A DNA stretch of 64,000 nt from assembly GCA_938041455.1 (NCBI GenBank), contig CALITO010000016.1, positions 1 to 64,000 of the forward strand, written 5' to 3'. Positions within the stretch are counted from its first letter, which is position 1, and each line of letters opens with the position of its first letter. The position numbers and the translations under genes are program-made. The stretch comes from an uncultured bacterium (GTDB taxonomy: Bacteria; Armatimonadota; JACIXR01). The notes below the pieces were generated by a model that was given only the letters and a program-made list of their open reading frames with translations, made no database searches and had not been told where the DNA came from. Positions 1 to 64,000 of this stretch are shown piece after piece.

Positions 1-2148
1 GATGACCAAGTCGCTGAAAATCATCGCTAATCCTGCGACCAAGGGACTGAGATAAATGCCAGCGAAGGGATACCAAAGACCACAGGCCATAGATATACCA
101 ATTAGATTATAAAAGAAAGCCCAGAACAGATTCTGCTTAATTTTTCGCAGAGCTAGCGAGCTTATACGCATTGCTTTCACAATTCTCCTAAGATCCCCTC
201 CCAAAATCACGGTTTCCGCAGCCTCAATCGCCACATTGCTTCCCGACCCCATAGCTATCCCCAAGTCCGCTTCTGCAAGAGCTACCGCATCGTTAATACC
301 ATCTCCCACCATTGCTACCTCTTCTTCTTTTCTTATCTCTTTTATTATCTTCCCTTTATCCTCCGGCATAACCCTTGCTATTATCTTGTCTATTCCCAAA
401 GTTTTCCCAACTACCTCCGCTGCCTTTTCGCTATCTCCCGAAAGAAGTATCACTCTTTTACCCTCACGCTTCAATTCTTCCAGCACATCCTTCGCTTCTT
501 CTTTGATGCTGTCGCTTAAGGCAATTATCCCCACAGACTTTTTATTAAGGAGCAAGTAAAGCACCGTCTTCCCTTCCTCTTCCAGTTTCTCACCTACCTG
601 GCGCAAAATCGTTCCGTCATCTATCCCTTCTAAGGTTTCTTCGCTTCCCAAGGTTATTTCCATTCCCTTATATTTCGCTATCACACCCTTACCCGGATAA
701 TAACCGAATTCGTCAGGGTAATTAAATGAAATCCCTTTCTCCCTCGCTAACTTAAGAACGGCTTCTGCTAAAGGATGTTCGCTTTCCCTCTCTGCTATAG
801 ATGCCCAAAAAAGAACATCTTCTTCAGAGTAACCGTTGAAGGGAACTATATGGCTGACTTGGAGTTCACCTTTAGTCAAGGTCCCGGTTTTGTCGAAGAC
901 AAATGTTTCTATCTGGGAAAGTTTTTGTATCGCCCTCCCGCTTCTAAATAATATACCTTCCCTTGCCCCTAACCCGCTTGCTACTGCAACGACGATAGGA
1001 GTTGCCAATCCCAAGGCGCAGGGGCAAGCTATGATTAAGACAGAAATGGCACGGAGTAAGGCAGAACCAACTTCTTTTCCAAGATAATACCAGGCCAAGA
1101 AAGTCAAAAGGCTTACCACCACCACCCCCGGCACAAAATAAGCCGAGATTCTATCGGCCATCTCCTGGAGAGGAGCTTTACGGCTCTGCGCTTCTTCTAT
1201 CACCCTCATCATCTGGGAGAGCAAAGTCCCTTCACCAACCTCCGTAGCTCGCATCTTAAAACTACCGAAGGTATTCAAGCTGGCGCCTATAACCCTATCT
1301 CCCACTTTCCTCTCTTGGGGAAAGCTTTCCCCTGTTATCAGTGACTCGTCAACCAAGGAAAACCCCTCTATCACAACCCCATCTACTGGTATCTTCTCCC
1401 CCGGCTTTATGAGGAGGATATCTCCTACCTTAATTTCCTCAACAGGAATGTCAACCTCTTGACCATTTACGAGCAAGTGCGCTTGTTTAGCCTGTAAATT
1501 AAGCAGTCCTTTTATTGCCTGGGCAGCCCTTCCCCTTGCCAGAGCTTCTAAGTATCTTCCCAGTAGAATAAAGAACATCAAAAAGCCCGCTATCTCATAG
1601 TAGAGCTCTGTTTCGTCCAGGGTTTTCCTACCAAACCATATTTGGAGGGAAACCACTACGCTGTAAATATAAGCAGAGGTAGTGCTCAAGGTTACCAGAG
1701 TATCCATATCCGCTTGCTTATTGCGTATGAGAGTCATCACGCCCTTGTAATAAAACTTATAGCCGATGAGTAATAAGGGCGTTGTAAGGATAAATTGTAA
1801 AATAGAAAGCCAGTTGTAAAGACGAGAGGGAAAGGGTAGACCCATATGAATTCCCATTGAAAGATAGAACAAAGGAACTACGAGAAAGAGGGCGAAAAAC
1901 AACCTATCCCTCAATTCATCTGCTTCCTCGCCATTTTCATCTTCCCTGACAATATACCCTCTCTCCCTTATAACCCTTTTTATCTGAACAAGGGAAACTT
2001 TCTCCTCCTCATATTCCACAAATACTCTACCTAAGGCTAAATTTGCGCTCGCCTTCCTCACACCCGGTAGTTTCCTCAGCCCCTCTTCTATCCTCTGGAC
2101 ACAAGAGGCACAATGCATACCTTGAACCTTTAAAGTCTGCTCTTTCAT
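1..2148 (-). CDS. copA: Copper-type P1B ATPase (partial, C-terminus beyond window)
   Basis: Heavy-metal-translocating P-type ATPase, expected in the inner membrane and exporting monovalent copper. Read on the minus strand, 716 codons are present and the C-terminus lies beyond base 1. The N-terminus carries one HMA domain with the metal motif GMHCASC (about residues 10-16). The membrane CPC motif lies in [12 protein letters not shown]. The phosphorylation motif DKTGT, the SEHPLAEA motif of the nucleotide domain and the hinge GDGIND all follow in order. The segment after the hinge contains [11 protein letters not shown], whose YN pair is typical of Cu(I) pumps; the last helix with its MSS motif is not in view. 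The ATG at 2148 has the SD AGGAGGAATA just upstream. No metalloregulator gene is adjacent. Confidence 0.95.
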
Positions 2149-2172
2149 TATATTCCTCCTTTTCCAAATTAC

Positions 2173-2201
2173 ATTATACCTTTTCCTACTTAAATAGTCA
2201 A
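2173..2201 (-). promoter_or_regulatory. Sigma70-type promoter of copA
   Basis: On the minus strand TTGACT (2201-2196) is followed by a 17-nt spacer and a perfect TATAAT (2178-2173). An SD and the copA start follow, so copA has a short conventional leader. Confidence 0.8.
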
Positions 2202-2241
2202 ATTTATATACCGTTGCCTTTTTGTTATTCCTTATTTGGGG

Positions 2242-2270
2242 TTGCCCTTCTCGTGGTTTCTTTGTAAGAT
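2242..2270 (+). promoter_or_regulatory. Promoter of the lpxL-like operon, possibly leaderless
   Basis: TTGCCC (2242-2247), 17-nt spacer, TAAGAT (2265-2270). The -10 ends nine bases before the ATG at 2280 and there is no SD, so transcription should begin at or within a few bases of the start codon. Confidence 0.55.
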
Positions 2271-2279
2271 AGAGATGAA

Positions 2280-3134
2280 ATGAAGAAATTTCTCGCCTAT
2301 CTCGTTTTGGGCATTCTCCACTTGATTAATTTCTCGTGCCAAATAATCCCCCGTTTGTTCCTACCTTTTATGGGAAAGTCCCTCGGAGACATAGTTTATT
2401 GTCTCTCCATTCACCGCAAAGCTTTGGCAAGAGCAAATCTATCCTTCGCACTGGGCAAAGATAAGAGAAAGCTCGCTCGGCAGGTTTTTCAAAATCTGGG
2501 AATGAACTTGGTGGAGTTCTTGTCCCTTCCCCGCTTTACGAGGGATGAACTCAAGAATTTTTGTCTTCTAAAAGGAAAAGGACACCTTGTAGAAGCGCTC
2601 AAGGAGGGCAAGGGAGCGATTCTTCTAACTGCCCATTTGGGAAACTGGGAGTTAATAGGAACTCGCTTGGCTTTGGAAGGTTTTCAAATTATGTCTCCCG
2701 CTCGCCCTCAGGAGTTTTTTGAGAGATACATTGAAAGAATTAGAAAAAGTAGTGGATATAGGATTTTGCCAGTGTATAAGGGACTTACCCCCCTGCTACT
2801 TTTTCTGAAAAAAGGGGGAATAGTGTGTGTCCTATCCGACCAGAACCAACTTTTGGGAGGAGTCAGGGTGCCCTTCTTCGGCGTTTGTGTTTCCACACCG
2901 CCCGGCGTAGCTATTTTAGCCCTCCGTAGCGGGGCTCCTGTGCTACCCATATTTGATGTGCGCGTAGGAAGACATCATATAATCCACATCCAACCCCCCC
3001 TTCCCTTAATAAAGAAGGGAAATTTCCGTCAGGATGTGGTTAGTAATACCGCAATGTTCAACAAGGTTATTGAAGAATGGGTCCGCAGATATCCTAAACA
3101 ATGGTTATGGCTCCATAATAGATGGAGGGTATAA
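2280..3134 (+). CDS. Lysophospholipid/lipid A acyltransferase family protein (LpxL/HtrB-like)
   Basis: 284 residues. Members of this family transfer an acyl chain from acyl-ACP to lipid A precursors or related glycolipids at the inner membrane. The catalytic signature HLGNWE (H119, E124) matches the H-x4-D/E motif. The N-terminus has a hydrophobic segment (about residues 5-30) for membrane association. The length fits the family (about 290-310). Its last codons overlap the SD of the following xerC/D gene. The ATG has no SD but follows a -10 box closely. The presence of lipid A-type genes here and gmhB further along suggests an outer membrane with lipopolysaccharide. The exact acyl acceptor cannot be told from sequence. 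Confidence 0.85.
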
Positions 3135-3136
3135 AC

Positions 3137-4027
3137 TTGAAAGAGACAAAAGAAGTGATAAGAGAGTATATCCTTTTCCTCCGCACGGAAAAGGGACTAT
3201 CCGATAACACTCTCTATTCTTACCAGAACGATTTAAAACAATTCTTAACTTACCTTCAGGAAAAGAGAGTATTGCAAGTGGGGGATTTAAACGAGGATTC
3301 CCTTTTATCCTGGCTTTCCCATTTGAGGAAAAGATTCAATGCTCGAAGTGTTATGCGCAAGATTGCCTCGGTGAGAGGGTTCCTCAAATTCCTTCAAAGA
3401 GAAGGTTATACAAAGGGAGGACTTTGTGAAGTATTGGAAAGCTCCACGCCCCCAAAGCCTTTGCCAAATGTCCTGAGCGTGGAAGAAATAGACAAAATCC
3501 TTTCCCAACCCGATATTTCCAATATCTATGGAGTAAGGGACAAGGCTTTACTTGAACTCCTTTACAGCAGTGGATTGCGTATATCCGAAGCTTCAAATCT
3601 GCGCATAGATGATATAGACCTTGAGGGTGAGTTCGTGCGATGCAGAGGTAAAGGACAGAAGGAGAGAATAATTCCTCTGGGAAGCATTGCGATAAAATGG
3701 CTGAGGGAATATGTGAGTGGAGCCCGCTTCGCCTTTGTCAAAGGGGATACCAGATGGTTGTTCTTAAGAAAGGGGGGAGGCAGGCTTTCAAGGGTAAGCA
3801 TGTGGAAAATTGTTAGGAAATATGCCAAGCAAGCAGGGATAAGAAAGAAAATCTCTCCTCACACCTTTCGCCACTCCTTCGCCACCCACCTCTTAGAAGG
3901 GGGAGCAGACCTTCGTTCCATTCAGGAGATGCTCGGCCATAGTTCCATAACGACGACGGAGATTTACACCCATGTTTCCACAAAACATCTAAGAGAAGTA
4001 TTTAAGGAAAGCCATCCCAGGGCATAA
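3137..4027 (+). CDS. Tyrosine recombinase XerC/XerD
   Basis: Site-specific recombinase of the Xer type, which resolves chromosome dimers at dif sites. The N-terminal SAM-like core-binding domain (about residues 5-90) is followed by the catalytic domain. Visible catalytic residues are the Arg in GLRISEASNLR, the Lys in GKGQKERIIPL, His and Arg in SPHTFRHSFATHL, the His in LGHSS and the nucleophilic Tyr in TTEIYTHV. I place the start at TTG 3137 because GGAGGG (3125-3130) lies 6 nt upstream. An in-frame ATG at 3122 has no SD and would overlap the upstream gene. No integrase-associated att site or phage genes are nearby, so a housekeeping role is likely. XerC versus XerD cannot be decided here. 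Confidence 0.9.
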   Translation: MKETKEVIREYILFLRTEKGLSDNTLYSYQNDLKQFLTYLQEKRVLQVGDLNEDSLLSWLSHLRKRFNARSVMRKIASVRGFLKFLQREGYTKGGLCEVLESSTPPKPLPNVLSVEEIDKILSQPDISNIYGVRDKALLELLYSSGLRISEASNLRIDDIDLEGEFVRCRGKGQKERIIPLGSIAIKWLREYVSGARFAFVKGDTRWLFLRKGGGRLSRVSMWKIVRKYAKQAGIRKKISPHTFRHSFATHLLEGGADLRSIQEMLGHSSITTTEIYTHVSTKHLREVFKESHPRA

Positions 4028-4029
4028 AA

Positions 4030-5181
4030 ATGAAGGTTGTAGTTATAGTTTTAGACGGTGTCGGTGTAGGGGAATTGCCCGATGCCCATCTATTTCAAGA
4101 CCAAGGCTCTTCCACCCTTCCAAATCTTGCAGAATATATGGGAGGATTAAACCTTCCTAATCTCGAAAAATTGGGATTGGGAAACATCGTTCCCATTAGG
4201 GGAATAGAACCGGTTGATAACCCCCTTGCATCTTTTGGCAAGATGGCGGAGCGTTCCCCTGGCAAGGATACCACGCTGGGACATTGGGAACTTATGGGAC
4301 TGATAAAGCGAAAACCCTTCCCTACTTACCCTAATGGTTTCCCTCCCGAGATAATAGAACCTTTCAAAAAGGCGATAAAGAGAGATATCCTGGGTAACAT
4401 TCCTGCTTCGGGCACGGAAATAATTAAAAAATTAGGCGAGGAACATATACGCACGGGTTATCCAATTGTCTATACATCGGCTGACAGCGTCTTTCAGATA
4501 GCAGCTCATGAGAAAATAATTCCTCCCGAAGAACTCTATGAGATGTGTAGGAAGGCAAGAAAAATCTTAAGAGGAAAGCATGCGGTGGGAAGAGTAATAG
4601 CTCGCCCATTTTTAGGGGAATCATGCTCGTTCTACAGAACACCGAGACGCAAGGACTTCTCTCTCCTCCCACCTCGCAAGACGGTTCTCGATTTTGCCAA
4701 AGAAAAGGGCTTGGAAACAATAGCAGTGGGGAAAGTCTATGATATATTTGGGGGCAAGGGCTTTACAAAACACATACCATCTCAAACAAATAGAGAAACG
4801 ATGGAAAATACACTTATGGTTTTAAAAGATGATTGGGATGGTATACTCCTCGCTAACTTGGTTGACTTTGATATGCTCTATGGTCATCGCAATGACCCCG
4901 AGGGCTTTACTATCGCTCTAAAGGAATTCGACGATTTCCTTCCCCTTTTATTGGAGCGGGTTGCTGAAAATTCCCTTTTCATAACCGCTGACCACGGCTG
5001 CGATCCCACAACACCTTCCACAGACCACAGTAGGGAATATGTGCCCATCCTTTTCTATCAGGGAGGGAGAAAAGCCACCTGCTTGGGGATCCGCAAGACA
5101 TTCGCCGATTTATCAGCAACAATTTCCCAAATCTTGCACCTAAACTTCCCTGTCAAAGCCCTTCCTTTCTTCTATGCTTAG
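4030..5181 (+). CDS. deoB: Phosphopentomutase
   Basis: Interconverts ribose 1-phosphate and ribose 5-phosphate (and the deoxy forms) in nucleoside salvage, in the cytoplasm. The 383 residues match the family length. Metal-binding and active-site motifs of the alkaline phosphatase superfamily are present: VLDGVGVGELPDA at the N-terminus, the phosphorylated Thr region KDTTLGHWELMG, DFDMLYGHRND and ITADHGCDPTTPSTDHSREYVP near the C-terminus. It starts two bases after the xerC/D stop, so the two are almost certainly co-transcribed, an arrangement also known in Firmicutes. Confidence 0.96.
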   Translation: MKVVVIVLDGVGVGELPDAHLFQDQGSSTLPNLAEYMGGLNLPNLEKLGLGNIVPIRGIEPVDNPLASFGKMAERSPGKDTTLGHWELMGLIKRKPFPTYPNGFPPEIIEPFKKAIKRDILGNIPASGTEIIKKLGEEHIRTGYPIVYTSADSVFQIAAHEKIIPPEELYEMCRKARKILRGKHAVGRVIARPFLGESCSFYRTPRRKDFSLLPPRKTVLDFAKEKGLETIAVGKVYDIFGGKGFTKHIPSQTNRETMENTLMVLKDDWDGILLANLVDFDMLYGHRNDPEGFTIALKEFDDFLPLLLERVAENSLFITADHGCDPTTPSTDHSREYVPILFYQGGRKATCLGIRKTFADLSATISQILHLNFPVKALPFFYA

Positions 5182-5182
5182 G

Positions 5183-5191
5183 TGCTAAAAT
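5183..5191 (+). promoter_or_regulatory. Extended -10 promoter element before mgtC
   Basis: TGCTAAAAT, an extended -10 (TGnTAnnnT), begins just after the deoB stop. No good -35 is visible. The same core GCTAAAATAT occurs before argG and before the DUF6785 gene at 54520. Confidence 0.4.
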
Positions 5192-5209
5192 ATTAACGAG
5201 GTGAATTAT

Positions 5210-5857
5210 TTGTTCATCCCCTTTCACGAAGTTGCTCTGAGGCTACTCATCGCTTTACTTCTTTCTGGCTTAGTGGGTTGGCAAAGGGAGATAGCCCAAA
5301 GACCCGCTGGCTTGCGAACCCATATGTTGGTGTGTCTTGGCGCCACTCTGTTAACGCTTGTTTCCGTTTCCATTCCTGGGGCAGACCCAATGCGATTAGC
5401 TGCAGGTATAGTCACCGGTATAGGCTTTATTGGGGCAGGAACCATAATAAGGTCAACGCCTACCGAGGTGAGGGGCTTGACGACCGCCGCCAGCATCTGG
5501 ATGATAGCAGGTGTGGGAATAGCAATTGGAGTAGGTTTCTATTGGGGAGCCGTGCTCGCTACTGCATTTGCCTATATTGTCCTCGTTCTCCTGAAAAGAG
5601 TGGAAAGGCTCTATCATAGAGAACAAGAACACCTACTCAGCCTCGAGGGAAAAAATAGACCGGGATTGCTGGGAGAGATAGGAACTATACTCGGAACCTA
5701 TGGCATAGATATAAAGAATGTAGAGATTACCATAGAAGGAGAAAAAGCCTCTCTGAAATTGGGAGTTGATATCCCCTCCTTAGATTATATTCAAGAGGTC
5801 ACCCAGAAGCTCAAATCCCTTGATGGGATAGAATTCGTAAGATTAAGTAAAGAATGA
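5210..5857 (+). CDS. MgtC/SapB family membrane protein with C-terminal ACT-like domain
   Basis: MgtC family proteins are inner-membrane proteins that modulate magnesium or ATP homeostasis. The N-terminal half has about four hydrophobic segments and the family signature GLVGWQRE...RPAGLRTHMLVCLGA. The conserved stretch GIGFIGAGTI with downstream VRGLTTAASIW is also present. The C-terminal third (about the last 75 residues) reads as an ACT-type domain beginning NRPGLLGEIGTIL, as in several family members. The start is placed at TTG 5210 because GAGGTG (5198-5203) is correctly spaced. An in-frame GTG at 5201 lies inside that SD. The physiological ligand of the ACT domain is unknown. Confidence 0.88.
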   Translation: MFIPFHEVALRLLIALLLSGLVGWQREIAQRPAGLRTHMLVCLGATLLTLVSVSIPGADPMRLAAGIVTGIGFIGAGTIIRSTPTEVRGLTTAASIWMIAGVGIAIGVGFYWGAVLATAFAYIVLVLLKRVERLYHREQEHLLSLEGKNRPGLLGEIGTILGTYGIDIKNVEITIEGEKASLKLGVDIPSLDYIQEVTQKLKSLDGIEFVRLSKE

Positions 5858-5862
5858 GATAC

Positions 5863-6365
5863 GGTTTTGTTGAATAATTAAGCCAAAGAGCTTACGATAA
5901 GTATTGATGGAATATGAAAATAGGAGACAAGTATAATTGGCCAAGATATAACGAGGCATTAGTTAAAAGAGGGGAAGAAGAAAGGGGAAGACCTTTTTCC
6001 TATCCCAATAATTTTATAAAAGTCTTTGCCCTACTTCGGGTTGTGTTCAGGATACCTTATCGCCAGTTAGAGGGAATAGCTAAATCTCTTGGGAAAGTCC
6101 TAGGAAATCCCGCACCAGATTATACCACCTTCTTCGTTCGAACCTTCCAATATGAAAGCAGGTTATAGCCTTCGAGGTGACTGATGAAAGAACCTGTTTC
6201 TTAGGGAAAAGGGAATATATCCGGGCATAAAACCTAGGAAAAATGCGAAACCTAAAAGTGAAACCGCAAGAGCGCATATCTCCCTCTCTAAGAGATTGTT
6301 TGGAAAGGCAATCATAGAAGGAGGTAAAGCAGTTATGATATTTAAATGGTGTATTCAACAAAACC
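5863..6365 (+). mobile_element. Decayed IS5-like insertion sequence with both inverted repeats
   Basis: The left end (about 5863-5876) reads GGTTTTGTTGAATA, and the exact inverse TATTCAACAAAACC lies at about 6352-6365. The roughly 500 bp between them contain the N-terminus and a C-terminal piece of one transposase, far too short for an intact element of about 1 kb or more. An internal deletion has therefore removed the DDE core. I could not identify a clean target-site duplication. The right end is fused to the following GxGYxYP gene. Confidence 0.8.
5914..6334 (+). pseudogene. Transposase remnant (IS5-like)
   Basis: The first open segment (5914-6168) resembles the N-terminus of IS5-type DDE transposases: KYNWPRYNEALVKRGE, then FRIPYRQLEGIAKSL and APDYTTF. 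Reading continues in other frames as VTDERTCF and then IKPRKNAKPKSETARAH, which look like the middle and C-terminal parts of the same protein. Several frameshifts and a large deletion separate them, so it cannot encode an active enzyme. The last segment is in the same frame as the downstream GxGYxYP gene with no stop between. Confidence 0.75.
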
Positions 6366-8662
6366 TGAAATACCCTAAGTTTTTCCTTTCCTTTCTTCTC
6401 ATCTGCTCTTCCCTTCTCCCCTCTTCCGGGGGTGAGCTAAGTGCCTATCGGTTTGATTTGAGGAATCTCGATTATGACCACCAGATCCTTCTTTTTTGTC
6501 TCCAGGGCATTGTTAATAAAAAGGGCCCAAGGCTTTTCCTCAATACGCAAGAGCTCTTTTGGCCAAGGTGTCCCTGGGATGAAAAATGGATGGAATACTA
6601 TTCCTCCCAAAAGGGGTTCACCTTCCAGCAGGTATCGTCAATTGAAGAACTTCTCGAAATTTTCCGAGAGGATATAAGGGGCTTAGCGCTATACGACCCC
6701 GGGGTGGATGCTACCCGTTATATCGCCTGCACCTACTCAGGTCTTGAGAATTTGCTACCCGTTTCGCCTTCCCTATTGAACGAAGAGCCCTTTCTCAAAA
6801 GTTTCCCCATCGAGCGAGATTTAACGAGGGAAGAGCGGAGCAACAAGGAGTGGTATGAATGGGCTATTAAGAATTTGCTGCCTCTTTGCAATAGGAAGAT
6901 GGCTTATAGCGCTGGGCGCTCTCACGATAACATCAATCTGGGAGGCGACCCAGCAATAATCATTGGAATGGATTTCGCCGTCGCAAAGAAGATGTTCATC
7001 TTTAATCTCTCCCCTGCTGATAAACCCTCTTCCATTTATGGACAGCCTGTCCCGGGCTACCCAGAAGACGCTCAGCTCTTTGACGAGATAATGGATAAGT
7101 TGGAAAAACCCGCCGGTGTATGGGGTTGGGCAGAACCAGAAGGAGATTTTGCCATCCGGGTTTCCTCCCACAATAACTATGTTATGTGTTCCGCAGCAGC
7201 TAACCTAAGCTTCCACAGCAAGGCACCGGTAAGAAAGGGGTTTTCCTTCAAACAAAAGAACAAATATACATTGGAGAACACAAAACTCGAGAAGAAGTAT
7301 TACATAGCTTTCCTAACAAATGAAGGAGATACACCGAAGATAGTAGCGGCATGGCAAGCTGGTGGATGGCTAAATCCTCATAGAGGCGAGATTGCTATAA
7401 ATTGGGGGATCAATCCAATCCTTGTCGCTGAGTTTCCCGCAATGATGGAGGCTTATTATTCCACTGCTACACCAAACGATTATTTCTTCGCTGGTGTCTC
7501 AGGAGCAGGTTATGTCTTCATAGATAAGCTACCCGATTTACCTTCATTCGCCCGTCATACTGCCCATTATCTTCGGATGGCTGACGAAAGCATCGTAGAT
7601 GCCTGGAGCACCTCGGAATCCCTACCCCTTTATTCTAAATATGCCAAAATATCAGGGGTAGAAGGCATGCTTAGAAATCCTCGAGGTGAAGGAAGGGTTG
7701 TCTACCTTGAGAATGGTATTCCTTTGGTTGAGCCAGATAGCTCTATATGGTATATATCGGGTAGCGAATCACCCAAAGATATAGCGGATAGGATAAGGCA
7801 AGTAGCCAAGAAACACAATCCTCCATTTTTCATAGAAGTTTACGGAGGAGTTAGTGAAAATTGTCCGGTTTACTATAAAGCCATAATGGAGGAATTGGGC
7901 GATGAGTTCAAAGCAGTGAGATTGGACGAGATGATGTGCCTTGCTAAATTAGCAGGACAACTGGAAGTGGAATCTCAAGTTATATGTTTAAAACCATTAG
8001 GAGAAGAAAAGGTTAGGATAAGGTTAAGAAATTATTTCTCCGAGGTTTGGCAGGATTACCTGGAATTTGAGATTCCACCCCATTATGAAATATTTCCCAG
8101 GGAGCAGGGGTTTTCCCTAAAAAAGGGCGAAATTAAGGAAACGGAGTGGACGGTGCGAGCAAAGGAAACGGCAGAAGAAGGAGGAATTATAAAAATAAAG
8201 GCGAAAGGCAAAAATATGCAAAGAACATTGGAAATAAAACTATTGAAGCGGGAACAAATAGGTTTTGAGGATCTATTGGAAGATTTAAGGGAATGGCAGA
8301 AGTGGCCAGGTGGTGGAGCAACCATCTCGCTCCTTCCCCGAGGCGCTCGGATAGAGTGCCCGAGAAATTTACCCTTTTCAGCAGTGGAGCGAACGATATC
8401 CGTTGATCTAGATAGATACCCAATTTTGATGATAGATGTTAAGGCTTCTCAGGGGCTCTGGGCTTTGAAGGTGCGCCCCGTTGATGATATGAGAGATATA
8501 TGCTTGATACCAGACACTTCAAGAACTGGCGTCTTTCAATGCAATATAGAAAGGGCGACAGGGTGGAGAGGAAAAAGGGAATTCAAGGTGATAATATTCG
8601 TTGTGGGAGAAGGAAAGAGTATGGACATTAGCTGGTTGAGAATGCTGTCTCATCCCCTTTAG
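6335..8662 (+). CDS. Secreted GxGYxYP domain protein (putative glycoside hydrolase)
   Basis: 775 residues from ATG 6335, chosen because AAGGAGG lies at 6318-6324. After a short leader comes a signal peptide (KYPKFFLSFLLICSSLLPSSG). The body resembles the GxGYxYP family of putative glycosidases often found in carbohydrate-use loci: an N-terminal module with DHQILLFCLQGIVNKKGPRLF, and the hallmark motif appearing as GVSGAGYVFID (about residue 390). A C-terminal beta-sandwich region follows, with a NEW3-like segment. The RBS, start codon and first dozen codons lie inside the IS remnant, so the native start may have been replaced. Substrate and activity are unknown. It has no obvious operon partner. 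Confidence 0.75.
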   Translation: MIFKWCIQQNLKYPKFFLSFLLICSSLLPSSGGELSAYRFDLRNLDYDHQILLFCLQGIVNKKGPRLFLNTQELFWPRCPWDEKWMEYYSSQKGFTFQQVSSIEELLEIFREDIRGLALYDPGVDATRYIACTYSGLENLLPVSPSLLNEEPFLKSFPIERDLTREERSNKEWYEWAIKNLLPLCNRKMAYSAGRSHDNINLGGDPAIIIGMDFAVAKKMFIFNLSPADKPSSIYGQPVPGYPEDAQLFDEIMDKLEKPAGVWGWAEPEGDFAIRVSSHNNYVMCSAAANLSFHSKAPVRKGFSFKQKNKYTLENTKLEKKYYIAFLTNEGDTPKIVAAWQAGGWLNPHRGEIAINWGINPILVAEFPAMMEAYYSTATPNDYFFAGVSGAGYVFIDKLPDLPSFARHTAHYLRMADESIVDAWSTSESLPLYSKYAKISGVEGMLRNPRGEGRVVYLENGIPLVEPDSSIWYISGSESPKDIADRIRQVAKKHNPPFFIEVYGGVSENCPVYYKAIMEELGDEFKAVRLDEMMCLAKLAGQLEVESQVICLKPLGEEKVRIRLRNYFSEVWQDYLEFEIPPHYEIFPREQGFSLKKGEIKETEWTVRAKETAEEGGIIKIKAKGKNMQRTLEIKLLKREQIGFEDLLEDLREWQKWPGGGATISLLPRGARIECPRNLPFSAVERTISVDLDRYPILMIDVKASQGLWALKVRPVDDMRDICLIPDTSRTGVFQCNIERATGWRGKREFKVIIFVVGEGKSMDISWLRMLSHPL

Positions 8663-8676
8663 AAGTTGAAAAATGA

Positions 8677-8731
8677 CGATTTTGTTAAATAAGGAGAAGG
8701 GAAACGACATTCCCCTCTTCAGACGATTGTT
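8677..8731 (+). repeat. Intergenic element, copy 1: TTTTGTTAAATAA plus hairpin
   Basis: TTTTGTTAAATAAGG is followed by a hairpin with stem GGGAA/TTCCC and loop ACGACA, then CCTCTTCAGACG. It aligns over about 50 bp with the copy at 30071-30128. The leading 13 bases resemble the terminal repeat of the IS remnant at 5863. It sits directly upstream of the argD promoter. Confidence 0.6.
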
Positions 8732-8735
8732 CTCT

Positions 8736-8764
8736 TTGTTTTACAACCTCACAAGGTTTATAAT
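8736..8764 (+). promoter_or_regulatory. argD promoter, leaderless geometry
   Basis: TTGTTT (8736-8741), 17-nt spacer, perfect TATAAT (8759-8764). The -10 ends eight bases before the argD ATG and there is no SD. Confidence 0.75.
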
Positions 8765-8772
8765 TATTTTCT

Positions 8773-9975
8773 ATGAAGGAAAATACCTCTTCTTTTCTAA
8801 TCCAGACCTATAGACGCTTTCCTATTGCCTTCGTTCGGGGCAGGGGAGCGAGGTTATGGGATGCGGAGGGTAAGGAATACATAGATTTCCTCTCCGGGAT
8901 AAGCGTCTGCAATGTCGGACATTCCCACCCTAAATTATTGGAAGCAATCCAGAAGCAAAGCAATCTCCTAATCCATACCTCGAATCTCTTCCGGATAATC
9001 CCACAGGAAAAATTAGCGGAACGCCTTTATAATCTTACGGGAATGTTCTCTTTCTTCTGCAACTCCGGTGCGGAAGCGAACGAGGCAGCGATGAAGCTTG
9101 CCCGCGCTTATGGCAAGGATAAAGGCAAGTATAAGATAATCTCTGCCCTCAATTCCTTTCACGGAAGGACATTTGGTGCCCTTTCAGTTACGGGACAGAA
9201 AAAATATCAGGAGAAATTTCATCCCCTTCTGCCAGGGGTTTCCTTCGCTCCCTTCAATGACCTTACTGCCTTTGCCTCCTTGATGGATGAGAAAACCTGC
9301 GCCGTCATCCTTGAACCTGTGCAAGGAGAAGGAGGCGTTTATCCCGCGAAAAAGGAATTTCTCCAGGGGATATACCAAATCTGCAAGGAACGAGATATAC
9401 TCCTCATACTTGATGAGGTTCAAACGGGATTGGGAAGATGTGGAGCAATGTTCTGCTATCAACTCTACGACATCAAGCCCCATATCCTCACCTTGGCTAA
9501 ATCCCTTGGCGGAGGTCTTCCCATGGGCGCTATGCTCGCTCAACCCGATGTAGCCAAAGCCTTCTCCTCTGGTGACCACGCTTCTACAGCAGGAGGAAAC
9601 TTCCTTGCCACGACCTCCGCCCTGGCGGTCCTGGACATTTTAGAAGAAGAAAATCTTCCCCAAAAAGCGAAAGAGATGGGCGAGTTCCTCCTAAATAAAT
9701 TAGAGGAATTGAAAACCCATCTGCCAGCAATAAAAGAATTAAGGGGAATAGGGCTTATGCTGGCTATGGAACTCTCACAACCCCTTGCCAGGGAGGTTGT
9801 CTCCCATGCTTTGAAGAAAGGACTTATAATAAACGCTACTAACGATTACACGATTCGCTTTCTTCCACCTCTGATTATAAGTCGGGAAGAGATAGAAAAA
9901 GGACTCCACATTTTAAAGGAGGTTCTCTATGAACTACTCGGATATAAAGAAGATAAAGAAGCAGTTTCAAGGTAG
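8773..9975 (+). CDS. argD: Acetylornithine aminotransferase
   Basis: PLP-dependent class III aminotransferase that converts N-acetylglutamate semialdehyde to N-acetylornithine in arginine synthesis. It may also act in lysine synthesis. The 400 residues match the family. Visible motifs are the phosphate-binding FFCNSGAEANEAAMKLAR, the Asp of LDEVQTGLGRCG, and the Schiff-base Lys in LAKSLGGGLPMGAM. The start is ATG 8773; an A-rich stretch but no SD precedes it, and the -10 lies only eight bases upstream. The end overlaps argF by 47 nt. Arginine pathway context (argF, argG, argH) supports ArgD over other class III enzymes. Confidence 0.94.
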   Translation: MKENTSSFLIQTYRRFPIAFVRGRGARLWDAEGKEYIDFLSGISVCNVGHSHPKLLEAIQKQSNLLIHTSNLFRIIPQEKLAERLYNLTGMFSFFCNSGAEANEAAMKLARAYGKDKGKYKIISALNSFHGRTFGALSVTGQKKYQEKFHPLLPGVSFAPFNDLTAFASLMDEKTCAVILEPVQGEGGVYPAKKEFLQGIYQICKERDILLILDEVQTGLGRCGAMFCYQLYDIKPHILTLAKSLGGGLPMGAMLAQPDVAKAFSSGDHASTAGGNFLATTSALAVLDILEEENLPQKAKEMGEFLLNKLEELKTHLPAIKELRGIGLMLAMELSQPLAREVVSHALKKGLIINATNDYTIRFLPPLIISREEIEKGLHILKEVLYELLGYKEDKEAVSR

Positions 9976-10885
9976 GGACCTGCTTTCTATATCCGACCTC
10001 ACCAAGGAAGAGGTTGTGCTTCTCTTTGAAGTGGCTGAATTGCTCAAGGGTATGCAAAAGGAAGGCAAACCCCATCCTCTCCTGGAGGGCAAGACCATCG
10101 CCCTTCTATTTGAAAAGCCCTCCACGAGAACAAGGGTTTCCTTTGAAGTAGGCACCTATCAATTGGGCGCCTACCCGCTTTTTCTATCCTACCAAGACCT
10201 TCAGTTGGGTAGAGGGGAAACAATAGCGGACACAGCAAGAACTTTGGAAAGATATGTTGATGCAATAATGGGAAGGGTTTTCAAACAGGAAACCCTTGAG
10301 GAACTCGCTCAATACGCTAATATTCCCGTGATAAACGGATTATCTGATAGGGAACACCCTTGCCAAGCGCTGGGCGATTTCTTCACCCTCTGGGAAAAAG
10401 GGAAAATGCATAAGGAATCGAAGTTCGTCTTCTTGGGAGATGGTAACAATGTCTGTGCTTCCCTTGCCCTTCTCTCCACCAAGTTGGGAGTTCCCTTCAC
10501 CCACATTTCCCCCCCCGGCTACGAACTACCCCTTAAAATACAAGAATCAGCGAGAAGGGAAGCAGAGGAAAACGCCATCTCTTTCTCTATTACTCATAAT
10601 CCAGAGGAAGGAATAAAGGATGCCGATGTAATCTATACCGATGTTTGGGTTTCTATGGGGCAGGAAGAAGAGAGAGAAAAACGGAAGAGAGATTTCCTTC
10701 CCTATCAACTTAATTCCTCTCTCCTTAGCCTAGCGAAATCAAATGTGGTGGTTATGCACTGTCTTCCGGCAAGAAGGGGTGAGGAAATCACCGACGAGGT
10801 AATGGATGGTCCTCATTCAATAATATTTGACCAGGCCGAAAATCGCCTTCACATTCAAAAAGCTATTTTGGCTTTACTTGTGTAA
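9929..10885 (+). CDS. argF: Ornithine carbamoyltransferase
   Basis: Forms citrulline from ornithine and carbamoyl phosphate. The 318 residues contain the carbamoyl-phosphate motif [21 protein letters not shown] and the ornithine-binding [13 protein letters not shown] strong SD (AAAGGAGG, 9915-9922) lies inside argD, correctly spaced from ATG 9929. The long overlap with argD is therefore real rather than a start-calling error, provided the argD stop is correct. Cytoplasmic, normally a homotrimer. The biosynthetic context argues against the catabolic ArcB role. Confidence 0.95.
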
Positions 10886-10901
10886 AGTTTTTTGCTAAAA
10901 T
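10873..10901 (+). promoter_or_regulatory. Possible argG promoter with extended -10
   Basis: TTTACT (10873-10878), 17-nt spacer, then TAAAAT (10896-10901) preceded by TGC, making an extended -10. It overlaps the end of argF and is followed by an SD and the TTG start of argG. Confidence 0.45.
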
Positions 10902-10929
10902 ATATTTTTCTAAAGGAGGCAACAGGAAA

Positions 10930-12123
10930 TTGAAAGAAAAGTTAGTTTTAGCTTATTCCGGAGGACTTGATACCTCCGTGGCTATAAAGTGGCTACAGGA
11001 GAAGTATGATGTAGATGTTGTAGCGGTAGCAGTGGATGTGGGAGAAGAGAAGAACTACGAAGAGATAAGGGAAAAGGCGTTGAGGATAGGTGCTGTTTCT
11101 GCTTATGTGATAGATGCTAAGGAGGAGTTTGCCAAAGATTTTGTCCTACCCGCTCTGAAGGCAAACGCCCTTTACGAGGGACGCTACCCCCTTTCCGCCG
11201 CCCTTTCCCGTCCCCTTATAGCCAAGAAGGTGGTGGAAATAGCGAGAAAGGAAGGGGCCAAGGCAGTTGCCCACGGTTCAACGGGTAAGGGCAATGACCA
11301 GGTGCGCTTTGAAGTTTCATTTATGTCCCTCGCTCCTGAACTCAAAATTGTCGCTCCCGTGAGAGAATGGAACCTCTCACGGGAAGAGGAATTGGAATAT
11401 GCTAAAGTTCACGGCATACCCGTTCCCGTAAGGAAGGAAAAACCCTATTCCATAGATGTTAACCTTTGGGGACGCTCCATAGAATGCGGTCCCTTAGAAG
11501 ATCCACAAAAAGAGCCCCCTCAAGATGCCTTCCTCTGGACGGTTTCCCCTCAAGAAGCTCCTGATGAACCAGAATATATAGAGATAGAGTTCACAAGGGG
11601 CGAACCAATCTCACTTAATGGAGAGAAACTGCCCCTTCCTACTTTGATATCCCGTTTGAATGAGATAGGAGGACGCCATGGAGTGGGGAGGATAGATATG
11701 GTGGAAAACAGGTTAGTAGGAATAAAATCCCGCGAGGTTTATGAGGCACCAGCTGCCATAATCTTAATAACAGCTCATAAAGATTTGGAAGCATTGACCT
11801 TAAGCAGAGAGCTCTTACATTTCAAGCAGAACTATATAGATACTAAATACGCCGAGCTCGTCTATTATGGATTATGGTTCTCCCAGTTAAAGGAGTGTTT
11901 GGATGCCTTTATCGAGGGAGCGGAAAAGTTTGTATCGGGAGAGGTAAGGCTGAAATTGTTCAAGGGCTCCTGTATACCCGTGGGACGCTCCTCCCCCTAT
12001 AGTCTCTATGAGCTATCCCTTGCCACTTATGGTGAAGGGGATGTGTTTGACCAACGGCTTGCCGAAGGATTCGTTCGGCTGTGGGGGCTACCCTATAAAA
12101 TAGAGGGCAGGCGAGGTAAATGA
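10930..12123 (+). CDS. argG: Argininosuccinate synthase
   Basis: ATP-dependent condensation of citrulline and aspartate. The N-terminal PP-loop [15 protein letters not shown] (residues 8-22) and the conserved [15 protein letters not shown] identify the enzyme, and 397 residues is the usual length. The start is TTG 10930, supported by AAAGGAGG at 10912-10919 with 10 nt spacing; no better ATG exists before the PP-loop. It overlaps argH by four bases (ATGA), indicating translational coupling. A promoter-like sequence in the 44-base gap after argF may give additional expression. Confidence 0.96.
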
Positions 12124-13493
12124 AGCTCTGGGGCGGAAGATTTAGGGAACCTCTTGACCCTTTTATAGAGGAATTTCACGCTTCCCTCTCCTTTGACAAG
12201 AGGTTGGTTCTTTACGATATCATAGCTGACCAGGCTCATGCTAAAGCCTTAGCAATTTCCGGAGTAATAAGTGAAGAGTTGGCAGATAAAATGGTGAACG
12301 CCCTGGAGGAAATAAAGGAAGAGGTAAAAGAAGGGAAAAGAAAGGTCAAGGGAGACGAAGCAGAGGATGTCCATACTTTGGTGGAGAATTGGCTCACAGA
12401 GAAGATAGGGGAGGAAGCAGGTTTTCTCCGTGCTTATCGTTCTCGCAACGAGCAGATTTCCTGTGATGAACGACTATACCTTAAGGAAGAAACCTCCCTC
12501 ATAATCCAAGGGCTTTCCTCTCTTCAGGGAATGCTTTTAAAACTTGCGGAGAGACACAAGAATTGGAAGATAGCCGGCTACACCCATCTTCAACGGGCAC
12601 AGCCTCTCCTCCTTTCTCATCACCTCCTCGCTTATTTCTGGATGTTTCAAAGGGATAAGGAGCGGTTCCTGGATACCTTGAAACGGATAGATATTTCACC
12701 TGAGGGAGCAGGAGCGATAGCGGGAGGAAAATTGGACCCCCAAGTAAAGGCAAATCTGCTTGGTTTCAGCCGCGTCTTTGAGAACTCCATAGATGCTGTT
12801 TCGGACCGCGATTTCATTCTGGAGTTCCTCTCCGCCTGTGCTATCTGCTCAGTTCATTTATCTCGTCTTGCTGAGGAAGTAGTTCTCTGGTCAAGTGAGG
12901 AGTTCGGTTTCCTCAGCCTTTCAGACGCGGTTTCCACGGGCTCCAGTATGATGCCCCATAAGAAGAATCCCGCGCCCGCCGAGATAATAAGAGCGAAAAC
13001 AGGAAGGGTAATCGGTTCCTTAATATCCTTGCTGGTCATTCTCAAGGGTTTACCCCTCTCCTACAATAGCGACCTTCAAGAGGATAAACCTCCTTTATTT
13101 GATGCTGTGGATACCTTAAAATCTTCTCTTAAAGCGATGGAAAAAATCTTACAAAATGCCTGTTTTAATAAAGAGGGGCTGGAAAAAAGTTTGGAGGATT
13201 ATCTTCTCGCCCTTGAAATTGCCGATTACCTATTGGAAAAAGGCGTCCCCTTTCGCAAAGCCCATTTTATCGTGGGTCGTATCCTGCTTTATGCCAGGGA
13301 GAAAAGTAAGAAGTTCAACGAGCTCACATTAGAAGAGTTTAGGCTTTTCTCCCCTCTTTTTGAAGAAGACATTTATGCTTCACTTTCCTTTTCTTCTTTT
13401 CTCGAGAAGAGAAATTTCCCGGGCGGAACAGGAGAAGAAGCTGTAGAAAAACAATTACAAAAAGCAAAGGAGGTTCTGTCGCAATATGGATAA
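12120..13493 (+). CDS. argH: Argininosuccinate lyase
   Basis: Splits argininosuccinate into arginine and fumarate, the last step of arginine synthesis. The 457 residues match the fumarase/aspartase superfamily, with the signature [18 protein letters not shown] (about residue 280), the N-terminal WGGRF, and the conserved THLQRAQP region. It is translationally coupled to argG. Its last eight bases overlap pilT, so the arginine operon runs directly into motility/secretion genes. Confidence 0.96.
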
Positions 13494-14619
13494 CTTATAT
13501 GAGATAATAGACCAGGGCGTAAAACTCAGAGCAGCGGATATCTTGTTAAAAGTGGGCAATAAGCCCATTGCCCGTGTGGATGGCGACCTGCGAGTTATGG
13601 ACGAGTTTGAGTGCCTCTACCAGGAGGATATAAGGGATATCGCCCAGAACATCGTCTATAGCGCCAGTAGAGAGGTGCTACTTCAATTCCGTGACCCTGC
13701 TAACGCCCCTGAAAGAATAAAACAATTAGGCGAAGAAAGGATGGAAGCGTTAGAGAGGGGACGGGAAATAGACCTCGTGTTCACCCTTGCCAACATCGCG
13801 AGGATAAGAGCGAACCTCTTTATGCAAAGAGGAAGCATCGCCATCGCTCTTCGCCTTATTCCCCTTGCCATCCCAACTATGGAACAGCTTAATCTTCCCG
13901 CCTCTCTCAAAGACCTCGTCTCCCAGCGCCAGGGATTAATAATTGTAACTGGTCCCACCGGCTCAGGTAAATCCACTACAATTGCTTCTATGATAGAATA
14001 CATCAATCAAACGAGGGAGGCTCATATCATAACCATAGAGGACCCAATTGAATATGTTTTTGAGGATAAAAAGGCGGTGATTTGCCAAAGAGAGGTAGGC
14101 AAGGATACCGCTTCTTACGAGAACGCTTTGAGGAGCGTCCTTAGGGAAAGCCCTGATGTAATAATGATTGGAGAGATGCGAGACCCCGAAACTATGGGCG
14201 TTGCGATGATGGCAGCAGAGATGGGACACCTTGTCCTTACTACCCTACACACTATATCCGCTTCCTCCGTGGTAGACCGCATAGTTCACAGTTTCCCTCC
14301 CCACCAAAGTAACCAAATCTATGAACAACTATCAAATACCCTCATCGGTGTAATCGCCCAAAGATTACTCAAGCATGCCTCGGGCATCGGACGTATACCC
14401 GCTGTGGAGATTATGACCGCCTCTCCCACCGTGAAGAAACTCATAGAAGAAGGGAGAACAAGTGAACTTTATTCTTCAATTAAAGAAGGAAGCCATTACG
14501 GTATGATAACGATGAACCAATCCCTTGCTTCTCTTTACCTCCGGGGGCTTATCACCTTAGAAGAAGCCGAATCCGCTTCCCCAAACCGCACGGAGCTACG
14601 CCAGCTTGTAAGGAAGTAA
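13486..14619 (+). CDS. pilT: Type IV pilus retraction ATPase (PilT family)
   Basis: Hexameric cytoplasmic ATPase that depolymerises type IV pili. The Walker A GPTGSGKST (156-164), Asp box ITIEDPIEYVF, Walker B PDVIMIGEMRDPET and His box HLVLTTLHT are all intact. The N-terminal PAS-like domain has AADILLKVGNKPIARVDGDLRVM. At 377 residues it is about 30 longer than usual. The extra part is roughly residues 65-95, charged, between the SASREVLLQF helix and LVFTLANIARIRANLF. No other pilus-machine gene lies near it, but DUF1559 prepilins occur elsewhere in the window. PilU is an alternative assignment. Confidence 0.9.
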   Translation: MDNLYEIIDQGVKLRAADILLKVGNKPIARVDGDLRVMDEFECLYQEDIRDIAQNIVYSASREVLLQFRDPANAPERIKQLGEERMEALERGREIDLVFTLANIARIRANLFMQRGSIAIALRLIPLAIPTMEQLNLPASLKDLVSQRQGLIIVTGPTGSGKSTTIASMIEYINQTREAHIITIEDPIEYVFEDKKAVICQREVGKDTASYENALRSVLRESPDVIMIGEMRDPETMGVAMMAAEMGHLVLTTLHTISASSVVDRIVHSFPPHQSNQIYEQLSNTLIGVIAQRLLKHASGIGRIPAVEIMTASPTVKKLIEEGRTSELYSSIKEGSHYGMITMNQSLASLYLRGLITLEEAESASPNRTELRQLVRK

Positions 14620-14632
14620 TGGTTACATTTGT

Positions 14633-15394
14633 ATGCTAAAGGGACCACTCCTCTGCTTCCCTCAAAACAAGCCCTGGGTGGAAGTGGTTGAATTGTCCTT
14701 CTCTTCTCTTCCATCGGTCAACGACTTTAGCATCGTCCTGCTTTCAGACTTGCATATCACACACAGTATGAACTTGGAGCAAATGTTCGCCATGGTTAGA
14801 ATGCTTTCCCCTACCCTTCTTTTTCTCCTCGGCGACTATTTTTCCACCTATAAAAAGAAAAAGGTAGACGAATTTTTCTCCTTGCTTTCCCAAATCAATC
14901 CCCCAATGGGCAAATTCGCCGTCCTCGGCAATCAGGAGGATGCAGATTTCTTCCCTTCTCTTTTTGAAAAAGCGGGCACTGCCCTCCTCAGAGACGAATA
15001 CATCTTCCTCCAAAAAAATTCGTTAAATCTCCTTATAAGTGGCGTAGATTATGGAACCCCAAATATTTACTCCCTTCTCCGTTCCTTACCACTAGCTAAT
15101 CTTTCCATTCTGCTTTCCCACTCGCCCGACATCGTTCTCTCACCCGGAGATTGGAGAAAAGTAGACTTAGTAGTAAGTGGGCACACTCACGGAGGGCAAT
15201 TTCGATTCCCAATTATAGGAGCTATTTTCACCAAAAGCAGGCTTCCTCGTAGATATGCCAGCGGGCTTACCCATTTCCCAGGTTTATATCTATATGTTTC
15301 CCGAGGGATAGGCACCAGTAGGCTTCCTCTCCGTTTCGCCTGCCCCTCTGAAATAACTTTTTTGAGAATCAAGGGGGTGAAGAAGAATGATTAA
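14633..15394 (+). CDS. Metallophosphoesterase (calcineurin-like, YkuE-like)
   Basis: 253 residues. Metal-ligand motifs are SDLHI (D39, H41), GDYF (D68) and SGHTHGGQFRFP near the C-terminus. The usual GNHD motif reads GNQED (N100), so the His that normally follows the Asn is replaced by Gln. That could lower or alter phosphatase activity. In YkuE-like proteins the substrate is often UDP-linked lipid or a phosphodiester; it cannot be assigned here. The protein lacks a clear signal peptide. The start has no SD and lies 13 bases after pilT; the end overlaps the next gene by eight bases. Confidence 0.8.
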   Translation: MLKGPLLCFPQNKPWVEVVELSFSSLPSVNDFSIVLLSDLHITHSMNLEQMFAMVRMLSPTLLFLLGDYFSTYKKKKVDEFFSLLSQINPPMGKFAVLGNQEDADFFPSLFEKAGTALLRDEYIFLQKNSLNLLISGVDYGTPNIYSLLRSLPLANLSILLSHSPDIVLSPGDWRKVDLVVSGHTHGGQFRFPIIGAIFTKSRLPRRYASGLTHFPGLYLYVSRGIGTSRLPLRFACPSEITFLRIKGVKKND

Positions 15395-17462
15395 AATAAG
15401 AGTTGCTTTACTCTTAAGTTTCTTCACTCTGGGAGAAATAGTCTCCTTTACAGATGAATTGGTCCTGAAGGATGGAACAGTCTTAAAGGATTGTTTTCTG
15501 CGAGATGAAGGTGTGGAGATCCTTGTCTGGAGAAGTATGGAAGAGGTAGGGGGACCGGGAAAAGTTTATCCGCGAAGTTCTGTCAAGAACTTCAAGATAG
15601 AAAGGGACGAAACCTGGGATTATCAACCCCCATTGCCTGACCTTTCCGTAACCTTCATAGAGATAAACCCTAAACTCGCAGGGCTACACGGAAGGGTTAA
15701 CTATGATATATACGGCAGACCCATCATAGGAGGAGGCACCTTACCGAAGCTCCCCACTGAAGAAGCGGCGATGAACCCCGAGAAAATCGTGAGGAACCTG
15801 AAATTAAAATACAAAAAGGGAGAAAAGATAAAACTCACTGCCCATATAAAGAATGTGGGCTTCGCTCCTTCAGGAACATTTAGCTACGAGTGGTTAATAG
15901 ATGGAAGAGTAGTGGGGAAGGGAGAATACAGGAGGAGTTTAGAAGAAATGGAAGAAACCGCTGTCGATTTTGAATGGAGGTGGCAGGAGGGCTTCCATAA
16001 TGTTACCTTCAGAATAATAAGCAACCAGAGGGAGATAGCTACCATCAATAATAGCGCCACCGACCCCCTATGGGGGTGGGGACTGGTATATATTGTGAAT
16101 AAGAAGCGAGTGGAGATGTGGCATAAGATAAGGAGCGCCTACGGCACGTTCTCTTTTGAGGATTACTACCGCTGGCATATAGATATTATGAACAAACTCT
16201 TCGAAAAGAGTGTGTTCCCCTCCGCCCCCCAGGGAATAAAAGCAAGAGTTAGATTAGACAGAATTATTTATACGGACGATGTTGAGAAAGCCCATCGGGA
16301 GCTCGTTGCTCCAAATGGTATTGCCTATCACCAGGGTTGTTGGGTATGGATGGATAGCGAGGAGGAAAAAAGGGGGAATTGGCAACCTCCAGATAAAGAA
16401 TGGCGTATACAGACAGAATGGTCCCTACCTCACGAACTCGGGCATCAGCTTGGCCTGACAGATTGGTATTTTCTCGATTACGGGGGATGCGAATATCATA
16501 GAATGCCCGATAACGGAGAACTTGTAACCCATTTTATGACTCATCCCCTCACAATGATGCATTGGCACGGTCCTCATATATTCTCGGAAGCAGATGCCGG
16601 CTATCTCAATATGAGCTATGATAAACCCAGGGGACATTTTGGTGACCACTATTTCGCTATCCCTAAAGAGAATTACCTTCGAATAGTAGATGTCAACGGG
16701 ATAGGCGTCAGTGGAGCAAAGGTGGAGATATTCCAACGAGGAGTTGTGGTAGACCCAAAGGGAAAACCGGCTCAAGACCGAGGGGTTTGGTATTATCCAG
16801 TTATAGAGGATGGCGATTTCTCCCATCCTGTCTCAAAAGAGCCCGTTATTATTGGCTTCACAGACGAGGAGGGAATCCTACCTCTTCCTAACCGCCCCGT
16901 TAAAGAGGTCCGGACATTAAACGGTTTCCACAGATGTCCTAATCCTTTCGGCAACATAAATGTAGTGGGGGAAAGAGGGCTTATGTTAGTTAAGGTAACC
17001 AAGTATGACCGCCCCTGCTACTTTTGGCTAGAAATTTATGACTTCGTCGTCGCTTGGTTCAGGGGACATAAGGACCGCTTTACCATAGTTTTGAAAACTC
17101 CTTACCGTTCCGTGGATTCCCCTTTGCCTCCAAAGGATGTCCAAGTAGCGCGAATAGACGAAAATCACCTTAAGGTTAGTTGGTCGGCCCCTTCCCCATT
17201 GAGAGAACAGCAGTATCTTGACCGTCCTATAGGATTTCGCGTATATAGAAGGATTTCCAACGATGGTTTGAATGACCGCCCCTGGTTCCCCATAGGGACC
17301 CTACCTTATGAACCCGATAAACCGCTCTATGAGTTCCTCCTAGACCTCCAACATTACCCTCAAGACATCTACTGGTTCTCGCAGGTTAACCGCTTTGCAG
17401 TTTCCACCATAGGCGAGTGCTCTAAGGAAAGCGAACTTGTGGAGACCATCCTAAGAGAATAG
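15387..17462 (+). CDS. Secreted zinc metalloprotease-like protein with CARDB and Fn3-like regions
   Basis: 691 residues with a signal peptide (MIKIRVALLLSFFTLGEIVS). Residues about 140-230 resemble a CARDB adhesion domain (GEKIKLTAHIKNVGFAPSGTFSYEW). A zinc-protease motif HELGHQLGLTD (HExxHxxGxxD) follows near residue 350, with Asp as the probable third ligand. A Fn3-like domain lies near the C-terminus (PPKDVQVARIDENHLKVSWSAP). I do not recognise the protein as a named family; an extracellular peptidase attached to large substrates is the best guess. The start has SD GGGGTG in the overlap with the phosphoesterase gene. Confidence 0.65.
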   Translation: MIKIRVALLLSFFTLGEIVSFTDELVLKDGTVLKDCFLRDEGVEILVWRSMEEVGGPGKVYPRSSVKNFKIERDETWDYQPPLPDLSVTFIEINPKLAGLHGRVNYDIYGRPIIGGGTLPKLPTEEAAMNPEKIVRNLKLKYKKGEKIKLTAHIKNVGFAPSGTFSYEWLIDGRVVGKGEYRRSLEEMEETAVDFEWRWQEGFHNVTFRIISNQREIATINNSATDPLWGWGLVYIVNKKRVEMWHKIRSAYGTFSFEDYYRWHIDIMNKLFEKSVFPSAPQGIKARVRLDRIIYTDDVEKAHRELVAPNGIAYHQGCWVWMDSEEEKRGNWQPPDKEWRIQTEWSLPHELGHQLGLTDWYFLDYGGCEYHRMPDNGELVTHFMTHPLTMMHWHGPHIFSEADAGYLNMSYDKPRGHFGDHYFAIPKENYLRIVDVNGIGVSGAKVEIFQRGVVVDPKGKPAQDRGVWYYPVIEDGDFSHPVSKEPVIIGFTDEEGILPLPNRPVKEVRTLNGFHRCPNPFGNINVVGERGLMLVKVTKYDRPCYFWLEIYDFVVAWFRGHKDRFTIVLKTPYRSVDSPLPPKDVQVARIDENHLKVSWSAPSPLREQQYLDRPIGFRVYRRISNDGLNDRPWFPIGTLPYEPDKPLYEFLLDLQHYPQDIYWFSQVNRFAVSTIGECSKESELVETILRE

Positions 17463-17472
17463 AAAAGGCGAT

Positions 17473-19902
17473 TTAGCTTTCCCTATCCTGCTGACGGAGA
17501 GGTTCAAGATATAAGCTTAAGATTATCTCCCCGTCCTGAACATCGGCATATACCACATCTCCCGGCTTGAACTCGCCTCTGAGAATTGCATTGGAAAGAG
17601 GATTTTCCAATAGCCTTTGGATAATTCTTCTCAAGGGCCGAGCTCCGAAGGAAGGAACAAATCCTTTCTCCGCGAGTAAGTCCTTCGCTTTATCACTTAC
17701 AACAAGCTTCATATTATTCTCAGCCAATTGCTTATTGATTCTCGAAACAAAGAGGTCAACTATTTGCCGGATGTGTTCGTGGCTTAAGGGGCGGAAGACG
17801 ATTATTTCGTCTATTCGATTGATTAGCTCAGGGCGAAGCGTGCTATGGAGTTCCTCCAAAACTCTTTCCTTTGCCTTAATGAAGAAATCATCTACAAGGG
17901 GGATTGAAGCGAGATAAGAACTTCCTATGTTGGAAGTCATAATTATTACCGTATTTCGGAAGTCCACTGTGCGTCCGGTAGCGTCCGTGAGGCGCCCCTC
18001 GTCAAGTATTTGGAGTAGCACATTCAGGACATCAGGATGTGCCTTTTCTACCTCATCGAATAGGATTACCCTATAGGGGCGACGACGAACAGGCTCTGTG
18101 AGCTGTCCCCCTTCCTCGTAGCCAACATAGCCAGGAGGAGCACCTACCAGACGGGAGACGGTGTGCTTCTCCTGATATTCGCTCATATCTATCCTTAATA
18201 AAGCGCTCTCGTCGCCGAAAAGGAACTCCGCCAGAGCCTTTGCCAGCTCCGTCTTCCCCACACCTGTTGGTCCAAGGAAGAGGAAAGAACCAATTGGACG
18301 GTTAGGGTCCTTCAAACCAGCGCGAGAGCGCCTTATCGCCTCCGCAACCGCCTTAACTGCTTCCTCCTGGTCTACCAATCGTTGGTGGATTATCTCTTCC
18401 AACCTCGCTAACTTTTCCTTCTCATCCTCTATTAAGCGGGACAGAGGAATACCGGTCCAGCGTGAAACCACTTCCGCCACATCCTCCGGACCCACAATAT
18501 TGTTAACCCCCGCCTCTTTCTCCCAATTTTCTCTTTCCTCTTGGAATCTCTGAAATAGAGCATCGTATTCATCCCGTATCTTTGCTGCCCTCTCATATTC
18601 CCTACTTGCCACCGCCTCCTGTCCCTCTCTCGCCAGTTTATCCAACTGCTCCTTCATCTCCTTCAAGTTTGGGGGCATTGAGTATATCTTCATCCTTACT
18701 TTTGAGGCAGCTTCATCCATCACATCTATTGCCTTATCTGGTAAGAAGCGGTCGGATATGTAGCGGGCAGATAGCTTGGCTGCCGATTCCAATGCTTGGT
18801 CACTTATCTTCACATTATGATGAGCTTCGTATCTATCCCTCAATCCCTTGAGAATTTCCACCGTCTGCTCCACACTCGGCTCGGAAACGAACACAGGTTG
18901 GAATCTTCGCTCCAAAGCGGGGTCTTTCTCTATATATTTCCTGTATTCATCAAGTGTTGTGGCCCCTATACAGCGAAGCTCTCCCCTCGCAAGCGCCGGT
19001 TTCATCATATTGCTTGCATCTATCGCTCCCTCCGCAGCCCCCGCTCCTACAACCGTGTGAAGCTCGTCTATGAAGAGGATGATATTACCTTGCGATGCTT
19101 TCACCTCATCCAGAACCCCCTTTAATCTCTCCTCAAATTCCCCTCGATATTTTGAGCCAGCAAGAAGAGCACCCATATCCAGCTGGATTATACACTTATC
19201 CTTGAGTGGCTCAGGCACTTCTCCCTGGATAATCCTCTGGGCTAAACCTTCCACTATCGCCGTCTTGCCCACTCCCGCCTCCCCTATAAGCACAGGATTA
19301 TTCTTCGTCCGACGAGAAAGTATCTGTATGACCCTTTCTATTTCTTCGTCCCTTCCGATAACTGGGTCCAATTTACCCTCCCTTGCTAATTGGGTTATAT
19401 CCCTGCCAAATCGCTCTAACGAAGCGTATCGCCCCTCCGCATACTCGTCTTTTACCCTGTGCCCTCCTCTTATCTCCCTCAAAGCCTGATAAAGCCTCTG
19501 CTCGTCTAAGCCAGCCCTACGGAGAATCCTCCCTGCCCCTCCCTCGGCTTCCTTCAAGAGCCCTATGAGGAGATGCTCTATGCCTATATATTCGTCCTTT
19601 AGACGCTGAGCTTCCTCCCATGCTAAATCAAGAGCATGCTTGGCTTGGGGTGTGAGATATATTTGGGTAGAAGCAGGTCCGTACACCTTGGGAGCACGGT
19701 AAAGCACTTCTTCAAGTTCTCGCTTTATGAAGTCAGGATTAACCCCAGCCTTGCTTATTATCTTGCTCGCCAAACCCTCCGGATGCTCAAGAAGGGCAAG
19801 GAGAAGATGCTCAGTATCCAACTGGTTGTGGTGGTAGCGCTCCATTATCCTTTGAGCTGTGTAAAGAGTTTCCCGTGCTCTTTCCGTAAACCTATCTATC
19901 AT
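17473..19902 (-). CDS. clpC: ATP-dependent Clp protease ATPase subunit ClpC
   Basis: AAA+ unfoldase of 809 residues. The Clp_N double repeat (1-145) is followed by AAA1 with Walker A GEAGVGKT (about 207), a UVR-type middle segment ([17 protein letters not shown], about 430), AAA2 with GPTGVGKT (about 550) and a D2-small domain. The UVR motif and short middle domain favour ClpC over the disaggregase ClpB. It starts within the hspR stop (ATGA overlap), making it the last gene of the dnaK operon. Regulation by HspR is therefore likely. Clp proteolytic subunit clpP is not in the window. Convergent with the metalloprotease gene, only 10 bases apart. Confidence 0.93.
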
Positions 19903-20222
19903 TCTTGCTCACTTCCTTCCTCAAAGATTATGGTTGATTCCTTTTCAAATTCCTTCTCCAGTTCCCTTATCCTCTCCATCAAATTGAGGATGATTTCCAC
20001 TCCCGCCAAATTAACCCCAAACTCTTGAGTCAATGTTCTTATTACCTTTATTCTGGCTATATCCTGGAAAGAGTAAACGCGTTTCCCCCCCTTACGAAGT
20101 GGTTTGACAAACCCCATCTGTTCGTAAAGGCGGAGGGTATGGGGATGACATTTAGTTATTTTCGCTGCCATTCCTATGAAGAACAAAGGCTCTTCCCTTT
20201 CTCTCTTATCTTGTCTTGTCAT
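19899..20222 (-). CDS. hspR: Heat-shock repressor HspR (MerR family)
   Basis: 107 residues. The MerR-type helix-turn-helix reads [25 protein letters not shown] and is followed by [18 protein letters not shown], then a C-terminal coiled coil (about 75-107). HspR represses dnaK operons by binding HAIR elements and uses DnaK as co-repressor. Its location between dnaJ and clpC, overlapping dnaJ by 17 bases and clpC by four, matches HspR operons of actinobacteria, with clpC in the place often held by clpB. It is likely autoregulated through the promoter at 24300. Confidence 0.92.
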
Positions 20223-21309
20223 ATCTTTTTACCTCCCCCAAAAGTTCAATTCTCGGGTTCTCGGGGTGAAGCTTACTGAACTCCAGGAATAATTGTCTAT
20301 CTTTTAGCCCAAGGTTTTGGGGTAGGACTATTTTGGCGGTAACATAGAGGTCGCCATAGCCCTGTCCCTGTAGCCGAGGCATCCCTTTTCCAGCGAGGCG
20401 GAAAGTTTGTCCAGTTTGTGTGCCAGCTGGGATACGAAACTTCAGAGTTTTTCCATCCAAAGTAGGTATCTCTATCTCCGCTCCCAACCCTGCCTCGTAG
20501 AAGGCAATGGGCACCTCTAAATGGAGGTCATCGCCCTGCCTCTTAAAGATGGGATGAGGACGAACAACCAGATATATATAAAGATTCCCCTTTCTTCCAC
20601 TTGGTGAAGAATGCCCTTCTCCCCTCAACCTCAAACGAGCTCCTGTGTCCACCCCTTGAGGAATCCTCACCTCTATGGTCCTGAGAGTTGTCCTCAAACC
20701 AGTCCCCCCACATTCCATACAGGGGTCTACCACTTTCCTCCCCGCCCCTTTACAATCGGGACATATTGTCTCAGTGGAAAAGAAGGAAAAACCCATTCGC
20801 ACCCTACCTCTTCCCCCACAGGTAGGGCAGGTTCCCACCCTCCCGTTAGGACGAGCTCCGCTTCCTCCACAGGTCAGGCACACCTCTTCCCTTTCCACTT
20901 GAATCCTCTTCGTAGCCCCCCTATATGCTTCCTCAAGGTCTATTTCTAAACGAGCTTCTATATCAAGAGCCCTTTCCTCAACTGTGCGCGTTGTTCCGAA
21001 AAAAGTATCAAATAGGTCTCCTATACCGAAATCAGCGAAGGGATCGAAATCAAATCCCACATTAGAGGTATAAGCTCCGGCTCTTTGCCAATCCTGCCAG
21101 CGTTCCCCGTAGGTATCATAAAGACTTCTCTTCTCGGGGTCGGAGAGAACCTGGTAAGCCTCGTTTATCTCCTTGAATTTCTCCGCTGCTTCCTTAGAGG
21201 GATTGACATCGGGATGATACTGGCGAGCAAGACGCCTGTAAGCCCTCTTTATCTCCTCAGCAGTTGCGTTACGGGGAACACCGAGAATCTGATAATAATC
21301 CTTAGCCAT
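20206..21309 (-). CDS. dnaJ: Chaperone DnaJ
   Basis: Hsp40 co-chaperone that delivers substrates to DnaK. The J-domain occupies residues 1-70 with YHPDVNP. A short Gly/Phe/Asp-rich linker follows ([17 protein letters not shown]). Four CxxCxGxG-type zinc repeats ([32 protein letters not shown]) lie at about 145-205. The substrate-binding C-terminal domains complete 367 residues. The gene overlaps grpE by eight bases and hspR by 17, so translation is coupled. Confidence 0.96.
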
Positions 21310-21784
21310 TATCTCCTCCCTTCTTCGCTACTTTTACCCTCGCGGGACGCAAGAGCTCACCCTTATACAAATAACCAGCCAATGTTTCCTCCACAATTAC
21401 CCCCTCTTCCGTTTCGCTTTCCACCCAACCCACAGCCTCATGAAAATTAGGGTCAAACTCCCTCCCCACTGTCTCCATTCTCTCCACCCCTTCCTTTTGC
21501 AAAAAATCAATCAGTTGGCGATATATCATTTGCATCCCCTCGGCATAGGGGTTATTCTCATAAGAGAGCGCCCTCTCGAAGTTATCTACAACAGGAAGGA
21601 GGCGCTTCAAAAGTTCGGATTTAGCGAACTCACCAACCTCTTCAAAATGGCGAGCGCTCCGCCTCTTGTAATTCTCAAAATCAGCCCGCAGCTGAAGAAG
21701 AGCTTGTTTATATTGTTCAATCTCCTTTTCCTTCTCCTCTAATTCTCTCCTCATTCTTCTTGTCCAGTGCTCCTTCTTCTCCAT
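21302..21784 (-). CDS. grpE: Nucleotide exchange factor GrpE
   Basis: 160 residues, slightly short for the family. A charged N-terminal coiled coil (about 10-60) is followed by [38 protein letters not shown] and the C-terminal beta domain [10 protein letters not shown], both GrpE signatures. It exchanges ADP for ATP on DnaK. It sits between hsp20 and dnaJ in the heat-shock operon. An SD-like GAGG/AAGGAA precedes the ATG. Confidence 0.94.
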
Positions 21785-21842
21785 TTCCTTTCACCTCTCA
21801 GGGATGGGAAGGGGATGCCCATAGGTAATGACAAAAAACAAT

Positions 21843-22280
21843 TTACTTCTCTACCTTTATTTGGATAGGCTTTGGCTTAGCTTCCTCTGCTTTGGGCACC
21901 CTAACCTCGAGGATTCCATCCTTATAGGTAGCCTTCACATCCTCCGCCTTGACGGGAACACCAAGAGTGAAGGAGCGATTGAATGCGCCGTAGCAGCGCT
22001 CAAGGCGAAGGTAGTTTTCCTTCTCGGTGCGCTTCTCCTCCTTCTTCTCTCCTCGGATGGTCAGGGTATCTCCGTGGAGGGTTATCTCCACATCCTCGGG
22101 TTTGATGCCCGGAAGCTCCATCTTAACCACGAACTCGTTTTCCGTCTCAGCAATATCGGTGAGGGGATGGAATTCCTCCCGGCGGGTGGGTCGGCGCTCG
22201 AAGATCTCCTCGAAGAGGCGCTCCATATCCCTCCTGAGGGAAAGCAGCTCCTCAAAGGGTCTCCAACGCATCAGTCCCAT
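21843..22280 (-). CDS. Small heat-shock protein (Hsp20/alpha-crystallin)
   Basis: 145 residues. The N-terminal MGLMRWRPFEELLSLRRDMERLFEEIF leads into the alpha-crystallin domain (about 40-130) with ELPGIKPEDVEITLHGDTLTIRGEK and YGAFNRSFTLG. A C-terminal PKPIQIKVE carries the I-x-I anchoring motif. It forms oligomers that hold unfolding proteins. I place the start at ATG 22280 because the SD AAAGGAGG is eight bases upstream; the in-frame GTG at 22289 overlaps that SD. Its insertion between dnaK and grpE is uncommon but fits co-induction. Confidence 0.93.
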   Translation of the reverse strand: MGLMRWRPFEELLSLRRDMERLFEEIFERRPTRREEFHPLTDIAETENEFVVKMELPGIKPEDVEITLHGDTLTIRGEKKEEKRTEKENYLRLERCYGAFNRSFTLGVPVKAEDVKATYKDGILEVRVPKAEEAKPKPIQIKVEK

Positions 22281-22353
22281 AATGCTCACCTCCTTTCCCT
22301 ATGTGTTTTGTTTTTGTGCAAGCTTGAGGAGGCATCCCCTTCCCACCTCGTTT

Positions 22354-24261
22354 TTATTCTTCTTTATAGTCTGCGTCTATGACACCACCATCTCCCGGTG
22401 GAGGGGGTGGTGTCTGAGTAGGTCCGCCACCAGCGGCTTGAGCACCGGCCTGGGAAGATGCCTGCTGATAAAGGATTTGTGATATCTTGAAAGAAACCCG
22501 CTGAAGAGCATCCATCTTCTGCCGAATGAGATTGATATCCTGTCCTTTGAGGGCTTCCCTAAGCTCATCCATAGCCCTTGTTACCTCCGCTTTCTCACCA
22601 GCTGGCACTCTATCACCGAGTTGGTCAAGCGTCTTCTGCAGTGTATAGAGCAGACTATCAGCACTGTTGCGGAGGTCTATCTCTTCCTTACGCCTTCTAT
22701 CCTCCTCAGCGTGGGCCTCTGCTTCCTTAATCATCCTGTCTATTTCCTCCCGCGTGAGGTTTGTAGAACCGGTGATTGTGATGGATTGTTGGTTGCCAGT
22801 TGCAAGGTCTTTAGCGGTTACATTGAGGATACCGTTAGCATCTACATCAAAGGTAACCTCTATCTGAGGCACGCCCCGGGGAGCGGGAGGTATGCCGGTG
22901 AGGTGGAACCTTCCAAGCGAACGGTTATCCTTAGCTAAGGGTCTCTCACCTTGGAGGATATGTATTTCTACAGCAGTCTGTCCATCCGCTGCAGTGGTGA
23001 ATATCTCACTTTTACGGACCGGGATAGCGGTATTGCGCTCTATGAGGGGGGTGAAAACACCGCCAAGGGTCTCCACTCCCAGGGTTATGGGAATGACATC
23101 TATGAGCACTATGTCCTTTACCTCTCCTTTTAACACTCCTGCTTGAATCGCCGCACCCATAGCCACAACTTCATCGGGATTGATGTCCCTGCGAGGCTCT
23201 TTGTTAACGAGACGGCGCACGAGGTTTTGGATTGCTGGCATTCGAGTAGCACCACCAACAAGGATAACATCATCGAGGTCAGAGGGCTTGAGCCCGGCAT
23301 CGGAAAGCGCTCTCTCAAAGGGACCAATACATCGCTCCACAAGGTCGGCGGTTAGCTCCTCTAACTTAGCCCTTGTAAGCAACATATCCAAATGTTTGGG
23401 ACCACTAGCATCGGCAGTGATAAATGGGAGATTGATGACCGTCTGGGTGAGTGTGGATAGTTCAACCTTCGCTTTCTCCGCCGCCTCTATAAGGCGCTGG
23501 AGAGCTTGGGGGTCCTTGCGGAGGTCTATCCCGTGCTGTTTCATAAACTCATCAGCGAGATAATTAGCCACCCTCTCGTCGAAATCATCACCCCCAAGAT
23601 GGGTATCGCCGGCTGTAGCAAGCACCTCATATACCCCTTCCCCTACTTCCAAGATGGAAACATCAAATGTTCCCCCACCGAGGTCCCAAACCAGGATTTT
23701 TCCGCTCTTCCCCTTGCCGTAACCGTAAGCCATAGCGGCCGCGGTGGGTTCGTTTATTATGCGGAGGACCTTAAGACCAGCTATCTCGCCGGCATTCTTC
23801 GTAGCAGTTCTCTGAGCGTCGTTGAAATAAGCGGGAACAGTTATAACCGCTTCCTTTATTTCCTCACCCAAGAAAGACTCGGCATCCTGCTTCATCTTCC
23901 TTAAAACCATTGCCGAGATTTCCTCAGGGGTGAAATCACGCCCAGCTGCCGGAATGTATACCCTTGCTTCCCCTTTCTGTCCACTTACAACCTTGTAGGG
24001 AACGCGCTGACGTTCCGTCTCCACTTCCTCATAGCGCCTCCCCATAAACCTCTTTATTGAGTATATAGTGTTCTCCGGATTAATCACCGCTTGCCTCTTA
24101 GCAGGGATACCAACAAGCCTTTCCCCGCTCTTGGTAAAGGCAACTACGGAAGGAGTAAGACGACTACCTTCCGCATTTACTATAACCTCGGGCTCGCCAC
24201 CTTCTAAAATGGCAAGCACCGAGTTAGTCGTTCCAAGGTCTATTCCAACCGCTTTCGCCAT
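22354..24261 (-). CDS. dnaK: Chaperone DnaK (Hsp70)
   Basis: 635 residues, a full-length Hsp70. The N-terminal ATPase begins [22 protein letters not shown] and contains [35 protein letters not shown] and [12 protein letters not shown]. The substrate domain has the linker [19 protein letters not shown]. The flexible tail is rich in Gly, Pro and Gln, ending DADYKEE (EEVD-like acidic end). First gene of the heat-shock operon; SD AAGGAGG lies about 12 nt before the ATG. It works with DnaJ and GrpE downstream and probably acts as co-repressor for HspR. Confidence 0.97.
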
Positions 24262-24299
24262 TATTTGAAAACACCTCCTTATTTTTTATTCCACTATAT

Positions 24300-24334
24300 A
24301 TAATAACACTTTATAATAATATTGGCAAGTCAAG
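24300..24334 (-). promoter_or_regulatory. dnaK operon promoter with HspR-like half-sites
   Basis: On the minus strand TTGCCA (24328-24323), 17-nt spacer, TATTAT (24305-24300). Overlapping the -35 is CTTGACTTG (24334-24326), which contains CTTGACT, close to one arm (CTTGAGT) of the HAIR operator. No full inverted repeat CTTGAGT-N7-ACTCAAG and no CIRCE element is visible. Confidence 0.5.
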
Positions 24335-24388
24335 TTGATATTTTTTGTGGCTATTTGGGAATTGAATTGGGGAAGTATCCTTTCCTTT

Positions 24389-26476
24389 TTAATCTATAGT
24401 CTTTCCCAATTTTGATAATCTAATCTTCACTTTTCCTTTTCCCTTATCTTGAAACCAGTAGAGCTCTCGTTCCCCCTTTGGCAAGGGAGCATATAAGGTA
24501 TCAAGAAAAAGCTTAGCCCGAACTGATATTATGCAAGTGCTCCATTGCCAATCGTCCTCCTCCGTCCTTATCACCCAAGCAATTTCTATGTTTCTTACCG
24601 GTCCCCAAATGGAGGGAAAATCAGGAGGTAAATGAGCCCGCAAATCCTCTGGCACGCCGGGGTAATAAAATATAGAAGGACACCTCACCCAATTCCTTTC
24701 ATAATTCCGCACCTCTACCCACCAATCTCCTTTCTTGCTTTTTTGCCCTGTAAGCCAAAACTCTCCACCCACAATATTATAAGGGAGAGAGAGGGAAAGG
24801 GACAATCTGCAGTTTTCCTCCCTTTTAAGAGGAAGAAATATCTTAAACTCTTCGTTCCATTGGAGATTTTCCCGCGTGAATAGAGACCATCCCTTCTCCT
24901 CCATCGTTTTTATGTTGGGAAGCAGGAAATAGCCCCTTCCATCTGAAGATAGCACAATTTTGCTTCCCGCTGGCAAAAATTTAATTATATGGCAGTCACC
25001 ATCCTCCCCCTTCAGACTTGCATTTTCAATATCCTCATAAGCTTCCAACTCTATTCTCTCTATTTGCCAACTTCCCTCGGGTAAGGAAATTCTCTTTCCC
25101 CCTTCCGCTACCGTCGCTATCTCTATATTCCTCCCATCTATATTGTGATGGATTTCTAATTTGTTTTTCGCTAGGTAAACACCTCCCACGAGTAAAGGTG
25201 CACCATTTATCCACTTAATTGTAAGTTTAGAAACTTTGCTTAACTCGCTCCCCTTTTTTGTAAACTCTTCCAACCTTATCGCTTCCCTAAGCTCTACACT
25301 TACTCTATTTCCCTCTTTATCCTCCAAAACAACAACTCCTCTACCCTGGAAAGGGATAATGAGCCACTTGTAATTTTCCAAAGCCAATCCTTCCAAAGAA
25401 GTAGTCCAAAATGGAGAGTATTTATCAAGGAAGAGGGAACCACCACCTTGATATAAGAGCAATGTCCCTTCTCCACTTTTCCCCCCTACTAAATTAAGGA
25501 AGTTACCTTCCTGGTCGGTTCTTATTTCTCTAAAATCCTCAATGCACAATGGTTCATCCTCTATATGAAATGCCCTGTAGAAAGGAAACCAGCAGGTCAT
25601 TTTTTTACCTTCATTTTCTTTATTATCCGTGAACCCATTCGCCCAATCGCTCATTTGCCAGAGGACTACATATTGAATTCCCCATTTCATAACCTCACGC
25701 ATCCTGGAAATGAGGAATTTCCTCACTTCCTCTTCCTTCATGCTGTTCTTTCTCTCCAAGCCAAACTCTCCAAGCATAATGTTTCTATGTCCAACTTTTA
25801 AGGCGATATAGTCAAGAGTTTCACTTAAGTTGTGAAGATGCGCCCAAGAAGAAAGGGAAACCATCTCCGGCTTAACCTGGGGTAGAATGATATTAGTGAC
25901 GCAATCTCCCCCCTTTAAATCCACCCGATTCACCTCTATCATCTCTATTAATTTCATCCCTTTTTCTCCAAGCTCCGCTTTCGCTCTCTTTATCCCTCTC
26001 TGCCTTGCTTTGAAAAAGGAAATTCCTTGCTCATTTAATGGAGCCCAATTATCGCTTTCCCATATTCCCATAATAATTGTCTTCCCTGTCTCCTTATATT
26101 CTTGGAGTAGATATCTCGCCGCGTTATAGTAGAGCATTTCCGTCCATTTCTCATCGTATTGCCTTCCTGACCAATCCCACATAGTTAGGATTACTACTGG
26201 AAATTCTTCAAAAATTCTTCTGTAAGTTGTAGAGGAGAGAACGGTAGTAAAATCTTCCTCCCCTCCACGAAATGCATCTACAGGCACTCTTATTATCCTC
26301 GTCCCAAATTCCTTCGCTTTTTCCAGTAATTCAGGAAGTGTATAATCGTTGAAGCGAGCATCTTTATGCCATACATATATTCCCGTATGCTCTTTGACCC
26401 ATATTGCCTCATTATAACTGAACCATTGGTCGTTTGCGTAAGCAATCGTGGCGAAAAACAGAAGCAAAAATCTCAT
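24389..26476 (-). CDS. Secreted glycoside hydrolase-like protein (clan GH-A type TIM barrel)
   Basis: 695 residues with a short signal peptide (MRFLLLFFATIAYA). The N-terminal 330 residues look like a GH5-related TIM barrel: RIIRVPVDAF on strand 2, candidate acid/base E140 in MGIWESDNW and candidate nucleophile E237 in IMLGEFGLE, then VVLWQMSDW. The remaining half is beta-rich with no family I recognise, perhaps carbohydrate-binding. It is the last gene of the lacI-prepilin-DUF6785 operon, 25 bases after the DUF6785 gene. This supports release of sugar from a polysaccharide sensed by the LacI protein. The substrate is unknown. Confidence 0.65.
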   Translation of the reverse strand: MRFLLLFFATIAYANDQWFSYNEAIWVKEHTGIYVWHKDARFNDYTLPELLEKAKEFGTRIIRVPVDAFRGGEEDFTTVLSSTTYRRIFEEFPVVILTMWDWSGRQYDEKWTEMLYYNAARYLLQEYKETGKTIIMGIWESDNWAPLNEQGISFFKARQRGIKRAKAELGEKGMKLIEMIEVNRVDLKGGDCVTNIILPQVKPEMVSLSSWAHLHNLSETLDYIALKVGHRNIMLGEFGLERKNSMKEEEVRKFLISRMREVMKWGIQYVVLWQMSDWANGFTDNKENEGKKMTCWFPFYRAFHIEDEPLCIEDFREIRTDQEGNFLNLVGGKSGEGTLLLYQGGGSLFLDKYSPFWTTSLEGLALENYKWLIIPFQGRGVVVLEDKEGNRVSVELREAIRLEEFTKKGSELSKVSKLTIKWINGAPLLVGGVYLAKNKLEIHHNIDGRNIEIATVAEGGKRISLPEGSWQIERIELEAYEDIENASLKGEDGDCHIIKFLPAGSKIVLSSDGRGYFLLPNIKTMEEKGWSLFTRENLQWNEEFKIFLPLKREENCRLSLSLSLPYNIVGGEFWLTGQKSKKGDWWVEVRNYERNWVRCPSIFYYPGVPEDLRAHLPPDFPSIWGPVRNIEIAWVIRTEEDDWQWSTCIISVRAKLFLDTLYAPLPKGERELYWFQDKGKGKVKIRLSKLGKTID

Positions 26477-26501
26477 ATAGCGCTTTCTCCTTTCCCCTTT
26501 A

Positions 26502-28337
26502 TTATATAAAAAAGCCGTAAACCTCTTTGCGAAAAACTATTCCTATTACACTCCATAAACTGCCTATTGCATATTCGCCAATTATCAACCCAAGGAAAAA
26601 GGGGATAGCATTTCTATAAGTTTTTAATCCTCCCTGTTTCAGGATTATACCTTTTGCCAACCAACTCAAGAAGATAGAGAACCACAGCCAGGACATCGTC
26701 CAAGAACCAGCGGTGGCATAGCCTACGGGATGGAAGGGAAAGAAAGGGAATAAGCGTTTCAAAAAGAAGAGGAAGAAAGTCAAGCCCAAACCAAGGGAGA
26801 ATTGCCGAGTTGAGGGAGCATCGGTGCCCACTGGAGCGCTCAACCACCTGTCAAGTCGGTTAAAAGTCTCCGCTGCTAACCCAACGCCGAATCTTTGCAG
26901 TTTCGCCCCTACACCCCAACCGTAGAAGATATGGAGATAAACGAAATATGCGGAAACGAAGCCCAAGCTCCCCGCTAAGCAAAATATGAACCATAATTTA
27001 CCTCCGTTTATCCCTTCCACCTGCTCTCCTATTTTCATAGCCTCAAGTTGATGGGCGATGGGATGATTTCTGTAGTCGCGGGTTATCCAATATAGAAGCG
27101 ATATGGTAGCCAGATTCTGGGCGCCGAATACCTTTGTGCCGAAGAGAGTTGTTAGAAGCCAATCGGGTCCGGCATAATAAAGGTCATGTGTAGGAGGACC
27201 CAACTCCCCCCTCATCCTCGCCACTGCCACTGCTATTATAAAATAGATGACGAAAAAACTAACCCCAACCCATATTGCCAGCCCAGCTAAATAGCAAAAA
27301 ACCACCAAGCTCACGAACCCTCCGATAAGACCAAGGAAGGGTTTTATCTGTCCTCTTTGGATAAGGCTTTTTATATGCTTGCGAGCTCCCCAGATAGCCA
27401 CTAATCCTATGCCTATCCAGGCTCCTGATGATTGAGCGCTTTGATAAGGACCCGGCATAGGTTCCACACCCAAGGCGGAGCGGAAGACGAGCTGGAATTT
27501 CCAAAAAAGATAGAAAAACCAGGAAGAAAAGGCGAGGTCTAAGGGTATGAAGTAGGCAAGTCCTATAGCGAAAGGGTAAAAGCAGAGTGGCGTCCAGCCG
27601 ATGGCATTCCAAGGAGGAGTTCTAATATAGGGACCGATATCCCATCTCGTGTTGAAGTCAGGGAAATAAGGGAAGAAGAAATGGAGCCCGTGCCAGATAT
27701 CTAAACTTCCTGAGAAGGCAAAAGCTATCCAGAATAACTTGTTTTTAAATATAGCTCCCCCCTCACTCGTTAGCTCCAAGGGCACTTGGGCTATGGGGAA
27801 GGAAAGACGCTCCGCCTTTATCCACTGGTCTTTAAAGATTTGGTTAAGGCAATGGAAACTCCAAAGAAGAAGCAGAGCAAATGTTCCCCAGGCAAGGAGG
27901 TGAGGGAGAAAATATTTGAGATAGGGTAGAAAGCTACTTCCACCTAAATACATTCCTATAAGCACCTCTTTATCCTTAACAACGAGCCAGCTGGGTAGAA
28001 AAGGTAGGATTTTGCTTTCCCATTGATTCTCTGTTGTGGCAAACCAGCGAGGATAACCGAGTAGGCTCATAAGGATTTGCATCATATCGTGAGCACAGAG
28101 GGAAGTAGCTATACAGAGCATAATGTAAATTGTGAGAAGTTCCCCTCGGGAAAGATTTAGACGAAACTTGCGGAGTAAAGAATTAACCAGAGAAAGAAAG
28201 AGGAGGGTGGCGATGGCATTGAAGAAGAGGGAGAGAACGGTGGCGTGAAGGGTATAATAGACGATCTCTGCCATCGCCACCCAATAGCAATTCACAGGGA
28301 TTAGGAAACACCCTATTAGAACAGCTCTCCAACGCAT
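26502..28337 (-). CDS. DUF6785-type polytopic membrane protein (possible transporter), copy 1
   Basis: 611 residues with about 12-14 hydrophobic helices. It shares unmistakable blocks with the protein at 54520: YIRTPPWNAIGWTPL, PLDLAFS-WFF, R-R-ELG-P-HDL--AGPD and a C-terminal FFLGLIIGEY. The RLSFPIAQVPLEL segment recalls the Pro-rich motif of OPT-type oligopeptide transporters, but this is only a visual resemblance. Its place between a DUF1559 pseudopilin and an exported glycosidase makes solute uptake or export of a glycan product the most plausible role. SD GAGGTGA precedes ATG 28337. Confidence 0.6.
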   Translation of the reverse strand: MRWRAVLIGCFLIPVNCYWVAMAEIVYYTLHATVLSLFFNAIATLLFLSLVNSLLRKFRLNLSRGELLTIYIMLCIATSLCAHDMMQILMSLLGYPRWFATTENQWESKILPFLPSWLVVKDKEVLIGMYLGGSSFLPYLKYFLPHLLAWGTFALLLLWSFHCLNQIFKDQWIKAERLSFPIAQVPLELTSEGGAIFKNKLFWIAFAFSGSLDIWHGLHFFFPYFPDFNTRWDIGPYIRTPPWNAIGWTPLCFYPFAIGLAYFIPLDLAFSSWFFYLFWKFQLVFRSALGVEPMPGPYQSAQSSGAWIGIGLVAIWGARKHIKSLIQRGQIKPFLGLIGGFVSLVVFCYLAGLAIWVGVSFFVIYFIIAVAVARMRGELGPPTHDLYYAGPDWLLTTLFGTKVFGAQNLATISLLYWITRDYRNHPIAHQLEAMKIGEQVEGINGGKLWFIFCLAGSLGFVSAYFVYLHIFYGWGVGAKLQRFGVGLAAETFNRLDRWLSAPVGTDAPSTRQFSLGLGLTFFLFFLKRLFPFFPFHPVGYATAGSWTMSWLWFSIFLSWLAKGIILKQGGLKTYRNAIPFFLGLIIGEYAIGSLWSVIGIVFRKEVYGFFI

Positions 28338-28345
28338 ATTTCACC

Positions 28346-29002
28346 TCAGAGAGCCCAGCCATATAGCATCCTCACTCGCACATCCAGGGGAGCCATCTCC
28401 TGCCAGTGCACCCACTTAACATGCCCGTCAACGAAGCCGATATTGTTCCCTCCCATGTGACGCACATTTTCCTCCTTTTGAAGGTCTGGAGTGCAGGGAG
28501 CCTGACACACATTAGTCCAGGGAATGGAAGGAATACAACCGAAGGTGGTAGAGGCATCAAAAACTAACGCGATCTCGCTAGGCTTACTTATGCGTGCCAG
28601 ACTGACCGGCCCACTAACGCCCCATTTTGCCCACATACCGTGAAGGCAGGAGTTCATCCCATAATTCGTCGCCGGCCATTGTTTGAAGGTAGGGCTGCAA
28701 TAACCACACCATATATCAGGTATGTAACGGGTTGGACACTTGTAAGCTGCTGTATTCTTAACATAGGGGTAAATATGAGTGGGCCAGGTCATATATGTCC
28801 AGTCAGTAAGAGGAAAGCACTCGTCCCAATCCTGAAGATAGGAGAGAGTGGCAAGCGTCAACTGTTTAATGTTGGATAGACAATGAGCCTTACGAGCTTG
28901 TTCCCGAGCTCTGCTGAAGACGGGGAAGAGAATGGCGGCGAGAATAGCTATGATGGCTATTACTACTAATAACTCTATGAGCGTAAAGCCTTTCCGCTTC
29001 AT
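28346..29002 (-). CDS. DUF1559 prepilin-like protein (type IV pilin-like signal)
   Basis: 218 residues beginning [20 protein letters not shown], a classic type III signal peptide: prepilin peptidase would cleave after the Gly and methylate the Phe. The hydrophobic helix ends in the Armatimonadota/Planctomycetota signature [14 protein letters not shown]. The globular part ends with [18 protein letters not shown], the family's usual GG-FxDGHVxW block. The real start is ATG 29002 (SD AAAGGAGG); the ATG overlaps the lacI stop (ATGA), so pilin translation is coupled to the regulator. It probably forms a surface filament or tethers enzymes; the exact role is unknown. Confidence 0.88.
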
Positions 29003-30012
29003 TTTTTCACCTCCTTTCCTAAAGGTTTTGTAGAAGCTCTGATGACGAGCTTCTGCTCCATCACTACCTTTTGCAAACTTCTCTCCTTTCCCAATAGCAT
29101 ATCCATAAGTAGACAAGCTGCCGTCACTCCTTGTTCCCTTCTTGGCTGCCAAACAGTGGTAAGGGGAACACTAAGGAGAGAAGCAATCTCTGTATCGTCG
29201 TAGCCAACCAGAGAAACATCATCGGGTATCCTTATCCCCTTCTCCTGTGCCGCCCGCATCGCCCCTATAGCTACCATATCGTTGGCGCAGAACAGAGCCG
29301 TGAACTTTATTCCCCTCCGGAGCAATTCAATAAAATTTTTGTAACCGTCTTTCGCTGAAGAGTTCTCATATATTATGAGTTCTTCAGAGAAGGGAATCCC
29401 ATACTTTTTTAGAGCTTCTTTATACCCCTTAACCCTATCCATCGCCCCTGGCAATTGCGAGGGACCCGCCAGGTAAGCAATGCGCCTATGCCCAATTGAA
29501 AGAAGATATTCAATAGCTTGACGAGCGCCTTCCACATTGTTAGTTGTTACACAGGGGTTATCACCAGGAAACCAATCTATCGGCACGAAGGGAGGACCAT
29601 TATGCCAAAGGTCTTGGATATGGGGGAGATTTACATTGAAGCAGGTTATTATTATCCCTTCAACCCTTCTCTCTTGAAGAAGGTATATGTATTTTCTTTC
29701 CTTCTCGGGATCATATGCACTGTTACAGAGGAAAACACTATACCCCTTAGAAGAGAAAACTTCTTCCACCCCCTCTGCTATCTCGGCATAAAAGGGGTTG
29801 CTTATATCCAGCACTATGAGACCAATTGTGTAGCTTCGTTTGGTAACTAAACCCCGAGCAAGTATATTAGGACGATAGCCAAGCTTCTCCGCTACCTCAC
29901 GAATCCGCTTCTTCGTAGTTGAGCTTATCAATGGATAGTCTCGCAATGCCCTACTAACAGTGCTGGGCGATACACCCACTTCTTTCGCTATTACTTTTAT
30001 AGTGACCTTCAT
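28999..30012 (-). CDS. LacI family transcriptional regulator
   Basis: 337 residues from ATG 30012. The N-terminal HTH reads [28 protein letters not shown] with hinge helix RPNILARGL. The periplasmic-binding-like domain begins [23 protein letters not shown] and contains [39 protein letters not shown]. The effector is probably a sugar. A perfect LacI-type operator lies immediately upstream over the promoter, so the gene is almost certainly autoregulated, along with the coupled prepilin, DUF6785 and glycosidase genes. No SD is visible; an in-frame TTG at 30018 is an alternative start. Confidence 0.92.
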
Positions 30013-30028
30013 ATGCAATCGTTTTCAT
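30013..30028 (-). promoter_or_regulatory. LacI/GalR-type operator
   Basis: On the minus strand ATGAAAACGATTGCAT, a 16-base near-palindrome matching the LacI-family consensus with central CG (TGnAAnCGnTTnCA). It runs from the -10 box across the predicted transcription start up to the lacI ATG. Confidence 0.85.
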
Positions 30029-30054
30029 AATAAAGGATTTAAAAAAACCGTCAA
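30027..30054 (-). promoter_or_regulatory. Promoter of the lacI-prepilin-DUF6785-glycosidase operon
   Basis: TTGACG (30054-30049), 16-nt spacer, TATTAT (30032-30027) on the minus strand. Initiation is predicted near 30020, so the mRNA would have at most about 8 nt before ATG 30012, or begin at TTG 30018. Confidence 0.7.
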
Positions 30055-30070
30055 TATTTTTTTAAAAAAT

Positions 30071-30128
30071 TTGGCTTTGTTGAATAAAGCAAAAGGGGAA
30101 CGATATCCCCCTCTTGAGCGTTCCTTTT
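30071..30128 (+). repeat. Intergenic element, copy 2: CTTTGTTGAATAA plus hairpin
   Basis: CTTTGTTGAATAAAGC is followed by the hairpin AGGGGA-ACGATA-TCCCCT and CTCTTGAGCG. It aligns with copy 1 at 8677-8731 in sequence, loop and flank (CCTCTT). It lies between the lacI promoter and the gene at 30203. Confidence 0.6.
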
Positions 30129-30202
30129 AAAAGTAGCTATAAGTGATATGCTTGATAAATATAATGGAAAGGTTTATTTTCTTTATAAAGGAGGTATTGC
30201 TG

Positions 30203-30652
30203 ATGCCCATAGTGGAGAAGGAGATAGAGATAAACGCTCCCTTTGAAGAAATATTTGAAATAGCCCAAAATGTTGAGGATTATCCTCGCTTTATGCCAAG
30301 CATAAAGTCAGTAGAGATAATAGAAAAGGAAGGAAATAGACGGATAACCCGCTGGACAGCAAGGGTGGAGGAATTAGGCAGAACAATGAGTTGGAAGGAG
30401 GAGGATTTTTGGGATAAGGAAAAGGGGGAATGTCGCTTCCACCTTATTGAGGGAGATTTTAACAAATACGAAGGAGTTTGGACATTTTATAAGATGGGAG
30501 ACAGGACCCTTGTCCGTCTGAAGATAGAATACGAGATGCACATCCCCCTTATCGGTGCTCTTCTCCAGGGTTTGATAAGACGGAAGGTAGAGGAGAGCAC
30601 TACCGATATGCTTGAAGGTTTAAAAGAGAGGTGCGAAATTGGAAAGGTATGA
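30203..30652 (+). CDS. SRPBCC (START-like/COQ10-type) family protein
   Basis: 149 residues. A helix-grip fold protein of the polyketide cyclase/coenzyme Q-binding type: VEKEIEINAPFEEIFEIAQNVEDYPRFMPSIKSVEIIEKEG is typical of the family N-terminus, and the amphipathic C-terminal helix (GALLQGLIRRKVEESTTDMLEGLK) closes the pocket. It probably binds a hydrophobic ligand. ATG 30203 is chosen because AAAGGAGG (30187-30194) precedes it; upstream in-frame ATGs lack an SD. A TATAAT at 30160-30165 may serve as -10. It overlaps the oxidoreductase gene by 14 bases, suggesting the pair act together. Confidence 0.85.
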   Translation: MPIVEKEIEINAPFEEIFEIAQNVEDYPRFMPSIKSVEIIEKEGNRRITRWTARVEELGRTMSWKEEDFWDKEKGECRFHLIEGDFNKYEGVWTFYKMGDRTLVRLKIEYEMHIPLIGALLQGLIRRKVEESTTDMLEGLKERCEIGKV

Positions 30653-32018
30653 TGTTATAATCGTGGGAGCTGGGCCAGCGGGAATATTCGCCGCTTTGGA
30701 GTTGAGCAAGGAGCGAGATTTCAAGGTGCTTATGGTAGAGAAGGGGAAAGATATAGGGGGAAGGAATTGTCCGGGATGGGAGAAGGGGAATTGCTCTAAG
30801 TGCCAACCCTGTGACCTTTTAAGCGGTTGGGGGGGAGCAGGCGCCTTCTCCGATGGGAAGTTGACCCTTTCTCCCGATGTGGGCGGTTGGCTTAGCGAGA
30901 TAATCGGTGAGGAAGAGTTGAGGAAGGGGATAGATTATGTGGATAGAGTGTTTCTCCAATTCGGGGCTCCCGAAGAGGTTTACGGCGCGGACGAGGGAGT
31001 ATTTAGAGAATGGCAAAGGAAAGCGAGTTTAGCGGAAATGCACCTTATCCCTAATAAAATAAGGCATATGGGAACAGAGAAGGCGAGGGAAATTTTGAAG
31101 GATATGAGGGGAGCCCTTAAATCGGTGGAGGTAATAACTAACAAAAGGGTTTCCCACCTCCTTGTTGAGGGAGAGGAGGTGAAAGGTGTAGAACTTGAAG
31201 AAGGGGAGCGCTTCTATGCTCCCTTCGTTATAGTTGCTCCAGGTAGGCAGGGAGCAGAATGGCTCGTTGAGGAGTGCAAGAGACTGGGAATTCCCGTAAC
31301 TGCTAATCCTGTGGATGTGGGTGTGAGGGTGGAAGTGCCTGCGGTAGTTATGGAGCCCCTTACCGCAACCCTTTATGAACCGAAGCTCCTTTTCTCCTCC
31401 AAAAGTTTCGATGACAAGGTGCGAACTTTCTGCGTTTGCCCCCATGGAGAAGTTGTTAGAGAATACACTAACGGTGTGGCGCTGGTCAACGGACATTCGT
31501 ATAAGGATAGGCGGACGGAGAACACTAACTTCGCCATCCTCATATCAACATCTTTCACCGAACCTTTTAAAGACCCCATTAGCTACGGCAAATATATAGC
31601 TGCCCTTGCCAATCTCCTTGCGGGTGGGGTTATTGTGCAGAGATTGGGAGATTTAGAATTGGGCAGACGCTCAACCCTGGCGAGAATAGAAAAGGGTTTA
31701 GTTACCCCTACTCTAAAGGATGCTACTCCTGGCGACCTATCCTTCGTCCTCCCTTATAGATACCTCACTGATATCCTGGAAATGCTTCACGCTTTGGATA
31801 GGCTCGTGCCTGGGGTGGCTTCCCGTCATACCCTCCTCTACGGTGTGGAAGCGAAATTTTACTCTTCCCGCCTCAAGCTCTCCCCTTCTCTTGAAACACC
31901 CATAAAGAACTTATTTGCCATAGGTGATGGAGCAGGTATAACGAGGAGCTTGGTGCAATCCGCGGTTTCCGGGGTAATAGCAGGGCGAGAAGTGGCAAGG
32001 AGATTAAGATATAGATGA
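30639..32018 (+). CDS. FAD-dependent oxidoreductase (COG2509-like)
   Basis: 459 residues. N-terminal Rossmann FAD motif VIIVGAGPAGIFAALELSK (GxGxxG) and the redox-associated segment NCPGWEKGNCSKCQPCDLLSGWGGAGAFSDGKL place it with uncharacterised FAD-dependent dehydrogenases. The C-terminal FAD block FAIGDGAGITRSLVQSAVSG is intact. The C-x5-C-x2-C-x2-C cluster (about 46-57) could bind metal or act in redox chemistry. Start is TTG 30639 with AGAGAGG upstream, overlapping the SRPBCC gene. The substrate is unknown. Confidence 0.85.
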   Translation: MERYDVIIVGAGPAGIFAALELSKERDFKVLMVEKGKDIGGRNCPGWEKGNCSKCQPCDLLSGWGGAGAFSDGKLTLSPDVGGWLSEIIGEEELRKGIDYVDRVFLQFGAPEEVYGADEGVFREWQRKASLAEMHLIPNKIRHMGTEKAREILKDMRGALKSVEVITNKRVSHLLVEGEEVKGVELEEGERFYAPFVIVAPGRQGAEWLVEECKRLGIPVTANPVDVGVRVEVPAVVMEPLTATLYEPKLLFSSKSFDDKVRTFCVCPHGEVVREYTNGVALVNGHSYKDRRTENTNFAILISTSFTEPFKDPISYGKYIAALANLLAGGVIVQRLGDLELGRRSTLARIEKGLVTPTLKDATPGDLSFVLPYRYLTDILEMLHALDRLVPGVASRHTLLYGVEAKFYSSRLKLSPSLETPIKNLFAIGDGAGITRSLVQSAVSGVIAGREVARRLRYR

Positions 32019-32052
32019 ATTTGGGAGCCTCGCCCCCCGCCCAAACTAAATT

Positions 32053-33504
32053 CTATTTCTTCACCCTCGCCCTATAGTTTATCTTAACTTCTCCGTTAGC
32101 TGGAACCTTTACCTTGAACTCTATCGTCTGTGAATCCGTCTTCTCATAGGGGTGACTCGCCTTCAGTATCTCCCAATCACCTGGCAACTTCTCTATATCT
32201 ATTATCTCAACGTCCTCTTCCTTATGATTGCGTAGGGAAATCTCCATCTCGTATTCAAAAAAGTTTCCTAAATCCTCGTAATCTATTCTTTTTTTGTCCC
32301 CCTTCAGGTCAAAGGCGTCTCCGATATAGAGCCTCAGTTTCTCATCTTTAGGCGTATGGTCTATCTCGTCTTCCCCAATGAACTGCAATGAACCGTCCTG
32401 ATCAGCCTTGTAAACCCTAACGATACCCTTCGGCAAAGGAATCCCTAAATTGTTCTCCTTCCTGTTCTCCAACTCTATTTTCACCTTAACCTTTTCCTCA
32501 GCAGTGGAGCGAGGAGAAGAAGATATCCACCAGTAAGCTTGATAGCGAGGGGTGTCAAATACAAAGACCTTCTTAACCTTTACCTGGGGCGCTTCGATGA
32601 AGCTTATCTGCTTCGTCTCGTTTTCTTTAAGAGTCGTGGGGTAACGAAGGGTATAAAGATGATATTCAAAGAACGCTCTTTCCTCAAAACCTACCTCTAC
32701 GGCTCTTGCTGATAGGGCAGGTCCCATTCCTTCTGCTGCATATCCAGGGAGGGTCGGCCTAACTCGCCTGACATCTCCGGCTATGAGTTTGAGCTTGGCG
32801 TTCTCATAGGTTGTCCCACTTGTATTTGTGAGGGTTACCCAACCCGTTAGGTCCGCTTTGTCATCGGTTTGATTCACCACAGCCACATAATCAGCCTTCC
32901 AATTCAGCCCTCTCGTTAGATATGAAAGTTCCACTGTATGCTTCCCTCCCTTCTCACAGATGATGCTCCAGAGAAGCTCGGGTTTGGAGATAAGCCCCTC
33001 GGGAAGGGAAGGCAGTTCAACTTGCCCTTCAGGTCTAAGAATTATCCCTTCCTTAGTCTGGAGAACGATACCGCTTCCCATCTCAGGATAGGAAAGACCC
33101 TCATACGCCGGGTACCCCCCTTGCCTTGGGACAACCACTCCACTTGGCGCCGAGAGGAGGACTCCTTCTAACACCTTCTCCCTACCATCAATATACTGGC
33201 GAATCCTTATCTGCTTCCCAATGTATTTGGATAGAAGTTTCTCCGGACTGATGAGGTCGTATTCGAAGTTCTGCTCTTTGATTATCACAGCATCTGGAGC
33301 CGTGAGGGATTTGAAGTGGACGGTTGCCGGCTCTATCAGAGCGGCGATGTCGCTCACCTTAATTATGCTCTCCCCTTCTTTAAGCTCCATAATCCTCACA
33401 TCCTTCACCAAGCCGAAATCCTGATTGTAAACGGTGAGTTCAACCTCCCTGGTGAAGGATACAACACAAGTCAAAGGTAGAACAATTAGCAAAAATCTTC
33501 TCAT
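32053..33504 (-). CDS. Exported DUF4139 domain protein
   Basis: 483 residues with a signal peptide (MRRFLLIVLPLTCVVSF). The rest is beta-rich and matches DUF4139/mucoidy-inhibitor-like proteins: VELTVYNQDFGLVKDVR at the N-terminus, LLSAPSGVVV, LSYLTRGLNWKADYVAVVNQ, and a C-terminal IDYEDLGNFFEYEMEISLRNHKEEDVEI. Function unknown; probably periplasmic or outer-surface. SD AAGGAGG precedes ATG 33504. Monocistronic, convergent with the oxidoreductase gene and divergent from cutA. Confidence 0.85.
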   Translation of the reverse strand: MRRFLLIVLPLTCVVSFTREVELTVYNQDFGLVKDVRIMELKEGESIIKVSDIAALIEPATVHFKSLTAPDAVIIKEQNFEYDLISPEKLLSKYIGKQIRIRQYIDGREKVLEGVLLSAPSGVVVPRQGGYPAYEGLSYPEMGSGIVLQTKEGIILRPEGQVELPSLPEGLISKPELLWSIICEKGGKHTVELSYLTRGLNWKADYVAVVNQTDDKADLTGWVTLTNTSGTTYENAKLKLIAGDVRRVRPTLPGYAAEGMGPALSARAVEVGFEERAFFEYHLYTLRYPTTLKENETKQISFIEAPQVKVKKVFVFDTPRYQAYWWISSSPRSTAEEKVKVKIELENRKENNLGIPLPKGIVRVYKADQDGSLQFIGEDEIDHTPKDEKLRLYIGDAFDLKGDKKRIDYEDLGNFFEYEMEISLRNHKEEDVEIIDIEKLPGDWEILKASHPYEKTDSQTIEFKVKVPANGEVKINYRARVKK

Positions 33505-33593
33505 AACTTCACAACCTCCTTTTTATTTTTAGATTTTTTAAAATAAGAGAAAGTTTCATTAGGAAAAGGTAAAATTATGACGAGGTGAAAGAG

Positions 33594-33914
33594 ATGGAAT
33601 TCTTAGAGGTTATAACTACCACTGATGAAGAAGAAACTGCGGAGAAGATAGCGAAGGTTTTGCTGGAGAAACGCCTAGCAGGTTGCGTCCAGATAATAGG
33701 ACCAATTATGAGCTGGTATTGGTGGAAGGGAAAGATAGAGAAGGCCGGGGAGTATCTCTGTTTAATCAAAACAAGGGAGGAAATATATGAGGAAGTGGAA
33801 AGGGCAATAAGGGAAGTTCATCCCTATGAGGTTCCTGAGATAGTTGCCTTCCCCCTTGTGAGGGGAAATCATACCTATCTACAATGGCTAAGCGAAGAAA
33901 CAAAAGGTAAGTAG
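33594..33914 (+). CDS. cutA: Divalent-cation tolerance protein CutA
   Basis: 106 residues from ATG 33594, chosen over the in-frame GTG at 33585 because GAGGTGA is its SD. Family blocks are EKIAKVLLEKRLAGCVQI, SWYWWKGKIEKAGEYLCLIKT and HPYEVPEIVAFP. It forms a very stable trimer; the role in metal tolerance is not well established for most members. A TAAAAT at 33570-33575 may be the -10. Confidence 0.95.
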   Translation: MEFLEVITTTDEEETAEKIAKVLLEKRLAGCVQIIGPIMSWYWWKGKIEKAGEYLCLIKTREEIYEEVERAIREVHPYEVPEIVAFPLVRGNHTYLQWLSEETKGK

Positions 33915-33922
33915 GGCTTTTT

Positions 33923-34372
33923 CTACTTCCTATATACTACTTCCAAGTGTCCGTCCATATGAAGGTTTAAGGGATTGGGATGATGCTCACAGATAAGGAT
34001 GACGAAGTGGGGGTCATAGTGAGTAGGTTTTATGTATTGATAGCTTATCTCCTGGATAGAGGATGGGTCATTCGGGCAATGAAGGAAGTCGGGCTTCTTG
34101 AGATAGAGTGGTAAGAGGTCGGCAAGTTTCTCGGGATACTCGCCAGTTGCTTCCTTATATCTCTCTATAGCTTTGCCCAGTTCCTTCATATTAATCTTGC
34201 ACTGCTGTAGTTTCACAGCTTGCTCCATCTTCCTTTGGAAGCGTTTATCCCCTGCCATTTTCAAAAGGATCATAGTGTAAAGAAAAGCTGTGAAGACTAT
34301 TATAACCGCGGCCACCGCACAGCCGAAATTTATCAATCTCCAGTGTGAGCCCCTATATCTTTGGTAGGGCAT
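33923..34372 (-). CDS. Small membrane-anchored protein, pseudopilin-like C-terminal region
   Basis: 149 residues. One N-terminal membrane helix (about 14-38) is followed by a charged segment. The stretch NMKELGKAIERYKEATGEYPEKLADLLPLYLKKPDFLHCPND closely resembles the GspG/PulG pseudopilin pattern in which a helix precedes YP-x-L-x-L. It lacks a GFTLIE prepilin cleavage site. Last gene of the tatD operon, nine bases after the PFL gene. Function unknown. Confidence 0.55.
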   Translation of the reverse strand: MPYQRYRGSHWRLINFGCAVAAVIIVFTAFLYTMILLKMAGDKRFQRKMEQAVKLQQCKINMKELGKAIERYKEATGEYPEKLADLLPLYLKKPDFLHCPNDPSSIQEISYQYIKPTHYDPHFVILICEHHPNPLNLHMDGHLEVVYRK

Positions 34373-34381
34373 TCGCAGAGG

Positions 34382-35743
34382 TCAGTTAGTGAAACTGATA
34401 AGGGGAGCCTGAATCCTTCCCTTCCTTCTCACAAATCCCTCTGAGCGGAAGGGAGAGACACTAAGGACGGGGGCTCTTCCCAAAAGTCCACCGAACTCGA
34501 CCCATTCACCCGCTTTTTTACCGATCGCGGGTATTATTCTAACCCCCACAGTCTTGTTATTCATCATACCTATAGCCATTTCATCGGCAATGATGCCGGC
34601 TATCGTCTCCACTGGTGTGTCGCCCGGAATAGCCACCATATCCAACCCCACCGAACATACCGCCGTCATAGCTTGAAGCTTTTCGATACTAAGGCTTCCC
34701 CTTGCCACTGCCCTCGCCATCCCTGCATCCTCTGTAACGGGAATGAATGTGCCGGACATCCCTCCCACTGAAGAGGAGGCAAAGACTCCTCCTTTCTTCA
34801 CCGCATCGGTTAGAAGAGCTATGGCAGCCAGTGAGCCTGGCGCCCCGCATTCCTCCAATCCCATAGCCTGAAGGATGTCAGCTATGCTATCTCCTTCTTC
34901 AGGAGTAGGGGCAAGAGAAAGATCGACTATGCCGAAGGGCACGCCTAATTTTGCGGATATCTCTCGCCCAACGAGCTCGCCAACCCTCGTTATCTTGAAA
35001 GCGGTCCTCTTTATCTCTTCTGTTATCTCGGCGAGATTGGCATTAGGTAGCCTTTTTAGAGCGGCTCTAACCGTGCCAGGACCAGAAATAGCGATGTTAA
35101 TGGCGGTTTCCCCCTCTCCCACCCCGTGAAATCCGCCCGCCATAAAGGGGTTATCCTCGGGTGCGTTGCAATAAACGACCAGCTTTGCACAGGCAACACT
35201 ATCCCTATCAGCGGAAAGTTCGGCTGTTTCTTTGATCTTCTCCGCCATCAACAAGACCGCCTCCATATTGATTCCGCTCTTCGTAGAGGCTACATTTACT
35301 GAGGAGCATACCCGTTCCAGGCGAGCTAATGCTCGGGGAATGCTATTTATTAGAGCTATATCGCAGGCGGTACACGCTTTATGGACGAGGGCACCAAAAC
35401 CTCCTAAATAGTCAATTTTGATTTCCTCCCCCGCCTTATCCATAGCTTCAGCAAGGAGAAAAAGGTCATCATCTTCCTTAGCCCTTGCTATCAAAGCGAT
35501 AGGTGTGACGGTTATACGAGTGTTGGCAATAGGTATATCGTATTTGTTAGATATCTCCTCTACTACTTCCCTAAGGTTTCCCGCTTTCTCTACTATCTTC
35601 TTGTAGATATTCTCCGCTAAAATCTCCAGAGAATCTCCCTTTACATCAAGGAGGCTTATGCCCATCGTGACGGTGCGGATATCAAGATGCTCCATCCGTA
35701 TCATGCGGATAGTCTCCAATATTTCTTGGGGCGATATTGGCAT
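34382..35743 (-). CDS. PFL family protein (UPF0210/DUF711)
   Basis: 453 residues of the UPF0210 family, structurally related to pyruvate formate-lyase-like proteins but without assigned activity. Characteristic blocks: ILETIRMIRMEHLDIRTVTMGISLLD, GFGALVHKACTACDIALINSIPRALA, MAGGFHGVGEGETAINIAISGPG and FIPVTEDAGMARAVARGSLSIEKLQAM. It is 18 bases downstream of an ACT-domain gene. That pairing is conserved in many bacteria, suggesting the ACT protein regulates it. Confidence 0.93.
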   Translation of the reverse strand: MPISPQEILETIRMIRMEHLDIRTVTMGISLLDVKGDSLEILAENIYKKIVEKAGNLREVVEEISNKYDIPIANTRITVTPIALIARAKEDDDLFLLAEAMDKAGEEIKIDYLGGFGALVHKACTACDIALINSIPRALARLERVCSSVNVASTKSGINMEAVLLMAEKIKETAELSADRDSVACAKLVVYCNAPEDNPFMAGGFHGVGEGETAINIAISGPGTVRAALKRLPNANLAEITEEIKRTAFKITRVGELVGREISAKLGVPFGIVDLSLAPTPEEGDSIADILQAMGLEECGAPGSLAAIALLTDAVKKGGVFASSSVGGMSGTFIPVTEDAGMARAVARGSLSIEKLQAMTAVCSVGLDMVAIPGDTPVETIAGIIADEMAIGMMNNKTVGVRIIPAIGKKAGEWVEFGGLLGRAPVLSVSPFRSEGFVRRKGRIQAPLISFTN

Positions 35744-35761
35744 ATTCCTGCTCCCTCTTCT

Positions 35762-36043
35762 CTACACTCTATGCATAAAGCGGAAGATATCTTCGTGTTG
35801 GATTAACACTTGCACACCTAATTCCTCCGCTCTTTTTTCCAATTCTTTTCTCAGTTCTGATAAATCCGCATCTGATTGAGAGATATCCACAAGCATTATC
35901 ATCGCGAAAAGGTCCTGCATAATGGTCTGGCTTATGTCGAGGATATTTACATTATGATTTGCCAGAACAGAGGAGATATTGGCGACTATGCCGACTCTGT
36001 CCTTACCGATTACTGTGACGACCGCCCTTTCTGTCTTACACAT
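35762..36043 (-). CDS. ACT domain protein (UPF0237)
   Basis: 93 residues made of a single ACT domain: RAVVTVIGKDRVGIVANISSVLANHNVNILDISQTIMQDLFAMIMLVDIS is diagnostic. ACT domains bind amino acids and control partner proteins. It overlaps nitroreductase by eight bases and is followed by the PFL gene, its usual partner. The specific ligand is unknown. Confidence 0.92.
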   Translation of the reverse strand: MCKTERAVVTVIGKDRVGIVANISSVLANHNVNILDISQTIMQDLFAMIMLVDISQSDADLSELRKELEKRAEELGVQVLIQHEDIFRFMHRV

Positions 36044-36560
36044 CTCTTAAATGAAGAGGGTTACCGAATTTGTCCAAGGAGAATGTTTCGGGGAAAGGTT
36101 TCCTCGGTCTCTGAGCAGGTTTCTCTGCCGGGATGCCGAGCGGGGTGAGGGCTATAACTTTAAGGTTATGGGGTATCTCTAAAACCTCCCTCACAGCATC
36201 CTCGTCAAATGCTCCCACCCAGCAAGTGCCATAGCCTAAAGCTGTGGCGGCGAGGACGAGCGTTTGCATAGCTATTGCGACATCAACCGCATACCATTTA
36301 TTGCTTACCTCGGGTAAACCTATACCACAAATGATACAGTAGGCGTCCGCCATCCAGGTTTGCCCATGGCAAGCCCGACTAAGCGCTAATTTCCTATCCG
36401 GGTCCCGCACAACCACGAAATGCCAGGGCTGACGATTAGCAGCAGAGGGCGCTGACCTTGCAGCTTCTAATATCTTCGCCAGATGTTCCCAAGGAATCTC
36501 TCCCTTCTCGTATTTCCTTATGCTCCTTCTCTGGAAGAAGATGTCAAGGTTGTTGCTCAC
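36036..36560 (-). CDS. Nitroreductase family protein
   Basis: 174 residues. An FMN-dependent oxidoreductase with the N-terminal FFQRRSIRKYEKGEIPWEHLAKILEAARSAPSAANRQPWHFVVV, where Arg and Ser-Ala-Asn-Arg-Gln bind FMN, and GYGTCWVGAFDEDAVREVLEIP toward the C-terminus. Substrate unpredictable. GTG start with GGAGGAG upstream; overlaps DUF1844 by 17 bases and the ACT gene by eight. Confidence 0.9.
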   Translation of the reverse strand: MSNNLDIFFQRRSIRKYEKGEIPWEHLAKILEAARSAPSAANRQPWHFVVVRDPDRKLALSRACHGQTWMADAYCIICGIGLPEVSNKWYAVDVAIAMQTLVLAATALGYGTCWVGAFDEDAVREVLEIPHNLKVIALTPLGIPAEKPAQRPRKPFPETFSLDKFGNPLHLRDV

Positions 36561-36861
36561 CTTTCTCTCCTCCTTTCAAAGTTTGTTGAACGAAGTTCAT
36601 TTGAAGATTTGCTAATATCTCCTTGAAATTCTTCGTTTCTTCCCAAGAAAGTTTTCCCTCTAATTTTTGGATTAAAAGGTCTACGCAGTCTATAGCTACC
36701 CTCGCTTGTTCCATATCCCTTTCCGGCTTTTGGGTGATGGGGTTTACTACAAGCCCCATCCAACGCCAAGCATTATCAGATAAAGTTATTATAAAAGCTT
36801 TCAAGATATCCCAAATTGTAGGGAGAACGACCTCTTCTTTCTTCTCCTCCGCCATATTCAT
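36544..36861 (-). CDS. DUF1844 domain protein
   Basis: 105 residues. The block IWDILKAFIITLSDNAWRWMGLVVNPITQKPERDMEQARVAIDCVDLLIQKLEGKLSWEET matches DUF1844, a small helical family of unknown role in deep-branching bacteria. The start overlaps the tatD stop as ATGA, so the two are coupled. Confidence 0.85.
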   Translation of the reverse strand: MNMAEEKKEEVVLPTIWDILKAFIITLSDNAWRWMGLVVNPITQKPERDMEQARVAIDCVDLLIQKLEGKLSWEETKNFKEILANLQMNFVQQTLKGGEKGEQQP

Positions 36862-37610
36862 CTACACCTCTGGAATAATTTTTCTGCATTATAAGATGTG
36901 GTTTCTTTTATATATTCTATAGGTAAGTCAAGGAGAGAGGCAACATTTTCTGCTATATAAGGGAGATAAGTGGGCTCATTGTTTCTCCCTCTAAAGGGTT
37001 GAGGAGCGAGATAGGGGGAATCTGTTTCAAGAAGCATCCTGTCGACTGGCAGATACTTTACTATTTCCCGAACGGGAGAACGAGAGTAGGTTATGTTTCC
37101 CGCCACCCCAATATAATATCCCCTATCAATTGCCTCCATTAGTTCCCCTTTGGAACCTTCAAAGCAATGGAGAACCACCTTCAAGTTAGCAAAGTCCTTT
37201 AGAATAGCCAGCACCTCCTTTACTGCTCCCCGGGAATGGATTATTACTGGTATACCCCTCCTCTGGGCTAAGGATAGATGGAAGAGGAAGGCTTCAACCT
37301 GTTTATCTCGGGGGGAGAAGAAGCGATAGAAATCGAGTCCAGTTTCCCCTATGGCACATACATCTTCTGTCTGCGCGAGAGCCTCTAATGTTTTCAAATC
37401 CTTTTCCGTTATATCAGCGGTATCGTGGGGGTGAATTCCCACCGCTAGTGGGAAGTGGTAATGGTTGATGGCGATAGCCCTTTTGCTTGATATCAAATCG
37501 TAGCCAACGATGACGAGCCAGTATAAACCAGCCTCCAAGGCTCTTTGGACGATTTCTCTTTCCTTTCCTTTAAAATTAGGGTGGGAAAGGTGGCAGTGGG
37601 TATCGATCAT
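36858..37610 (-). CDS. tatD: TatD family metal-dependent hydrolase
   Basis: 250 residues from ATG 37610. Amidohydrolase-fold nuclease/deacylase: metal ligands in MIDTHCHLSHPNF, catalytic Glu in AIGETGLDFYRFFSPRDKQVEAF, His residues in IHSRGA and HCFEG, and LLETDSPYLAP. TatD proteins are 3'-5' DNA/RNA exonucleases. First gene of a six-gene operon (tatD, DUF1844, nitroreductase, ACT, PFL, small membrane protein). No SD; the promoter -10 ends eight bases before the ATG, so the mRNA is probably leaderless. Confidence 0.94.
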   Translation of the reverse strand: MIDTHCHLSHPNFKGKEREIVQRALEAGLYWLVIVGYDLISSKRAIAINHYHFPLAVGIHPHDTADITEKDLKTLEALAQTEDVCAIGETGLDFYRFFSPRDKQVEAFLFHLSLAQRRGIPVIIHSRGAVKEVLAILKDFANLKVVLHCFEGSKGELMEAIDRGYYIGVAGNITYSRSPVREIVKYLPVDRMLLETDSPYLAPQPFRGRNNEPTYLPYIAENVASLLDLPIEYIKETTSYNAEKLFQRCR

Positions 37611-37618
37611 CAAGGATA

Positions 37619-37647
37619 AGTATGAAAATGAAAAGAGATTATGTCAA
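37619..37647 (-). promoter_or_regulatory. tatD operon promoter, leaderless geometry
   Basis: Minus strand TTGACA (37647-37642), 17-nt spacer, CATACT (37624-37619), then eight bases to ATG 37610. Back-to-back with the tRNA promoter. Confidence 0.7.
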
Positions 37648-37678
37648 CTTTATGCCCTCTTATATAGCGTTTAATTTG

Positions 37679-37707
37679 TTGACAAATCTTCACTATGGAT
37701 CTATTAT
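37679..37707 (+). promoter_or_regulatory. Promoter of the tRNA cluster
   Basis: Perfect TTGACA (37679-37684), 17-nt spacer, TATTAT (37702-37707); predicted start near 37714, nine bases before the first tRNA. Confidence 0.85.
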
Positions 37708-37722
37708 TTTATAGTGTAAGGA

Positions 37723-37797
37723 GGGCGAATAGCTCAGAGGGAGAGCGCTTGCTTCACGAGCAAGAGGTCGTAGGTTCAAGTCCTACTTCGCCCACCA
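37723..37797 (+). tRNA. tRNA-Val (CAC)
   Basis: 75 nt with encoded CCA. Acceptor stem GGGCGAA/TTCGCCC, anticodon stem CTTGC/GCAAG around loop TTCACGA, giving anticodon CAC (Val, GTG). T-arm GTAGG TTCAAGT CCTAC is normal. Confidence 0.96.
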
Positions 37798-37801
37798 TTT
37801 A

Positions 37802-37876
37802 GCGGGCGTAGCTCAGTGGTAGAGCGTCAGCTCCCCGGGCTGAAGGCCGCGGGTCCGAATCCCGTCGCCCGCTCCA
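37802..37876 (+). tRNA. tRNA-Gly (CCC) with C33 and C55
   Basis: 75 nt with encoded CCA and discriminator T. Acceptor GCGGGCG/CGCCCGC, anticodon stem TCAGC/GCTGA, loop TCCCCGG: anticodon CCC, but position 33 is C instead of the near-universal U. The T-loop is TCCGAAT, giving C at position 55 instead of U. All stems pair well, so it is not simply decayed. Confidence 0.9.
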
Positions 37877-37883
37877 TTTCTCT

Positions 37884-37958
37884 GGCGGCGTAGCCAAGAG
37901 GTAAGGCAGCGGTCTGCAAAACCGCTAAACCCCGGTTCGATTCCGGGCGCCGCCTCCA
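37884..37958 (+). tRNA. tRNA-Cys (GCA)
   Basis: 75 nt with encoded CCA. Acceptor GGCGGCG/CGCCGCC, anticodon stem GCGGT/ACCGC around CTGCAAA, anticodon GCA. Confidence 0.96.
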
Positions 37959-37963
37959 GATAA

Positions 37964-38051
37964 GGGCGGGTGGTGGAACAGGTAGACACCGCGGACTTAA
38001 AATCCGCTGCCTCCCCGAGGCGTGTGGGTTCGAGTCCCACCCCGCCCACCA
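37964..38051 (+). tRNA. tRNA-Leu (TAA)
   Basis: 88 nt class II tRNA with long variable arm (GCCTCCCCGAGGC) and encoded CCA. Acceptor GGGCGGG/CCCGCCC, anticodon loop CTTAAAA, anticodon TAA. Confidence 0.96.
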
Positions 38052-38054
38052 TTG

Positions 38055-39341
38055 CTACCTCTTATTCAACCACTCCCCCACTACTTTATGAAAATAGTAG
38101 TTGAGCAAAATGGAGACGGGAAGTCTTTTGGAAAAACAAAGGGAGCGACGAACGAGATGGAGAAAACTGTTAGCCTCCTTGTAAGCCCACCTCAACCCAG
38201 CCTCCAATTCCTCAGGAGACATATTCTTAGGATAAAATACGCAGTGGTTTCCCGTATACTTGGACCAGTCCCTGCTTAATATCCTCCCCTCCCTCTCAAA
38301 CCTTTCATATAAAGTTGTGCCGGGAAGGGGAGTGAGGATGGAAAATTGGGGCAGATCTATCCTTTCTCGATAAACGAACTCCACAGTCCGCTTGAATACA
38401 TCCTTATCATCGTTATCAAAGCCAAATATGAAAGCCCCTATTATTGATATCCCGAAGGCATGTAGACGTCTTATCGCCCTTCTGTATTCCTCAACAATAT
38501 TATGCCTCTTTCCCACTTCTCTAAGACACTCTTCAGAGATGCTTTCAAATCCGATGAATAGCCCTCTGCAACCCGCCCTCGCCGCCAACTTTATCAATTC
38601 CTCATCCTTCGTAGCATTTAGGGAACCTTGAGCAAGCCATAATTTTCTAAGAGGGATTAGTTCTTTGAAAAGTTCCTTTGCATAACGAGGATCGCCAAGA
38701 ATATTATCGTCCACGAACACAATAAATTTGCTGTCCATTTCCTCTATCTCTTTAATAACATCCCTCACGGGACGAGTTCTGTAAGTTCTACCAAAAAAGC
38801 GAGTAACAGAGCAGAAATCGCAATTATAGGGACATCCTCTCGTAGTTTGGAGAGTCCAAAAAACTGCATATTTCTTGGGGTTCAATAGGTCACGACGGGG
38901 AAAGGGGAGATTCTCCAAGGAAGGGAAACCATTACAACGATAAAACTTCTCAAGTTTTCCCATTCTTACATCCTTGAGCAATTGGGGCCAACTACATTCC
39001 GCTTCCCCTATAACCACGCTATCAGCATATTGGACGCATTCCTCAGGCATCATCGTGGGATGAGCTCCTCCCATTACTACTTTAACACCCCTCTTCTTGA
39101 ACTCCCTCGCTATTTCAAAAGCCCTTATAGCTGAGGCTGTATTGAAGCTTATCCCCACCAAATCAGCCTCATAGTCAACATCTACATCCTCTACCGCTTC
39201 GTCCGTCAACTTGACTTCCACATCGGGCGGGGTGAGACCTGCAACCTGCAATAGACCCAAGGGTGGAAAAAGAGAAGTCCGCTCCTTGAGGTGCTTTCTC
39301 TCCCCCCAACGAGGGTCAGGATAAACAAGATAGACTCTCAT
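38055..39341 (-). CDS. B12-binding domain radical SAM protein
   Basis: 428 residues. An N-terminal B12-binding-like domain (FPPLGLLQVAGL...VGISFNTASAIRAFEIAREFKKRGVKVVMGGAHPTMMPEE) precedes the radical SAM core with cluster motif CPYNCDFCSV (CxxxCxxC). The later KFIVFVDDNILGDPRYAKELFKEL and GISIIGAFIFGFDNDDKDVF are typical of the P-methyltransferase/hopanoid-modification-like subgroup. The exact reaction is not predictable. Last gene of the der operon, two bases after amrS; converges on the tRNA cluster with only three bases between. Confidence 0.88.
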   Translation of the reverse strand: MRVYLVYPDPRWGERKHLKERTSLFPPLGLLQVAGLTPPDVEVKLTDEAVEDVDVDYEADLVGISFNTASAIRAFEIAREFKKRGVKVVMGGAHPTMMPEECVQYADSVVIGEAECSWPQLLKDVRMGKLEKFYRCNGFPSLENLPFPRRDLLNPKKYAVFWTLQTTRGCPYNCDFCSVTRFFGRTYRTRPVRDVIKEIEEMDSKFIVFVDDNILGDPRYAKELFKELIPLRKLWLAQGSLNATKDEELIKLAARAGCRGLFIGFESISEECLREVGKRHNIVEEYRRAIRRLHAFGISIIGAFIFGFDNDDKDVFKRTVEFVYRERIDLPQFSILTPLPGTTLYERFEREGRILSRDWSKYTGNHCVFYPKNMSPEELEAGLRWAYKEANSFLHLVRRSLCFSKRLPVSILLNYYFHKVVGEWLNKR

Positions 39342-39343
39342 CT

Positions 39344-40333
39344 TTATATCACTACATTTATCTTAGTGTTGCAGAAGGAACACCTGTCCCCTATGAGATG
39401 CATTTCTCTAACTCCCATCCCCATCCTTATTATTACCGCCCTCTTGCAATTGGGACAAAAAGTCGTCTCTCCTTCCTCAAATAGAACATTTCCTGTGTAT
39501 ACATAATCCAGTTTCTCCATAGCCAATTCCCTTGCTCTTATAAGAGTGGAAATGGGAGTGGGAGGGAGGTTCATCCGGAAGGCAGGGAAATAGCGGGTGA
39601 AGTGAAGGGGAATGGATTTATCAATGCTAACAAGCCAATCGGTTATCGCTGCGAAATCTTCGTCCTTGTCGTTAAGGGTGGGGATTATGAGATTGGTAAC
39701 TTCTATATGGACACCTTTTTTAAAAGCCAGCTCCACTGTGCGGAGAACGGGAGGGAGCCTGCCTTTGCAAATCTTCCGATAAAAATCCTCTTTCATCGCC
39801 TTAACATCTATATTCATCGCATCTATGTAGGGAAGGAGTTTGAGCAGGGGTTCCTCATTTATGTAGCCGTTCGTCACGAGGACATTTTTCAGACCTTCCT
39901 TTTTCGCCAACCGGGCACACTCTAAGACATATTCATACCAAATCAGCGGTTCATTATAGGTATAGGCGATGCCCACATTTCTCCTTTCCTCCTTCGCTAT
40001 AGCTACTATCTGCTCAGGAAGTAGGAAATCGGTGGGAGCTCTCTGCTGGGATATCTGCCAATTCTGACAGTTGTCGCAAGAGAAGTTGCAACCAAATGTG
40101 CCAAGAGAAAGGATGTATGAGCCAGGATAAAAATGATAGAGAGGTTTCTTCTCTATTGGATCAAGCGCCATTGACGATACCTCACCCCATACAAGGGAAA
40201 ACAACTTACCCTCTATATTCTGTCGCGCTTTGCATATCCCTATTTTCCCTACATCTATTAGGCAATTATGTGGGCAAAGAACACATCGCACTTTCCCTTC
40301 TGCCATTGGTTCCCAAAACATTGCCTCTTTCAT
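39344..40333 (-). CDS. amrS: AmmeMemoRadiSam system radical SAM enzyme
   Basis: 329 residues. Starts with an N-terminal CVLCPHNCLIDVGKIGICKARQN cysteine motif, then the radical SAM cluster motif CNFSCDNCQNWQISQ (CxxxCxxC). GIAYTYNEPLIWYEYVLECA and a C-terminal zinc-ribbon-like CPNCKRAV...CSFC complete the family pattern (PflA-related AmrS). The usual partners AmrA/AMMECR1 and AmrB/MEMO1 are not in this window. Start overlaps plsY stop by four bases. Confidence 0.92.
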   Translation of the reverse strand: MKEAMFWEPMAEGKVRCVLCPHNCLIDVGKIGICKARQNIEGKLFSLVWGEVSSMALDPIEKKPLYHFYPGSYILSLGTFGCNFSCDNCQNWQISQQRAPTDFLLPEQIVAIAKEERRNVGIAYTYNEPLIWYEYVLECARLAKKEGLKNVLVTNGYINEEPLLKLLPYIDAMNIDVKAMKEDFYRKICKGRLPPVLRTVELAFKKGVHIEVTNLIIPTLNDKDEDFAAITDWLVSIDKSIPLHFTRYFPAFRMNLPPTPISTLIRARELAMEKLDYVYTGNVLFEEGETTFCPNCKRAVIIRMGMGVREMHLIGDRCSFCNTKINVVI

Positions 40334-40929
40334 TTGATGCTCACCTTTTTCCCAATCTTGGGTTCCTCCCCTCTGAATAATCTTTCCAAATTTGGTTTAT
40401 GCCTTGCGATGACGAGAATGGATATCACGATGGAAAGGAGAAGATAGGGAAGGGGTTGGTTAGTTAAACTCATAAGCAGGGGGAAGAAGAAGGCAGAAGA
40501 AAGGGAAGCAAGCGAAACATAGCGGAAGATAAGCACAACCACTCCCCAAATCAAGAACAAAAAAAGAGCAACTTGGGGTGTTATTCCTATTACCACCCCC
40601 AATCCCGTCGCCACACCTCTTCCTCCTCTGAAACCTATAAAAGGGGAGAAGATATGCCCTAAAATGGCGAATACGCCTACGAGAACCACCCAGAAGGGGG
40701 TGAAGGAAAAGGCTCTTGCCAAAAGGACGGGGAAGAGCCCCTTTGAAGTATCAAGGAGGAGAACCAAGATTCCTACCGTCGGTCCCGCTATCCTCATAAC
40801 ATTGGTCGTCCCTATATTCCCGCTCCCTATCCTCCTTATATCCACTCCCAAACTATATCTGCAGATGAGCAAGCCGAAGGGGATGGAACCAAAAAGAAAC
40901 GAAAAAAGGCAGAGAAGAGTTTGCTTCAT
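40330..40929 (-). CDS. plsY: Glycerol-3-phosphate acyltransferase PlsY
   Basis: 199 residues, five or more membrane helices. Transfers acyl from acyl-phosphate to glycerol 3-phosphate, the first step of phospholipid synthesis. Conserved motifs: SFLFGSIPFGLLICR, GSGNIGTTNVMRIAG, and GHIFSPFIGFRGGRGVATGLG. Coupled to der by ATGA. Confidence 0.95.
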   Translation of the reverse strand: MKQTLLCLFSFLFGSIPFGLLICRYSLGVDIRRIGSGNIGTTNVMRIAGPTVGILVLLLDTSKGLFPVLLARAFSFTPFWVVLVGVFAILGHIFSPFIGFRGGRGVATGLGVVIGITPQVALFLFLIWGVVVLIFRYVSLASLSSAFFFPLLMSLTNQPLPYLLLSIVISILVIARHKPNLERLFRGEEPKIGKKVSIK

Positions 40930-42284
40930 TTAGCCTTCTCCTTCAACTTAAGGGGGACTTTCTTTCTCTTCTTTAACAATTTGAATTTTATCGGTGTTCC
41001 TTCCAAGGGGAAAGCGGGGCGTAAGTAGTTCTCTATATAACGAAGGTAGGAGTCGTCAACAAGGGATGGAATATTAACATAGAGGTTGAAGGTGGGTGGT
41101 TTAGTTCCGGCGCTCTCCACCTCGTAAAGTTTAAGTTGTTTTTTACCTTCCCTCGCGGGATGGCGCTCAACCGCTTCTCTTAGTAGCGATTCCACCTCCC
41201 CCGCTGGCAGGAGAGCACTATAATTCTGGTGCACTTCAAGAGCTTTGTCCAGTAATTCGTAAATCCCTTCCTCCTTGAGGGCGGATGTGAAGACAATGGG
41301 AGCGAAATTCAAAAACGGCATTTCCTCCCTAACTAGTTTTATGAACGACCTCTTCACCTTCGGAGTATGTCCTTCCCTTATCAAATCCCACTTATTTGCC
41401 ACTATTATACAAGATTTATAAGCATCCTCAATGTATCCTGCTACCCTTTTATCCGCTCCCCTCACCCCATATGAGGCATCAAGCACCAAAAAAGCGACAT
41501 CCGCTCTCTGTATCGCCTTCATAGCCCGCACGAGGGCGAAATATTCGACAAGACTTGCCAATTTGCTCTTTCTTTTTATTCCAGCGGTATCTATAAGGAG
41601 GAAGTCCTTATCTTTCCATTGAAAGGGTGTATCTATAGCATCCCTTGTAGTCCCTGGAACTTTATCCACGATAACCCTTTCCTCTTGAAGGATAGCGTTG
41701 AGAAGGCTGGATTTCCCCACATTTGGCGCCCCTACAATGGCAACCTTTATTTGGTCCTCTTTGAGAGGAATAATTGTTTCCTCAGGTAGATAGTAGATTA
41801 TCCTGTCCAGAAGTTCTCCTATCCCCTCTCCCTTAAGGGCGGAGATATAGAGGATTTCCCGCCCCCCAAGTGAGTAAAGTTCTCCCTCTCCTACATTCCA
41901 CCTCTTTTTCTTTATATCGCATTTATTAGCCACAATTAGCACCGGCTTGTTAGTTCTGCGCAGCTTTTCTGCTATCTCTTCCTCAGCAGCGGTTATTCCC
42001 TCCACAACATCTACCACAAAAAGGATTAAATCAGCCTCCTCTATAGCAGTATCAACCTGCTTCATCACCTGCCCAGTTAAGGAATCAAAGAAAGGAGGGA
42101 AAAGACCACCGGTATCTATAAGGGTGAAATAATTCCCCTGCCATTCACAGAGGTAATATACCCTATCCCTTGTTACCCCTGGTTCACCCTCCACTATAGC
42201 AGCTCTCCTGCCCACCAGCCGATTAAAAAGGGTAGATTTACCCACATTTACCCTTCCAATGATAGTAACGATACCGTATCTCAT
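40926..42284 (-). CDS. der: Ribosome biogenesis GTPase Der (EngA)
   Basis: 452 residues with two tandem GTPase domains: G1 motifs GRVNVGKSTLFNRLVG and GAPNVGKSSLLNAIL, G3 DTGG and DTAG, G4 NKCD and NKWD, and a C-terminal KH-like domain. It acts in 50S assembly. The first G1 motif has Val where Pro is usual. I set the start at ATG 42284; a TTG three bases earlier is less likely. There is no SD and the promoter -10 ends eight bases before the ATG. The operon continues with plsY, amrS and radical SAM. Confidence 0.95.
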   Translation of the reverse strand: MRYGIVTIIGRVNVGKSTLFNRLVGRRAAIVEGEPGVTRDRVYYLCEWQGNYFTLIDTGGLFPPFFDSLTGQVMKQVDTAIEEADLILFVVDVVEGITAAEEEIAEKLRRTNKPVLIVANKCDIKKKRWNVGEGELYSLGGREILYISALKGEGIGELLDRIIYYLPEETIIPLKEDQIKVAIVGAPNVGKSSLLNAILQEERVIVDKVPGTTRDAIDTPFQWKDKDFLLIDTAGIKRKSKLASLVEYFALVRAMKAIQRADVAFLVLDASYGVRGADKRVAGYIEDAYKSCIIVANKWDLIREGHTPKVKRSFIKLVREEMPFLNFAPIVFTSALKEEGIYELLDKALEVHQNYSALLPAGEVESLLREAVERHPAREGKKQLKLYEVESAGTKPPTFNLYVNIPSLVDDSYLRYIENYLRPAFPLEGTPIKFKLLKKRKKVPLKLKEKAK

Positions 42285-42292
42285 CAAGTTAA

Positions 42293-42321
42293 AGAATAGC
42301 AGAGCAAAGGTGCCAAGTCAA
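42293..42321 (-). promoter_or_regulatory. der operon promoter, leaderless geometry
   Basis: Minus strand TTGACT (42321-42316), 17-nt spacer, TATTCT (42298-42293), then eight bases to ATG 42284. Confidence 0.75.
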
Positions 42322-42332
42322 CGAATTATTGC

Positions 42333-42899
42333 TTAGGAAGAAAATCCCTTTTCCCTCTTCCTTATCCACTCCACCGCTTCTAATAAATCCACCGCTATCT
42401 TGTCATATTGATAGGGGGAGGTTAGAAACAAAGGAAGTTGTTCTCTACCTCTTCCCGTGAGGACGAGGATAGAAAAACATCCCACCCTTTTCCCCGCTTC
42501 AATATCCGATAAGGCGTCACCTATTAAGTACGATTTCCCCAAATCTATGTTCCATTCCTCGGCTGCCTTTAGGAGTAAGCCGGGATTGGGCTTCCGGCAA
42601 GGGCATCCCTCATTTGGTTTATGGGGGCAATAATAAACAGCGTCTATTCTCCCCCCTTCCTTTTCTACTTCCTCTTTCATCCTTTCGTTTATCTCCTCAA
42701 CCGTTTCCTTCTTCACAATCCCCCTACCTATTGAGGATTGGTTTGAGACCACTATGATCAAGAAGTTGCTTTTGGCAAGGATAGCGAGGGCAGGTTTTGC
42801 GAAAGGATAGAAGATGAACTCCTCCCAACTCTTTACATAATCTGGGCGATTGAGATTTATTACACCATCACGGTCTAAGAATACCGCTCTTTCGGGCAT
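42333..42899 (-). CDS. gmhB: HAD-type heptose 1,7-bisphosphate 7-phosphatase-like
   Basis: 188 residues. HAD motif I FLDRDGVINLN (D9, D11), motif II VSNQSSIGRG, the zinc-binding CPHKPNEGCPCRKPNPGLL and motif IV LIGDALSDIEAG identify the GmhB group of histidinol/heptose phosphatases. It dephosphorylates D-glycero-manno-heptose 1,7-bisphosphate in LPS core or S-layer glycan synthesis. Seven bases after the epimerase gene, consistent with surface sugar metabolism. Confidence 0.88.
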   Translation of the reverse strand: MPERAVFLDRDGVINLNRPDYVKSWEEFIFYPFAKPALAILAKSNFLIIVVSNQSSIGRGIVKKETVEEINERMKEEVEKEGGRIDAVYYCPHKPNEGCPCRKPNPGLLLKAAEEWNIDLGKSYLIGDALSDIEAGKRVGCFSILVLTGRGREQLPLFLTSPYQYDKIAVDLLEAVEWIRKREKGFSS

Positions 42900-42906
42900 A
42901 GCGTTA

Positions 42907-43824
42907 TTATTTCCTGTAAAAATTTATCGTCTCGCTTAAGCCGGTATCCAAATCGTAGAGGGGACGCCAACCCAATTCTCGCTCGGCAAGGGAAGCATCA
43001 AGGGCGATATGCTTGACTTCACCTTTCCTTTCCTCCCCATAAATCGGTTGTATATCAGTGCCCAACATATTCTTGATTTTTCGGAAAACCTCATTCACCG
43101 ATGTTCTCTTGCTCGTCCCTATGTTATATACTCCTACTTTATTCGTCTCCAGAGCTATTATGTTGACTGAGACTACATCCTTCACATAGACGAAGTCCCT
43201 CGTTTGTTCCCCATCCCCAAAGATAGTGGGGCTTTCCCCTTTCATCATCTTGTTTGTGAATATGGCAACTACTCCCGCCTCACCAAGAGGATTCTGCCGT
43301 GGACCATAGACATTGGCATATCTAAACGATATATAGGGAAGGGAAAAATTCTTGTAGAGAACATCAAGATAGGTTTCAACCGCTAACTTGGCAGCTCCAT
43401 AAGCGGAGAGGGGGAAGGCTGGGTGTTTCTCATTCACAGGGAGATACAAAGGCTCCCCATATATGGCGCCCCCTGTGGAGGCGAAGATGAACTTCTTCAC
43501 CCTGTATTCCAGAGATAACCTAAGGAGGTTCAAACTACCCATTATGTTCACATCCGCATCAAATATAAAATCTTGTAGAGATTTGCGGACATCTATTTGG
43601 GCAGCGTGATGGTTAACTACCTCGGGCTTCTCCCTTTCAAAGAGAGTTTTCAATCCTTCAAAATCCCTGATATCTATTTTATAGAAGATTGCCCTCGGAT
43701 TAAGATTTTCCTCGAATCCCGTTGATAGGTCGTCAACCACTACCACGGAATGTCCGAGTTCAATATAGGAATCCACTATATGGGAACCGATAAAACCTGC
43801 GCCGCCGGTGACAAGTATTTTCAT
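42907..43824 (-). CDS. NAD-dependent epimerase/dehydratase (UDP-glucose 4-epimerase-like)
   Basis: 305 residues, extended SDR fold. Rossmann motif ILVTGGAGFIGSHIVDSYIELGHSVVVVDDLSTG, catalytic Ser/Thr in FIFASTGGAIYG, and YxxxK in SAYGAAKLAVETYL. The RYANVYGPRQNP block is typical of GalE-like archaeal/thermophile epimerases. No SD; the mRNA is predicted leaderless. First gene of an operon with gmhB. The exact sugar nucleotide is not certain. Confidence 0.88.
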   Translation of the reverse strand: MKILVTGGAGFIGSHIVDSYIELGHSVVVVDDLSTGFEENLNPRAIFYKIDIRDFEGLKTLFEREKPEVVNHHAAQIDVRKSLQDFIFDADVNIMGSLNLLRLSLEYRVKKFIFASTGGAIYGEPLYLPVNEKHPAFPLSAYGAAKLAVETYLDVLYKNFSLPYISFRYANVYGPRQNPLGEAGVVAIFTNKMMKGESPTIFGDGEQTRDFVYVKDVVSVNIIALETNKVGVYNIGTSKRTSVNEVFRKIKNMLGTDIQPIYGEERKGEVKHIALDASLAERELGWRPLYDLDTGLSETINFYRK

Positions 43825-43831
43825 ATTTGAA

Positions 43832-43861
43832 ATTATGATAACTTATGAAGAAACGAAGCAA
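43832..43861 (-). promoter_or_regulatory. Epimerase promoter, leaderless geometry
   Basis: Minus strand TTGCTT (43861-43856), 18-nt spacer, CATAAT (43837-43832), then seven bases to ATG 43824. Confidence 0.55.
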
Positions 43862-43947
43862 GCATTTTGGTAAAATTGTTGAACAATCCGATAGAATCTG
43901 CCTCTCCCTCATTATCAACGGTAAAAAGGGAGAAACATAGCATATAA

Positions 43948-43978
43948 TTGCGGGGAGCGGTGGAACCGCTCCCCGCAA
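43948..43978 (-). terminator. Strong hairpin downstream of the prepilin gene
   Basis: A perfect 14-bp inverted repeat (left arm TTGCGGGGAGCGGT, loop of three) lies 28 bases past the prepilin stop. On the minus strand it is followed by an AT-rich stretch rather than a clean T run, so it is a probable terminator or 3'-end stabiliser. Confidence 0.65.
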
Positions 43979-44006
43979 GCCCCGTCCTTATTTCAGCTTA
44001 TTCCCA

Positions 44007-44837
44007 TCACTGGTCATAAGTAGAAAGAATGAGGGTGCCTCCTCTGGGTCGGGAGCGTATCTGACGAACCTGCAACCACTTGGCGTGTCCATCAGCAAAA
44101 AGGATGTTCGCGCCGCCAGTGTGGCGAGCCATTGCGTCCTCGTCTTTCCCGAGGGCTTGAAGCGCAGCGTCAAGCGAAGGGAAATTGCGTCCACAAGGAC
44201 CGTAAGGGCAAAGGTTGCCCGGGTTCTGGGCGAAGACGATGGGCGCTACAGTGCCATCGCCCAGTGTGCTAGCGCATCCAGGCCATCCTGCCCCGCCGAA
44301 CACTCCCCGAGTCGAGTCCGCTATTACAACAGTCTCAGCTACCCTTAGCATAGCAGATAGCTTGCCCCTGAATCCATTGCAAGCCCCACATCCAGGCACA
44401 GCTCCCATAACGCCTATAGCAGCGCCATAACTAATGAAGTTGCCCTCGGCTGGCATTCCCGGCAGTAACTCCTCACAGGAAGGAGCACCTGGACAATGGA
44501 AACCTGCAGCGGCTCCAGGGTTAGTGAACCAAGTCCAAGGATTGGTAGCGGAAGGACAATGAAGGATGGAAGCGTTCTTAGAATAGGGATATATGAGCGC
44601 CCACCACTGTTTAGCAGTTGGAGCTATGCAACCCGGCGTTCCTAAGGGGAGCGTCTCGTCCCAATCCTGGGCATACATCATTACTGCCGTCCCTATCTGC
44701 TTCAAATTGGAGAGACAGTTAGACTTCCGAGCACTTTCCCGAGCACGGCTGAAGACGGGGAAGAGAATTGCTGCCAGGATAGCGATGATCGCTATCACTA
44801 CCAGCAATTCTATTAGGGTGAATCCCTTTCTTCGCAT
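44007..44837 (-). CDS. DUF1559 prepilin-like protein
   Basis: 276 residues starting [20 protein letters not shown] with the [37 protein letters not shown] block and an [21 protein letters not shown]-terminal motif: an intact member. Cys-rich loops (for example CHCPGAPSC-type spacing) suggest disulfides outside the cell. SD AAAGGAGG precedes ATG 44837. It is monocistronic, with its own promoter and a strong hairpin after it. The ligand is unknown. Confidence 0.88.
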
Positions 44838-44874
44838 CTTCTTTCACCTCCTTTCCATTAAATTATTTTAATTA

Positions 44875-44903
44875 TTTTTAAATCAAGAACAAATTTTCGT
44901 CAA
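44875..44903 (-). promoter_or_regulatory. Possible prepilin promoter
   Basis: Minus strand TTGACG (44903-44898), 17-nt spacer, TAAAAA (44880-44875). The same -35 TTGACG is found at the lacI promoter and before the gene at 45715. Confidence 0.4.
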
Positions 44904-44939
44904 TAATTTTTTAGAAAAATTTTGAAGACCTTTAAAAAT

Positions 44940-44967
44940 GGTGAGGGAGGCTTCAGCCTCCCTCACC
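44940..44967 (-). terminator. Rho-independent terminator after the truncated prepilin gene
   Basis: Perfect 12-bp stem GGTGAGGGAGGC/GCCTCCCTCACC with four-base loop, then ATTTTT on the minus strand, 22 bases past the stop at 44990. Confidence 0.85.
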
Positions 44968-44989
44968 AGCAAGAGCCACTTCCATAGCA

Positions 44990-45715
44990 CTATCTTTGTC
45001 CGTTGCCCCACCAACCACAGCCGCCATGCCAGATGCCGGTGTCCCAGTTGGTTCCACACTGGTCACCGCTGAACCACTTAGCGTGTCCATCGGCGAAGAC
45101 GACATTAGCACCACCATTGTGGCGAGCGTTCCCCTCAACTCTCAATTCGGGTCTGCAGGCAGCCTGGCAGATCTTTGCGTAACCAATGCGCCATCCGTTG
45201 TTTATTAGACCGCTACAATCGGCTATGACAGGGGAAACAGAAGGTTCAGGGATGTTAGCTAACTTAGACCTATTAAGAGCAGAACAATTGACACCGTGTT
45301 GGACGTTTTCGGGATAGGAATTCTGTATATTTTCGGAGTAGCCATAACTTAACTTGAAGTCAGGGGGTACCCAACCTGCGGATATCATCTGGGGCGTCGC
45401 ATGATGGGGAATGGATGTTCCTCCACAGGTGTCCCAGCCATCGGTATGATGAGTTGCCCAGCCACTTGGACAGGTCCATATCTGCCAGTTCTTCACATAG
45501 GGTTGCAATCGGACATAATACTGAAGGTTGTTCTGGGAGTCCGGCCAGATACACCAAGTAGTAGCTACGGGTAGGCTTTCATCCCAGTCCTGGGCATACA
45601 TCTGCAGAGCGGTTCCTATCTGCTTCAAATTGGAGAGGCAGGCAGTTTTCCGCGCCTGTTCCCTAGCTCTTGAGAAGACAGGGAAGAGTATTGCCGCTAT
45701 AAAAGAAAAATACAT
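44990..45715 (-). pseudogene. DUF1559 prepilin lacking its signal head
   Basis: The reading frame joins the family at [30 protein letters not shown] and continues through to [17 protein letters not shown], so the body is intact. Everything before it ([17 protein letters not shown], including the cleavage Gly and Glu5) is missing. The only nearby starts give MYFSF or an unrelated 43-residue upstream extension, and no SD is present. Without the head it cannot be processed by prepilin peptidase. A 5' deletion of about 100 bp between the ThuA gene and the pilin body is the simplest explanation. A strong terminator still follows it. Confidence 0.7.
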
Positions 45716-45719
45716 AAAC

Positions 45720-45748
45720 ACTATATAATATTTTTTAATTTCCGTCAA
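45720..45748 (-). promoter_or_regulatory. Promoter-like sequence before the truncated prepilin
   Basis: Minus strand TTGACG (45748-45743), 17-nt spacer, TATAGT (45725-45720), four bases before ATG 45715. It could be the surviving native promoter moved close by the deletion. Confidence 0.35.
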
Positions 45749-45792
45749 ATATTGAAAAACCAGAGCCAAATCTAAACAATATAATGAATATT

Positions 45793-46506
45793 CTATGGTT
45801 TTGGGCGAGGCACCGCCTCGCCTGGGAGAATACCCATAGCCCAAAGAATTGCTCCCAAAAGATGCTCTTGAAATTTCTCATCCTGCCAAAGTTCCTCGGG
45901 ATGACCTAATGCGGTGTAGAATACCCGCCCCCTACCATAGTTCCTACACCAAGCGAGGGCGTAATCCTGATCCTCCCTTGCTCCTTTGCTTATATCAACT
46001 GAGTCTGGGTCAAGGCGAAGAAGAACCCTTACTTTCTCCCTTGACCAGTCCCGCGCCTGATATATCTCATCCACAATCTCCCAATAATCGCCGAGATGCT
46101 TGGTTGCGGGATGTTCCTTGTCCTCGACTATTATCCCCACTTTTTGATGCCAGGGATGACCGTTGAAGTATCCACCCACCATCTCACCATATTCTGGCCA
46201 TTGGTAAAATGTGTCAATTGCGCTATGGATGCCCACGAAGCCTTTACCTTCCCTTACAAAATCCAAGAGGGCTTTCTTTTGTTCATCCTTCAAAGGGAGC
46301 TCACCCGTGGTGTAGAAGATTATCACATCATAGCGATTGAGAATCTCTGAATTTATCAGTTCGCAGTCCTCAGTCGCGGTAGTATAGAAGCGAGGTTGAG
46401 AACGCCAGCCGAGACGAGTGATGATTTCTGCAGCAGTTGCGGTGGTCTCGTGACGGAAACCCATAGAAAGATTCACATATAAAACCTTCCTTATTTCCTC
46501 CAACAT
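45793..46506 (-). CDS. ThuA domain protein (trehalose utilisation-like)
   Basis: 237 residues from ATG 46506, chosen because GGAGG lies just upstream and the earlier ATG overlaps it. ThuA proteins have a class I glutamine amidotransferase-like fold and are linked with sugar metabolism. Visible blocks: YDVIIFYTTGELPLKDEQKKALLDFVREGKGFVGIHSAIDTFYQWPEYGEMVGGYFNGHPWHQ and GRGRVFYTALGHPEELW. Exact reaction unknown. A hairpin (GGCGAGGC/GCCTCGCC) lies in its last codons. Follows the GGDEF gene by 23 bases. Confidence 0.85.
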   Translation of the reverse strand: MLEEIRKVLYVNLSMGFRHETTATAAEIITRLGWRSQPRFYTTATEDCELINSEILNRYDVIIFYTTGELPLKDEQKKALLDFVREGKGFVGIHSAIDTFYQWPEYGEMVGGYFNGHPWHQKVGIIVEDKEHPATKHLGDYWEIVDEIYQARDWSREKVRVLLRLDPDSVDISKGAREDQDYALAWCRNYGRGRVFYTALGHPEELWQDEKFQEHLLGAILWAMGILPGEAVPRPKP

Positions 46507-46529
46507 AATCATCCTCCTTACGCAAAGAC

Positions 46530-47546
46530 TTAATATATACAAACTCTATTTCTGCCTATGGCCTTGGCTCTATAAAGGGCGAAGTCAGCCGCCTCTATAA
46601 GCTTCTCCTTTGCATCTGCATCCAAGGGGAAAGAGGCAACACCGATGCTTATTGTGAGTCTACCATTTGGTTGGCTCTCCTTTTCCCCCTCAAATGGTTC
46701 CCGCTCCACCTTTTCCCTCAACCTCTCCGCACAAGCCATCGCTTCCTGCTTATCGGTCTCCGGCAACATAACGACGAACTCCTCCCCTCCATAGCGATAA
46801 ACCCTATCAATGCTCCGCATATTATGAACTAAGAGAGAGGCAACCTTCCTCAGCACTTCATCCCCCTTTTGATGTCCGTGGTAATCGTTGTAGTGTTTGA
46901 ACCAGTCTATATCTATCATCAAAATGGACAAAGGTCTTAGGTAGCGTTTTGAGCGGGCTATCTCACTTTCCAAATCCTCTTCCAACTTCCGCCGGTTGAA
47001 GGTGCCGGTGAGGGCATCCCTTAGGGTAAGGGCTTTGACTTGTTCATATAGTAATGACCTCTCCAGGATCAAGGAAGTTTCCTCGGCAAGCAATTGCACC
47101 AATTCCAAATCATCTTCATCAAAGGCGTTCTTCTCCCTTGAATCCACATGGATAATTCCCTTTACCTCTTCCTTCACGAGGATGGGAGCACAGACGAGGG
47201 ATTGGAGAGAACATCCCTCAGGAATACAAGAGGCTAAAAAAGCATCCTTTTCCAAATCATTGGTGAAGAGGATTTCCTTTGTTTCAATTATATGCTTTAT
47301 GGCTGACATATCGGTAGTAAAGCGAAGATTTATCAAAGTGGTTGTGAAACCACGCTCGGCTAAAATCTCCACATTTTCCCCATCTATTAATATGATAGCA
47401 CAGGCATCGCAGTGAGTTATTTCCCTCAATATATCTACCACTCTATTGCTCGTTTCTTCCAACCCTAAATGTGCTCCTATATCATGATGGAGCCTGTTGA
47501 CCGCGGACAGAATAGATAATTTCTTTTGGATTGTGCTCTCTATCAT
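46530..47546 (-). CDS. GAF-GGDEF diguanylate cyclase
   Basis: 338 residues without membrane segments. An N-terminal GAF sensor domain (about 20-165: DILREITHCDACAIILIDGENVEILAERG...LVCAPILVKEEVKGIIHVDS) is followed by a GGDEF domain with active-site GGEEF and an I-site RSID five residues before it. It should therefore synthesise cyclic di-GMP with product inhibition. The ligand of the GAF domain is unknown. SD AAGGAGGA. The neighbours are glycan-related genes, so it may link carbohydrate sensing to surface behaviour. Confidence 0.92.
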   Translation of the reverse strand: MIESTIQKKLSILSAVNRLHHDIGAHLGLEETSNRVVDILREITHCDACAIILIDGENVEILAERGFTTTLINLRFTTDMSAIKHIIETKEILFTNDLEKDAFLASCIPEGCSLQSLVCAPILVKEEVKGIIHVDSREKNAFDEDDLELVQLLAEETSLILERSLLYEQVKALTLRDALTGTFNRRKLEEDLESEIARSKRYLRPLSILMIDIDWFKHYNDYHGHQKGDEVLRKVASLLVHNMRSIDRVYRYGGEEFVVMLPETDKQEAMACAERLREKVEREPFEGEKESQPNGRLTISIGVASFPLDADAKEKLIEAADFALYRAKAIGRNRVCIY

Positions 47547-47587
47547 TTAGTCTTCCTCCTTTATTAATTAATAAGAGCATAATCTAT

Positions 47588-50500
47588 TCAGCGTAATTCA
47601 GCAAGGAAAATGTCCTGGGTTAAGTGAGGAAGGGGGAGGCGAAGGAGGAAACGTCCCTTTGTCTCAGTATAATATTTCTTCAAGTCAATTATGAACTCGG
47701 TTTCTTTTAGAGGAAATCGCTGTATATCTTTCCTAACCCCTTCCTCGTCTATCTTCGCTATCCAAAGTTCCTTTGCCTCAATTTTTCCTTTTGCCAATTT
47801 CACAAATAGTTTTTCTCCCTTAGCCTTTACCTCCATAAGTTTTGGCGCAACAAGGAGGCAAAGGACATCGTGAGGGTCAACCGATATATCAATCAGAGCT
47901 TCTTTCCCCTTCTTTTGGAAACGGAGTTCTTCAAGCTTCAAAAGGTCAAAGATATGCCCACTTTGAGGTAATGGGATGCGGAGTTTTGCTACTTGAGTCC
48001 GTAGCCCAGCGTTGTAAATTGTATAAATAGTTTGTTCTCCTTTGGAGAAGCGGTTGATGTAAAGTGGAGGGGAAAGGATAGGAAGGGCGGGTTCAACATC
48101 TTCACTAAGGAATACATCAGCGTTTTCCCTCAAAGTAGGCATCCAACGAATGAACAGTTCTCTCCTAAGGGCGTCGGGTTGGGATGTCCATAGTCCTTCG
48201 CCATTAAAGAAGGCGAGCTTACACCGCCATAAGGCGTGGCGATAGCTCGGTATTTCATACATCTTAAATTGGGGAAGGACGAAGCGAAAGTAATTCAAGC
48301 CAGCGGGATTGTATTCTATATCCCCGCTGAGGTTAGTCCAAAGGGTGTGAGACCAGGAACCATCTTCATGCACAGCCATGTAGTCGCTTCCCGGTTCTTC
48401 GGAGTGAATGGCTATTTGGGGATTGACCTTCATAACCTTCTGACGAATCGTCTCAAAAAGCTCACCGCACCCTTGAACCCAAATGCCAGGCGTAGGATGA
48501 TGATGAGCAGGGTTGTAGCAGACCTCTGCCCATCTCGAACCTGTGGAATCCACATACATAGCACAGAGAGGAACGCGCCTTGCTATTTCAGCGTATGTTT
48601 CCGCATCCCATCTCTGCCATTCCTTCACCGCTGGACAGATATTCCATACAGGATTTGACTCCGTTGAATAATATTCGTAATACCTACCCTTATCATCCAT
48701 CATAGCCCATTCCTCGCCTTTCTCCTTTGCTATCTTCCTCTTTTTCTCAAGGACCATCCCTTCAATGTAAACTCCTACTGCTTGTCCCCATCCTTTTGCC
48801 CTCCCCGCCTGTTTTTTAAGTTCTTCTAACTCGCTTTTAAGTTCGTCGGGATAATCTATCGTCCAGAAAGGAGAAAGATGCCACCAATCATAGGAACCGA
48901 ATTCTTCCCCCTTTTGCTCATCAGCGGGCGCGCCTCCCACAAGAGCGTAGAAGCCATACTTGTATCGCTCGGGACAGGCACGAGCTTGTTTCCACCAACT
49001 TTTGAGCCAACTCCTATAATCAGCGAGAGCTTGACGCCAGTCACCCTGATGAAGGCAAAGAGTCGCCAAAGGGGGAGACCAGCTTCCTTGAGGAGGGATT
49101 TCATAAGGGAGATATTGGATTGAGAGGTGGATACCCATTTTGACTCGCCATGGGTCAATTGAATGAGCGGGCTCAGGTATATCCTTAACTCGCCTCGGGG
49201 ACTTTGTCTCATCGGGGGAGTAGCGAAGGGAAAATATCTTGTAGGTTCCTTTTGTATCATCTGAGCGAAGGTAAATCCCCCCGCCTTGGGGACGGTAGAC
49301 ATCCAATAGTTGGAGCCAAGCCATACCACCATAACTTGCAAGCCCTTCTATAGGGAGCTCGCTCACCGCTCCACCCCTTTGGGGGAAATACCAACCCACT
49401 CTTTCCCCAAGGTTTAAGCCATCCAAAAGAGGAAAAACCAAACGAACTTTCAAAGGTTGGGAGGAAGAATTTTTTAGAATTGCTTGCCATTTCATTACTC
49501 CTTCCTTTCCCGCTTCTATATTCACATTCACTGAGAGCTCTTGGATATCCCCCATAGTGTAGGAAAGCCTAAGGATAGCACCTTCCCCTCTTTTCTCAAA
49601 GGAAAAGTTCCCCATTTTAAACTCATCTGAGTATACAAGCCTTCCCTCGTTCGCTTGGATGGCGAAAAAGGGAGAGGGATTTTCCTTAGAAATAAGATTT
49701 CCTATAAGAGGCGAGCGAAATTCCTTGAGCACTCCTCTTTCTTTATCAAAAATAAGACGGAAACAGGAATTTTCTAAAATCAAACCTTCCTCAGTTTGGA
49801 AGATTGCAGGAGGGGAGGGTTTTATTCTGAAACTCCTCGTTTTTAGGGATATTGCGCCAATCGGTGTGGGAAGCCCGGGCTGATAAGAGAGAGCGAAGAG
49901 CGCCCAACCAGCTTGGATTGCCCCGTCTTGGAAAGCGATTTGGGAAATGGGAGCAGGATGAGACGGTTGAATTACATAGGGGTTAAGCTTCTTATTTGGC
50001 ATTGGGGGATTGCCTATTTCATAAGGTAGAAGGGATTGCCAACCTATAGGAACAGGGAAAACTCGCTCCCTAAAACCGTCTATATAGAGTAGTTCCACTC
50101 CAAGGACATCTATTAAACTATCATCATGGCCATAGAGTTCTTCATCATATTGGGGGACTAAAAGTAGAGCGATTAGTTTAGCTTGTGAGTTTAGGGTAAT
50201 GGAATAACGAGAGCGAGAGGGTATGTCTTGCCAGAGGCAATTTCTGCCAAAGGGTTGGACGAGGAAGGGAATTCCTTGCACCTCGACTATGGGCTGAGTG
50301 AAAGGCAATTCAATGCCCAAGTTTAAGGCGTCTGTATTGAAATGCTCCCATAAGTCAAGCATAATCCAGCCGTTCTTTTCCTTTACCACTTGGGAAACAA
50401 CCTCCTTATAGTAGCGCTCTCCACTTTTTTGCAAGAGAGCATCAAAGGATTCGTTAGCCTCCACATAGGCTTGCCAATCAGAAGGAGAAACTGCGCTTAT

Positions 50501-51268
50501 CTTTTCGAAGGCGGATTCAAGACCCAGAAAAGTCGCTTTTGCTTCCTTCCAAACTTTTAGTGTTTCCTCGCTCATTAGCGTGGAGCGAGTAATATCAAGA
50601 AGGGTTTTCCGTTGGATATAATCGTCTCTTTCAGGGATGGGGGTTATGTTCAATTGAACATTGTCTATCTTCATTCCCCACACACCTCTTTGGTCGCCTA
50701 CAGCAGAAAAACTTAAAGGGGAAGGGGCGCCATCATCGTGGGGAATTGGCGGACTTTCCCCAAGTAGGTTCCCGCCTGTCTCATCATATATCCTAACTCT
50801 GACGCTATTGGGAGTATTACAGATTTGAATGTGAAGCCAACGATTTTCCGGGATTCCCCAAACCTGCCATCTATTGAACCAAATACCTCCCGCTAAAGTG
50901 TAAAGAAAAAAACGTTGGGGACCGTATTCCAACCACCAGTAGGAATATCCTTGGGGACGAGAGTGATGAACGACCGCCTGGTAGCCGCCAACTTCCTCGG
51001 CCGGTTGGAAGAAATCGTATTCCAAAGTGTAGGCTATATTGGGAATACTTCCCTGGCTTTGGATGCTTGTAGCGGTATGATCACCAAAAAGATGAAGACA
51101 TTGTCTTTCACCTCTTGGCTCCAAACGAGCAAAACTTTCTCCCTCCCCAATCTCTAAGCGCCAGATTGAGGAAATTCGCTCCCCTTCAAAATCGTCTTTC
51201 AAAAGGATTTCCTTACCCAAAACGAATCCCCATAGGAATATTAATAAAAAGATATAAGGATGCCTCAT
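47588..51268 (-). CDS. Large secreted DUF6259-like putative glycoside hydrolase
   Basis: 1226 residues from ATG 51268. Signal peptide MRHPYIFLLIFLWGFVLG. Residues about 20-210 form a laminin G/concanavalin-like domain (LLKDDFEGERISSIWRL...NVQLN). A long beta-rich middle part contains a galactose-mutarotase-like region. The last 450 residues include a TIM-barrel-like part with YGFYALVGG, CAMYVDSTGSRWAEVCYNP and IHSEEPGSDYMA, resembling DUF6259 proteins related to GH31/36-type enzymes. The Asp in MYVDSTG is a candidate nucleophile. Substrate unknown. It is divergent from the araC gene, which may regulate it. Confidence 0.6.
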   Translation of the reverse strand: MRHPYIFLLIFLWGFVLGKEILLKDDFEGERISSIWRLEIGEGESFARLEPRGERQCLHLFGDHTATSIQSQGSIPNIAYTLEYDFFQPAEEVGGYQAVVHHSRPQGYSYWWLEYGPQRFFLYTLAGGIWFNRWQVWGIPENRWLHIQICNTPNSVRVRIYDETGGNLLGESPPIPHDDGAPSPLSFSAVGDQRGVWGMKIDNVQLNITPIPERDDYIQRKTLLDITRSTLMSEETLKVWKEAKATFLGLESAFEKISAVSPSDWQAYVEANESFDALLQKSGERYYKEVVSQVVKEKNGWIMLDLWEHFNTDALNLGIELPFTQPIVEVQGIPFLVQPFGRNCLWQDIPSRSRYSITLNSQAKLIALLLVPQYDEELYGHDDSLIDVLGVELLYIDGFRERVFPVPIGWQSLLPYEIGNPPMPNKKLNPYVIQPSHPAPISQIAFQDGAIQAGWALFALSYQPGLPTPIGAISLKTRSFRIKPSPPAIFQTEEGLILENSCFRLIFDKERGVLKEFRSPLIGNLISKENPSPFFAIQANEGRLVYSDEFKMGNFSFEKRGEGAILRLSYTMGDIQELSVNVNIEAGKEGVMKWQAILKNSSSQPLKVRLVFPLLDGLNLGERVGWYFPQRGGAVSELPIEGLASYGGMAWLQLLDVYRPQGGGIYLRSDDTKGTYKIFSLRYSPDETKSPRRVKDIPEPAHSIDPWRVKMGIHLSIQYLPYEIPPQGSWSPPLATLCLHQGDWRQALADYRSWLKSWWKQARACPERYKYGFYALVGGAPADEQKGEEFGSYDWWHLSPFWTIDYPDELKSELEELKKQAGRAKGWGQAVGVYIEGMVLEKKRKIAKEKGEEWAMMDDKGRYYEYYSTESNPVWNICPAVKEWQRWDAETYAEIARRVPLCAMYVDSTGSRWAEVCYNPAHHHPTPGIWVQGCGELFETIRQKVMKVNPQIAIHSEEPGSDYMAVHEDGSWSHTLWTNLSGDIEYNPAGLNYFRFVLPQFKMYEIPSYRHALWRCKLAFFNGEGLWTSQPDALRRELFIRWMPTLRENADVFLSEDVEPALPILSPPLYINRFSKGEQTIYTIYNAGLRTQVAKLRIPLPQSGHIFDLLKLEELRFQKKGKEALIDISVDPHDVLCLLVAPKLMEVKAKGEKLFVKLAKGKIEAKELWIAKIDEEGVRKDIQRFPLKETEFIIDLKKYYTETKGRFLLRLPLPHLTQDIFLAELR

Positions 51269-51328
51269 CTTCCCTCGGTCTCCCTTATGATTATATAGAA
51301 TTTTAATGAAATATTCAACCACAACGTT

Positions 51329-51334
51329 TATAAT
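51329..51334 (+). promoter_or_regulatory. TATAAT seven bases before araC
   Basis: Perfect -10 TATAAT ending seven bases before ATG 51342; no recognisable -35, as expected for an activated promoter. Transcription would begin at the start codon. Confidence 0.55.
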
Positions 51335-51341
51335 ACTAATA

Positions 51342-52400
51342 ATGAAGAAAAGCGATTTTACATCTCTTTTCTCAAGTGGACAGGGTCCTACTTGGAACCT
51401 TTATCCTCTCCAGTCACCAAGCACTTTTTGTGACCTCATCAAGCATAGCAGGAAAGGGATAGCAAGGTGTATTAAGAGCGATAGGGAAGCTTTCCAAGTT
51501 GTCATTAGAAGCAAGCAACCCTTCATTTATGAATGTCATGCGGGATTAATAGACGCAATTATTCCCCTTATTGTGGAAGATGTGCCTGTAGCCTTTTTGA
51601 TGCTTGGACAATTTCTTCCAGAGCAGTCTGGTGAGGAAAAGTTCCAGGAGATGTGGGAGAAAGTGAGGGATTTGGAACTTCCCTATGAGGAAATAAGGAA
51701 AGCATACTTCAAACTACCCCAAGTTCCAATGGACTTCGTTGAAAACATAGCTCAAGGGATATTTGATACACTAAAAGAGATCTTGACAAGTATCCCCCCT
51801 ATTTTGATTAGGGAAAAAGAAAAGAAGGTGTTAGATGTAGACGCCAAGATATGGTTAATTCAGCAGGAGTGGCAAATTCTTCGGATTTCTAAAGAAGAAA
51901 GGGAACTCTTGTCATTTTTTAACTGGGCGAGTGAAGAGACGATTTTGAGATACTTCTCGGGATGGGTTAAGAGGCAATTAGAAACTTTTGATCGTGATCC
52001 CGCCGGAACCAAGTCCCGCATATGGGGAACAATAACCTCTAATACGGGGGCATCTAAACATAGAGCATCTCTATTGGAGAGGGTCAAGATGTATATTCTA
52101 CAACACTACGGAATGGAGAAATTGTCCTTAAAAGAATTGGCGAGAGTTTTTCGTCTGAGCCCATATTATCTTTCTCATTTATTTAAAAGTTCGGAAGGGA
52201 TAAGCATAGGAAAATTCATAAAAGATTTAAGGATAACGAGAGCAAAAGAACTTTTGGAAAGTGGAAATACCTCTGTGACAGATATAGCGTTAGAAGTTGG
52301 TTATAGTGATCCTGCTTACTTTAGCAAAATATTTAAGAAGGAAATCGGATTATCTCCTTCCCAATATAGGAGAAAAATTAAACAAAATACTACAAAGTAG
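51342..52400 (+). CDS. PocR-AraC family transcriptional regulator
   Basis: 352 residues from ATG 51342. The N-terminal 165 residues match the PocR ligand-binding domain (FCDLIKHSRKGIARCIKSDREAF...YECHAGLIDAIIPLIVEDVPVAFLMLGQF), which often senses a small metabolite and retains the Cys and His of this fold. The C-terminal double HTH has LSLKELARVFRLSPYYLSHLFKSSEGISIGKFIKDLRITRAKELLESGNTSVTDIALEVGYSDPAYFSKIFKKEIGLSPSQYRR. An earlier ATG at 51306 lies upstream of the predicted transcription start and is rejected. Likely controls the downstream glycan genes and perhaps the divergent DUF6259 gene. Confidence 0.9.
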   Translation: MKKSDFTSLFSSGQGPTWNLYPLQSPSTFCDLIKHSRKGIARCIKSDREAFQVVIRSKQPFIYECHAGLIDAIIPLIVEDVPVAFLMLGQFLPEQSGEEKFQEMWEKVRDLELPYEEIRKAYFKLPQVPMDFVENIAQGIFDTLKEILTSIPPILIREKEKKVLDVDAKIWLIQQEWQILRISKEERELLSFFNWASEETILRYFSGWVKRQLETFDRDPAGTKSRIWGTITSNTGASKHRASLLERVKMYILQHYGMEKLSLKELARVFRLSPYYLSHLFKSSEGISIGKFIKDLRITRAKELLESGNTSVTDIALEVGYSDPAYFSKIFKKEIGLSPSQYRRKIKQNTTK

Positions 52401-52478
52401 AAAGCAATAATTTCCAAGAAGCACTTTCTCCCCTACCCTAGAATTTTCCCAGAAAATAAATATTAAGGAGGCGATAGT

Positions 52479-53121
52479 ATGAGAAGAAGACACGGTTTTA
52501 CCTTAATAGAACTGCTTGTGGTTATAGCGATTATCGCCATTCTCGCAGCTATCCTATTCCCCGTCTTTAGTAGAGCTCGCGAGCAAGCGCGGAAGTCTGC
52601 CTGTCTAACTCATGCTAGGCAGATAGGTCAGGCCTTGATGATGTATGTCCAAGATTGGGATGAAAGCTTTCCTTACCAATTAGATTGGTGTGCCTGCTCA
52701 CCGAATGCCATAGTTGAACGATGCTCTCCCAACTTCACAGTTCAAGGTAAGATCTACCCTTATGTAAAGAACGCAGCAGTCTTTGATTGCCCCTCGGCTG
52801 ATGCTTGCCCCATTACTGGAGATGACCCTGCCCGCAATATCGCTCATGGTGGATGCGGAGGATGGACCTGGCCCCGTGAGTTCTTAGGCAAAAGCGTAGA
52901 CAATGGTCTTCACTAATAACTGCGCACCCTGGTGCACCCCCGGAGGAAGAACTGAAAGAAACACCCGCCATACAGGAGGCTCCAATTATGTCTTTGCTGA
53001 TGGACATGCCAAGTGGATGAATTATAAAGCTATGGGTAACGAGTGTGGTAAGCACCTCTATCCCTATCGCGACCACGACCAAATCTCCGTTTGGGCACTA
53101 TTGGGACCACCCGAAGACTAA
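52479..53121 (+). pseudogene. DUF1559 prepilin gene broken by frameshift
   Basis: The first 145 codons (52479-52916) start [21 protein letters not shown] and continue normally through [34 protein letters not shown]. They end [11 protein letters not shown] at a stop. A shifted frame overlaps (52903-53121) and encodes the family's end: [31 protein letters not shown]. The segment with the conserved IxxPxE...AD block that normally lies between is missing, so an internal deletion plus frameshift has occurred. SD AAGGAGG is intact. A sequencing indel alone would not restore the missing block. Confidence 0.75.
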
Positions 53122-53152
53122 CCATCACCAATTGAGAAAGGAGGGGCAGCGA

Positions 53153-54460
53153 GTGAAAACCCACTTGAAGTGGTTAAGTATTTTCTTGGTCTTCTTACCA
53201 TTTTCAAATGGACAAAATTCATCTATTTTCAGAGTGCGTGATAAATGGGATTTCCGCTATAAAGGATTCATCATTGGTGCTTGGTGGGGCCCCTCGGCTA
53301 ATGAGGCTGAATTGAAAATCTACAAGGAGGCAGGTTTCAATGTTGTGATGGTGGGGCGCTATATGCAGTTGGATAACTATGCGGATATAGAGAAATGTAT
53401 GAAAGAATTAGATTTAGCGAGGAAATATGGACTTTGGGTTATGTTCGATACTTATACCAAAAACGATCGCCCCTGGGGAGGTAAAATTTGGAGTGAGCCT
53501 TATGACCATCCCTTCCACCACGCTTCAAGCCTTGAGGAATTGGCCTGGCTTTATGAGAAAATAGGCGACCATCCAGCACTTCTCGGCTTTATGATTGGCG
53601 ACGACCAAGGCGAGGTTACCCCCCGCACGGATGCCTGCACTAATTTCCTCCTTCGCCAACGGAAACCCCATCTTATGCCCTGGCTATGTGGTTGGATATC
53701 ACCTAAAAATTTAGCCGAGCATAATAACCCCATAGCCAACCCTCAAATTTATCCTACCCTATATGAGTGGAATCTCTCAGCAGATATGCTCGCTATTCGT
53801 TACATCTCCACTTATGCTAATTGGTCCAGAGAATGTAGGAAATATGGTGTGATTTTTTGGCCTATGTTCAATGTTGCTCCCCCACCTGGAACTGATTATC
53901 TTCCCACCGATTCACTCACGCGCTTTCCCGCTTATTTAGCACTTGCCTTCGGTGCTGAGGGAATCTGGTATTTCCTTTACAATGGTGGGGGAATCCAACG
54001 CTACGGAGAGTATTCTACAGAGCAAGAAGTGAGAAGAGCACTGACTCCTCTCTATCCAGTGGTGAAGGAAGTTAACAATCGCATATCCTCCTGGGGCAAC
54101 AGGGTGATGGGTAGGAATTGCTCAACGGTTTTCTCTACGGCCTTTCCTAATAATAAGGAAATGGAGAAAATAGAAGACTTGAAGAAGCCTCAGAATGGCG
54201 AACTTATAGAGAAGATGGAGGAGAACTTATTAGCAGGAGTTTTGACTAAAACGGGGGAGCATCCCTTAGTTATGGTGGTGGATTGCCGAGTAAGCAAAAA
54301 TTGGGGGGATATCCCTCCAAGGGATGTAACCATCTATTTCTCACCTAAGATAAAGGGCATCATTAAATTGGGGGAGGGAAAAAGCCAAACTATAAAGGGA
54401 AATGTCGTTACTCTCCGTCTGAAGGCTGGAGACGGGCAAATGTTAGAGATAATAGAGTGA
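53153..54460 (+). CDS. Secreted TIM-barrel glycosidase-like protein
   Basis: 435 residues from GTG 53153 with AAAGGAGG upstream. Signal peptide about 22 residues (KTHLKWLSIFLVFLPFSNG). The barrel reads like bacterial glycosidase homologues in which strand 4 ends HPALLG-x-x-GDEP. Here the motif is HPALLGFMIGDDQGEV, so the expected acid/base Glu is not at its usual place; E in GEV could replace it. Later TYANWSRECRKYGV and FGAEGIWYFLYNGGG. Exact family not recognised. Between the prepilin and DUF6785 genes, so part of the same unit. Confidence 0.6.
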   Translation: MKTHLKWLSIFLVFLPFSNGQNSSIFRVRDKWDFRYKGFIIGAWWGPSANEAELKIYKEAGFNVVMVGRYMQLDNYADIEKCMKELDLARKYGLWVMFDTYTKNDRPWGGKIWSEPYDHPFHHASSLEELAWLYEKIGDHPALLGFMIGDDQGEVTPRTDACTNFLLRQRKPHLMPWLCGWISPKNLAEHNNPIANPQIYPTLYEWNLSADMLAIRYISTYANWSRECRKYGVIFWPMFNVAPPPGTDYLPTDSLTRFPAYLALAFGAEGIWYFLYNGGGIQRYGEYSTEQEVRRALTPLYPVVKEVNNRISSWGNRVMGRNCSTVFSTAFPNNKEMEKIEDLKKPQNGELIEKMEENLLAGVLTKTGEHPLVMVVDCRVSKNWGDIPPRDVTIYFSPKIKGIIKLGEGKSQTIKGNVVTLRLKAGDGQMLEIIE

Positions 54461-54498
54461 AGTTTTTATTAGGGCTTATCCTTTGAATAGATAAGGGC

Positions 54499-54504
54499 TA
54501 AAAT
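54499..54504 (+). promoter_or_regulatory. Possible -10 box before DUF6785 copy 2
   Basis: GCTAAAATAT core, as before mgtC and argG; TAAAAT ends 15 bases before ATG 54520. No SD and no good -35 are seen. Confidence 0.35.
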
Positions 54505-54519
54505 ATCTTTAAGAATCTT

Positions 54520-56433
54520 ATGTCCACAAGGATAAGTCCACGAGCTGTTATCCTCGGTATACTCCTTATACCCATAAATAACCTGTGGGTAGTATATATG
54601 CAGGAGGTGAAAGGTGGCAATTTCCCCACTTCAATGTCCCTCTTCGCTCACGCGGTCTTTTCTCTCCTGATCGTTGTCCTCCTCAACGTTTTTCTTCGTA
54701 AATATCTGCCTCGTTTTTCTCTCAATCGTGGAGAAATGCTCTTGAGCTACACTATGGTTTGCTTAGGTTCCGCCTGGCTGGGGATAGACAATTATCCCGT
54801 GTTAGTTGCCTGCGCTACCCACCCGGTTTGGTTTGCCACTCCTGAGAACAAATACGAGATACTTTTCTTCAAGCATCTCCCAAAATGGCTTATAGTCCCC
54901 GACAAGAAAGCACTTGAGGGATATTTCTATGGATGGTCTTCCTTTTACACAAAGGAACATCTTTTGGCTTGGCTCCAACCGATAATTTTCTGGACCTTTT
55001 TCTTTACCCTTATGGTCTATGTGATGATGTGCTTGAATATTATTTTCAGGAAGCAGTGGACGGATAACGAACGTCTTACTTTCCCCATAATTCAACTCCC
55101 TCTTGCCATTGCTGATGAGAAATTAACTCTTTTTAAAAGCAAACTTATGTGGACCGGCTTCTGCTTATCAGCGTTAATAGACATAATAAACAACATAAAT
55201 GCTAACTACCCTTTCTTTCCCCATATTGCTATAAGGGATTACGATTTAGGACAATTTATAAGGACGCCTCCCTGGAACGCCATTGGATGGACACCGCTTT
55301 ACTTCTTCCCCTGCATCATCGGGCTGGGTTATCTTCTTCCCTTAGACCTCGCTTTCTCTTGCTGGTTCTTTTATTGGTATTGGAAACTTCAAAAAGTGTT
55401 AAGTGTTGCCTTCAATTTGCAAGTAGCGAGACCAGATATGCCTTACATAAATGACCAATCCGCTGGCGCTTACATTGGGATAGCCTTTTTCGTCCTTTGG
55501 GTAGGGAGGAAATATCTTCGGCAGGTTATACAACGAGTTTTCGGCAGACATTCGGAGCTTGACGATAAGCACGAGCCAATGTCCTACCGCACCGCATTTA
55601 TAGGGATAATAGTGGGCTTCTCTACTCTTATGACATTCCTTGCCAAAGCGGGGATGAGGGCGAATACCGCTTTCTTTTTTCTCCTAATATTCTTTCTTCT
55701 CTCCCTCGCAATAGCTCGGATAAGAGTGGAACTTGGCTCACCCGTTCATGACCTTCACTTTGCTGGTCCGGATCAAATGCTCCCAAGGATAGTTGGGGTA
55801 GAAGCCTTTTCCAAGGGGGACCTTGTTTTCTTCACCCTCTCTTGGTGTTTCAATCGTGCATATAGGGCGCACCCAATGCCCCATCAAATAGAGGGACTGA
55901 AGATAGCAGAGAGAACAAGGGTAGACGCCCGTCAATATATGTGGGCTATGCTCCTTGCCAGCTTCATCGGTTCCCTTGCCAGCTTTTGGGCTTTGCTCCA
56001 CACATATTACAAATTGGGAGCCACTGGGAAGGCAGCACCCTGGGTCACCGGCTACGGTTGGGAAGCCTTTAATCGGCTACACTCTTGGCTCACTATGCCC
56101 CAGGAAAGAGACAATCTATGCGCCCTCTTTACCTTTTGGGGGTTCCTCTCCACGCTCGTCCTGGTTTTCATAAGAGGAAAATACTTTTGGTGGCCTTTCC
56201 ATCCTGTAGGATATGCTGTTTCATCCTCTTGGTCTATGGGGCTCCTATGGCTACCCATTTTCATAGCCTGGTTCATAAAGTTCGCCGTTTTGAATATCTC
56301 CGGACTGCGTGGCTATAGATTGACCCTGCCATTCTTTTTAGGCTTAATCCTTGGCGAGTTCGTGATAGGAGGTTTGACCAATATATTTGGTATCTTCTTT
56401 AATTGGCAAATATATTGCTTCTGGGGAGGTTAA
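54520..56433 (+). CDS. DUF6785-type polytopic membrane protein (possible transporter), copy 2
   Basis: 637 residues with about 12-14 hydrophobic helices. Conserved with the protein at 26502: RLTFPIIQLPLAI, FIRTPPWNAIGWTPLYFFP, LPLDLAFSCWFFY, ARIRVELGSPVHDLHFAGPD, FHPVGYA and a C-terminal LPFFLGLILGEFVIGG. Histidine and aspartate in the HDL-AGPD block are candidates for substrate or ion binding. It lies between two exported glycan-related proteins in the araC-linked locus. The following gene starts four bases after it. Confidence 0.6.
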   Translation: MSTRISPRAVILGILLIPINNLWVVYMQEVKGGNFPTSMSLFAHAVFSLLIVVLLNVFLRKYLPRFSLNRGEMLLSYTMVCLGSAWLGIDNYPVLVACATHPVWFATPENKYEILFFKHLPKWLIVPDKKALEGYFYGWSSFYTKEHLLAWLQPIIFWTFFFTLMVYVMMCLNIIFRKQWTDNERLTFPIIQLPLAIADEKLTLFKSKLMWTGFCLSALIDIINNINANYPFFPHIAIRDYDLGQFIRTPPWNAIGWTPLYFFPCIIGLGYLLPLDLAFSCWFFYWYWKLQKVLSVAFNLQVARPDMPYINDQSAGAYIGIAFFVLWVGRKYLRQVIQRVFGRHSELDDKHEPMSYRTAFIGIIVGFSTLMTFLAKAGMRANTAFFFLLIFFLLSLAIARIRVELGSPVHDLHFAGPDQMLPRIVGVEAFSKGDLVFFTLSWCFNRAYRAHPMPHQIEGLKIAERTRVDARQYMWAMLLASFIGSLASFWALLHTYYKLGATGKAAPWVTGYGWEAFNRLHSWLTMPQERDNLCALFTFWGFLSTLVLVFIRGKYFWWPFHPVGYAVSSSWSMGLLWLPIFIAWFIKFAVLNISGLRGYRLTLPFFLGLILGEFVIGGLTNIFGIFFNWQIYCFWGG

Positions 56434-56436
56434 ATA

Positions 56437-58809
56437 GTGAGGGAAATCATCATCTTGAAAAATTTTTGGTTAATACTATTCTACGCCATTGGATGTTCAA
56501 CAATATTAGGAGGCGATTTGGAAATGAAAGAGGACAAAAGGGAAGAAACCACAAGCTTCAACGCTGGCTCCCTCCGGATAGGTATAAACTCCCAAGGTTT
56601 CGTAATAAGTCTTTACAATATCTCTAATAAAAAGGAGTATATCGCCCCAGGGCAAGTTTCCCCTTTGCTTAGTGTGTGGTTGGATTCAGGAAAATTTGAG
56701 CCTTCTAAATTGACATATAATTCAAAAAATAGGAAAATATCGCTCCACTATCAGGATGGTAAATTGCTGGCGGAAGTGGAAATATTGGTTAAAGCAACCC
56801 ATATCCGTTTTCAGCTCAAATCCTTGAGAGGGGCCAAACCATTGCGTATTGAATGGGGTCCCTTCCCCACCATTATCAATAAGACAATAGGAGAAACTGT
56901 AGGAGTGGTGCGTGATGGGGATTTCGCTATAGGTATCCAATCCCTCAATATTCAAACCGTTGCCGGAGCCTCGCCGACCCATTATGGAAGCATGCTTTAT
57001 GCTTATGCGGTTGAGAAGGAAGGCGGGGTAGAGAATTCCGCAATTGCCCTTTTCGGTTGCAGGAGCAGAGATGCTTTGCATACTATAGGAGAAATAGAAA
57101 TCGAAGAGGGGCTACCTCATCCTACATTGGATGGAATGTGGGCGAAAATTTCCCCTAATGCAACTCTCCCCTATCTAATAACCGATTTCAGCGAGGCTAA
57201 CTTTGAGGAGGCTCTTGAATTATGCAAAGAACTTGGATTTAAATACATTTATCACCCAGGACCATTCAGAACTTGGGGACATTTCATTTTGGACCCCGAG
57301 CGTTTCCCCGAGGGAGAGGAAAGCCTGCGAAGATGTGTGGAGAAGGCAAAGGAAGCAGGTATAGGAGTGGGAGTACATACTCTTACAGCGTTTATCACCC
57401 CAAACGACCCCTATGTATCGCCAAGACCTGACCCACGCCTTGGGGGACTTGGCTCAAGCCGATTGGTGGAAGACATCACAGAAACAGCTACTGAAATCCC
57501 CATAGTTGATAGGGAACCTTTCTTAAAAACCCAGAATTGGGGTTGGGACCAAAAATTTGTTCTTGTGGACGAGGAGATAATAAGATACACAGAGGTATCG
57601 GACACAAACCCACCGAGGCTCATAGGGTGCACAAGGGGGATGTTTGAGACCAGGATAGCATCTCATAAGGAAGGTGCTGAAGTTCGCAGATTGGCTACCC
57701 ACGCTTACGGAACTTTTTATCCGGGCATCGCCAATGGTATGATGGATGAAATGACCAAGCGTTTAGTTGAGCTTTTCAATTACTGCGGTTTGCAACAGGT
57801 ATCTTTTGACGGTTTAGAAGGTTTATGGGACTACGAGTGCCAAGGACCTTATGCCGCTCACCGTTTCGTAAAACAATGCCATGATGGCTGGAAACAAGAA
57901 GTGATAAGCGATGCAAGTGGGCTCCTGCACTACCTATGGCATATTCATACGAGGATGAATTGGGGTGAGCCTTGGGGTAAGCCTATGAGGGAAGGTATGG
58001 CGGAATATAGAGTAAGAAATCAGGATTATTTTGAGAGGAACTTATTCCCTCATATGATGGGTTGGTTTGAGTTTCGCTCCGCTTCGCCTCAATTAGAAGC
58101 TACGACGGTGGACGAGATAGAATGGATGCTTTCAAAATGTGCAGGTTATGACGCGGGATTCGCTCTCGTCACCTCTGCTGAGGTGTTCAAAGTCCACGGA
58201 CAAGGAAAAGAGGTGAAAAGGGCTATTAGAGAATGGGAAGAAGCTCGACACTTAGGAGTTTTCTCAGAGGAACAAAAAGCACGGCTACGGGATCTTCGCA
58301 GCGATTGGCACTTGGAAAGAACAGGTAAGAACTCTTGGCATCTTTTCCCAATAACTTTTTCCTCTCAATTTAATTACCCAAGCGAGCCAAATAGTAGAGA
58401 GCCCGTAATTTGGAAAGTAGAAAACAAATTTCATTCCCAGCCTCTTAAGTTCATACTTAGAGTTCTGCCAAGCGAAGAAAAGGACTCTATGGTCACCAAC
58501 CCCTGTTTTGAAGTAAATGGAAGGAAGGTGGTTTTCCCTGTGGAGTTAAAACCCACCCAGTATTTAATATACGAGGGAGAAGGAATGGGCTTGGTTTATG
58601 ATCGGAACTGGAACTTGCTCCACAAGGTCAAAGGCGAGGATGATGTTCCTATTTTGGAGAAAGGGGAACAGTTCGTTAGGTTTTCTTGCGAAGTGAGGGG
58701 TTTAGAAGTCCCTGCTCTCTGGATAAAATTCAAGACAGTGGGCGAACCGGAAGTTGTGGCCCCAAAGCAGGGTAAGAAAAGTGTTGACTGTGAGGAGAGT
58801 AGAACTTAA
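56437..58809 (+). CDS. Exported TIM-barrel protein, putative glycoside hydrolase
   Basis: 790 residues from GTG 56437 with GGGGAGG seven bases upstream. The N-terminus has a hydrophobic segment ending FYAIGCST, which could be a lipoprotein signal with Cys21. A beta-sandwich of about 200 residues leads into a barrel: FEEALELCKELGFKYIYHPGP, FPEGEESLRRCVEKAKEAGIGVGVHTLTAF, and QQVSFDGLEGLWDYECQGPYAAHRF, whose Asp is in the position of the GH36/GH31-like nucleophile. I do not recognise the exact family. Translationally close to DUF6785. Confidence 0.55.
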   Translation: MREIIILKNFWLILFYAIGCSTILGGDLEMKEDKREETTSFNAGSLRIGINSQGFVISLYNISNKKEYIAPGQVSPLLSVWLDSGKFEPSKLTYNSKNRKISLHYQDGKLLAEVEILVKATHIRFQLKSLRGAKPLRIEWGPFPTIINKTIGETVGVVRDGDFAIGIQSLNIQTVAGASPTHYGSMLYAYAVEKEGGVENSAIALFGCRSRDALHTIGEIEIEEGLPHPTLDGMWAKISPNATLPYLITDFSEANFEEALELCKELGFKYIYHPGPFRTWGHFILDPERFPEGEESLRRCVEKAKEAGIGVGVHTLTAFITPNDPYVSPRPDPRLGGLGSSRLVEDITETATEIPIVDREPFLKTQNWGWDQKFVLVDEEIIRYTEVSDTNPPRLIGCTRGMFETRIASHKEGAEVRRLATHAYGTFYPGIANGMMDEMTKRLVELFNYCGLQQVSFDGLEGLWDYECQGPYAAHRFVKQCHDGWKQEVISDASGLLHYLWHIHTRMNWGEPWGKPMREGMAEYRVRNQDYFERNLFPHMMGWFEFRSASPQLEATTVDEIEWMLSKCAGYDAGFALVTSAEVFKVHGQGKEVKRAIREWEEARHLGVFSEEQKARLRDLRSDWHLERTGKNSWHLFPITFSSQFNYPSEPNSREPVIWKVENKFHSQPLKFILRVLPSEEKDSMVTNPCFEVNGRKVVFPVELKPTQYLIYEGEGMGLVYDRNWNLLHKVKGEDDVPILEKGEQFVRFSCEVRGLEVPALWIKFKTVGEPEVVAPKQGKKSVDCEESRT

Positions 58810-58812
58810 TAA
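58784..58812 (+). promoter_or_regulatory. Internal promoter, leaderless geometry
   Basis: TTGACT (58784-58789), 17-nt spacer, TAATAA (58807-58812), then eight bases to ATG 58821. It overlaps the 3' end of the upstream gene. Confidence 0.65.
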
Positions 58813-58820
58813 ATTCATAA

Positions 58821-60821
58821 ATGGAAAATTTTGGCAAAATTGCCACAGGGATAATTTGCCTTTTCCTTTCACTATCCCTCCTCAAAGGAGAGATATCGGA
58901 TACGAAGAAACATCTTAAAAATGCAATTGTCTTCGCTATCTCTCAGGGAACCGCTACATTGAGAGATGTGACGGAATTAGAAGCGATGGGGGCAGATGTG
59001 GTAGTGAGGGGGATATCCTGCGGATGGTATGCCAGTCCTAAGGATATGTGGGAAAGGAGTAAGGCGGTGGAACACGCCCTTGAGGAGGCGTATAAGAGGA
59101 ATATTTTATGGAGCGCTATGATCACCTCCTCAGCGATAATTCCCGATATACTCCCCGAAAAAGATGTTTCCCTTTACGCTGATAGGGACGCCTTCGGCAA
59201 TGTCATCAAGATAGCTCCCTGGTGGCAGGGGTGTCTGAACAATCCTCGCTTCGCCCAGTTCACAAAGGATATAGCGAGCTCAGCAATAGATGCCAAGATC
59301 TGGGGCATCCACTATGACGAATCTTACGGACATTGGTTTTGGAGTTTTCCGATGCCCTGCTTCTGCGATTATTGCATAGGGGGGTTCAGAGAATGGTTGA
59401 AAAAGGAAAAACCCCCTATACTGGACGAGTTAGAGATTAAGGATTTAGATAATTTCAATTACCGAGATTTCCTCGCTCAGAGGGGAATTCAAGATAGACC
59501 CTGGGAAAGTCCACTTGCTGAGGAATATTGGAGGTTTCTCCTTTATAGCACATTGGATAAGGAGAGGGAGATAGTAGAAAATGGAAAGAGATATTGTAGA
59601 GAGAAATGGGGCAGAGAACTCATAGCTAACGCCAATCAATTTGATATGGTTAATCTATCAGCGGTGTTATTGGGCGAATCCGCCATTTACGACTTCGTCA
59701 ACATAGGATGGGGGCTTCCTTTTCTACCTCGTCAATCTTCCTATATACCAAGTTATTTAGCTTCTAAAGCCTGCGGATATGATAAGCCTGTGGTGATGTT
59801 TTTAGATATTCAGGAGGAACCACCCGCTTTTTCATCTCTCCCAGTGAAGGGAAAAGGACAATTATTCCGTTGGCTTGCGGGAGAGGCTTATGCCAGCGGT
59901 TGCTTCTATGCTTTACATCATCGCTTCTCCCTTTGGGCAGGACCAGTTGATGAATTGGTAAGGATAGGACAGTTCATAAAGAAGAATGCCCATCTTTTCA
60001 GAAATGCTAAACCTTTTGCGGATGTTTATCTTGTGTATTCATTCGCTTCCAATATATACGATATGTTTCCCAAATGGTGGGGTAAGAAGGATATTCCTGA
60101 CCATAGCAGGAACTACAACACATTGGGGAACCTTCTGCTTAATTGTGGAGTGCAGTGGGCCGGGCTCTTCCTTGGGGAGGGAAAAATATTCCCTGACGAT
60201 ATTGCTACCTGCGAGAAAGGCGCTTTCTCTAAACTTTCACCCAAGGATTTCCCTTACATAATTGTTCCTTCCGCTTACGCTCTTAGCGATAGAAACTTGA
60301 GTTTGCTGAGAGAGTATGCGAAGATGGGTGGAAAATTGATTATCTTGGAAGAATGTGGGGTGAGGGACGAGAGGTATCTCAAGCGGGGAGAACCTATCTG
60401 GGATGAGTTAGCGAGGCAGGGAAAAATAGTTTGGTTGAGGGATTGTCCCTGGGATAAGCCAGAACTCGTTTTGGAAAATGTAATAAGCGCATTGAAGGAA
60501 AAAGGGTGGGTCCTCCCAATCTATGAATTGAGTAGCAGACCACGCACGCACAAGATTATGAGGCAAATGGAGGGGAAATTGATAATACATATACTCAATA
60601 CCGAATTCCAAGAAGGTGAGGGTTTTAAGAGATTAGAGGATTTGAAGGTCGCCTTCAGGATACCGAGGGGGTTCCATCCTTCACCAGAGGTTTTGTGCTA
60701 TTCCCCCGATTGGGAAGCCTCGCCACAAGCAATAAGAGGAACGAGGATAGATGATGAAATGCTCCTCATTCTTCCCTCCTTCGATACCTGGTTGGTAGCG
60801 GAGATAAGGGAGACAAAATGA
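58821..60821 (+). CDS. Secreted GH42-like TIM-barrel protein
   Basis: 666 residues with signal peptide (ATGIICLFLSLSLLKG). The barrel has DVVVRGISCGWYASPKDMWERSKAVEHALEEA, IDAKIWGIHYDESYG (candidate acid/base E) and the metal-like cysteine cluster CFCDYCIGGFREWLKKE, a pattern of GH42-type beta-galactosidases and relatives. A later Rossmann-like part (IIVPSAYALSDRNLSLLREYAKMGGKLIILEE) resembles the trimerisation domain of GH42 enzymes. Substrate unknown. No SD; internal promoter at the start. Overlaps the next gene by four bases. Confidence 0.65.
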   Translation: MENFGKIATGIICLFLSLSLLKGEISDTKKHLKNAIVFAISQGTATLRDVTELEAMGADVVVRGISCGWYASPKDMWERSKAVEHALEEAYKRNILWSAMITSSAIIPDILPEKDVSLYADRDAFGNVIKIAPWWQGCLNNPRFAQFTKDIASSAIDAKIWGIHYDESYGHWFWSFPMPCFCDYCIGGFREWLKKEKPPILDELEIKDLDNFNYRDFLAQRGIQDRPWESPLAEEYWRFLLYSTLDKEREIVENGKRYCREKWGRELIANANQFDMVNLSAVLLGESAIYDFVNIGWGLPFLPRQSSYIPSYLASKACGYDKPVVMFLDIQEEPPAFSSLPVKGKGQLFRWLAGEAYASGCFYALHHRFSLWAGPVDELVRIGQFIKKNAHLFRNAKPFADVYLVYSFASNIYDMFPKWWGKKDIPDHSRNYNTLGNLLLNCGVQWAGLFLGEGKIFPDDIATCEKGAFSKLSPKDFPYIIVPSAYALSDRNLSLLREYAKMGGKLIILEECGVRDERYLKRGEPIWDELARQGKIVWLRDCPWDKPELVLENVISALKEKGWVLPIYELSSRPRTHKIMRQMEGKLIIHILNTEFQEGEGFKRLEDLKVAFRIPRGFHPSPEVLCYSPDWEASPQAIRGTRIDDEMLLILPSFDTWLVAEIRETK

Positions 60822-61933
60822 GGGGATTTCCTCTGTTGGTAACCCTTCTAATCTCCCTTTTAGTGTGGGGAGTGGAAATGGAGGAAGCCGAAGATTATCT
60901 GCTTTTCACAGGGAGGAATTACCAACTTCGTCAATTTAAGACCAAGGGCACTTTTGAATTCCTCATAAGGGATAAGGAAGGGAACTTTCGCCCCATACAT
61001 CGCCCAGGAGGTGAAAGCCCCTGGTTCGGTTACAATACTGCGAGAGGCGAGGTAAGTTCCTCAAAAAATAGCCCCAATATACTGGATGTGAAAAGATGGA
61101 AAGAAGGCTTCCAAATTTACCTTCTCACCCTTCTGGAGGAGGACGCTTTTTATGAGGGGAATTTCTTCATCACCGATGACTTCCTTCTTCTCCGCTCCTC
61201 AATAAGAGCAGAGAAGGAAGAAAGGAGAAGCATAGTGAGGCTGGCACCTCGCTTTGAAGTTGATATAGAACTATTCAACCACTTCGCTTTTTCCCTCCCT
61301 GAAGAAACAATTTGGGGATTAGCCAAGGAGTTGGGGCGTCCAGGCTATGCAGGGGTGGGCGGTTGGGGAGGTCCAAAAAGCTATGGTTCGCTTGACCCCA
61401 CCACTCCCTTCTTCGCCCTATACAATCCCCATTTAAAAACTGGTTTCCTCTTTCTCTATCCCTTCTATGAGAGGCTATGGAAGGGAAAGCATATTTTCCT
61501 CCAGTTGTGGGTAGAAGGTATAAATTACTTTTACGCTGGTTGGGGAGAGGAGAAAGACTTGGGAAAGGAGGTATTGTTTGCAATAGCCCCCTTGGATGTC
61601 TTCTCTCCCAAGGAAATTGCTGAGGAAGCGAGGAAATTGAACCAGGAGATAGAGAAAAAGGTGAGGGAGGGAGAGGTGCCATTTCCTTCTCTTCTAAGAG
61701 TATTGGAAGTGGAGGAGAAGATAAAGAGAAATTGGCATACTTGTCAGGAATTGGTAGATGGGCTGTTTTCCCGGCTCAATGGTCCAAAAGCAAGGGAAAT
61801 TAAAAAGTGGAAGGACAATATTTTTGAAATACAAAGGTTCTACATCTACTCTAAAATTGCCCTTGAAAGAGGCGATTACGAAAATGCCTTGCTTTACTCG
61901 GAAAAGATGTTGAAAACATTGGGAAAGGAGTGA
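60818..61933 (+). CDS. Exported protein of unknown function
   Basis: 371 residues, start overlapping the previous stop as ATGA. Signal peptide MRGFPLLVTLLISLLVWG. The mature part is beta-rich and aromatic (YQLRQFKTKGTFEFLIRDKEGNFRPI, ESPWFGYNTARGEV), like the carbohydrate-binding or mutarotase-like domains of glycan enzymes, and ends in a helical segment (about 270-371). I do not recognise a family. The neighbours suggest a glycan-related role. Confidence 0.5.
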   Translation: MRGFPLLVTLLISLLVWGVEMEEAEDYLLFTGRNYQLRQFKTKGTFEFLIRDKEGNFRPIHRPGGESPWFGYNTARGEVSSSKNSPNILDVKRWKEGFQIYLLTLLEEDAFYEGNFFITDDFLLLRSSIRAEKEERRSIVRLAPRFEVDIELFNHFAFSLPEETIWGLAKELGRPGYAGVGGWGGPKSYGSLDPTTPFFALYNPHLKTGFLFLYPFYERLWKGKHIFLQLWVEGINYFYAGWGEEKDLGKEVLFAIAPLDVFSPKEIAEEARKLNQEIEKKVREGEVPFPSLLRVLEVEEKIKRNWHTCQELVDGLFSRLNGPKAREIKKWKDNIFEIQRFYIYSKIALERGDYENALLYSEKMLKTLGKE

Positions 61934-61939
61934 TTAACT

Positions 61940-62992
61940 ATGCCCAAATGGAAAGTAGGCATCGTGGGTCTTAACAGAGGGAAAGTCTTTGCGGACATTT
62001 TCAAATCGCATCCTAAAACGGAGCTCGTCGCTATCTGTGATGTCAATCACCAACTGGTAGAGACTGTTGGAAAAGAACTCGGCCTTGCCGACGAGCAGAA
62101 ATTCGTTTCCTTTGACGATTTCCTCACCAAAGCGCCTCTGGATATAGCGGTCATCGCAACACCTATAGAATTTCATACCGAGCAAACGATAAAAGCCCTT
62201 GAGGCGGAAAAGGATGTCCTTTGTGAACAAACCGCCGCTTACACTCTCTCTGACTGCGAGCGGATAGTTGATACCGTGAAGAAAACAGGAAGGGTCTATA
62301 TGATGGCGGAGAACTATATCTACTTCCACTATTTAAGAAAGTGGAAGGAGATAGTATCCCAAGACAAGCTCGGAAAGATCGTGTATGCGGAGAACGAGTA
62401 TCTGAACCCAATAGTTCCCCTCCTTGTTAAGGAAAAAACCGGTGAGTTCAGTTGGCGGGCTTTCCGAGCTCCTATTTGGTATTGTGCTCATTCCATCGGT
62501 CCCCTTCTTCATATTATGAATGATAGAATCGTCAGGGCTATGGGCATCTTGTGCGATTTCTCCACCTATCCTCAGTACAAGGATTATATCGGCTTTGTCG
62601 ATGCTGAAGTTGGTATCTTCCAAACCCAGAAGGGTGCGATTATCAAAGTCCTCGTCAGCAATGTTATCCCAAGAGGACACATAATTTATTATAGCCTCTA
62701 TGGTACCCGGGGTTATTTGGAAAGCCCAAGGGAAGGCGAGAGAGGATTATTTTATGTTTCTGAAGAGATGAAAGCCCCTGTATCCTTCCCTTGCCAAATC
62801 GTGGACCCAGAACTTCCCCAGGGCATCCCCGAGTATTTTATGATAGAGGATTTTTTAAAAGCAGTGGAGACAAGAAGCCGTCCACCGATAGATGTAATAA
62901 GAGCAATGGATTTCACTGTTCCTGGGCTTGTGGCTCACGAATCCGCGCTCTCCGGTGGAAAATGGCTTGATGTCCCCTTATTTGATTGGTAA
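61940..62992 (+). CDS. Gfo/Idh/MocA family protein with altered EKP motif
   Basis: 350 residues. The N-terminal Rossmann fold (KVGIVGLNRGKVFADIFKSHPKTELVAICD) and GFO_IDH_MocA C-terminal domain (KIVYAENEYLNP...WYCAHSIGPLLHIM) mark NAD-dependent sugar oxidoreductases. The usual E-K-P motif, whose Lys is catalytic, reads CEQTAA, with Gln for Lys. Other conserved His (CAHSIGP) is kept. Activity may be lost or shifted. SD AAGGAG before ATG 61940. Follows the unknown exported protein and precedes a ceramidase-like gene. Confidence 0.85.
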   Translation: MPKWKVGIVGLNRGKVFADIFKSHPKTELVAICDVNHQLVETVGKELGLADEQKFVSFDDFLTKAPLDIAVIATPIEFHTEQTIKALEAEKDVLCEQTAAYTLSDCERIVDTVKKTGRVYMMAENYIYFHYLRKWKEIVSQDKLGKIVYAENEYLNPIVPLLVKEKTGEFSWRAFRAPIWYCAHSIGPLLHIMNDRIVRAMGILCDFSTYPQYKDYIGFVDAEVGIFQTQKGAIIKVLVSNVIPRGHIIYYSLYGTRGYLESPREGERGLFYVSEEMKAPVSFPCQIVDPELPQGIPEYFMIEDFLKAVETRSRPPIDVIRAMDFTVPGLVAHESALSGGKWLDVPLFDW

Positions 62993-63008
62993 AGGGAGGC
63001 GAAAAATT

Positions 63009-64000
63009 ATGACGAGTGGTTTGCTTGTCGGAGTTTATGAAGTGGATATAACTCCCGAAGTGGGCACTCTTATGGCGGGAGGGATTTATCCCCGTGTATC
63101 TAAGGGAGTTCACGACCCTCTAATGGCTAAGGCTATCGTTTTGGAATCCCGGGGAGTAAAGTTCGCCTATGTCATACTTGATATTTGCGTTTTAACAAGA
63201 CAAGTGGGCGATAAGGCAGTGAAATGGGCAAGCGAACTCACGGGCATCCCTACAGATAACATAGTGTGGGCAACCTCCCATACCCACTCCGGACCCTATA
63301 CGATGCCCTTCTTCGGCTCAACCGCAGAGGAAGTGGTTAATAGAGAGTGGTTATCATCACTCCCCCAGAAGTTTGCCCAGTGCGTTGCCAAGGCAGATGA
63401 AAACAAGGTGCCGGCGAGAATGAGCTTCCTCCGTGCCTACAATTACAACCTCCCCCTTAATCGTAGACTGCGTTTCAAAGACGGAAGGGAAATCAACAAC
63501 TGGTTGATAGATAGAGGGGAGGATGTGCAATGTGTAGGAACAGCTGGTCCAGTTGACCCCGAGATAGGCATAATCGCCTTCGATGATTCGGAAGGAAACC
63601 TATTAGCTGTCCTATTTAATTACGCCCTTCATTGCACCACACATTTTGGAGAGGAGTTCAGCGCAGATTACCCCGCCGTGGTAGCTCAGCGAATAAGGGA
63701 AGCATTTGGGGAAAAGGTGGTATCACTCTTTATGCCCGGGGCAATGGGGGATATAAACACCTACGAAAGTATGGAGGAAACGGGGAATTCGCTTGCAAGT
63801 AGTATAATACCCAAACTTTACGAGAGAAAACCAGTGGATGAAGCACCTTTTTTGGGAGCCCTTAAAAGCGAGATAACCGTTCCCTATCGGGATTTCACCC
63901 AGGACCAGGAGGAAAGAATTAGAGCTTCCCAATGGCCGGAGGATGTTCAGGAAGTTTTCAAAAAGGAATTAGAGATAATGCGAAAGGAAGGGATAAGGGA
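63009..64000 (+). CDS. Neutral/alkaline ceramidase-like protein (partial)
   Basis: 330 codons to the window end, open at the 3' side. N-terminal domain of the neutral/alkaline non-lysosomal ceramidase family: VGVYEVDITPEVGTLMAGG, ATSHTHSGPYTMP (zinc-binding His), NYALHCTTHFGEEFSADYP, and LFMPGAMGDINTYE near residue 245. No signal peptide is present at the N-terminus, so the protein may be cytoplasmic. Such proteins are common in Planctomycetota and Armatimonadota as hydrolases of unknown substrate. Start ATG 63009 with GGGAGG upstream, 16 bases after the Gfo/Idh/MocA gene. Confidence 0.8.
   Translation, partial: MTSGLLVGVYEVDITPEVGTLMAGGIYPRVSKGVHDPLMAKAIVLESRGVKFAYVILDICVLTRQVGDKAVKWASELTGIPTDNIVWATSHTHSGPYTMPFFGSTAEEVVNREWLSSLPQKFAQCVAKADENKVPARMSFLRAYNYNLPLNRRLRFKDGREINNWLIDRGEDVQCVGTAGPVDPEIGIIAFDDSEGNLLAVLFNYALHCTTHFGEEFSADYPAVVAQRIREAFGEKVVSLFMPGAMGDINTYESMEETGNSLASSIIPKLYERKPVDEAPFLGALKSEITVPYRDFTQDQEERIRASQWPEDVQEVFKKELEIMRKEGIR

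Follow-up and report, generated by a model that had tools for sequence, protein, structure and literature searches.

Genes and features at the locus

The window, that is, the whole 64,000-nucleotide stretch analysed, harbors a mgtC-like gene followed by a gene of the GxGYxYP family, and a remnant of a mobile element lies at their junction. The features are as follows:

5201-5857, + strand: mgtC-like gene with a C-terminal ACT domain (Pfam MgtC, 1.3e-39, and ACT); the same gene lies directly upstream in both sister genomes
5855-5862, no strand: left copy of a direct repeat, TGAGATAC, presumed target duplication (7/8 match to 6366-6373)
5863-6365, + strand: IS5-family (IS903-like) element of 503 bp, internally deleted and non-autonomous (inverted ends, transposase fragment, related copies in the same genome)
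5863-5876, + strand: left inverted repeat, GGTTTTGTTGAATA, with over 100 matches to this end genome-wide
5914-6168, + strand: N-terminal transposase fragment of 84 aa (PF13737, 2.2e-11, above the cut-off)
6188-6317, + strand: C-terminal remains of the transposase, in frame with the downstream gene (alignment to the C8 and C37 copies; open frame)
6318-6325, + strand: Shine-Dalgarno (SD) sequence AAGGAGGT from the right end of the element, 9 nt before ATG 6335 (duplex energy -13.6 kcal/mol; purine run conserved in other right ends)
6334-6339, + strand: TATGAT, holding the start codon, counterpart of a conserved TATAAT in other right ends
6335-8662, + strand: GxGYxYP-family gene, 775 codons from the element-derived ATG (Pfam GxGYxYP_C, 1.6e-32, and three further GxGYxYP domains; orthologues)
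6352-6365, + strand: right inverted repeat, TATTCAACAAAACC, translated as codons of the GxGYxYP gene
6365-6367, + strand: CTG where the native ATG stood, made of the last base of the element and the TG of the native codon
6366-6373, no strand: right copy of the direct repeat, TGAAATAC

The downstream gene codes for a secreted, sugar-enzyme-like protein that matches PF14323, PF16216, PF20957 and PF20958, all over the cut-off. The two inverted repeats of the element are complementary at 14 of 14 positions, and the right one falls, as an earlier sequence-only reading had proposed, within the codons that follow ATG 6335. The transposase fragment also matches the IS5 family transposase model NF033579 (1.3e-13, model positions 2-96 of 289), with a score under the full-length cut-off, as expected for a fragment. 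The element thus has an IS5-type transposase, placing it in the IS5 family, IS903 subgroup, and terminal inverted repeats of the GGCTTTGTTGAATAA type. No complete transposase with a DDE motif is present in it, so that it represents a derivative and not an autonomous IS, and no complete transposase of its family was found in its own genome. The fragment had no match among 100 related genomes, nor in a scan of a wider collection of genome contigs.

The closest relatives in the same genome are the C8 copy (95%) and the C37 copy (98% where the two overlap). In each of the three, the central part of the transposase is gone at corresponding places, suggesting that they descend from one common non-autonomous ancestor. 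Two further deletions, near 6277 and 6317, are private to the window copy with respect to C8 and C37. IS903B has the ends GGCTTTGTTGAATAAATC and the target duplication CTCAGATGC (PMC10569121). The window element resembles IS903/IS903B in its left end (GGTTTTGTTGAATAA against GGCTTTGTTGAATAA, 14/15; PMC10569121), in a related transposase N-terminus according to the family model and in a presumed target duplication of similar length, whereas it is decayed and non-autonomous, retains only transposase fragments and is flanked by a readable repeat of 8 bp instead of 9.

Insertion at the junction of the two genes

The element is flanked as ...AAAGAATGAGATAC / element / TGAAATACCCTAAG..., and two 8-mers drawn at random from the window would match as well as this direct repeat with a probability of about 0.0005. 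When the flanks are joined without the element, they read AAAGAATGA(A/G)ATACCCTAAG, which gives in order the end of mgtC, its TGA overlapping an ATG as ATGA, a Lys or Arg codon, and TAC CCT AAG. As the mgtC stop overlaps the native ATG in this joined site, the element, judged from its flanks, is placed on the native start codon of the GxGYxYP gene. The left repeat copy retained the mgtC stop (TGA, 5855-5857), and the right copy now reads CTG AAA TAC.

The repeat can be counted as 7/8, or as 7/9 with one extra base, and at 8 bp it is one under the 9 bp usual for IS903; the target duplication may therefore have been of 8 bp, or of 9 bp minus one base lost later. With a duplication of 9 bp, the native ATG would have outlived the insertion and been lost through a later one-base change, and the same change would also have aligned the frame of the element with that of the gene. 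The sequence-only reading had attributed the new head of the gene to insertion and deletion. The flanking repeat at the native ATG bears out the insertion; the deletions turn out to lie inside the element, and the loss from the host flanks at the junction amounts to no more than one base.

The same reading had set beforehand, as its refutation test, a comparison with orthologues lacking the element. In two genomes of the same genus, G001 and G002, mgtC lies directly upstream of the GxGYxYP orthologue, the IS is absent, and 6 nt separate the mgtC stop from an ATG belonging to the orthologue itself. In G002 these 6 nt are TTGTTT, between the stop TAA and ATG AAA ACA AAA (MKTKILALL...); in G001 they are GGAATT, between the stop TGA and ATG AAA AGA GCA (MKRAVAHEG...). 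The native start thus differs from that of the window gene in both relatives without the element, and their first codons are unrelated to those of the window gene (MIFKWCIQQN), while the remainder aligns over nearly the full length with 67-69% identity. The earlier interpretation withstood this comparison and holds in its main points. In the wider collection of genome contigs, the GxGYxYP proteins had a single orthologue, from an unclassified MAG.

It is very improbable that the junction is an assembly chimera of two IS copies, the least probable of the alternatives considered here. The draft consists of 50 contigs, several of which end inside elements with the same ends, as a chimera would have it; against this, the adjacency of mgtC and the GxGYxYP gene is identical in both sister genomes, the flanks bear a matching repeat, and the window copy carries private deletions.

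A probable translation start supplied by the element

Downstream of ATG 6335 no further start-like codon (ATG, GTG or TTG) comes in frame before TTG 6458, which is already past the hydrophobic segment, in agreement with the earlier claim that none precedes the signal peptide. Duplex energies were computed against the 16S tail, the 3' end of the 16S rRNA of this genome being GGATCACCTCCT. The -13.6 kcal/mol of the SD upstream of ATG 6335 is reached by only 0.66% of the 1829 ATGs of the window. On these grounds ATG 6335 is, by all appearances, the only credible start of the window gene, and the element end most likely supplies the ribosome binding site, the start codon and the first ten codons. 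The predicted N-terminus consists of MIFKWCIQQN, from the element, followed by the native LKYPKFF....

The origin of these signals can be followed in the other copies, whose right end reads outward AAAGGAGGCAGGGCGGTTATAATTTTTAAATGAAAATGTTTATTCAACAAAACC. The counterpart of the SD is AAAGGAGGCAGGG, located in their 3' non-coding right end. The SD-like purine run therefore belongs to the element, as had been claimed, but it lies downstream of the transposase stop codon and not in transposase coding sequence, which corrects its earlier description as part of transposase-derived DNA. TATAAT is present in most of the right ends examined, and TATGAT only in the window copy. We read the change from TATAAT to TATGAT as having created the start codon, and a net loss of 5 nt between this box and the repeat as having set the frame.

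Two other starts were considered. Upstream, no stop interrupts the frame for 49 codons, as far as 6188, and it is partly the transposase's own (KRLFGKAI, against KRLFGEAV in the sister copies), which confirms that it extends back into the transposase tail. Its sole start-like codon, TTG 6296, could thus begin a longer fusion of the transposase tail with the secreted protein. We regard this as highly unlikely, since TTG 6296 lacks an SD (-0.6 kcal/mol) and a long polar leader would come ahead of the signal peptide. Somewhat less remote, though still improbable, is a start at CTG 6365, the altered native codon, or hardly any translation at all, the ATG of the element being incidental and the gene decaying. 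Non-ATG starts exist, and this CTG occupies the position of the native ATG. However, it has no SD at a useful spacing (-5.8 kcal/mol just upstream), whereas that of ATG 6335 is among the strongest in the window, and decay is at odds with a frame that runs unbroken through 775 codons, collinear with the orthologues. Should the insertion be recent, such a frame says little about function. Saturation at synonymous sites (pS about 0.8, pN 0.19) makes the dN/dS ratio unusable.

Right ends that are intact contain two promoter-like sites facing outward, TTGACG-17-TATAAT (11/12) and TTGACT-17-TATTAT (10/12), although sites in these stretches are not much more numerous than in shuffled sequence. Both sites are found in L152:38-110 (C17), which has the 11/12 site, and in L022:873-944 (C37). 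Elements with such ends may drive neighbouring genes. In the window copy the -35 parts of both sites are gone; a promoter inside this remnant was accordingly rejected, a scan having found no site in it. Transcription thus probably reads through from mgtC, and no terminator-like site was found between the two genes.

We consider it very likely that a non-autonomous IS5-family element hit the ATGA junction formed by the mgtC stop and the GxGYxYP start, and that its right end now provides the start at 6335. The sequence itself shows the element, its site of insertion, the lack of a native ATG and the in-frame ATG behind a strong SD; the order of mutations, the read-through transcription and the use of this start we infer as follows. 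An IS903-like element inserted at the overlapping ATGA; the target duplication would have kept the mgtC stop upstream and left the downstream gene with CTG for ATG. Further internal DNA would then have been lost from the element, and the change of the right-end TATAAT to TATGAT would have given an in-frame ATG 9 nt after the SD carried by the end itself. Ribosomes would start at this ATG on mRNA read through from mgtC, and the secreted protein would carry ten element-encoded residues before its signal peptide.

Related ends in the genome and known systems

The end sequence is matched 104 times in this genome, while the backward control gave 0 and two genomes of the same genus gave 7 each. A second element family of roughly 223 bp (AAAGGGAAAAGG... 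/ ...TTCAAAGAACG) has the same GTTTTGTTGAATAA ends (loci L104, L105, L107, L108, L115, L122 and L123) and 9-bp duplications, as read by eye. Several contigs (C17, C21, C39, C40, C44, C45, C46, C1 and C49) start or stop within an element, about 40-140 bases in, as though identical copies of recent date had broken the assembly there. Two GxGYxYP genes of this genome adjoin such element ends; in the paralogue at C14:25979 (L150, L065), a right end precedes the retained ATG by a few codons.

Two other frames begin inside the right end of an element, near the position of the native start of their orthologues: that of a GH127 protein (C49:34193, L142; Pfam 5.1e-133), reading MKMFIQQN-LTQGSLYILKLVVIF... 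where the orthologue has MKTSSLIYKIIKLVVLM..., and that of a secreted-looking protein without a Pfam match (C11:4664, L144), reading MFIQRN-RILRICSLLIFSLL... where the orthologue has MLRRILIVLLFSLSS.... Both genes may start inside the element end. Alternative starts are an internal ATG in the C49 gene and, in the C11 gene, an open upstream frame with a possible start of its own; the C49 contig ends within the element, so that the duplication is unreadable there. The right end brings together a pair of outward promoter-like sites, a run resembling an SD and ATGs in frame (ATG AAA ATG TTT ATT CAA CAA AAC C). It is conceivable, although we hold it doubtful, that it acts as a general mobile gene head that has repeatedly supplied the 5' ends of genes for secreted proteins in this one genome and changed their expression; this would cover the window gene, the C49 GH127 gene and possibly the C11 gene.

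The value of the present case is that a probable replacement of translation signals is unusually well resolved and readable base by base: the repeat on either side pins the insertion to the native start codon, and the element-free state can be seen in the sister genomes. It bears on the survival of genes after insertions at their 5' end, and is a caution that, where elements abound in a genome, part of a predicted N-terminus may be of transposon origin.

The supply of the first codons of a gene by a mobile element is a kind of event already known. The blaNDM-1 chimera (Toleman 2012, cited in PMC8894482) similarly is reported to have gained a new 5' end through a rearrangement linked to a mobile element; its new first codons reportedly came from aphA6, brought with ISAba125, and not from the IS end, whereas here they would come from the IS end itself. 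A search of the literature for IS-supplied start codons gave as the nearest case the RU-2 repeat in YPO1552 of Yersinia pestis, a small mobile element that makes up residues 1-30 of a protein that is exported, and with them part of the predicted signal peptide (Delihas 2007, PMC2759123). The element is different at our locus, its insertion point coincides with the native start codon, and where the SD and ATG came from can be read per base. The palindromic elements of Rickettsia likewise insert in frame into host genes (reviewed in PMC10969869); their encoded peptides lie within the frames, whereas here the element end appears to replace the translation start.
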